31,245 nt of DNA from a virus: the IMG/VR virus record IMGVR_UViG_3300021087_000049, positions 1-31,245 of that record; one strand, written 5' to 3'. The notes under the pieces were generated by a model, which was given only the letters and a program-made list of their open reading frames with translations, had not been told where the DNA came from and searched no databases. Shown here in pieces: positions 1 to 31,245 of this stretch (within the stretch, counting starts at the first letter, position 1; every line of letters begins with the position of its first letter). The position numbers and the translations under genes are program-made.

Positions 1-11
1 CCCGATTAATT

Positions 12-16
12 AGGAG
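12..16 (+). promoter_or_regulatory. Shine-Dalgarno AGGAG of first gene
   Basis: AGGAG lies seven bases before the ATG at 23 and supports that start. The bases before it are probably the end of an upstream gene cut off by the window edge. Confidence 0.7.
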
Positions 17-22
17 AGATAA

Positions 23-658
23 ATGAGCTGTGGAGCACCCCAAGCACTTACTGATCTTGTAGATGGCATCAATGGTGTTGTCGATACTGTAGAGTTGTCA
101 GTTGCATCACTTCCGAAACGTATTGCCAGTATTCCTGGATATACGGAAATCACAATGGGCGTTCAGGTTGCACAAGACCTGAAGAAGATGAAGGAATTGC
201 TTGACGACCCATTTGCTTTGGCTGAAGCAGCAATACCTTCATTGCCACAAGAGTTCCAAGACTTCATCGATAAAGGTAATCAGCTTGTCGGTGATACAAT
301 AGAATCAGCTGAACTCGTATCTGGGATGGCTGATAAGTATTCAGATATTGATATAGGCGATCCAGAGGAACTTTTGGATGCTCTGAATGGATTGGGAGAT
401 GATATTGACAAACTTTGTGAGATTATCCCAAACATCCAATCAAGATACGGTGAATTGGTAGAACTTGGTAAACCACTCACTGGCACTATAGAGAGACCAA
501 CCAATCCGATTGCTAAAATTGCTTCACCGTTTATCAAGAGATTCAATGAGGTGAAAGAGGAGTTTACGGACGGGTTTGATACTCCTTCTGAAGAGGAAAA
601 GCCAAAAAGCTGGGATGATATTCATAATGATATGTCATCTGACTTTTTAGCACAATAG
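23..658 (+). CDS. Hypothetical virion-region protein, 211 aa
   Basis: I do not recognise the family. The protein is acidic and mostly helical in appearance, without a signal peptide, membrane segment or catalytic motif that I can see. The central part (about residues 60-150) is rich in Asp, Glu and Leu, for example IDIGDPEELLDALNG. The C-terminal tail is highly charged. It lies directly upstream of gp25 in the baseplate block, with a good ribosome site (AGGAG) and only 16 bases before the next gene, so it is probably expressed late with the baseplate genes. A baseplate-associated or assembly role is inferred from position only. The ATG at 23 is the first in frame and has the ribosome site. 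Confidence 0.8.
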   Translation: MSCGAPQALTDLVDGINGVVDTVELSVASLPKRIASIPGYTEITMGVQVAQDLKKMKELLDDPFALAEAAIPSLPQEFQDFIDKGNQLVGDTIESAELVSGMADKYSDIDIGDPEELLDALNGLGDDIDKLCEIIPNIQSRYGELVELGKPLTGTIERPTNPIAKIASPFIKRFNEVKEEFTDGFDTPSEEEKPKSWDDIHNDMSSDFLAQ

Positions 659-662
659 GGGT

Positions 663-670
663 TATAAATA
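663..670 (+). promoter_or_regulatory. T4-type late promoter octamer TATAAATA
   Basis: This is an exact match to the T4 gp55-dependent late promoter -10 element. It ends only four bases before the gp25 ATG at 675, so a start about six bases downstream would give an essentially leaderless gp25 transcript or one that serves later genes. Its activity is less certain than for the better-spaced copies elsewhere in the window. Confidence 0.5.
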
Positions 671-674
671 ACGT

Positions 675-1076
675 ATGGCTATCAACAACACACCGAAAAG
701 AATTTATAAAGACATTGATATGTCATTCACTCCGAATGCACTGACGAAAGACGTTGGTAAAAAATTCGACGTCAATGCAGTAAAACAGGCGATAAAGAAT
801 GTGTTGCTCACTAAGAAAGGTGAAAAGCCATTCAATCCAAATTATGGTTCTGGGGTTTCCGATCTTTTGTTTGAACCCATGGACTATTTTGTCTCTAGTA
901 TCATGCAGAAAGAAATAGAGACAACATTAGAAAATTATGAGCGGAGGGTTAAAGTCATTGATGTTATCTGCGAACCAAACTTTGATCTCAATCAGTATGA
1001 GATACGAGTAGAATTTTTTGTTGTTGGGATAAAAGAACCGCAAGTGTACACAAATATACTCGAGAGATTAAGATAA
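675..1076 (+). CDS. 25: Baseplate wedge protein gp25 (lysozyme-like fold)
   Basis: This is a T4 gp25 orthologue of 133 aa (T4 gp25 is 132 aa). In the gp25 family the protein is a conserved sheath-initiating baseplate wedge component, bound to gp6 and needed to start sheath polymerisation. The family signature is visible at about residues 50-70: KKGEKPFNPNYGSGVSDLLF followed by EPMD, equivalent to the conserved region around the EPR motif. It is followed by amphipathic helix and strand segments to the C-terminus. AGGGG at 656-660 lies somewhat far upstream (14 bases). The stop codon overlaps the next ATG as TAATG, which suggests translational coupling to the PAAR gene. The following PAAR and gp6 genes match the usual marine T4-like order. 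Confidence 0.93.
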   Translation: MAINNTPKRIYKDIDMSFTPNALTKDVGKKFDVNAVKQAIKNVLLTKKGEKPFNPNYGSGVSDLLFEPMDYFVSSIMQKEIETTLENYERRVKVIDVICEPNFDLNQYEIRVEFFVVGIKEPQVYTNILERLR

Positions 1077-1423
1077 TGCCAGCAGCAGCACACTTAGGGG
1101 ATCTCACAACAAATGCACATGGTTGTGAAACATCAGTAGCAATTGATGATTCAGCAGAATTTTACTTGGCAGACAACACTTTACTTGCTGCAGGTGTTAC
1201 CATTCAGGGAAGTCCTGCTGCAGTTGTTGGTAGTATACTTACAGACCATACTATACTGGTATCGGGGAGTTGTGTTCCACATGGTAGTGCTGGAAGTCAG
1301 AAAGTAACTTCTGGAAGCTCAACTGTGAAGGTCGGTGGAAAACCATTAGCATATCAAGGCGCGACAGTATCGTGTCCTGGAACTATAACTGGCGCGACAG
1401 GAACAGTCTCTGTCGGAGCATAA
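1076..1423 (+). CDS. PAAR-domain tail spike tip (gp5.4-like)
   Basis: This 115-aa, Gly/Ser-rich, beta-sheet protein has PAAR family features. It starts MPAAAHLGD, has a central region with repeated Gly turns, and ends with a VGGKPLAYQGATVSCPG segment like the C-terminal PAAR repeat. PAAR proteins form a small cone that caps the beta-helical spike (T4 gp5 or VgrG) and usually bind a metal ion through His and Cys. Candidate ligands here are His6, the His residues near 29 and 60, and the Cys residues, though I cannot assign them. T4 gp5.4 is 97 aa. The gene sits between gp25 and gp6, overlaps the gp25 stop by one base, and is followed by a 22-base gap containing CATAAATA, a near match to the late promoter. 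Confidence 0.88.
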   Translation: MPAAAHLGDLTTNAHGCETSVAIDDSAEFYLADNTLLAAGVTIQGSPAAVVGSILTDHTILVSGSCVPHGSAGSQKVTSGSSTVKVGGKPLAYQGATVSCPGTITGATGTVSVGA

Positions 1424-1445
1424 ATAAAGAAAAAAGAGACCTAAA

Positions 1446-3365
1446 ATGGCAGTAAGAAAACTTACAGAACTTGAATTTGAGCAAATCAAAACCAACTTGA
1501 AGACTTTCTTGTCTGATCAGTCACAGTATTCTGATTATGACTTTGAGGCATCTGGTCTTTCTGTTTTGATTGATCTTCTGGCATATAACACTCAATACAA
1601 TGCATTCTTGGCACATATGGTTGCCAACGAAGCATTCCTTGATTCTGCTGTGAAACGAAACTCAGTTGCCTCGATTGCAAAGACAATGGGATATACTGCA
1701 AGATCGGCACGTGCTTCAGCTGCTGTTGTGAATTTAACTATAACAAACATCCCAACGTCATACACGAACGGGTCGTTTACATTGACCAAAGAGAAAGCAT
1801 TTACTTCTTCTTCAGGTGGCAGAACATTTAAGTTTTATCCTGATAAGGATTACACAGTAACAAAGACAAATGTTTCTGGTGTGGATGGGTTTTATTTCAC
1901 AAATGTTAGAATGGTCGAAGGGATTCGTGTAGACAATTCTGAAATTGTTGATGTCAACACCTTGTCTGGACCAGTACTGATGGCTAATCCAGCTGTTGAT
2001 ACGACTACGTTGACCGTCAGTGTTCAAGAAAGTATAGCAGATACGTCATCAACAACATTCACTTTCTCAGATAATATTCTTGATGTTAAGTCTACCTCTA
2101 ATGTATTCTTTGTCGAGGAATCTCTCAACGGTCAATATGAAGTTAGATTTGGTGATGGTGTTGTTGGTAAGAAGTTGTCTTCTGGTAATATTGTCAGATT
2201 GAATTATATTGCAGCATCTGGACCAGCAGCAAATGGAATCAAATCATTCACTCCTCCGAGTGTGTTTATTGGTTCAGGAGAAAGCATTTCCTTGTCATTG
2301 GTGTCAGAATCTTCTGGTGGTTCTTCTCAAGAAAGCGTTGACAGTATTCGGTTCAACGCTCCAAGGTTTAATGCTACTAAAAATAGAGCAGTGACAACCA
2401 ATGATTATAGAGCATTAATTCTTTCAGCAAACCCAAATGTTAAGTCTGTTGCGGTTTGGGGTGGTGAAGATAATACTCCCCCGATTTATGGGAAAGTATT
2501 TATCTCTCTACAGGCAAGACCAGGATTGGTTATCACGCAAGATGATAAAGATACCTTGCTCCGCGAGACTATCGTTCCAAGACAGCCTGTGTCAATAACC
2601 GCAGAGTTTGTGGATCCTGAATTTACATACATCGGATTGAATGTGGGCGTTCTCTATGATTCTAAAAACACCACGTTCACTGAAGGCGCACTGCAATCTG
2701 AAGTGAATACTGAGTTGACAAATTATTTCGATACACAACTCAATTCTTTGGATAAGAACTTCTATTATTCAGTTCTTTCTTCAAGAATAGTGAATTTGTC
2801 TAAATCATTTATTGCGGTCAACTTAGAAATATCATTACAGAAAAGAGTTGTTCCTACGATTAATTCTATTGTTAGGTATGAACTTCCATTCAATAATAAG
2901 ATTCAACCATATTCTGTGTCGAGTGTTTATTTTAATGCGCTAATAAACAGAGCGACATATTCAGTTTATATCACAGATGTCCCCGATGAAGGTGTTATCG
3001 CTCCCGCATATAGCGGAAAGGGTGTGATACAACTCAAAACTTCTGATAAAAATGTTATCGTTGATGCAAATGCAGGAACTATCGACTATGACACAGGATT
3101 GATTGTGTTAAATTCATTACAAGTATCTTCTATTCAAGGTTCAACAACAACATTAAATGTTTCTTGTCAACCACACGAAAGTTCCAAAGATATTAAAACA
3201 GATATCCTACAAAGGACTTCTGACACAAGCGAAACAGGCGCGGCAGTTATCGCCAAACCATCTAAAAATTATATCTTGGCACAAAACACTTCTACTGCTG
3301 ACATTCCAAATAATGTTAGAGCTGGAACAAAAGTAAGTCTAACTGCTAGAGTATCGGATAGTTAA
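1446..3365 (+). CDS. 6: Baseplate wedge protein gp6
   Basis: This is a 639-aa T4 gp6 orthologue (T4 gp6 is 660 aa), related to phage P2 gpJ. It forms the ring of baseplate wedges and triggers sheath contraction. The N-terminal signature is clear at residues 20-75: YDFEASGLSVLIDLLAYNTQ, then HMVANEAFLDSAVKR and GYTARSARA, all characteristic of the family. The middle contains the conserved FGDGVVGKKLSSGNIVRLNY segment (about 235-255) and NRAVTTNDYRALI (about 313-325), typical of the J-like core. The region around residues 432-450 (NSLDKNFYYSVLSSRI) is also typical. The C-terminal 150 residues are beta-rich. It lies between the PAAR and gp7-position genes, with two bases before the next start. 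Confidence 0.94.
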   Translation: MAVRKLTELEFEQIKTNLKTFLSDQSQYSDYDFEASGLSVLIDLLAYNTQYNAFLAHMVANEAFLDSAVKRNSVASIAKTMGYTARSARASAAVVNLTITNIPTSYTNGSFTLTKEKAFTSSSGGRTFKFYPDKDYTVTKTNVSGVDGFYFTNVRMVEGIRVDNSEIVDVNTLSGPVLMANPAVDTTTLTVSVQESIADTSSTTFTFSDNILDVKSTSNVFFVEESLNGQYEVRFGDGVVGKKLSSGNIVRLNYIAASGPAANGIKSFTPPSVFIGSGESISLSLVSESSGGSSQESVDSIRFNAPRFNATKNRAVTTNDYRALILSANPNVKSVAVWGGEDNTPPIYGKVFISLQARPGLVITQDDKDTLLRETIVPRQPVSITAEFVDPEFTYIGLNVGVLYDSKNTTFTEGALQSEVNTELTNYFDTQLNSLDKNFYYSVLSSRIVNLSKSFIAVNLEISLQKRVVPTINSIVRYELPFNNKIQPYSVSSVYFNALINRATYSVYITDVPDEGVIAPAYSGKGVIQLKTSDKNVIVDANAGTIDYDTGLIVLNSLQVSSIQGSTTTLNVSCQPHESSKDIKTDILQRTSDTSETGAAVIAKPSKNYILAQNTSTADIPNNVRAGTKVSLTARVSDS

Positions 3366-3367
3366 AT

Positions 3368-6300
3368 ATGGCTAGATCAGCCCCAAAGTTTAAGAGATTT
3401 ATTGAATCGATAACTATTACCAACGCAGGCGGTAACTATTCATCGATTCCATCAGAGACTGAGATTTTTATCTCTGCGCCTAAAGGATCTCCCGAGTCTG
3501 ATCAAATACAAGCAGTCGCCACATTAGATATTCAAAATGGTAGTATCGCATCTATCACTATGACTGAGGTCGGTGATGGATACGGGAATGGTAATATTCT
3601 CCATCAGGTCTATATACGATCTGGTATCGGAATTGGGACTGCATCTCTAACAAATACCACGACTGCTGATACTAGAAGGCAAGCTGGGTCATACCCAAAC
3701 ATTGCCATACAATCTATGAAAGCAGGCACAGGGGCAACTGCTAATGTTGTTGTTGACTCTAATGGTGCTGTCACTTCTGTAGATGTTATAACTTCTGGTT
3801 CTTCCTATATGGAAGGCGAAACTGTCACAATTACTGATACCTCTATCGGTGGTGTGGATAATGCTCCAGATATGACTTTCACGGTTGCTCAAAACATTGG
3901 TGGCGGTAGTGGTGCTATCCTGACGCCAGTTCTTCAGACGATTGCTCGCGCTCCTGGATATTATCACGACAGCATGCGCTACATCACTGACAGCCAGATT
4001 CCCGATTTTATCAGCGATGAATATCCAAATTTCGCCAGATTCATTAAAGATTATTATGCGTTTCAAGATCTCAGTCATGAGGAGTACCATGATTTAAACA
4101 TTACTAATGGTGAAGCATTATATAGTCCGAATCACCTCCTCCAAGAGATGATTGACAAGATAAATCTTGATCACAACGATCCCGATTTCTTAGAACCAAT
4201 GCTGCAACAATATGCGATCGATTTCCCGCAGACTGCTTTGGTAGACAAAAGATTATTAATTAAAAACATCTCTCAATTTTTTGAAGCTAAAGGTTCAAGG
4301 AGAGGTGTTGAAGAATTCTTTAAGTTGATGTATAACGAGGATGTTGAAGTATTCCTTCCATCTGAGTTTATCCTTCGACCTTCCGATGGTATCTATAACA
4401 AAGAGTTGACCATCAAGGCATACGCTAATACAGAAACATCCCCAGTTCCAGATCCTCTCAGCCTTAGAGGTAGGCGTGTTGATGTTCATTATTATGAATC
4501 CACAGCATCTATTACCGTAAGAAAGGTGATCAACAGCTCTGTTACACGTGTTAAACAGATTGCATATAGCGCACCAGCTGCATTTGAAATGACTCTAGAT
4601 CTTGCTGGAGATACAATAATTCCAGGACAGGGTGTTGAGGGTTCATTGACTGCTGTTATTGGCGGTAAGATCGCGACTGTTGGAACGATCGGTGCAGCCG
4701 ATGCACTTAGAACGGCAGGAACTTATGCTGTAACAACATTTACTACGAGCGGAAATGGTACTGGTGCAGCATTTAGTATTGTTGTAAATGGATCTGGTGC
4801 AGCTGCAGTGTCAGTCACAACAGTTGGTAATAACTATGCACCAGACGAAACCATTACAGTCCAAGACGCACAGCTTGGAAGTGGCGGTGGTGCTGCTCTG
4901 ACCTTCAAGGTCGCAACTATTACAGAGGGTAAGATCTTCTCAGTAACGATTTCTGATGGCGGTGCTGGTTATTCAGCCAACCCTTCTGTTATTGTGCAAC
5001 CTAATGGTGCTGACACAATCTCTACAACCGCAGTTATTGATACTAGATTGACGAGCGGCTCGATTTCTAATACAGTGTTTGTCAATAATGTGCAAGGTGT
5101 TGGTTACAATAATGTCCCTACCCTAATTCTGAATACTGATCTTGTTCGTTCTTGGATCGGTCTTGAAGGTGCTACAGACGTTATTGACAATAAAACTGCA
5201 TTCCTGACAAGAGTTCTAAATTCTGTTGCGCTAAAAACTAATTCAGCTGCAGCCAATGGCGGGTTTGTTGTTGGTGAAACATTTAAGGTTTCTGAGACTG
5301 GTGACATCCTCGGTGTGTATGCCATTGACTATTTTGCTGGTGACTATACCCTCACTGGTATTGATAATAATGCGCTGGTTAGAGTTAAGACTCTGGATAC
5401 GAGTAATTACCCGACTGTTGTCGAAGTAATCTCAACAGGTACTGGTTTCCAAAGAGCATCTTTCGATTTTATTCTTCGTTCAGCAACGAATGAAACATCA
5501 ACAATTACTTGTGCAACTGGTTTCTCACACACATATCCAGGAAACTTCAAGAACTCTCGTGGATTCCTTTCTGATGCAAACAAGATTCAAGATAATGCTG
5601 TATACCAGAACTTCTCGTATCAGATTAAGACTTCCCGACCCAAGACAGAATGGGGCGAGTTACTAGATCGAATTGCTCACCCTGCTGGTATGATTGCATG
5701 GACTGACCTGCAAATCAACCAAACGGTCGATATGGGCGCAGACTTCAATGCCCTACCAGACGTGATTGTATTCCGCTTATTTGCTGAAGTTGAGACTCCA
5801 CTTATTCAGGATGCTCCAGTCTTGTTCTTCCACAAACCAGCAATCACTGATTCTGTGGATTGGTCTGATCAGAGAACAGGTGCATCTGATGATACAATCT
5901 TGTTGTTCCCACATCTTGGTAAGGTTGAATCCGTATCAGCCATTGATGCAGTTGACAAGTTTGATGTCACTATGGCGAAAACTGACTCTGTTGATTGGTC
6001 TGAGGCTGTTGCTAAAGAAAGTCACTTACCAGCTGTCGCTGATTCGGTTGATTGGTCTGAACTTGTTGTCCTCTTACTTGTAATTCTAAGAGAACCAATT
6101 GATAGTGTAGATTGGGCAGAAACTGTCACCTTTGTGATAGAACTAAATAAGACTGATGAAGTAGATTGGTCACAAATTATTTCTCTGGCTCCAGGACTTG
6201 CAAAGACAGATTCAATCGATTTGTCAGAGGCAGTCGCCAAGGATGCAGGTAATGCGGTAACTGATGACCCAACTGTTGACGAATCAAACGTGTTGTTATT

Positions 6301-6418
6301 TACAGGAGCACAAACTGACAGTGCAGGTTGGGGCGAGGCTGGGCAGATTATTGCACAGAATTATGCTGGAGATTACTTTGCCGAAGATTATGTTGGCGAA
6401 GTTAGAACTATTTCCTAA
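3368..6418 (+). CDS. Large baseplate/virion protein in gp7 position
   Basis: This 1016-aa protein occupies the gp7 position between gp6 and gp8; T4 gp7 is 1032 aa. Residues 208-350 hold a core that I recognise from marine T4-like phage structural proteins: SQIPDFISDEYPNFARFIKD, then LLIKNISQFFEAKGSRRGVE and FKLMYNEDVEVFLPSEFILR. Flanking parts (about 15-190 and 440-590) are Gly-rich beta repeats with GGSGY-like motifs that also occur in gp8, the 1995-aa protein and gp15. The C-terminal 165 residues carry at least seven copies of a degenerate DSVDWSE motif, and the protein ends with a Tyr-rich tail (YAGDYFAEDYVGE). A role as wedge protein or adhesin carrier is inferred from position. Orthology to gp7 proper is uncertain; 'virion structural protein' is the safe name. 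Confidence 0.75.
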   Translation: MARSAPKFKRFIESITITNAGGNYSSIPSETEIFISAPKGSPESDQIQAVATLDIQNGSIASITMTEVGDGYGNGNILHQVYIRSGIGIGTASLTNTTTADTRRQAGSYPNIAIQSMKAGTGATANVVVDSNGAVTSVDVITSGSSYMEGETVTITDTSIGGVDNAPDMTFTVAQNIGGGSGAILTPVLQTIARAPGYYHDSMRYITDSQIPDFISDEYPNFARFIKDYYAFQDLSHEEYHDLNITNGEALYSPNHLLQEMIDKINLDHNDPDFLEPMLQQYAIDFPQTALVDKRLLIKNISQFFEAKGSRRGVEEFFKLMYNEDVEVFLPSEFILRPSDGIYNKELTIKAYANTETSPVPDPLSLRGRRVDVHYYESTASITVRKVINSSVTRVKQIAYSAPAAFEMTLDLAGDTIIPGQGVEGSLTAVIGGKIATVGTIGAADALRTAGTYAVTTFTTSGNGTGAAFSIVVNGSGAAAVSVTTVGNNYAPDETITVQDAQLGSGGGAALTFKVATITEGKIFSVTISDGGAGYSANPSVIVQPNGADTISTTAVIDTRLTSGSISNTVFVNNVQGVGYNNVPTLILNTDLVRSWIGLEGATDVIDNKTAFLTRVLNSVALKTNSAAANGGFVVGETFKVSETGDILGVYAIDYFAGDYTLTGIDNNALVRVKTLDTSNYPTVVEVISTGTGFQRASFDFILRSATNETSTITCATGFSHTYPGNFKNSRGFLSDANKIQDNAVYQNFSYQIKTSRPKTEWGELLDRIAHPAGMIAWTDLQINQTVDMGADFNALPDVIVFRLFAEVETPLIQDAPVLFFHKPAITDSVDWSDQRTGASDDTILLFPHLGKVESVSAIDAVDKFDVTMAKTDSVDWSEAVAKESHLPAVADSVDWSELVVLLLVILREPIDSVDWAETVTFVIELNKTDEVDWSQIISLAPGLAKTDSIDLSEAVAKDAGNAVTDDPTVDESNVLLFTGAQTDSAGWGEAGQIIAQNYAGDYFAEDYVGEVRTIS
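5842..6340 (+). repeat. Seven degenerate DSVDWSE protein repeats
   Basis: At protein level (about residues 825-990 of the gp7-position protein) the motif recurs as TDSVDWSD, TDSVDWSE, ADSVDWSE, IDSVDWAE, TDEVDWSQ, TDSIDLSE and TDSAGWGE, spaced about 18-40 residues apart. The DNA copies have diverged (for example gtggattgg, gttgattgg, gtagattgg), so this is an old coding repeat, not a recent DNA duplication. Confidence 0.85.
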
Positions 6419-6435
6419 CTTAGATAAACAATCGT

Positions 6436-6443
6436 TATAAATA
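6436..6443 (+). promoter_or_regulatory. T4-type late promoter octamer TATAAATA
   Basis: This is an exact late promoter -10 element in the 62-base gap after the gp7-position gene. A start about six bases downstream would leave a leader of roughly 30 bases containing AGGAG at 6470-6474 before the ATG at 6481. The spacing is ideal for late expression of the 153-aa protein and gp8. Confidence 0.8.
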
Positions 6444-6480
6444 CAAAACAAATAATACAGACATCAACTAGGAGAAAACA

Positions 6481-6942
6481 ATGATTCTTGATGTAGAAAA
6501 AATGAATGCGCTGGGGCGTGTTCAGATCCAGCTTTTCGACGGACAGGGCAACCTGAAAGAAGAGCACATTATAAAGAACTTGGTTGTGACCACTGGTCTG
6601 AACCACATTGCCGATCGTCTCGGTAATAGTTCGCCACCAACTCGTATGTCGCACATGGAAGTCGGTACTGGTACAACTAACCCAGCTGCAGGTAACACTA
6701 CTCTGGAAACTGCCATTGCTTCCTCTCGTGTTGCATTGACTACGCAGACTGTTTCAACTAATACTGTTGAATATGTTGGCGACTTCCCAGCTGGTACTGG
6801 TACTGGTGCTGTCACTGAAGCTGGTGTGTTTAATGCTGCTTCAAGTGGAGTCCTGCTTTGTCGCACAACCTTTTCTGTTGTGAACAAAGGTGCTGCTGAT
6901 ACACTTAAAATCACTTGGACGTTGACTGTTTCTGACACCTAA
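6481..6942 (+). CDS. Beta-rich phage tail/fibre-associated protein, 153 aa
   Basis: The protein looks like a small phage tail structural protein. The N-terminus (LFDGQGNLKEEHIIKNLVVT) is followed by GLNHIADRL, a region of Thr/Gly-rich strands (GTGTTNPAAGNTTLETA) and a C-terminal segment TEAGVFNAASSGVLLCRTTF with VNKGAADTLKITWTLTV. This pattern (EAG-[VI]-F-N-A ... R-T-x-F ... L-x-I-T-W) is widespread in phage tail fibre and baseplate proteins. I infer a structural role; the exact position in the virion is unknown. It has its own late promoter and a strong AGGAG ribosome site, and lies 22 bases before gp8. A long antisense ORF covers almost the whole gene but has no support. Confidence 0.85.
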   Translation: MILDVEKMNALGRVQIQLFDGQGNLKEEHIIKNLVVTTGLNHIADRLGNSSPPTRMSHMEVGTGTTNPAAGNTTLETAIASSRVALTTQTVSTNTVEYVGDFPAGTGTGAVTEAGVFNAASSGVLLCRTTFSVVNKGAADTLKITWTLTVSDT

Positions 6943-6964
6943 ACCTAACATATAGGAGTTAGAA

Positions 6965-8569
6965 ATGGCACTGTTATTAAGGAAAGCTGCAAGAATAGAA
7001 AACGCTCGTTCTTTTTATAGAGATATCTTTAATGAGAACGACTTCTTCTATATGTTTGCTTCGAGAGCACGGGCGTGGGTAGATGAAACCACACCTGAAA
7101 CTCCTCGTGATTCTCAATATTATCAGTCTCAATACCGTCGAGATATGTTGTTCGTCAAACGCATTCAGGCTTCAGACGCAGTTCTACTTGCTCCGAGGTA
7201 TAATTGGACTACTGGAACAGTTTACGACCAATACGATGATGAGTATGCAACAGGTCATCCTGCTTATAGTGGGGCGACTAATCTGTCAGAAGCACAGTTT
7301 TATGTAATAACTGACGAATTTAATGTATACAAGTGTATCGAGAATAATAATGACGGGCAAAGTACTGTTAAACCGACATCTACGTCTACAGATATGTTCA
7401 AACTTGATGACGGTTATACTTGGAAGTTTATGTTCCAAGTTGGTGCAGCTGACAGAACAAAGTTTTTGAACACGAACTTTATTCCTGTTCGTAAAGTTTC
7501 TGGTGCGGGCAACCCTGCATTTGATGTGAACGGAGAATTAGATAGCATTGCTGTTACTGCTGGTGGATCTGGTTATACCTCTGCTCCGACAGTTGTTATT
7601 GAGGGAGACGGTACTGGCGCGGTAGCAACAGCAACTCTTACTGGTAATGCTGTTTCCTCGATTACGATTACCAGCGAGGGCAGAGGATACTCCTTTGCAT
7701 TCGTAAAGCTGACTGGTGGTGGCGGTACAGGTGCTACAGCTACTGCAACTCTTGGATCTACTGAAACACCATCCTTACAATCATCCGTAGAGGCTGCAGC
7801 AGTCAAGGGCACTCTTGACCGTATTGTTGTCACCAATGGTGGTGTCGACTATGTGGAGGGAGATGTCACAATCACCGTAAAAGGCGATGGAACTGGAGCA
7901 ACTGCATCCGCTACTGTCAATGCAGCTGGAACGATTACTGGCGTCGCAGTCACAAATCCTGGGGATAATTATACTTTCGTTGAACTTGAGATCGGGCAGA
8001 CTGTTGGCTCTGGAACAGGCGCGTCATTGAGACCAATTGTTTCGCCAAACTCTGGTCACGGGGGCAACCCACCCAGAGAATTGTTCGCTAAAAATGTTGG
8101 TGTTACAACTTCGTTTACAAGTGATGATAACGATATTATAGTTGACAACGAATTCCGTCAGGTTGGTATCATTAAGAATATGCATAACTATACAGAAACA
8201 GGTACATTCACTGATTCTATCGGTACGCCCTGCCACGTTGTAACAATTAGTTCTGGTAATGTGAGTAAATTTAACCTTGATGACACACTCACTACTGACG
8301 ACGGTGGGCAATTTGATGTAATTCAAAGTATTGACACGACTGGTAATGGAACCAAGGATACTGTCTACCTCCTAGAGAAGTTTCCTGGAATCTCAGCCTC
8401 ATCAACATTTACAAATGTCACCACAGGTGATACAGGAATGACTATAAATAGTTTAGTGAATCCAGAAATCAGTAATCACTCTGGCGAAATCCTGTATATC
8501 GACAATCGTAGACCTATCACTCGCGATGAAAATCAGGTAGAAACGCTTAAAGTGGTATTTAACTTTTAA
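6965..8569 (+). CDS. 8: Baseplate wedge protein gp8 with inserted beta repeats
   Basis: This is a 534-aa gp8 orthologue; T4 gp8 is 334 aa. In T4, gp8 bridges gp7 and gp10 in the baseplate wedge. Residues 1-180 carry the family signature, including AARIENARSFYRDIF, FYMFASRARAWVDE, and LDDGYTWKFMFQV (about 148-159). The C-terminal part from about residue 360 resumes the gp8 pattern (GHGGNPPRELFAKN, FRQVGIIKN, RRPITRDENQVETLKVVFNF). Between them, about residues 190-357, is an insertion of four or so Gly-rich beta repeats (TAGGSGYTSAPTVVIEGDG, TGGGGTGATATATL, VKGDGTGATASATV). This accounts for the excess length and resembles repeats in three other virion proteins here. TAGGAG precedes the start. 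Confidence 0.93.
   Translation: MALLLRKAARIENARSFYRDIFNENDFFYMFASRARAWVDETTPETPRDSQYYQSQYRRDMLFVKRIQASDAVLLAPRYNWTTGTVYDQYDDEYATGHPAYSGATNLSEAQFYVITDEFNVYKCIENNNDGQSTVKPTSTSTDMFKLDDGYTWKFMFQVGAADRTKFLNTNFIPVRKVSGAGNPAFDVNGELDSIAVTAGGSGYTSAPTVVIEGDGTGAVATATLTGNAVSSITITSEGRGYSFAFVKLTGGGGTGATATATLGSTETPSLQSSVEAAAVKGTLDRIVVTNGGVDYVEGDVTITVKGDGTGATASATVNAAGTITGVAVTNPGDNYTFVELEIGQTVGSGTGASLRPIVSPNSGHGGNPPRELFAKNVGVTTSFTSDDNDIIVDNEFRQVGIIKNMHNYTETGTFTDSIGTPCHVVTISSGNVSKFNLDDTLTTDDGGQFDVIQSIDTTGNGTKDTVYLLEKFPGISASSTFTNVTTGDTGMTINSLVNPEISNHSGEILYIDNRRPITRDENQVETLKVVFNF
7537..8040 (+). repeat. GGSGY-type beta-module array inserted in gp8
   Basis: Alternating segments of the form (I/V)TxGGSGYxxxPTVxIxGxGTGAxAxAxV are repeated through about residues 190-357 of gp8. 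The array splits the conserved N- and C-terminal halves of the protein and is absent from the shorter T4 gp8. Confidence 0.8.
8443..8450 (+). promoter_or_regulatory. T4-type late promoter octamer TATAAATA inside gp8
   Basis: This exact octamer near the 3' end of gp8, 128 bases before the next start codon at 8579, could give separate late transcription of the 1995-aa gene. It lies within coding sequence, so chance occurrence is possible. Confidence 0.5.
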
Positions 8570-8578
8570 GGTAAAGAA

Positions 8579-11500
8579 ATGGCTCTCAATCTAAATACAA
8601 GCCCATATTTTGACAATTTTGATAAGGCGAAGAAATTTTCCCGAATCTTGTTCAAACCAGGAGTCGCTGTTCAGGCTCGTGAACTTACACAGATGCAAAC
8701 TATTCTGCAAGATACAATCGGTAATTTTGCTGGGTATATGTTTAATGATGGGGCAAGAGTCAAGGGTTGTAGTGGAGAACCTCTGATCAGAGACTTCATC
8801 AAGATCAATGATTTGGATGGGTCTTCCGCTAGTGTATCCAACGATACATTGATCAACTATGTCGGTGATATTGTAACTGGCAGCACCAGTGGATTGAAGG
8901 GTAAGATTTCTAAAACTGCAACTGGTCTCGACACTGATGCCGTAGACAAGAAAACATTATATATCGAGTACACTGAAGGAAGCAGCACTGGTGCTTACTT
9001 ACACTTTGAAGCTGGTGAAACCCTCACTATATCATCGACTGATGGTGGACGAAATGGTGACACATTTGTTGTTGATAACGGAACAGATGCAAATGATGCA
9101 ACTAAAAACTATTTCGGTAAGGGTCTTGACTTTGTAATCGAAGAAGGTATCCTGTTTATTGATGGATACTTTGTATATCACGATAAGCAAGATATTAGTC
9201 TTGAAAAATATAAAACGAACGCTGACTCGTTTGTTGGTATTAAGTTTACCGATTCAAAGGTAACATCAGACGATGATACAACACTTAATGACCCAGCAAC
9301 AGGCACGTTTAACTTTAATGCTCCTGGAGCCGACCGCTACAAAACATCTACGACTATCGCTAAACTTGGTCTGACTGAAGCAAATGATGTTGATTTCATC
9401 TCTATGTATACAGTTGAAGATGGACTACTGGCTAGAGGTGGCGATGTACAAAGACTGGAAGAAAACAACGAGCTGGGTCGAAAACTTGCTGACAGAACAA
9501 AAGAAGAGAGTGGCAACTATGTAATCACAAACTTTGAACTTTCTGTGAGAGAGCATTTAGACACGGGGTCTAATAGAGGTTTAAAAAGTTCCTCGGACGG
9601 TGGTTCAGCTGATCACATTGCTGTTGGTGTCGGCAGAGGTGTTGCATACGTCAATGGATATCGTCGGGAGTTTAAGTCTCCTACATACAGCAAGGTTGAA
9701 AAGGCAACTGAGACTGTTGTTGAAGAAGGATTCACAGTCTCTACAACATATGGTAATTACATTATTGTTGATGAGGTTGCTGGTAACTGGAATATCAAAG
9801 AAGGCGATCTGGTAAAATTTAGCGAAACAGCCTCCAATGCTGCGTCTGATAACACTTACTCTGTTCACGCTGCACCTTCTACTATCACTGGTCAGGCACG
9901 TGTTCGCCAAGTCCGTTATGACAGCGGAACAGTGAATGCTGCTGCTTGTAAATATCGTTTATATCTCTATGATATTCGTATGACTGGTGGTGCATTTGCT
10001 GACATCAGAACGATTTTCTACGATGACGATGCAGTCAATGGATTTGCTGACCCAGTATTAGAAAGTTCTAAGGCAGTACTTAAAGAAACAAGTTCTAATC
10101 AACTCATATTCCCTGCTCCATTTTCTGCAGCCAAGACTCTTGCAACGGATACTGGTAATACCTTTGATAACAACTACACATACCAGAAAGATTTCTCCAC
10201 AGAATTTACGACTTCTGGCACGACAACACTTACTGTTACAGGAACTGAGACGTTTCCTTATTCAACAACGCCAACACAAACTCAACTTGATACTGAGTTC
10301 TATATGGTGTTCCAAGCTGACTGCACATTAGATAGTGTAACTTATAAAGCGGGTGAGCCATTCCGCTTGACGTCAGCTATGATCACCTCTATAAGCAATA
10401 CAGCGATCAATATCGATATCGGTACTTCTTTGAGTTCTGCCACAGACGCCATAATTAAACTCAAAGTAAAACAAACTGATGTGACGCCAACACCGATTAA
10501 TGCTCTGACCTCTCGTTATGTTAAGATTAACACCGCAACAAATGAAGAAACAAGTGTTGGACCATGGAACCTTGGTATTCCCAACGGTTTTAAAGTCGAA
10601 GCTGTTTATGTTGACGGTTCTGCATATTCTGAGACTGGTACTGACTATAAAGATCAGTTTGTTTTGGAAAACGGTCAAACAGATAACTTCTACGGTCACT
10701 CAAAACTGATTAAAAAGCCATCAGCTACAGTAAGCACTGTATCAAAGTTTATTGTTGTTAAGTTCTCACACCTAGAGCCAAACTATGGTGGTTCTGTTGG
10801 TACATATTTTGCGATTGACTCATACCCAGTTGACGATACTGGCGGTTCTGGTATCTTCACATATGAGATTCCTCTGTACCGATCCAAGAAGCTGGGTCTC
10901 TTCAATCTAAGAGACTGTATTGATTTCCGTCCATACGTCAACAATACAGCAACCAGCTCAACAAGCATGGCTGGTGCTACTGAAAATCCACTGCCAACAT
11001 TTGATTTGAAATCAATTGCTGGTGGGTATGAGATGCCGATCCCAACAGAATCATTTACAACAGATGCTGAATACTATCTCGCACGAATTGACAAAATCGC
11101 CATTTCTGAAAAAGGTAATATCGATATTGTCAAGGGTGCTTCCAGAACCGATCCAAGACCACCAGTAGCACCTGTGACTGTGATGGAAATCGGAACAGTT
11201 AGAATTCCTCCATATCCTTCTGTGTCCCCATTCATCGGTAAGGTGCAAGGTCGCAAGGATATAGCATGTAGTGTCACTACTAGACAAAACAGAGTTTACA
11301 CTATGGCAGATATTGGTGCGATTGAAAAGCGCATCAACCGCCTTGAATATTTCACATCTCTGAATCTACTTGAGAAAGATACTGCGAGTCTAAAAATCAC
11401 AGATGCAGCAGGCAACGATAGATTTAAGAATGGTATCTTCATCGATAGCTTCGGAGATCACTCTCTTGGTAATTTGAGAGACCCAGATTATAATGTTGCT

Positions 11501-14500
11501 ATGGATACCAGACGTAAATTTATGACATCCAATTTCTTAGAAGAAAATGTTGATGTTGTTTTTGATAGCACAAACTCTACTGGAATCACAAAAACTGGTA
11601 ATATCCTATCTCTTCCATATACACTGGTAGACAATCAAAGAAACCTCAATGCTTCTAAATTCCGTAATTGTATCGGTTCTCTTTTGTTTAACTACAAAGG
11701 TGACATCGAACTCTATCCTGCTTCTGATAACTTTGTCAATATGGCAGATGGTGGTGACTTAGTTGTTGAAAATAATGCTCTTGCAGATGCTTTGGAGAAC
11801 GTAACAGGTGCGTTGAATAATGCTGGTATCGTGAATGGAGTTGAGACCACGATGACAGGAATGGAGCCAACGGTAACTCCAATTTCATTTAGTGGGTCTG
11901 ATTCAGACAGCGACCGTGGCGGGCAGGGGAACAGGTCAATCGCCAGCGCAAGTGCTTCTTTTGAAGTATCTATGAACGAAGTGGTTGAATCTTCGCAGAT
12001 TAGTCAATCTGTCAATACCATGACAATTGCTTCTACTGGATCCACAACAGTAACTCAAAATCATGGAGATCGAATTATCGACATCGGGTTCTCTCCATTC
12101 ATGAGATCTCAGAACGTGACATTCCACGCCACACGATTAAAACCAAATACAAGGTTTTATATTTACTTTGATGGCGATGCTGTTTCTGATCATTGTCGTC
12201 CTCTAACCTATTCGACATTTACTACTCAACTTGCTGCTGGCGCGACCAACTTCTGGTCAGATTTTAACAACACCGCGAATGCATATGGTGCTTCGATTGT
12301 ATCTGACTCTGAGGGTCGGATTGCTGGTCAGTTTAGAATTCCTGCGTCAAGATTCCGTATCGGAGAGAAAGTTCTTCGTATGGTAGATGATGTTCTGAAC
12401 CGAGACGGATTTGTAACCAGCTCTGCTGAAGCAACATATTCTTCGTTTGGTCTGGACGCTGTTAAACAAGGCACGATTGTTTCTACGCAGGTTCCGACAT
12501 TTAATACTGGATCAAACCTTGGAGACCCACAGACGCTCGGTAGTATTGTCACTGATGTTCGTACTGAAGATGTTACCGCCAGCCTTGCTGTAGATGTCAA
12601 CTTGACTGCATTCGATCCAACTGCACAAACATTCACGATTGCTGAAGAAGAAGGTATATTCTGTCCAAAAATTGATTTGTTCTTTAGAAAAAAATCTGAT
12701 ACTGACGGGGTCACAATCCAGATAAGGGAAGTGGTCAATGGGTATCCTGGAATCAGAGTTGTTCCTTATGGTTCAAAGTATCTTTCTCCTTCTGATGTAA
12801 GTGTCTCTACTGAATTTGCAGATGGAACAGTAAGTTATGCAACTACTGGCGTCACATTTGACTCCCCAATATACCTCGAGGGCGGTCGAGAGTATTGTGT
12901 CGTTATTCTACCACAAGGTAATAGCCCTGATTATGAGGTCTATGTATCTGAGCTGGGTCAGAATAAAATTGGAACCACGCAAAGAATTGTAGCCGAAGAT
13001 GTTTCGGGCGGTGTTCTGTTCGTGTCGTCAAACAATAGAACTTGGAATGCTATCCAAGCTGAAGATTTGATGCACAGAATCTATCGTTGTAACTTTACTA
13101 CTGATACTGATGGAGTCGCTAAGTTTACTAACAGCACCATCGACTATCTGCAACTAACGGACTTCACTGCTGGTCAATTCCAAGCAGGTGATAACCTCCA
13201 CGCATTCGACATAACTCTTGATAATGGTGGTTCTGGTCACGCAGTCGGTAATGTCATAACCTTCGCTGGATTTGGCAACGGAACGGGTCTCAAACTTAAA
13301 GTAACAACGGTGAGTACTGGTGCTGTTACTGGATTTACAATTGACTCCATGGGTTCTGGGTTTACTGCTGATGGAGTAGATGTCGCCCAATCTGCAACAA
13401 CTGGTTCTGGTACTGGCTGTATAATTGATGTCACGACTAAAACAGGTGTTGTTGAAAACTATTCTACACTAAGAGATGTCGCGAGAGTTCTACTCACAAA
13501 ATCTGACTTTGATGTTGCAGATATCGTTTCTAATGGAACTTCTCAGGGAACACTTTCCTCTATAGAAAACAAGATCTTTAACAAACTTCAGTTAAACTTT
13601 GGTGAGTTGATACTTCCGAAGACAAACTTGACACACAAATATGCAGGAACTCGATCTACTGGTGTCTCGACCAAGGGAACTGTAGAAAGAATCATCACTA
13701 AAATGGAGCAGCAAAAGACTACGAGAGAGTTTTCAGTATACTCTAAGTCCAATGAAGATGCTAACCTGAGTGGAGCTAAATCTTTCAACAGTAACTCTAC
13801 ATTCACGACTGAGAGTAAGTTCGTAAGTCCAGTCATTGATTTATCCAGATGTAGTTTCATCACTACACAGAACAAGATCAATAATTCTGATACAAATGAA
13901 ACTAATCCTAATAATGGTTCTGCGCTTGCGAAATATATCTCTAAGACAGTCAGACTATCTGAAGGGCAAGATGCTGAAGATTTAAAAATCTTCTTAGACC
14001 AACTGACTCCATTCGGATCTTCTGTTAAGGTTTATGGTAAGTTCTTGGCTGCTGAAGACGATGCCAACTTGAGAGAAGAGCTAAATTGGTTTGAGATGAC
14101 TGACGATGGTGTTCCTGATTCAGCAGGTTTAGCTCAAACTCAATTCATTGAAACCAAATATACCATTGATAATGCAAACCTCAACAGCAGTGATGCTTTA
14201 GAGTATTCCGTTAAGAGAGTTGATGCAACTGCGATTACTGCTGGCGGTTCATCTTATACCACTCCTCCGACTGTAACTTTTTCTGGTGGCACAGCAACTC
14301 GCCAAGCCAAGGGTATTGCAGTTCTAAGTAGTGGCGCGGTTGCCTCGATTATTATCACGGATCCAGGAAGGTACTCAACTTCTTCTGCTGCACCGACAAT
14401 CACTATAACTGGTGGCGGTGGTTCTAGCGCGACTGCAACAGCAACTCTTGGAACTACAACGTATACAAACTTCAAAGAGTTCGCTGTAAAGATTGTTCTG

Positions 14501-14566
14501 ATGACTGACAATACGTCAAATGTTCCGCAGCTGAGAAATCTGAGGGCGATTGCTCTCCAAGTATAA
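8579..14566 (+). CDS. Giant virion structural protein (DUF4815-like, gp10 position), 1995 aa
   Basis: This is the largest gene in the window. The N-terminus (NTSPYFDNFDKAKKFSRILF, then GVAVQARELTQMQTILQD) matches the DUF4815-type virion proteins of marine T4-like phages. These sit after gp8 and are often annotated as gp10-like baseplate or short-fibre attachment proteins; T4 gp10 is only 602 aa. Residues 94-152 contain a small GETLT/VTGSTSG module also seen in gp13. The body is beta-rich with many Thr, Ser, Asp and Gly residues. Gly-rich GGSGY-type repeats occur at about 1544-1620 and 1883-1960, the second almost at the C-terminus. A late promoter octamer lies 128 bases upstream, and AAGGT precedes the ATG. 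Role: baseplate periphery and probable host-contact adhesin, by inference. Confidence 0.85.
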   Translation: MALNLNTSPYFDNFDKAKKFSRILFKPGVAVQARELTQMQTILQDTIGNFAGYMFNDGARVKGCSGEPLIRDFIKINDLDGSSASVSNDTLINYVGDIVTGSTSGLKGKISKTATGLDTDAVDKKTLYIEYTEGSSTGAYLHFEAGETLTISSTDGGRNGDTFVVDNGTDANDATKNYFGKGLDFVIEEGILFIDGYFVYHDKQDISLEKYKTNADSFVGIKFTDSKVTSDDDTTLNDPATGTFNFNAPGADRYKTSTTIAKLGLTEANDVDFISMYTVEDGLLARGGDVQRLEENNELGRKLADRTKEESGNYVITNFELSVREHLDTGSNRGLKSSSDGGSADHIAVGVGRGVAYVNGYRREFKSPTYSKVEKATETVVEEGFTVSTTYGNYIIVDEVAGNWNIKEGDLVKFSETASNAASDNTYSVHAAPSTITGQARVRQVRYDSGTVNAAACKYRLYLYDIRMTGGAFADIRTIFYDDDAVNGFADPVLESSKAVLKETSSNQLIFPAPFSAAKTLATDTGNTFDNNYTYQKDFSTEFTTSGTTTLTVTGTETFPYSTTPTQTQLDTEFYMVFQADCTLDSVTYKAGEPFRLTSAMITSISNTAINIDIGTSLSSATDAIIKLKVKQTDVTPTPINALTSRYVKINTATNEETSVGPWNLGIPNGFKVEAVYVDGSAYSETGTDYKDQFVLENGQTDNFYGHSKLIKKPSATVSTVSKFIVVKFSHLEPNYGGSVGTYFAIDSYPVDDTGGSGIFTYEIPLYRSKKLGLFNLRDCIDFRPYVNNTATSSTSMAGATENPLPTFDLKSIAGGYEMPIPTESFTTDAEYYLARIDKIAISEKGNIDIVKGASRTDPRPPVAPVTVMEIGTVRIPPYPSVSPFIGKVQGRKDIACSVTTRQNRVYTMADIGAIEKRINRLEYFTSLNLLEKDTASLKITDAAGNDRFKNGIFIDSFGDHSLGNLRDPDYNVAMDTRRKFMTSNFLEENVDVVFDSTNSTGITKTGNILSLPYTLVDNQRNLNASKFRNCIGSLLFNYKGDIELYPASDNFVNMADGGDLVVENNALADALENVTGALNNAGIVNGVETTMTGMEPTVTPISFSGSDSDSDRGGQGNRSIASASASFEVSMNEVVESSQISQSVNTMTIASTGSTTVTQNHGDRIIDIGFSPFMRSQNVTFHATRLKPNTRFYIYFDGDAVSDHCRPLTYSTFTTQLAAGATNFWSDFNNTANAYGASIVSDSEGRIAGQFRIPASRFRIGEKVLRMVDDVLNRDGFVTSSAEATYSSFGLDAVKQGTIVSTQVPTFNTGSNLGDPQTLGSIVTDVRTEDVTASLAVDVNLTAFDPTAQTFTIAEEEGIFCPKIDLFFRKKSDTDGVTIQIREVVNGYPGIRVVPYGSKYLSPSDVSVSTEFADGTVSYATTGVTFDSPIYLEGGREYCVVILPQGNSPDYEVYVSELGQNKIGTTQRIVAEDVSGGVLFVSSNNRTWNAIQAEDLMHRIYRCNFTTDTDGVAKFTNSTIDYLQLTDFTAGQFQAGDNLHAFDITLDNGGSGHAVGNVITFAGFGNGTGLKLKVTTVSTGAVTGFTIDSMGSGFTADGVDVAQSATTGSGTGCIIDVTTKTGVVENYSTLRDVARVLLTKSDFDVADIVSNGTSQGTLSSIENKIFNKLQLNFGELILPKTNLTHKYAGTRSTGVSTKGTVERIITKMEQQKTTREFSVYSKSNEDANLSGAKSFNSNSTFTTESKFVSPVIDLSRCSFITTQNKINNSDTNETNPNNGSALAKYISKTVRLSEGQDAEDLKIFLDQLTPFGSSVKVYGKFLAAEDDANLREELNWFEMTDDGVPDSAGLAQTQFIETKYTIDNANLNSSDALEYSVKRVDATAITAGGSSYTTPPTVTFSGGTATRQAKGIAVLSSGAVASIIITDPGRYSTSSAAPTITITGGGGSSATATATLGTTTYTNFKEFAVKIVLMTDNTSNVPQLRNLRAIALQV
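8858..9034 (+). repeat. GETVTG-type small module in the 1995-aa protein
   Basis: This encodes residues 94-152: YVGDIVTGSTSGLKGKISKT followed by YLHFEAGETLTISSTDGG. Order and spacing are the same as in gp13 residues 72-126. Confidence 0.6.
13211..13440 (+). repeat. GGSGY-type beta module in the 1995-aa protein, copy 1
   Basis: This encodes about residues 1544-1620 (DNGGSGHAVGNVITFAGFG, TGAVTGFTIDSMGSGF, TGSGTGCIIDVTT). It has the same alternating Gly-turn and beta pattern as the array inserted in gp8. Confidence 0.7.
14230..14460 (+). repeat. GGSGY-type beta module in the 1995-aa protein, copy 2
   Basis: This encodes about residues 1883-1960 (ITAGGSSYTTPPTVTFSGG, SGAVASIIITDPGRY, ITGGGGSSATATATLG), very close to the gp8 repeats in sequence. 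It sits just before the short C-terminal segment of the protein. Confidence 0.75.
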
Positions 14567-14577
14567 GGTAAAATGCA

Positions 14578-14778
14578 ATGGATTTTAATACGGATAAATA
14601 TACTAGAGACAAAGCCACGAACTCGCTATTGAGTAATGATGCCGAGGGCTTGGCTGCATATAAAGCAAGAAAAAATCAGTCTAGGAAGCTAGACGAAGTT
14701 TGCGACGATATAAATAGTCTGAAAGAAGACTTGGCATTAATTAAAGATGCCATTCAGGTAATTCTAAAAAATAGGTAA
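14578..14778 (+). CDS. Small helical protein, 66 aa
   Basis: A short charged protein with no family that I can name. Residues 35-66 (RKLDEVCDDINSLKEDLALI followed by KDAIQVILKNR) have a heptad-like pattern of Leu, Ile and Val, suggesting a coiled coil. It lies between the 1995-aa structural gene and the fibre genes, with AAGGT upstream and six bases before the next gene. It may be a small oligomerising virion part or a fibre assembly helper, but this is only inferred from position. An ATG in another frame at 14573 is not used by this reading frame. Confidence 0.75.
   Translation: MDFNTDKYTRDKATNSLLSNDAEGLAAYKARKNQSRKLDEVCDDINSLKEDLALIKDAIQVILKNR
14709..14716 (+). promoter_or_regulatory. T4-type late promoter octamer TATAAATA before fibre genes
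   Basis: This exact octamer lies inside the 66-aa gene, 68 bases before the start of the first fibre-like gene at 14785. It is a plausible late promoter for the fibre pair. Confidence 0.55.
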
Positions 14779-14784
14779 GAAAAA

Positions 14785-15825
14785 ATGTCAACACTTACAA
14801 CTCGTTCAGGTAAAGGCTCACCCCTCACTAACACAGAGGTGGATTCAAACTTTACAAATTTAAACACCGACAAATACCAAAGCGGTGATGACGTTGTTGT
14901 TGATGATATCACAGTATCTGGTCGATTCATTGTTGGTGTTGATGCTTCGGTTACTGCCGCTGGCACAGTACAGGGCGATGCAACAGCGTTGACCAAAACG
15001 TATAATATCATTAACACAGCAAGTGCCAACCAAGGGGTAAAACTTCTTGATGCTTCTGCAGGTACACGTGTAACAATCTTTAATTCTACCACAGTAACTG
15101 TCAAGATTTACCCATATTCTGGTGAGTCTATCAACGACCTTTCTGCCAATGCTGCACTATCGCTTGGTCCAGAAAAGGGTCGTGACTTTGTTGCTGTATC
15201 CGCGACTCAATGGCAGTCTACGGATGAAGGTGACGCAACTGTTGCTACAACCATTGATGCTTCTGGTCTTGCCTCTCTAGACGGTGGTATTGATGTTGAT
15301 GGTGCATTTACTGTTGCTGACGGAACAGGTAACATTGACACCTCGGGAACATTGACTGTTGATGGTCTTTCTTCCCTTGATGGTGGTATTGATGTAAATG
15401 GTTCAACCTTCACTGTGAGTGCTGCAGGTGCTATTGGTGGCACTTCACTGAGTATTTCAGGAACTACAACTCTCTCAGGAGATCTGAAATATGGTATCAC
15501 TGCTTCAATCACTGCAGCTGGTTCTGCTCAGGGTGATGCTACTGCGCTGACAGAAACAATCAATATCGTGACTACTGCTTCTGCAGCGCAGGGTGTTAAG
15601 TTAAAATCTGCTGCGACTGGTCTTAGATGTGAAATCTACAACGCCACAACCAACGATATCAAGGTTTATCCAAATACTTCGGATAAGGTTGACTCTGGTT
15701 CTTCTAATGCTGCAAAAGATCTCCCAGCAAAAACCTCGATGGTTCTGGTGTGTAAGGATGCAGAAAACTGGGAAGTGCTAAGACCAATTGCTCTTTATGA
15801 TTCTTCTGGCAACCTATTAAATTAA
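14785..15825 (+). CDS. Fibre-like virion protein with duplicated domain, 346 aa
   Basis: The start (MSTLTTRSGKGSPLTNTEVD, then FTNLNTDKY) is the leader seen in many marine phage fibre proteins, probably the virion attachment segment. Two homologous domains of about 93 residues follow at 51-143 and 238-330, each beginning SxTAAGxxQGDATALT and containing AxQGVKL and a KxYP segment. They are separated by a repetitive linker with two SLDGGIDV motifs and Gly/Thr-rich strands. This repeat architecture is typical of trimeric beta-helical fibres. No enzymatic motif is visible. It has a TAGGTAAG ribosome site and a candidate late promoter within the preceding small gene. I infer a tail-fibre or fibre-adaptor role. 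Confidence 0.85.
   Translation: MSTLTTRSGKGSPLTNTEVDSNFTNLNTDKYQSGDDVVVDDITVSGRFIVGVDASVTAAGTVQGDATALTKTYNIINTASANQGVKLLDASAGTRVTIFNSTTVTVKIYPYSGESINDLSANAALSLGPEKGRDFVAVSATQWQSTDEGDATVATTIDASGLASLDGGIDVDGAFTVADGTGNIDTSGTLTVDGLSSLDGGIDVNGSTFTVSAAGAIGGTSLSISGTTTLSGDLKYGITASITAAGSAQGDATALTETINIVTTASAAQGVKLKSAATGLRCEIYNATTNDIKVYPNTSDKVDSGSSNAAKDLPAKTSMVLVCKDAENWEVLRPIALYDSSGNLLN
14935..15213 (+). repeat. Duplicated fibre domain, copy 1
   Basis: This encodes residues 51-143 of the 346-aa fibre protein. It shares with copy 2 the motifs TAAGxxQGDATALTxTxNI, TASAxQGVKL and KxYP, in the same order and at the same spacing. Confidence 0.8.
15496..15774 (+). repeat. Duplicated fibre domain, copy 2
   Basis: This encodes residues 238-330, homologous to copy 1 in the same protein. 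The DNA of the two copies is clearly diverged, so the duplication is not recent. Confidence 0.8.
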
Positions 15826-15837
15826 GGATAATATAAA

Positions 15838-16893
15838 ATGGCTGGTCCAGTAAAAGTAAAAGTTTCGGGAAGCGTAGAACAGGGTCTGCAGGTATTGACT
15901 GCAGCAGAGTTGTATCAGTACGCAGGTCAATTAATACTCGAGAAGTTTGCATCTGTTAATACTGGAACATCTTCTGTGAATGTCACAACAGGAAGTGTTC
16001 CCGCAAACCATGCATCGATTGGAACATTCACAGACAGAAAGCGTAATGATGCGGTTGGTACACACCCTACATCTGCTGGATCTACGACTGTAAATACATA
16101 TACCATGTATCAAAACGAAACTACAAACTCTTCAGCAATCACAACGCCAGTAAGGGTAAATGCTGACGGTGATGTTTTAGAAATGACAGCCGCTGAAATA
16201 AACACAGAAATTTGTGATGAAGTGATCACTTCATATGTTGAACAGCAAGCCACTTCTGCTGGTCAGTATTACCTTTCTGCTTCTGCTCCTTCAGGTGGAA
16301 CTTGGACAAACAGAGGAACAATCTCTGACACCCAAGTAGATGGAACAACCGTCACCAAAACACTCTGGCAAAAAACTGCTGCAACAACCGATACAACTAG
16401 AGTTTCAGGGACTGGGCTCGTCAAGAAACTTGATGATAATTCTTTACAAGAGATGACAGATGTTGAGATTGAAAGTCTGTTCGCTCGCGTTGCAAACAGA
16501 ATTAAAGACAATGATATTGGGAAATTTGTTCTTGCTGAATCGGCTCCAGGAACTGGGACATGGCAGCAAATGGGCGAGATCATGACTGACCAGATGAAAG
16601 ACACAGCATCCTATGCTTATGCGGGGTCTTACACAGGGACTTATACGGGATCTTATGTAGGCGCGTATGCAGGGGCTTATGCAGGGGCTTATGCAGGTTC
16701 GTATGCTCTATTTTTCAGTGGATATATAGGGACAGTATATACAGGTTACTATACTGGATATTACGTTGGTTATTATGCAGGTTCATACACTGGTTCATAC
16801 AGCGGTACTTATGCTGGAACATATAACGGTCTTACCATCATAAGTTCTTCAAGCACTCAAGAGTCTAAACGGCTGTGGATGAGAACTGCCTAA
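15838..16893 (+). CDS. Fibre-like protein with Tyr-x-Gly-x repeat tract, 351 aa
   Basis: Residues 1-255 form a non-repetitive part with two similar segments: YYLSASAPSGGTWTNRGTIS near 144-163 and FVLAESAPGTGTWQQMGEIM near 230-249. Helical MTAAEINTEI and MTDVEIESLF segments precede them, so this part looks internally duplicated. Residues 259-331 are a run of about 18 short units built on Tyr-x-Gly-x, such as YAGSYTGTYTGSYVGAYAGA. A short tail (GLTIISSSSTQESKRLWMRT) follows. No signal peptide or membrane segment is visible. It sits directly after another fibre gene, with AAGGAT upstream. A role as an elongated virion appendage is inferred; the Tyr/Gly tract may be a flexible or amyloid-like stalk. 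Confidence 0.8.
   Translation: MAGPVKVKVSGSVEQGLQVLTAAELYQYAGQLILEKFASVNTGTSSVNVTTGSVPANHASIGTFTDRKRNDAVGTHPTSAGSTTVNTYTMYQNETTNSSAITTPVRVNADGDVLEMTAAEINTEICDEVITSYVEQQATSAGQYYLSASAPSGGTWTNRGTISDTQVDGTTVTKTLWQKTAATTDTTRVSGTGLVKKLDDNSLQEMTDVEIESLFARVANRIKDNDIGKFVLAESAPGTGTWQQMGEIMTDQMKDTASYAYAGSYTGTYTGSYVGAYAGAYAGAYAGSYALFFSGYIGTVYTGYYTGYYVGYYAGSYTGSYSGTYAGTYNGLTIISSSSTQESKRLWMRTA
16612..16830 (+). repeat. Tandem 12-base units encoding Tyr-x-Gly-x
   Basis: About 18 units of roughly 12 bases run through this stretch. Some adjacent units are identical, for example tatgcaggggct twice in a row, while others differ at third positions. The protein reads YAGS, YTGT, YTGS, YVGA, YAGA and so on, interrupted once by ALFFSG. 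Identical neighbours suggest recent slippage or unequal recombination. Confidence 0.85.
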
Positions 16894-16926
16894 ATAGAAT
16901 ACAATTTTACATCATGGAGTAAATTA

Positions 16927-17382
16927 ATGGAAGTTATCGCATCATCATCAGACAAAGAACGCCCACCACTTTGGAAAGATCCTATCTGGAAAGATAAGAA
17001 CAATCGCCAAGTTGTTGCAAGGCGTTTGACTTTATCAGGCGAATATGCAGTTGTTCATATTGATGCATCTGGAGGTGTCAATAAAGACTTCGATGAAATC
17101 TTAGAAATCTTTGGTGAAGAGGCATTAGACGAATCTACTGCCAAACACAAAGAAGAAGCACGAAGACAAGAGCAGATTCATCGTGAACGCCACGAAGCTG
17201 ATAAGGTTCGTCAAAAACAAGAAGTCTTATTCAATATGAAGCTGGAAGCATTTGAGATCGAAGAAATCAAAAACTCGTCAAACAGAGATCTGAAGAAGCG
17301 TCTTAGAAAAGCAAAGACGCCAATCGAGGTCCAATCCTATGCTACCCTGTTGATACAGGAAGCATTGGCAAATGAAGAGTAA
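16927..17382 (+). CDS. Hypothetical charged helical protein, 151 aa
   Basis: I do not recognise the family. The N-terminal 60 residues include a Pro/Trp-rich start (PPLWKDPIWKDKNNRQ) and a possible small beta segment (GEYAVVHIDASGGVN). Residues 75-130 are extremely charged (HKEEARRQEQIHRERHEADK) and probably form a long helix or coiled coil. It lies directly after the fibre genes, with TGGAG eight bases upstream of the ATG, and overlaps the following glycosyltransferase gene by 11 bases. A fibre assembly helper is possible from position, but nothing in the sequence proves it. Confidence 0.75.
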   Translation: MEVIASSSDKERPPLWKDPIWKDKNNRQVVARRLTLSGEYAVVHIDASGGVNKDFDEILEIFGEEALDESTAKHKEEARRQEQIHRERHEADKVRQKQEVLFNMKLEAFEIEEIKNSSNRDLKKRLRKAKTPIEVQSYATLLIQEALANEE

Positions 17383-18082
17383 TGGTTTTGTCTATGTTGC
17401 TTCAGTAAACAAAGCATTTTACCAAGCAGCACTCCAATCCGCTCAATCCCTCTTAGATTTCTTTCCAGAAGCAAAGATAACTTTGTTCACCCATGAACCT
17501 TGGGTTTGTGATGAGGCGAGGGAGATCTTTGATCAGATTATAACAGATGGTGTTCCGAATCACATAAGAGCAAAACTCTGGGCATTGTCGAAGTCTCCTT
17601 ATGACGCCACATTATATGTTGATTGTGATACTCTGATCAACAGCGAGGAAATATCTGGAGTATTTGATCTCCTTGGTGATAGTGATATTTTGTTTACGCG
17701 CAACAGACCATACAATGCCAAAATAACAAAACTATCAGAAACTGAAGAAATGATATATCACTGCGGTTTGTTTTTATATAGAACCGAAACGACCAAAGAT
17801 TTGATGAATAGTTGGTATAGGTGGTATCTTGAACAAAACGATCCTCGATGGGATCCCTCTCCATACCCAGAAGAAGTTAGAAAGTGGGACACATTTACTA
17901 TGTGGAATCTCTTGACTAATGGCAATTTTAATGTTATAGTAGGAGAGTTTCCACAACCAGACGCTAAATGGAATTTTGTTACAGGCTATAAACAAGATGA
18001 GTTGATGGGCGAGGAAGCTGTTATACAACACTATACAATCCCAACCGAGAGAATTATTGGTAATGAAATTTATAGACCTTAA
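17372..18082 (+). CDS. GT8-like glycosyltransferase, 236 aa
   Basis: The protein has the general layout of GT-A fold, family-8-like glycosyltransferases. The N-terminal strand/helix unit (FVYVASVNKAFYQAALQSAQ) is followed by ITLFTHEP, and a DxD metal/nucleotide-sugar motif occurs at residues 84-86 within TLYVDCDTLIN. The segment HCGLFLYRT (about 130-138) and Trp-rich parts follow. Such enzymes transfer a sugar from a nucleotide-sugar donor using Mn2+; donor and acceptor here are unknown. The start at 17372 overlaps the previous gene by 11 bases and the stop overlaps the next gene by 20 bases, indicating translational coupling. The sequence differs clearly from the four related glycosyltransferases on the opposite strand. 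Confidence 0.8.
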   Translation: MKSNGFVYVASVNKAFYQAALQSAQSLLDFFPEAKITLFTHEPWVCDEAREIFDQIITDGVPNHIRAKLWALSKSPYDATLYVDCDTLINSEEISGVFDLLGDSDILFTRNRPYNAKITKLSETEEMIYHCGLFLYRTETTKDLMNSWYRWYLEQNDPRWDPSPYPEEVRKWDTFTMWNLLTNGNFNVIVGEFPQPDAKWNFVTGYKQDELMGEEAVIQHYTIPTERIIGNEIYRP

Positions 18083-18671
18083 TACTGAGATACTAGAGAT
18101 TCTTGAAGAACATAGTGATTGGTTTTTTAAGCAAGACCTCTCAGAACTCTATATCGACGACCATGGTGATTCTACTGCTGAACATTCTCAGTCGTATGAA
18201 TACCTCACAGAAATGCTCACAAAGACAATGGGTAAGGAAGAAGGGCAACACGCTGGTCCACCAGAAGTTGTTCGTAATGCCCACTTTGGTGTTGGTGCTA
18301 GATCCCCAGAAAAATTCAAAAAAGAATCCCAGAGATTAAATGACACACTTGTTAAATATCTGGGTGCAAGGCATAGTGCTGTTCATGTCTACTATCCAGA
18401 AGATGGATTTATGGGGTGGCATAATAACTGGGATGTTCCTGGATATAATATTCTCTTAAATTATAATCTTGGGGATGGATACTTCCAGTTTTGGGACGGA
18501 GAAATAATCCACACTCTTCCCGATTGGAAAGGTTGGTCTGCTAAAGTTGGATATTATGGCGGTAAAGAGGATCCAGTTTGGCATTGTGCTGGTGGTGGTC
18601 CAAGAATTACTCTGGGGTTTGTTATCCCTGATGAGGGAATGTGGGAAATGATGATCGAGGATCTTACTTAG
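18063..18671 (+). CDS. 2OG-Fe(II) oxygenase-like protein, 202 aa
   Basis: The C-terminal half resembles the double-stranded beta-helix of 2-oxoglutarate/Fe(II) oxygenases. It has HVYYPEDGFMGWHNNWDVPG, with His120 as likely first metal ligand, and VWHCAGGGPRITLGFVI, with His174 as distal ligand and Arg181 as candidate 2OG-binding residue. In the usual HxD/E...H triad the acidic residue is replaced by Asn122 (HNN), so activity is uncertain. Such enzymes hydroxylate proteins, nucleic acids or small molecules and are common in marine phages. I chose the ATG at 18063; a TTG at 18057 is also possible. The gene overlaps the glycosyltransferase by 20 bases, and its stop overlaps the tail of the convergent methyltransferase gene. 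Confidence 0.65.
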   Translation: MKFIDLNTEILEILEEHSDWFFKQDLSELYIDDHGDSTAEHSQSYEYLTEMLTKTMGKEEGQHAGPPEVVRNAHFGVGARSPEKFKKESQRLNDTLVKYLGARHSAVHVYYPEDGFMGWHNNWDVPGYNILLNYNLGDGYFQFWDGEIIHTLPDWKGWSAKVGYYGGKEDPVWHCAGGGPRITLGFVIPDEGMWEMMIEDLT

Positions 18672-19332
18672 ATCCGATTACCATAAATCGATCATATTTC
18701 TTTTGTCCATCCCACGAGTAATATGTTTGTTCTCGTTGTCCCGAATAATATATCTCATCTAAATCAATCTGCTCTTTCAAGTCTTCAATAGAGTCTACGC
18801 AGTTGATACCATACATCTCTTCAATAACATTACTATTTTGACAAGCAAACAATGCCATTGGGTTCTTCGTTTGAAGTTCTTTGAGCGGATACATTTGCTC
18901 GGTGTTGATAGCGATTACAACATCTGCGTCAATCTTATTGAGTTCGTCAAACGCAAATGGGATGTCTAGATTGTGGTGGCGAATCTTCACAAACTTCTCT
19001 TGAGAGTAATGTTTATGCATTATCTTGGATAAGTCTAATGCCTCTTTGTCTAAGTCGACTAGGTGCAACTCTCCGATATCGAGGTTCTCGCAGAGGAGGG
19101 GGACGAGAGGCATCCCCAACCACGAATTGAGTACCAATACCTTAATCTTCTCTTGTCTAGCGCAGTTGTCAATATTTTTCTGTAGTTCTTCAACTAACCA
19201 CTCTGCTGCCTCAACATGGTTCTGTTCAAAACACTGACGAAGGTCAGATATTTTATGCGGTGCTTTCTTCTCAATAAAGTAGAATGCCTCTCCCCAGAAC
19301 TTATAGTTTGCTAAAAAATTAGATTTAAGCAT
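18664..19332 (-). CDS. SAM-dependent methyltransferase-like protein, 222 aa
   Basis: The fold pattern suggests a class I (Rossmann) methyltransferase. A glycine-containing motif-I region is at about residues 64-80 (IKVLVLNSWLGMPLVPLL), an acidic end of strand 2 at LHLVDLDKEALDLSK (89-103), and a strand-4-like segment DADVVIAINTEQMYPL further on. An N-terminal helical region precedes it. The motif-I glycine pattern is atypical (NSWLGMP instead of GxGxG), so substrate and even activity are uncertain. It is the last gene of the - strand cassette. Its ATG overlaps the desaturase stop by 8 bases, and its stop codon lies inside the end of the convergent oxygenase gene. Confidence 0.6.
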   Translation of the reverse strand: MLKSNFLANYKFWGEAFYFIEKKAPHKISDLRQCFEQNHVEAAEWLVEELQKNIDNCARQEKIKVLVLNSWLGMPLVPLLCENLDIGELHLVDLDKEALDLSKIMHKHYSQEKFVKIRHHNLDIPFAFDELNKIDADVVIAINTEQMYPLKELQTKNPMALFACQNSNVIEEMYGINCVDSIEDLKEQIDLDEIYYSGQREQTYYSWDGQKKYDRFMVIGSK

Positions 19333-20044
19333 CTTTTATTACCTTCACAATAGGTTTTATAATAAACCCCTTTTCATAATTTTTAGGGTATTCATGATGA
19401 TGGGCATGATATCCTTCACCAAGGGTAACTATATTTTGCCAAAAGCTGTCTTTCGGTTCACCATTAACGTGGTTATTTACAGTAATCATCTGCGCCAAAA
19501 ATGCATGCGATGTAGGTATTACCCATAAGTAGAATAGATAATTCATACCACCAAGTAAATAAACCAGTGATGCATAAGAAAATATAATAAAATATTTGTT
19601 GTTGAACAAAAACATATGCCATTTCTTTTTAATTAAACGAGCTGACACTGCCGAAGGTGCAGCTGCATATGATCTATGAAAAACAAAAAACCAATTTTTC
19701 CAACCCAAGTATTTCGAACTATGTGTGTCTAATTCAGTATCTGAATGTTTATGGTGATGCCAATGAGCAGCAGCCCATTCAAATGGACTCAGCCATGTTG
19801 ACAGCACAACCAATAAAGATAGAAGTTTTTCTTTCGTGTAAGAAATGCGAAAAGATCTATGAGTAAAATATCTATGTGCGCTTACCGCTACTCCTAAACA
19901 GGTGAATACAAAACAAGCTACTAGAGAGGATATTACACCTAACATCGTATGCTCAGCTGTAACCACAAACCAGATTGCTGGTATTATGAAAAGCTGACCT
20001 ATCGTCATCATCGCTTGAGGTAAAATCATCTTAAATTTTAACAT
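19325..20044 (-). CDS. Membrane fatty-acid desaturase (Delta9 acyl-lipid/acyl-CoA type), 239 aa
   Basis: All three histidine boxes of integral membrane di-iron desaturases are present: HRYFTH (57-62), HWHHHKH (94-100) and GYHAHHH (211-217). NNHVNG (190-195), matching the conserved N-x-x-H-x-x-G segment of Delta9 desaturases, is also present. Hydrophobic segments at about 14-55, 75-92 and 150-185 fit four membrane passes. The enzyme would introduce a double bond into a fatty acyl chain in the host membrane using O2 and an electron donor such as ferredoxin. I chose the ATG at 20044, not the upstream possibility, because the extension is not desaturase-like and this start overlaps the previous stop by 14 bases. 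At 239 aa it is shorter than most cellular homologues but has every box. Confidence 0.9.
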   Translation of the reverse strand: MLKFKMILPQAMMTIGQLFIIPAIWFVVTAEHTMLGVISSLVACFVFTCLGVAVSAHRYFTHRSFRISYTKEKLLSLLVVLSTWLSPFEWAAAHWHHHKHSDTELDTHSSKYLGWKNWFFVFHRSYAAAPSAVSARLIKKKWHMFLFNNKYFIIFSYASLVYLLGGMNYLFYLWVIPTSHAFLAQMITVNNHVNGEPKDSFWQNIVTLGEGYHAHHHEYPKNYEKGFIIKPIVKVIKDA

Positions 20045-20705
20045 CTTCACTTTTTCCCATTGAATCAAATAAACAAATATATGGCATTTCTCTATAGACG
20101 TGCCGCTCGGTGTCTTGTGGATATACATAACCCTGATTGAAACTATAGACCCAACCAAATGGAAACAGCTTCATAGGAATTATGTTTTTATCACAAAGGA
20201 AATTATCAATTCCCCTATAGTGCCACATAATTTGTTCCTTGTATTTATCAAAGAACTCCCACAGCTTTTTACTGTCGAATGAATCGTTCCACCGCAGAAC
20301 ACTCGAGTTTATGTCGCTGAATTTATGCGGGACGTGTTTGGTTTCCTCGCGCATCGTTTCAATATCGTGCCACCAAGTCTTTACGATACCAAGACAGTTT
20401 TCTGGATCGAACTCTTCAAATACAGTTATGTCCTGTTGAATGAGAATATCGAGGTCAAAGAAAAGTTTCTCCCCTTCCTGCTCAACCAGAGGTGAGAACA
20501 GATACATTTTGTTCCACCATTTCTGTAAATCATTTCCTTCTGGTATAAGTATCGGCTCAATGAAGTCTTTGAGACCAGTCGGGTCGTCAGTTATACAATA
20601 TACTTTGCGGTCTGCCTCTGGGAAATCGGCTGCAATATCGTATGCAATCTTGTTTACATATTCAGAGGAGTATTTGTCTCCCCATTTCACTGTGTAGATA
20701 TTCAT
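20031..20705 (-). CDS. Glycosyltransferase-like protein, 224 aa
   Basis: This is one of four related - strand glycosyltransferase-like proteins. The shared N-terminus is YTVKWGDKYSSEYVNKI, followed by VYCITDDPTGL and a DxD motif at residues 84-86 in KLFFDLDILIQ. Further shared features are INSSVLRW, HYRGIDNFL and FGWVYSFNQGY. The layout fits a GT-A fold enzyme that transfers sugar from a nucleotide-sugar; the acceptor is unknown. The start overlaps the previous gene as ATGA and the stop overlaps the desaturase start, so translation is probably coupled along the operon. Confidence 0.75.
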   Translation of the reverse strand: MNIYTVKWGDKYSSEYVNKIAYDIAADFPEADRKVYCITDDPTGLKDFIEPILIPEGNDLQKWWNKMYLFSPLVEQEGEKLFFDLDILIQQDITVFEEFDPENCLGIVKTWWHDIETMREETKHVPHKFSDINSSVLRWNDSFDSKKLWEFFDKYKEQIMWHYRGIDNFLCDKNIIPMKLFPFGWVYSFNQGYVYPQDTERHVYREMPYICLFDSMGKSEDVKI

Positions 20706-21127
20706 CTAACGAAATCCGATTCTGCCCATAGAATATTTTTGCGTAAATGTTTGGTGCTGAATCGATGTTCTCGTTTATTGTAGTATATTTCGATTCCTTT
20801 CCTATCGCAAATCCAGTCTCCTGTGAATGAAGATCTCTCATATTCTTCGCCAATTATTCTTACATTGATCGGATATAATTCCAAGATATCTTCTAACTCG
20901 TTCTCCGTCGCATAAGGTATAATTTCATCGACATACTTCACTGCCTTCAGTTGCGTGTATCGCTCAACCATATTCTGGACAGGTTTGCCTTTCTCTGATC
21001 TTTGGGTACTCGGGTCTATGTGTAATGCACATATCAAATAATCGCATTGAGTTTTTGCTTCCTCTAACATTTGAACATGACCAGCATGTAGTAAGTCGAA
21101 TGCGCTTGCAGTGAGTCCTATCTTCAT
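20702..21127 (-). CDS. Cytidylyltransferase-like nucleotidyltransferase, 141 aa
   Basis: The protein matches the cytidylyltransferase-like family (glycerol-3-phosphate, ethanolamine-phosphate or sugar-phosphate cytidylyltransferases). The N-terminal GLTASAFDLLHAGHVQMLEE contains the HxGH nucleotide-binding motif at residues 14-17. It is followed by CDYLICALHIDPS and, near the C-terminus, the HRFSTKHLRK segment resembling the RxxxISTT(S) motif. Members join a phosphorylated small molecule to CMP or AMP, making an activated donor such as CDP-glycerol. Here it could supply a donor for the neighbouring transferases; the substrate is unknown. The ATG at 21127 overlaps the previous stop as ATGA; a TTG two codons earlier is less likely. 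Confidence 0.82.
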   Translation of the reverse strand: MKIGLTASAFDLLHAGHVQMLEEAKTQCDYLICALHIDPSTQRSEKGKPVQNMVERYTQLKAVKYVDEIIPYATENELEDILELYPINVRIIGEEYERSSFTGDWICDRKGIEIYYNKREHRFSTKHLRKNILWAESDFVR

Positions 21128-21924
21128 TTCCAATGCTCCAGTAATCTTGGGTCTGCCAATTCGTCTTGTTTTGTTTTACCTCTAGATCCATCTTCAAATG
21201 GTAAAAGGTCTACATTAAATACGCAGAGAATACAATTCTCTCTATAGATTCCTACGTTTAAATCATCTTCATCCCAAGAGCGTCCACGGTTGTACGAGTA
21301 TGCCATCCAACTCGGGAAATAATCCCATAACTCTTTCCATCTCCAGCTGTGGTAGTTATCAGTGCCGTCTGTGAATGTAAACCAAATCTTTTCCTGATGT
21401 TCTAATACATCATTCCATATAGGTTCACACTGGTCGTCACTCCAAACCTGACAACTTCCGTTTGTGAATGCACCATGGGAAAGTTTGAAGCGACGAGTAT
21501 CCATGGGTCTTGGATCTTGCCACCAAGAACGCATCTTGGTCGGTTGCTCCATATTGTAAGTGATGATTGGTGTTAGATCGTTTTGAATGATAACGTCTAA
21601 GTCTAGAAAGACGAAACGCCCGTGTGGTTTATCGTCTGCGAAATTATGGGTATTAAAAACGAAAGTCTTTGCACGATCCCAACAGCGAGCCATTCCATAC
21701 TTGTAATCGTCCAAACCGAACCAATACTTAGGGTGAATATCAGGAATATCTGGAAAGGGGATGACCTTAACATCAGACTGAAGACCCACACTGTCATCAG
21801 TGTAACAATAGAAGTGAAAGTCAAACTGATCAGGGCAGTTTCTACGAGCCATGTTACATAGGCGATTGACAAAGTGTGCACCATACTTTGTGCCCCATTT
21901 AGCACAGACGAAATTTACACGCAT
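21124..21924 (-). CDS. Glycosyltransferase-like protein, 266 aa
   Basis: This member of the - strand glycosyltransferase group has VNFVCAKWGTKYGAHFVNRL at the N-terminus, then FYCYTDDSVGL, a DIHPKYWFG segment shared with the neighbouring 466-aa protein, and the DxD motif at about residues 108-110 (FVFLDLDVIIQ). Further shared motifs are AFTNGSCQVWSDD, FTDGTDNYHSWRW and YSYNRGRSW. The C-terminus ends LADPRLLEHW. I chose the ATG at 21924, which overlaps the preceding stop by 10 bases, over an in-frame TTG at 21933. The enzyme probably uses a nucleotide-sugar donor with a divalent metal. Acceptor candidates are virion fibres, host surface glycans or a lipid, none proven. Confidence 0.75.
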   Translation of the reverse strand: MRVNFVCAKWGTKYGAHFVNRLCNMARRNCPDQFDFHFYCYTDDSVGLQSDVKVIPFPDIPDIHPKYWFGLDDYKYGMARCWDRAKTFVFNTHNFADDKPHGRFVFLDLDVIIQNDLTPIITYNMEQPTKMRSWWQDPRPMDTRRFKLSHGAFTNGSCQVWSDDQCEPIWNDVLEHQEKIWFTFTDGTDNYHSWRWKELWDYFPSWMAYSYNRGRSWDEDDLNVGIYRENCILCVFNVDLLPFEDGSRGKTKQDELADPRLLEHWK

Positions 21925-23315
21925 CTTCCACAAGTCTCTTTACAAATTTTCAAATGGTCTTTCTTCAGACTATCATTATAACAATCAAAGTCTGCATTAT
22001 ATACAATATCCTTCAATGGGAAGGACTTAGCGTTATTGTATTTAGGATTGTATGGGTAGTCGATTGGATGAAGTGGATATAGTCTATTTTCTAGGATATC
22101 TCTCGCCATATACGAACAAGGGAACACATTTCCCTTTGCATTGATGTAAACCATATTGTCGTTTCTGGCTTCACAGTCAATGACCCACTTTTCTTCTTTT
22201 GTAACATTCCTATATTCTTCTTTTTGTTTAAACTTCTTGATATTCTCTCTTGTTACAAGTTCTTTTTCCTGTTCAACTATGGGTCTCCCCAGTTTATTGA
22301 TTATGTGTAAACCAAAATCTATTGGTGGTTGTATCACCTGTGTACCCTGTTGCTCGAACCATTCTACAATTTTGAAATAATCTTTACACCGATTCGGGCG
22401 AGCGAGTGTTGTGAGTAATGTAACATATTCTGGTGGATCTTTGAATATCCTCTTCACATCTTCAATTGTTAGTTCGTCGTCTTCAACGAACAGATCGTTG
22501 AATTGATTTTTAGTGTCATTGTATTTGTTTGATAGTTCTAGAACCACTCGAGTCGGGACATCCTTATACATATCATATTTACCGTACCAGTGATTGAGTA
22601 GGACTGGATCTTCTAACTCCTCAATAGAGATAGACTCATCGTTTGTTATGTAATTCTGGTTGAACAAAGCGAGTTTGGCATCATATTTTGTATCTTGGTA
22701 ATTGTAACTGTAATACCATTCTTCGGGTAGGAAGTTCCAGAATTCATTACCAGCTGGTCTTCTCCACTGATGGTAGTTGTCAGAACCCTTGTAAAATACT
22801 TTGAACACATCTGGATTATTCACGACATCATCATATATTTTCTTCGGTTGTTCAGACCACCAAAGCATGCAGCTAGAGTTGAAGTACGTTCCACGAATAT
22901 CTCTAAACCTTCTATTATTCACCTGCCCTTCAGGTTGCCAATGAGAATATAGGATATGGGGTTGGAATGCAAGTTCGTAAAACTCATCAATTGAGTCTTG
23001 TATGATAATATCTAAATCGAAATAACAGAATGGACCAACATCATTGAGCCATTCTTGTGCATTGAACAGAAGGAATTTGGAACGATCCCAGCAATAGTTC
23101 TCCTCGCCAAACCAATACTTTGGGTGTAGCGGTTCAACATCGGGGATAGGGTGAATATCTACTTCTTCCCGAATCCCATCGGGTTCATCTGTGAAACATA
23201 CCATTCTAAATTGATTGACATAGTTCGCATCAATCATACCATAAAGGTTATTCACATACTCTGCAGAGTATTTGTCACCCCACTTTATCGTCAGAAAAGT
23301 GAGAATAGTAATCAA
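21915..23315 (-). CDS. Glycosyltransferase fused to radical-SAM/SPASM-like C-terminal half, 466 aa
   Basis: Residues 1-250 are a glycosyltransferase-like domain of the same group as its neighbours: TIKWGDKYSAEYVNNL, PLHPKYWFGEENY, DxD at 100-102 in FDLDIIIQDS, and GSDNYHQWRRP. Residues 285-466 are different. IEDVKRIFKDPPEYV and DYFKIVEWFEQQGTQV resemble the middle of radical SAM domains, and VYINAKGNVFPCSYMARDI with Cys381, Cys400, Cys445 and a terminal CKETCGRC (Cys458, 462, 465) resembles a SPASM iron-sulfur auxiliary domain. The N-terminal radical SAM CxxxCxxC loop is missing. No ATG lies near the homologous N-terminus; a TTG at 23315 is the likely start (a CTG at 23291 is an alternative), overlapping the upstream gene by 41 bases. 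Confidence 0.7.
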   Translation of the reverse strand: MITILTFLTIKWGDKYSAEYVNNLYGMIDANYVNQFRMVCFTDEPDGIREEVDIHPIPDVEPLHPKYWFGEENYCWDRSKFLLFNAQEWLNDVGPFCYFDLDIIIQDSIDEFYELAFQPHILYSHWQPEGQVNNRRFRDIRGTYFNSSCMLWWSEQPKKIYDDVVNNPDVFKVFYKGSDNYHQWRRPAGNEFWNFLPEEWYYSYNYQDTKYDAKLALFNQNYITNDESISIEELEDPVLLNHWYGKYDMYKDVPTRVVLELSNKYNDTKNQFNDLFVEDDELTIEDVKRIFKDPPEYVTLLTTLARPNRCKDYFKIVEWFEQQGTQVIQPPIDFGLHIINKLGRPIVEQEKELVTRENIKKFKQKEEYRNVTKEEKWVIDCEARNDNMVYINAKGNVFPCSYMARDILENRLYPLHPIDYPYNPKYNNAKSFPLKDIVYNADFDCYNDSLKKDHLKICKETCGRCV

Positions 23316-23967
23316 TCCTTAAATTGAAGTCGTGTCTATCTTGACCGTTTAACAGGCAGATACTTGCTCCCTTATGATGCTTCCTACCTCTGGGACTCGT
23401 ATCCGTTTCATAATCAATACCATATGCATAAGAGTATATACTGCCCTTGGGAAACTGTGCAAAGATATATCCGTGTATATGGTATAAGTATTTATCGTCG
23501 CAATCTCGGTATCGTACGAGCCATCTATCTGGGTCTGCGGAGAAGTGCGTGAACATCGACCTCCCGTTTCCTTTGCTCCAAGCAATAACACTAGAGTTAT
23601 AGTCACCACCACCGATATGTGCTTCGAAACCTTCTGGCTTCCAGTACGTCTTACATATGGTGGGTCTTTCTAATCCTGCGTCAAAGAATTCGTCAAGATT
23701 TGGGTTTTGAATGATGACATCTAGATCTAAATATAAACATTGATCTATATCACGCCCTTCAAACATCATCACCTTATTGAATGTTCCCAACTCTGGGTCT
23801 ATTCCTGTGACTGTCTTGACCTTTGGGTCTAACCCACTAGGTGCAGAGTCACAATACAGAACATAATTATACCCCTGACCGTTGGTCGAGTCAACAATAT
23901 TATTAACATCTCTATAAGAATATTTGCTACCGTACAGCAACATAAAAATAGTTTTCATAACAGACAT
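23275..23967 (-). CDS. Glycosyltransferase-like protein, first gene of minus cassette, 230 aa
   Basis: This is the most diverged of the four related - strand glycosyltransferases. It keeps LLYGSKYSYRDVNNIV at the N-terminus, YVLYCDSAPSGLDPKVK, GTFNKVMMF, and the DxD motif at 81-83 in CLYLDLDVIIQNPNL, then DYNSSVIAWSKG and GSIYSYAYGIDY. It would be a GT-A fold sugar transferase. The ATG at 23967 has AGG a few bases upstream, but it also overlaps the -10 box of a strong sigma70-like promoter. If that promoter is used, transcription would begin near the second ATG (23958), giving a protein three residues shorter from a nearly leaderless message. The gene ends 41 bases inside the next gene. Confidence 0.75.
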   Translation of the reverse strand: MSVMKTIFMLLYGSKYSYRDVNNIVDSTNGQGYNYVLYCDSAPSGLDPKVKTVTGIDPELGTFNKVMMFEGRDIDQCLYLDLDVIIQNPNLDEFFDAGLERPTICKTYWKPEGFEAHIGGGDYNSSVIAWSKGNGRSMFTHFSADPDRWLVRYRDCDDKYLYHIHGYIFAQFPKGSIYSYAYGIDYETDTSPRGRKHHKGASICLLNGQDRHDFNLRIDYYSHFSDDKVG

Positions 23968-23994
23968 TATACCTATTTAGTGGGAAAAAGTCAA
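23966..23994 (-). promoter_or_regulatory. Sigma70-type promoter of minus-strand cassette
   Basis: Read on the - strand, TTGACT (23994-23989) is followed after exactly 17 bases by TATAAT (23971-23966), a near-consensus bacterial -35/-10 pair. The predicted start is about base 23959. There is no exact late promoter octamer on this strand, so the cassette is probably read by host RNA polymerase early in infection. Confidence 0.75.
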
Positions 23995-24009
23995 GTGTTT
24001 TTATAATCT

Positions 24010-24017
24010 TATAAATA
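24010..24017 (+). promoter_or_regulatory. T4-type late promoter octamer TATAAATA
   Basis: This exact octamer lies in the 72-base divergent region between the - strand cassette and the rightward structural genes. The predicted start is near 24023, leaving a short leader with GGAG at 24029-24032 before the ATG at 24040. Confidence 0.8.
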
Positions 24018-24039
24018 AGAGCAGCATTGGAGCAAACAT

Positions 24040-24369
24040 ATGGCAACGCAAAAAAATATAGTTATTGATCAGGGTACAACATTCTCAGTTGATGTAACAG
24101 CCAAAGATAGTGCTGGAGCAGCAAAAAACCTTACTGGTTATACGACAACAGGTCAGTTGAGAAAAAGTTACTACAGTTCCACCTCCACAAGTTTCACGAC
24201 AGCGCAGGTAGACGCAACAGGAGTCATTACTCTTTCCCTCACTGCAACTGAAACAGGAAATTTAAAAGCAGGAAGGTATGTATACGACTGCGAATCCGCT
24301 TCTGGATCGGAAACGATCCGTGTAGTTGAGGGTATCGTCACAGTCACACCACAAGTGACAAAGGCATAA
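24040..24369 (+). CDS. Ig-like virion protein, 109 aa
   Basis: A small all-beta protein. The start NIVIDQGTTFSVDVTAKDSA, followed by NLTGYTTTGQLRKSYYSST, ITLSLTATETGNLKAGRYVYD and VVEGIVTVTPQVT, is the pattern of the short immunoglobulin-like structural proteins found beside fibre genes in marine T4-like phages. These resemble the N-terminal domain of baseplate upper proteins of other phages. Such domains often bind the virion surface or glycans. It is preceded by a good late promoter and GGAG, and is followed after four bases by a fibre gene, so the two are probably co-expressed. The precise function is unknown. Confidence 0.8.
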   Translation: MATQKNIVIDQGTTFSVDVTAKDSAGAAKNLTGYTTTGQLRKSYYSSTSTSFTTAQVDATGVITLSLTATETGNLKAGRYVYDCESASGSETIRVVEGIVTVTPQVTKA

Positions 24370-24373
24370 CTCA

Positions 24374-26101
24374 ATGGATATGAAAGACCTGTTTCAGATG
24401 TTGGCTGAAGAAAAAGCCAAGAACTCTGCCGAACAGAAGAAAACAAAGAAAAAATCGAAAGATCTTCAAGGCGATTTCTTGGAGGCGTTTTCGTCTGAGT
24501 TGAAACAGTTGAAGGAAGAGGAAGAAAAACAAAAGCGCGAAGTCGCTGCCATGGAAGCGTGGTTGACATCACCAACAAACAAAGGTGGTGTTCAGGTTGA
24601 GGAGATTGTTGGCGACACAGAAGATAAACTCCCTGAAATACAAGAAGTTGTCGAACAGGTCTTTGAAGAAGACAAAGAAATCCTAGAAGAATTAGTAGAA
24701 ACACCTCTTCAAGAACAGGCACTCGACTTCTTGAAGACCAAGCGTGTTGAGTTATCTGAAGAACAGGTCAAAATAAAAGGTCTAGAGAAACAGATCGATG
24801 ACGTGAAGAAATCAATCATGAGTATTCGGTTGGGTCTTCAAGGTTCTTCGGGCGGTGGTGCAGTAAAGATAAAAGACATGGACGACTTAGATCGTTCGAC
24901 TGCTCTTGTAAACAATAAATTTTTAAAGTATGATTCAGCAACTGGCAAGTTTGTGGGAGCAGATGCATCGGGTGGTGGTGGAAGCGCAGATTTTTCATCA
25001 GTCGGTGAACATATCCTTCCATCTGCAACCGAAACATATAATCTCGGTTCAGCGACAAAGCGATGGAATGATTTGTTCCTAGCAGGTGAAACCATTAACT
25101 TGGGTGGAACAAAGATACAAAAAGATACCAATGGTGATGTTACTTTTAAAGACGGTTCAGATAATCTTAAAAAGGTAATCGTTGAAGAGATTCACATTGG
25201 AAATAACGGTAATGTTCTGAAGTTGAAAAACTCTGGCGGCAAATTGAAAGCTGTCGACCAATCAGACGCCAAAGTCAGTCATGACGTTACATTCTCCGAA
25301 ATCACTTCCACTCCTACCACGTTGAGTGGTTATGGCATCACTGATGCACAATCGGCTCTGGTATCAGGGACTAGCATCAAGACAGTCAACGGAACTTCTC
25401 TTCTCGGGAGCGGAAATATCGCTATCTCTGGTGGCGGTGGTGGAGATGTGGAGTTTGCAGATATTACCAGCAAACCAACGACAATAAATGGCTATGGTAT
25501 AACTGATGCATTCGATGGCGCATATAGTTCGTTATCAGGTGCGCCAACTATACCAACTGTCTCAAATGATTTCACTAATGCTGACCACACTAAACTAGAT
25601 GGCATTGAAGCATCGGCTGATGTAACTGACACAGCTAATGTGGTCGCGGCATTGACAGCAGGGACTAATGTTACCATTGCAGCCGATGGAACTATTAGTT
25701 CGGCTGATACAAATACTACATACACTGTAGGTGATGGTGGTCTCACACAAAATAACTTTACTGATGCTGATCACACAAAGCTAAATGGTATAGAGGCATC
25801 AGCGGATGTTACAGACGCGACAAACGTGACGGCAGCTGGAGCGTTGATGGATTCAGAGGTCACAAACCTCGCGGAAGTGAAAGCATTTGATTCTTCAGAC
25901 TACGCAACAGCTGCACAGGGAACTAAAGCAGATACAGCGCATGGCTGGGGTAATCACGCATCAGCTGGATACCTCACGTCAGTAACCACGTCGACAACAC
26001 AGTCAACAGGCGATAATACAACTAAAATTGCAACAACTGCCTTTGTCCAACAAGAAATTAATGCACTGAAGGCTCTGTTGTATTCTTATGACCAATCATA
26101 A
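24374..26101 (+). CDS. Coiled-coil tail-fibre-like protein, 575 aa
   Basis: Residues 1-155 are strongly charged and helical (for example SSELKQLKEEEEKQKREVAA, then GLEKQIDDVKKSIMSIRLG), forming a probable trimeric coiled coil. The rest is Gly/Thr/Asp-rich beta structure with familiar phage fibre repeats: ETYNLGSATKRWNDLFLAGE (220-239), two FxxITSxPTTxxGYGITDA units (307-325 and 361-379), and two ADHTKLxGIEASADVTD units (403-419 and 465-481). The C-terminus (TKIATTAFVQQEINALKALL) looks like a short trimerisation helix. This architecture supports a tail fibre or whisker-like fibre at the neck, the latter because it sits directly before gp13. Two ATGs (24374, 24380) are possible starts. Confidence 0.85.
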   Translation: MDMKDLFQMLAEEKAKNSAEQKKTKKKSKDLQGDFLEAFSSELKQLKEEEEKQKREVAAMEAWLTSPTNKGGVQVEEIVGDTEDKLPEIQEVVEQVFEEDKEILEELVETPLQEQALDFLKTKRVELSEEQVKIKGLEKQIDDVKKSIMSIRLGLQGSSGGGAVKIKDMDDLDRSTALVNNKFLKYDSATGKFVGADASGGGGSADFSSVGEHILPSATETYNLGSATKRWNDLFLAGETINLGGTKIQKDTNGDVTFKDGSDNLKKVIVEEIHIGNNGNVLKLKNSGGKLKAVDQSDAKVSHDVTFSEITSTPTTLSGYGITDAQSALVSGTSIKTVNGTSLLGSGNIAISGGGGGDVEFADITSKPTTINGYGITDAFDGAYSSLSGAPTIPTVSNDFTNADHTKLDGIEASADVTDTANVVAALTAGTNVTIAADGTISSADTNTTYTVGDGGLTQNNFTDADHTKLNGIEASADVTDATNVTAAGALMDSEVTNLAEVKAFDSSDYATAAQGTKADTAHGWGNHASAGYLTSVTTSTTQSTGDNTTKIATTAFVQQEINALKALLYSYDQS

Positions 26102-26105
26102 GTCT

Positions 26106-26113
26106 TATAAATA
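26106..26113 (+). promoter_or_regulatory. T4-type late promoter octamer TATAAATA before gp13
   Basis: This exact octamer lies five bases after the fibre stop codon. The leader contains AGGGG at about 26139-26143 before the gp13 ATG at 26149. Confidence 0.8.
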
Positions 26114-26148
26114 GTACCAGACTTTAAACAAATTCATTAGGGGTTCAG

Positions 26149-27108
26149 ATGGCTCTATCAACTAGACAAGAACTAATAGATTACTGCCTCAGAAGATTGG
26201 GATTCCCTGTAATCGAAATAAACGTGGATGAAGATCAGGTTAGCGATCGCATCGATGATGCATTACAGTTATGGCAGGAATACCATTTTGATGGCGTAGA
26301 ACGTGTGTATATTAAGAAAGCACTTGAAGGTTCTACTCTAAATCTATCCGCTTCTGTTGCATTTATTGACGGGGAAACAGTTACAGGCGGCACATCAGGA
26401 GCGAAAGCTACTGTCGATAAAAGCAGTTCGGGCGACAAAGTAATCTATGAAAACGTACAAGGTGCTGCAAAGTTCGCTGCAGGAGAGACAATCACTGGTT
26501 CTGACTCAGCACTTACTGCAACAATCAGCACAATCGTAAAAGGCGATATCGAGAACGGTTACATCACTATCGGTAATGAGATACTCGGTGTGACAAAAAT
26601 GTTTAAGTTTGGCGGTATTGGCTCGACATCTAACTCTGATGGTCTGTTTGATATTGATTATCAATTTGCTCAAAACGATCTATACAATCTACTCAGCGCA
26701 GACGTCACATACTACTCAATGGTGAAGACTCATATGAATCTCCTTGAGAGTTTGTTTGTGAATGATCGCGCAATCAGATTCAATCGCAAAACGAACAAAA
26801 TGTATATCGACACGGATATGGACAAGACTTTCGATATCGGTGACTTCATTGTAGCAGAAGGTTATGCTCTTGTAGCTGGAACAGACTATTCAGAAGTCTA
26901 CAACGACTTATGGTTGAAGAAATATGCTACTGCATTGATCAAGCGGCAATGGGGAGAGAACATGAAGAAGTTCGGAGGAATCCAACTTCCTGGTGGTGTT
27001 ACTCTCAACGGTGACGTTATCTTTGGCGAGGCTCTTGCTGAGATAGGTCAAATTGAAGAAGAGATGCAAGTAAGATACGAATTGCCCCCAACATTCATGA
27101 CAGGTTGA
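26149..27108 (+). CDS. 13: Neck protein gp13 (head completion)
   Basis: This is a 319-aa gp13 orthologue (T4 gp13 is 309 aa). gp13 and gp14 form the neck that closes the packaged head and receives the tail. The N-terminus STRQELIDYCLRRLGFPVIE, followed by DDALQLWQEYHFDGVERVYI, is typical of marine T4-like gp13. The second half contains NDLYNLLSADVTYYSMVKTH and IKRQWGENMKKFGGIQLPGG, also conserved. Residues 72-126 hold a small module with two GETxTG motifs that resembles a segment of the 1995-aa protein and looks like an insertion. It has its own late promoter and is followed after three bases by gp14. Confidence 0.93.
   Translation: MALSTRQELIDYCLRRLGFPVIEINVDEDQVSDRIDDALQLWQEYHFDGVERVYIKKALEGSTLNLSASVAFIDGETVTGGTSGAKATVDKSSSGDKVIYENVQGAAKFAAGETITGSDSALTATISTIVKGDIENGYITIGNEILGVTKMFKFGGIGSTSNSDGLFDIDYQFAQNDLYNLLSADVTYYSMVKTHMNLLESLFVNDRAIRFNRKTNKMYIDTDMDKTFDIGDFIVAEGYALVAGTDYSEVYNDLWLKKYATALIKRQWGENMKKFGGIQLPGGVTLNGDVIFGEALAEIGQIEEEMQVRYELPPTFMTG
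26362..26526 (+). repeat. GETVTG-type small module in gp13
   Basis: This encodes residues 72-126: FIDGETVTGGTSGAKATVDK and, 36 residues later, FAAGETITGSDSALTATIS. The two halves repeat each other, and the unit resembles residues 94-152 of the 1995-aa virion protein. Confidence 0.65.
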
Positions 27109-27111
27109 TAA

Positions 27112-27855
27112 ATGGCTACCAATTTCTACTTTCAATCGGGCGACACATCTGGAACCACTGCTGAACAACGGCTAGTGGAGGATCTTGTTGTCGAGTCGTT
27201 GAAGATTTATGGTCATGACATTTTCTATATGCCTCGTACATTCGTGAATACTGATACTATCTTTGACGAAGATGCATTATCTAAATTCGAACAAGCATAC
27301 CCAGTTGAAATGTATCTAGAAAACGCAGAAGGATTCGAGGGAGACGGAGAATTATTCCAGCGGTTTGGTCTTGAGATAAGAGACCAAGCAACATTCGTTT
27401 TGTCTAGAAAGAGATGGAACGATATTGTTAACAACACTGATGGAAGCACGTTTGTCGGTGGCGGTGACAGACCGATGGAGGGAGATCTATTATTTTTTCC
27501 CAAAACCAGATCCCTCATGGAAATCAAATTTGTTGAATTCCAAGATCCTTTCTACCAACTCGGTAAGATCTATGTGTTTAAACTCAAATGTGAGTTGTTC
27601 GAGTATGGTTCTGAAAGAATCGACACAGGTAATACTGCAATTGATCAGATCGAGGACGACAATACAGTCGATCAACTTCTGTTCGAACTTGTTCTCGAAG
27701 ATGCTTCAGGTAATCTTACACTGGAAGATGGCGGCTCTCTCATTAAAGAAGACTATGCAATCAAACCTTCTGTTCAGGGAGACGATTTCAAAGCAGCAGA
27801 GATTGCTAGTAATATCCTTGACTTCACTGAATCTAACCCATTCGGAGACTTATAA
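27112..27855 (+). CDS. 14: Neck protein gp14 (head completion)
   Basis: This is a 247-aa gp14 orthologue (T4 gp14 is 256 aa). The N-terminal NFYFQSGDTSGTTAEQRLVE is followed by LKIYGHDIFYMPRTFVNTD, FGLEIRDQATFVLSRKRW (about 85-102), GDLLFFPKTRSLMEIKFVE and YQLGKIYVFKLKCELFEYGS, all typical of the family. The protein joins gp13 in the neck below the portal. The C-terminal part (IDQIEDDNTVDQLLFELVL onward) is acidic. The stop overlaps the gp15 ATG as TAATG, and GGAG at 27844-27847 serves the next gene, so gp13, gp14 and gp15 form a tightly packed unit. Confidence 0.93.
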   Translation: MATNFYFQSGDTSGTTAEQRLVEDLVVESLKIYGHDIFYMPRTFVNTDTIFDEDALSKFEQAYPVEMYLENAEGFEGDGELFQRFGLEIRDQATFVLSRKRWNDIVNNTDGSTFVGGGDRPMEGDLLFFPKTRSLMEIKFVEFQDPFYQLGKIYVFKLKCELFEYGSERIDTGNTAIDQIEDDNTVDQLLFELVLEDASGNLTLEDGGSLIKEDYAIKPSVQGDDFKAAEIASNILDFTESNPFGDL

Positions 27856-28877
27856 TGTTTAAGGGTAAGAATTTTTATCACTCTCATGTCCGTAAAGCAG
27901 TCGCGGCATTTGGAACCATATTCAACAACATCATAATAGAGAGAAAAGACTCTTCTGGTTCTGTCGCCCAGACATTGAGAGTGCCTCTTGCGTATTCCAC
28001 AAAACAAAAATTTATCTCTAGAATTGAGCAAGTCCCGACTGTTGAAAGTCGTGGTGAAGTCGCTATTGTACTTCCTCGTATGGGGTTTGAAATCATCTCA
28101 CTGCAATACGATGCAGCAAGAAGGGTCTCTCCCATCCACCACCATAAAAAGGGTTCGGGATCGGCAACTTCTGTAAAGAGCGTATTCACATCTACACCAT
28201 ATGACCTCAGTTTACAACTGTATGTGTTTGCAAAAAACCAAGACGATGGATTGCAAATAATCGAACAAATCCTTCCGTTCTTCAATCCAGACTTCAGTAT
28301 AACTGTCAATGATCTACCTGAGTTGGGTATCAAACGCGACATCAAACTCACATTGGATTCAGTTGCGTACGAAGACCAGTCACAAGGAACTTTTGCAGAC
28401 AGAGCGAGTATCGTCTGGACTCTCACATTCAATATGAAACTTAATTTCTATGGTCATGTGGGCGACCAAAATGTTATTAAGAAAGCAGTTGCCAATATAT
28501 TCCAAAATCCAGATTTGGCTGGAGCGCGTACCACTCAACAATATACTGTGGTGGCAGCGACAACTACTGGGGTTGCAACGCTATTAAGCCAGTCAGTCGA
28601 TACAATATCTCTCACATATGCAGGCGGCAACTATGGAGAGAATGGACCAAATGTTACCATTTCTGGTGGCGGTGGTTCTGGTGCAAGAGCATCGGTTGTC
28701 ATGGAAGTCGATCCTATAAATACTGGAAAGTACAGAGTCAAGAACGTAGTTATTAATGATGGCGGTAGTGGATACACTTCCGTACCAACGGTTACATTCG
28801 AAGCACCAGATTCAGGTAATCAGGGTGTGGATGATGCATACCGATTCCTTGAAGAGTTTGATGAGACTTATGAGTAA
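27855..28877 (+). CDS. 15: Proximal tail sheath stabilisation protein gp15
   Basis: This is a 340-aa gp15 orthologue; T4 gp15 is 272 aa. In T4, gp15 forms a hexamer capping the tail tube and sheath and joins tail to neck. The conserved core is MFKGKNFYHSHVRKAVAAFG, IPLAYSTKQKF-like VPLAYSTKQKFISRIEQ, VLPRMGFEIISLQYDAARR, YDLSLQLYVFAKNQDDGLQI and IVWTLTFNMKLNFYG. From about residue 250 an extra C-terminal extension of GGSGY-type repeats (TISGGGGSGARASVVME, INDGGSGYTSVPTVTFE) explains the greater length. This is the same type of module found in gp8 and the 1995-aa protein. The end overlaps the gp16 start. Confidence 0.92.
   Translation: MFKGKNFYHSHVRKAVAAFGTIFNNIIIERKDSSGSVAQTLRVPLAYSTKQKFISRIEQVPTVESRGEVAIVLPRMGFEIISLQYDAARRVSPIHHHKKGSGSATSVKSVFTSTPYDLSLQLYVFAKNQDDGLQIIEQILPFFNPDFSITVNDLPELGIKRDIKLTLDSVAYEDQSQGTFADRASIVWTLTFNMKLNFYGHVGDQNVIKKAVANIFQNPDLAGARTTQQYTVVAATTTGVATLLSQSVDTISLTYAGGNYGENGPNVTISGGGGSGARASVVMEVDPINTGKYRVKNVVINDGGSGYTSVPTVTFEAPDSGNQGVDDAYRFLEEFDETYE
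28606..28815 (+). repeat. GGSGY-type beta module appended to gp15
   Basis: This encodes about residues 250-320 of gp15: LTYAGGNYGENGPNVTISGG, GGGGSGARASVVMEV, INDGGSGYTSVPTVTFE. T4 gp15 has no such extension. Confidence 0.75.
28715..28722 (+). promoter_or_regulatory. T4-type late promoter octamer TATAAATA inside gp15
   Basis: This exact octamer lies in the 3' part of gp15, 147 bases before the gp16 start. It is a candidate for separate late transcription of the terminase genes, but lies within coding sequence. Confidence 0.45.
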
Positions 28878-29316
28878 AAATAAAGTATTTGATGCCTTAG
28901 ATAAAACCTTCGAGACTTCAACGAAGTCTACTGAGGTCACAACACCAGTGGTCACAAATGGTAATGTCGAAGAAGATTTTGAAGAGGCGCGTGGTGCGCT
29001 AAAAAGAGCCATGGCATACAGTGAGTCGACACTTCAGGGCATTGTCAATGTTGCCGAGAACAGCGACAATCCGAGAGCGTATGAAGTTGCTGGTCAGTTG
29101 ATTAAAATGTTTGGTGATCAAGCCAAAGATATTTTAGAGTTGCAACAAAAGAAAAAGAAAATAGATCAAGCAGATGGAATAAAACCAGCCGCCACCAGCA
29201 TCGGTCACCAGACCAATGTTCTATTTAATGGAAGCACATCAGATCTGATGAAAGCATTGAAACAAGATGACGAGAAAGTCATCGAAGGCGAAGTAAAAAA
29301 TGGCAATACCGACTGA
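28870..29316 (+). CDS. 16: Small terminase subunit gp16
   Basis: This is a 148-aa gp16 orthologue (T4 gp16 is 164 aa). The small terminase forms a ring that recognises the DNA concatemer and stimulates the gp17 ATPase. The start MSKNKVFDALDKTFET and the central helical part (EEDFEEARGALKRAMAYSES, then NPRAYEVAGQLIKMFGDQAK and DILELQQKKKKIDQA) are typical of marine T4-like gp16; the helices are the coiled-coil oligomerisation core. The in-frame extension further upstream overlaps gp15 in another frame and is not credible. ATG at 28870 is preferred, with an ATG three codons earlier as alternative. It overlaps the gp15 stop by 8 bases and gp17 by 17 bases. Confidence 0.9.
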   Translation: MSKNKVFDALDKTFETSTKSTEVTTPVVTNGNVEEDFEEARGALKRAMAYSESTLQGIVNVAENSDNPRAYEVAGQLIKMFGDQAKDILELQQKKKKIDQADGIKPAATSIGHQTNVLFNGSTSDLMKALKQDDEKVIEGEVKNGNTD

Positions 29317-30937
29317 AGAAACTTCCTATCACGGAAATCCAAATTTAAAATCTATTGGTCATCAACACGATTTCACAAAGGAGCAAATAAACGAACTCCT
29401 GAAGTGCAAAGATGACCCAATTTATTTCATTGAGAACTATTGTCAGATTGTAACTCTGGATAAGGGGTTGCAACCATTTAAGTTATATCCCTGTCAAAAA
29501 GAAAAAGTCGATTTCATCATGAATAATCGGCAGACTATCTTGATGGAGGGTCGTCAGCAAGGTAAAACTGTAACAGCTGCAGCCTGTATCCTCCACTATA
29601 GTATCTTCCAAGAAAATAAAACCGTCGCGATCCTCGCCAACAAAACAGCAGCAGCGAGAGAAGTTCTTTCTCGATACCAGATTATGTACGAGGGTCTTCC
29701 AATATGGATGCAACAGGGCGTAAAGACTTGGAACAAAGGTAATGTCGATCTAGAAAATGGCTCTGTTGTATTTACTGCGGCAACAACATCTTCTGGTATT
29801 CGAGGAAAGTCGGTAAACTGGCTGTACATCGATGAGGCAGCAATCATCCCAAATAATATTGCTGAAGAGTTTTTCACCGCTGTTTATCCAACCATTTCTG
29901 CTGGTCAAACTACAAAGATTCTATTGACTTCTACGCCACTCGGTTATAATCATTTTTGGAAATTCTGGAATGAAGCTGAGAATGGCGAGAATGGATTCAA
30001 GAGAATGTTCATTCACTATAGTGAAATTCCAGGAAGGGATGAGGCATGGGCAGAAGAACAAAATAAACTTCTTGGCGATTTGAAATTTAATCAGGAAGTT
30101 CTTTGTGAGTTCTTGGGTTCTACAAATACGCTGATCAATGGTAAAACATTGGCGGTTATGTCTGCGAAAAACCCCGAATACAGCAAAGATGGCTTAGATC
30201 TATATGAGAATCCAATACCCGACCACTACTATATGATGACGGTAGACGTGGCTCGAGGAGTTGGTGGTGATTATTCAGCATTTACATTGATTGATGTAAC
30301 AGAGATGCCATATCGGTTAGTCGGTAAGTATAAAGATAATAAAATATCTCCGATGTTATATCCTAGTATCATATCCAAAGTCGGAAAAGACTTTAACAAT
30401 GCGTATGTGTTAGTTGAAGCGAACGATATCGGTCAACAAGTATTAGATATTTTACACCAAGAAGAAGAATATGAGAATATCTTTACAACTCTGACTGAGA
30501 ACGGAAAGCAATATCTAACTCCTGGATTTGGTCGTTCAGCAAAACTCGGTGTTACAACATCCAAGGCAGTGAAACGTCAGGGTTGTTTTGCAATTAAATC
30601 TCTTGTTGAAGATACCAAATTATTGATTCACGATGCTGAAGTTATCGGTGAATTATCTGTTTTCACAGAAAAGGGACAGACTTTCCAAGCCGACGAGGGG
30701 TATAACGATGACCTCGCGATGACATTAGTGTTGTTTGGTTGGGTTACAACCAACTCATTCTTCACAGATCTAACTAATGTGAATGTTCGGGAAGGATTAT
30801 TCAACGCTGAGATGCGTATGATTGAGAACGATTTAACTCCTTTTGGTCAAATAGTAGATGGAACAGAGGAAGAAGTAGAGATTATGGGCGGTGATATCTG
30901 GTATACGATAAACCAAGAGAAAACGTCATTATTATAA
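29300..30937 (+). CDS. 17: Large terminase subunit gp17 (packaging ATPase-nuclease)
   Basis: This is a 545-aa gp17 orthologue (T4 gp17 is 610 aa), the motor that cuts and pumps DNA into the prohead. ATPase motifs are Walker A GRQQGKT (84-90), Walker B LYIDEA (175-180) with Glu179 as catalytic carboxylate, and the coupling motif TSTPLG (210-215). The C-terminal RNase H-like nuclease has Asp316 in MTVDVARGVGGDYSAF, Glu373 in VLVEANDIG, and Asp470/Asp471 in GYNDDLAMTLVLFGW. All catalytic positions are intact. GAAGG precedes the ATG, which overlaps the gp16 coding end by 17 bases. The gene is followed by a late promoter and gp18, the standard T4 order. No intron or intein is visible. Confidence 0.97.
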   Translation: MAIPTEETSYHGNPNLKSIGHQHDFTKEQINELLKCKDDPIYFIENYCQIVTLDKGLQPFKLYPCQKEKVDFIMNNRQTILMEGRQQGKTVTAAACILHYSIFQENKTVAILANKTAAAREVLSRYQIMYEGLPIWMQQGVKTWNKGNVDLENGSVVFTAATTSSGIRGKSVNWLYIDEAAIIPNNIAEEFFTAVYPTISAGQTTKILLTSTPLGYNHFWKFWNEAENGENGFKRMFIHYSEIPGRDEAWAEEQNKLLGDLKFNQEVLCEFLGSTNTLINGKTLAVMSAKNPEYSKDGLDLYENPIPDHYYMMTVDVARGVGGDYSAFTLIDVTEMPYRLVGKYKDNKISPMLYPSIISKVGKDFNNAYVLVEANDIGQQVLDILHQEEEYENIFTTLTENGKQYLTPGFGRSAKLGVTTSKAVKRQGCFAIKSLVEDTKLLIHDAEVIGELSVFTEKGQTFQADEGYNDDLAMTLVLFGWVTTNSFFTDLTNVNVREGLFNAEMRMIENDLTPFGQIVDGTEEEVEIMGGDIWYTINQEKTSLL

Positions 30938-30940
30938 ATA
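30933..30940 (+). promoter_or_regulatory. T4-type late promoter octamer TATAAATA before gp18
   Basis: This exact octamer overlaps the gp17 stop codon. The predicted start is near 30946, with a leader of about 57 bases that includes GAGGAG (30989-30994) before the gp18 ATG. It is a strong candidate for high late expression of the sheath gene. Confidence 0.8.
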
Positions 30941-31002
30941 ATTTCAGTAAAAGCAATTTAGCATAATAATAACGATTATCCATAATATCGAGGAGATAAA
31001 AA

Positions 31003-31245
31003 ATGGCATTTCAATTAAGTCCAGGAGTTCTCGTAAGAGAACAAGACGCGACAGCTGTCGTTCCTGCTGTTGGAACTACAGTCGGTGGGTTTGCAGGCGA
31101 TTTCGCTTGGGGTCCAGCCAGAGAGTTAGTTTCAATCTCAGGTGAAAACGAATTAGTTGAGCGTTTCGGCAAGCCAGCAAAAGCAAACAATGTAGACTTC
31201 CTTACAGCTTCATCTTTCTTAGCATACGGTTCAAACCTTCTTGTA
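31003..31245 (+). CDS. 18: Tail sheath protein gp18 (N-terminal 81 codons, cut by window end)
   Basis: The open frame runs off the window. The first 81 residues begin MAFQLSPGVLVREQDATAVV and continue TTVGGFAGDFAWGPARELV and NELVERFGKPAKANNVDFLT, the characteristic N-terminus of T4-like contractile sheath proteins (SPGV, then F-x-W-GP). The sheath polymerises around the tail tube and contracts at infection; T4 gp18 is 659 aa, so most of the gene lies beyond the window. GAGGAG upstream and the late promoter at 30933 suit a highly expressed structural gene directly downstream of gp17. Confidence 0.96.
   Translation, partial: MAFQLSPGVLVREQDATAVVPAVGTTVGGFAGDFAWGPARELVSISGENELVERFGKPAKANNVDFLTASSFLAYGSNLLV

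Follow-up and report, generated by a model that had tools for sequence, protein, structure and literature searches.

The window analysed here is the whole stretch of 31,245 nucleotides of IMG/VR record IMGVR_UViG_3300021087_000049, a fragment of a T4-like marine phage whose terminase has ~50% identity to that of Pelagibacter phage Mosig and ~48% to those of cyanophages. In its late structural region, among baseplate, neck, and tail genes, lies an open reading frame with a Tyr-x-Gly-x tract, flanked by the gene for a large phrog_358 protein on one side and by neck genes on the other. We refer to the tract protein as NT and to the three genes that follow it, the second, third, and fourth of a cassette, as SM, GT, and OX (Table 1). 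The position of its gene suggests that NT is likely a virion fibre.

Table 1. Features of the tract protein and its cassette in the window
Feature	Coordinates	Strand	Description	Basis
Tract protein (NT) ORF	15838-16893	+	351 aa	
Three tandem small domains	15838-16611	+	aa 1-258 (~1-100, 101-184, 185-258)	hhalign, AlphaFold2
Left arm	16612-16701	+	leader and seven Y-x-G-x units, Tyr261 to residue 288	AlphaFold2 strand
Turn	16702-16737	+	Tyr289 (last left-arm Tyr) and turn ALFFSGYIGTV, mirror axis Gly295	conservation, symmetry, AlphaFold2 break
Right arm	16738-16833	+	eight Tyr, Tyr301-Tyr329	AlphaFold2 strand
C-terminal return strand	16834-16893	+	ends ESKRLWMRTA, last strand of domain 3, and stop codon	
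SM (cassette gene 2)	16927-17382	+	151 aa, conserved KLEAFEIEEIKNSxNRxLKxxLRKAK region	
GT (cassette gene 3)	17372-18082	+	236 aa, putative GT-A/GT8-like glycosyltransferase; overlaps SM by 11 bases	
OX (cassette gene 4)	18063-18671	+	202 aa, predicted Fe(II)/2-oxoglutarate oxygenase fold; overlaps GT by 20 bases	

Relatives of the tract protein

Relatives of NT are numerous in IMG/VR, ranging from 100% down to ~26% identity. Among 50,697 deposited phages, the cassette was found only in C48C1 (OQ984149; Kyanoviridae, no host given), where the 3347-aa WJE88074.1 (CDS0201) and CDS0202-0204 have the same N-terminal domain, C-terminal strand, and four-gene order, and a (Y/F)-x-(G/R)-x tract as in the window family. 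C48C1 differs in that its tract is ~3000 residues long with inserted domains, and all four of its genes are annotated 'hypothetical protein'. The C48C1 'tail assembly chaperone' encoded upstream of the tract gene was considered as a counterpart of SM and is unrelated to it. Some phages also code for a second, upstream paralogue of NT with its own tract (L009:528-3854, L130:4527-7226, and L137:3299-6112, among others).

Five members of the NT family gave no PHROG match up to an E-value of 1, and Pfam returned sub-threshold matches only, such as glycine zippers; NT thus has no profile match to the known tail-fibre families of either collection. A fold search against PDB and BFVD gave nothing significant, which is no evidence for a new fold, and a literature search on the tract or the cassette found nothing relevant. 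We note that the C-terminal third of a baseplate-region protein of the window (3368-6418, plus strand) contains repeated DSVDW(S/A)E motifs.

Sequence pattern and origin of the tract

A sequence-only reading of this DNA had placed the tract correctly, at bases 16612-16830 (residues 259-331 of the ORF), and had counted about 18 units. We find instead 16 in-phase Tyr residues and 15 Y-x-G-x units, arranged in two arms of eight Tyr (Tyr261-289 and Tyr301-329) that are separated by an aperiodic turn at residues 290-300. The period-4 aromatic chain far exceeds chance expectation, with a longest run of nine against a maximum of six in 20,000 whole-protein shuffles; shuffles of the tract alone reach eight or more at a frequency of 0.00065. 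The report of identical neighbouring 12-base units applies to one pair (TATGCAGGGGCT twice, residues 277-284), and all other units differ.

Between the window and an 80%-identical relative, all of the Tyr/Gly positions (31/31) are kept in the protein, with 17 of those 31 codons changed synonymously, and positions 2 and 4 of the units are conserved in 13 of 30 cases. Because Tyr and Gly are fixed despite synonymous codon change, the pattern is held by selection and is not a by-product of DNA slippage. Fixed Tyr/Gly with variable intervening positions is, moreover, how a beta strand with one conserved and one variable face would be expected to alternate.

The N-terminal part of NT, which AlphaFold2 models with a pLDDT of ~90, consists of three tandem domains, each of which has an 'EMTxxEI' helix and ends in a beta hairpin; hhalign relates domain 2 to domain 3 with a probability of 97.9 (E 3.4e-13) and domain 1 to domain 2 with a probability of 93 (E 3e-7). 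The tract sits at the turn of the terminal hairpin of the third domain, and the return strand matches KTLWQKTA of domain 2. In one relative, L182, a short ending without a tract is found at the same place. These computations show the tract to be an overgrown terminal hairpin of the third domain.

Mirror symmetry and paired length change

Gly295 is invariant in 20 relatives, and both arms are symmetric around it. Simple tracts across the family read as n units, a turn, and n units, where n is 4-24, and all 19 distinct single-turn architectures (4-25 units per arm) have arms equal within two. Regular two-residue bulges are mirrored as well, as in L041, which reads 7-5-5-5-turn-4-5-5-7 (one turn aromatic being counted on the left). 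Among proteins of at most 620 aa, a mirror partner exists for 160 of the 297 phase breaks, compared with 54 ± 8 when block order is shuffled (at most 84 in 2000 shuffles), an excess of ~13 standard deviations. If the spacing of the turn itself, and not the midpoint, is used to locate it, the left and right lengths match to within 0-8 residues in 34 of 38 distinct combinations; the remaining four are (24,457), (78,8), (107,52), and (110,52).

The same pairing is seen in recent length changes. With the turn again placed without using the midpoint, changes in the two arms correlate at 1.0 among close relatives with at least 85% GT identity and are equal within two residues in 77 of 79 pairs; proteins are shared among these pairs, which are therefore not 79 independent events, and many lengths are represented. 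Paired arm changes include +16/+16 (at 99.6% GT identity), -22/-22 (at 97.9%), and +106/+106, and arm length reaches ~278 residues. If the arms pair in register, unit number can change only as matched pairs; the expectation that it differs between close relatives is borne out, but only by matched amounts in both arms.

AlphaFold2, which was not given this symmetry, predicts one giant beta-hairpin with strands at 249-293 and 296-349 and a break at 294-295, the pLDDT being 40-60 mid-tract and high at the hairpin base. Mirror positions sum to 590, and analogy with domain 2 gives ~592, which bears on whether Tyr faces Tyr or Gly across the strands. We conclude that the tract is very probably one long hairpin with paired arms. 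The stacked-beta or amyloid-like stalk suggested in the sequence-only reading survives as extended beta structure with aligned Tyr, as indicated by AlphaFold2 and the mirror symmetry; amyloid-like stacking is not indicated, since the symmetry points to a single intramolecular hairpin. The 3347-aa protein of C48C1 has several non-repeat domains inside its tract, perhaps at hairpin tips, and a long stretch duplicated perfectly in tandem (KTRHRSYLYYSTDTS...GNYSRNFSGQY, two consecutive copies; L011:13986-24029).

A four-gene cassette

The cassette runs in the order tract protein, SM (~150 aa), GT, and OX. We used each protein alone as bait, took the best 80 of its 104-520 relatives, and searched four profiles through all of the fetched loci. 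The 80 OX loci contain 67 NT, 73 SM, and 76 GT genes; the best 80 GT relatives are accompanied by 67 NT, 79 SM, and 80 OX, and the best 80 SM relatives by 71 NT, 78 GT, and 74 OX, with none missing in these three sets where the contig had room. The best 80 NT relatives are accompanied by 62 SM, 59 GT, and 56 OX, with one locus lacking GT and OX. This single exception, L182, has the same synteny and a 281-aa protein without a tract; GT and OX are absent together, and SM is followed directly by a methyltransferase gene and the remaining GT genes, homologues of the other GT genes being present. Joint loss of tract, GT, and OX is thus seen at one locus only. OX is inverted in L071 and L158 and displaced (~1 kb away) in L041, L049, and L164, and is retained in all of them.

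OX paralogues also exist away from any tract. C48C1 has a second OX-family gene between the tail tube and UvsY genes (record positions 18267-18920; L376:18267-18920), and in 20 of 21 IMG/VR loci fetched with this paralogue, the retrieved sequence lacks tract protein, SM, and GT alike. A scan of genome contigs with GT identified two MAG contigs only, in a Bifidobacterium bin and a Sphingobacteriales bin, which are possibly mis-binned phage.

Downstream of the cassette, the minus strand of the window codes for a fatty acid desaturase (19325-20050; PF00487, E 1.6e-11) and, at 20031-23967, for four GT-A-like proteins with DLD(V/I)(I/L)IQ motifs; one of these, of 466 aa (21915-23315), has a Cys-containing end with a weak SPASM match. 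A cytidylyltransferase-like gene lies between the GT genes (20702-21133, minus strand; PF01467, E 5e-14) and possibly supplies an activated precursor.

The cassette proteins

SM is conserved and probably helical, and its position would suit a chaperone or adaptor. In GT, the DxD motif (D84 and D86) and D173 are invariant among 35 relatives, and H220 is nearly so. Pfam matches are weak and below the curated cut-offs (Glycos_transf_2 in 14/35 and Glyco_transf_8 in 6/35), with best E-values among members of 2e-4 for Nucleotid_trans, 4e-4 for Glycos_transf_2, and 9e-4 for Glyco_transf_8; the best PDB profile match is glycogenin, at a non-significant E of 0.11. GT shares with glycogenin and GT8 enzymes the DxD and the surrounding GT-A pattern but has weak sequence similarity to them, and we regard it as a putative GT-A/GT8-like glycosyltransferase, weakly assigned by sequence.

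OX has no meaningful Pfam match, and its profile finds chance matches only among PDB sequences. The AlphaFold2 model (pLDDT 95) places it in the Fe(II)/2-oxoglutarate oxygenase double-stranded beta-helix fold: the 50 best VIA matches all belong to the 2-oxoglutarate (2OG) oxygenase superfamily (Z 8.9-11.7, the top being PiuC, 9qn4, at 11.7), and Foldseek matches human ABH2 at 6.6e-4. Residues H120-x-N122, H174, and R181 are invariant in 33 sequences, and their order, H-x-N...H...R, fits the superfamily, the metal and 2OG roles being assigned by order only. The usual residue at the carboxylate position of the H-x-(D/E)...H motif in these oxygenases is Asp or Glu, and a distal Arg serves 2OG. 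With an invariant Asn at this iron-carboxylate position, the activity of OX may be altered or absent.

Comparison with known systems

A virus-encoded collagen modification system is known in mimivirus, which includes the collagen glucosyltransferase R699 (PMC9546862). The working principle is analogous, in that a repetitive viral structural protein is accompanied by 2OG-oxygenase-type and glycosyltransferase-type modifiers, an analogy of function and not of membership or demonstrated homology of the enzymes. Collagen-like proteins have a Gly-X-Y period of three and form a triple helix, whereas the tract has a period of four, forms a predicted beta-hairpin, and contains almost no Pro or Lys. 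We rejected the tract as a collagen-like, Pro/Lys-hydroxylated protein on its period of four and the lack of either residue in the window tract. Synechococcus phage S-RIM2 YP_007675557.1 also has a tetrapeptide period with Gly and Asn (VTGN repeats), but no aromatic at position 1, no shared N-terminal domain, and no cassette; we set it aside as a relative, and the shared low complexity is probably convergent composition.

Cyanophages code for 2OG-Fe(II) oxygenases, for which a role in modulating the nitrogen status of the host via 2-oxoglutarate has been proposed (PMC3037559); these belong to the same superfamily as OX and also occur in T4-like marine phages. OX differs from them in being tied to one structural gene, in its H-x-N motif, and in its lack of a meaningful Pfam match.

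A model for hairpin modification and its alternatives

We propose that the tract forms a two-stranded antiparallel beta-hairpin on a late structural protein of the virion that is probably fibre-like. The arms would pair in register, such that insertions and deletions survive only if both arms change equally; one face would carry the conserved Tyr/Phe and Gly of positions 1 and 3 and the other the variable residues of positions 2 and 4, often Thr, Ser, or Asn. SM, GT, and OX, translated with NT, would constitute a dedicated maturation cassette that acts on the hairpin as the virion assembles, glycosylating its Thr/Ser-rich face and introducing an oxidation, and the virion would display a rigid sugar-coated arm of ~15 nm in this phage and of much greater length in relatives. 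Overall, we put the probability that this is a hairpin of a surface fibre on which a dedicated glycosyltransferase and oxygenase act at roughly 0.68; its virion location, its oligomer, the enzyme activities, the modified residues, and a role in host contact or protection are presumed in the model. We somewhat favour the broader view that it represents a new class of virion appendage, a register-locked hairpin that grows by paired insertions to ~278 residues per arm and is decorated by its own GT and an atypical (H-x-N) oxygenase.

The idea that the Tyr ladder presents residues for modification fits the locking of the tract gene to GT-like and oxygenase-fold genes, but Tyr is an unlikely general target, since some complete cassettes (L238, L230, and L229) have almost all-Phe tracts; the lowest Tyr content among family tracts is 0.7%. 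The window tract contains no Pro or Lys, and both are close to zero in the family as a whole, which argues against collagen-type hydroxylation within the tract. Thr is the sole hydroxyl residue present at 4% or more in every tract of at least 30 residues; with Pro and Lys scarce and Tyr replaceable by Phe, Thr/Ser of the variable face are the favoured candidate glycosylation sites.

The strongest competing explanation accepts the hairpin but assigns GT and OX a different substrate (another fibre or other virion protein, lipopolysaccharide or another glycan, or a host molecule), the two sharing only the operon with NT. Other GT-A-like genes, encoded on the minus strand, suggest that the sugar chemistry is probably broader than one substrate, and OX paralogues lie elsewhere in related genomes. 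Against this, L182 keeps homologues of the other GT genes and lacks exactly GT, OX, and the tract, and OX is kept even when inverted or displaced. We consider this explanation unlikely, and the dedication of GT and OX to modifying the hairpin probable. Much less likely still, amphipathic hairpins might oligomerise into an aerolysin-type beta-barrel channel through which DNA or protein would pass at the tail tip: hairpins that form barrels would likewise fit the alternating faces and the matched arms, and very weak, non-significant Foldseek matches include aerolysin and anthrax protective antigen, but arms of up to ~278 residues far exceed any membrane span, there is no significant fold match, and a link to glycosylation-type enzymes is not expected. 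Least probable of all is a neutral or phase-variable slippage array with freely drifting unit number, slippage having been raised in the sequence-only reading, for which one can cite the identical unit pair, the family range of tract lengths (~40 to ~3000 residues), and a difference of 54 residues between proteins with identical GT, but which is contradicted by the equal change of both arms between close relatives, by Tyr/Gly fixation despite synonymous change, and by retention of 8+8 Tyr in the window group to ~50% identity.

For the hairpin with paired arms, copy number is constrained by pairing, a clean case in which structure decides what repeat mutations persist. Many 2-oxoglutarate oxygenases without an established purpose are found in marine T4-like phages, and the locking of one such lineage to a single structural protein provides a concrete candidate substrate; the nitrogen-status proposal is not refuted here for other oxygenase lineages (PMC3037559). 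Should it be confirmed that the phage modifies a virion fibre with its own enzymes, this would be relevant to host recognition and to the protection of free virions in the sea.
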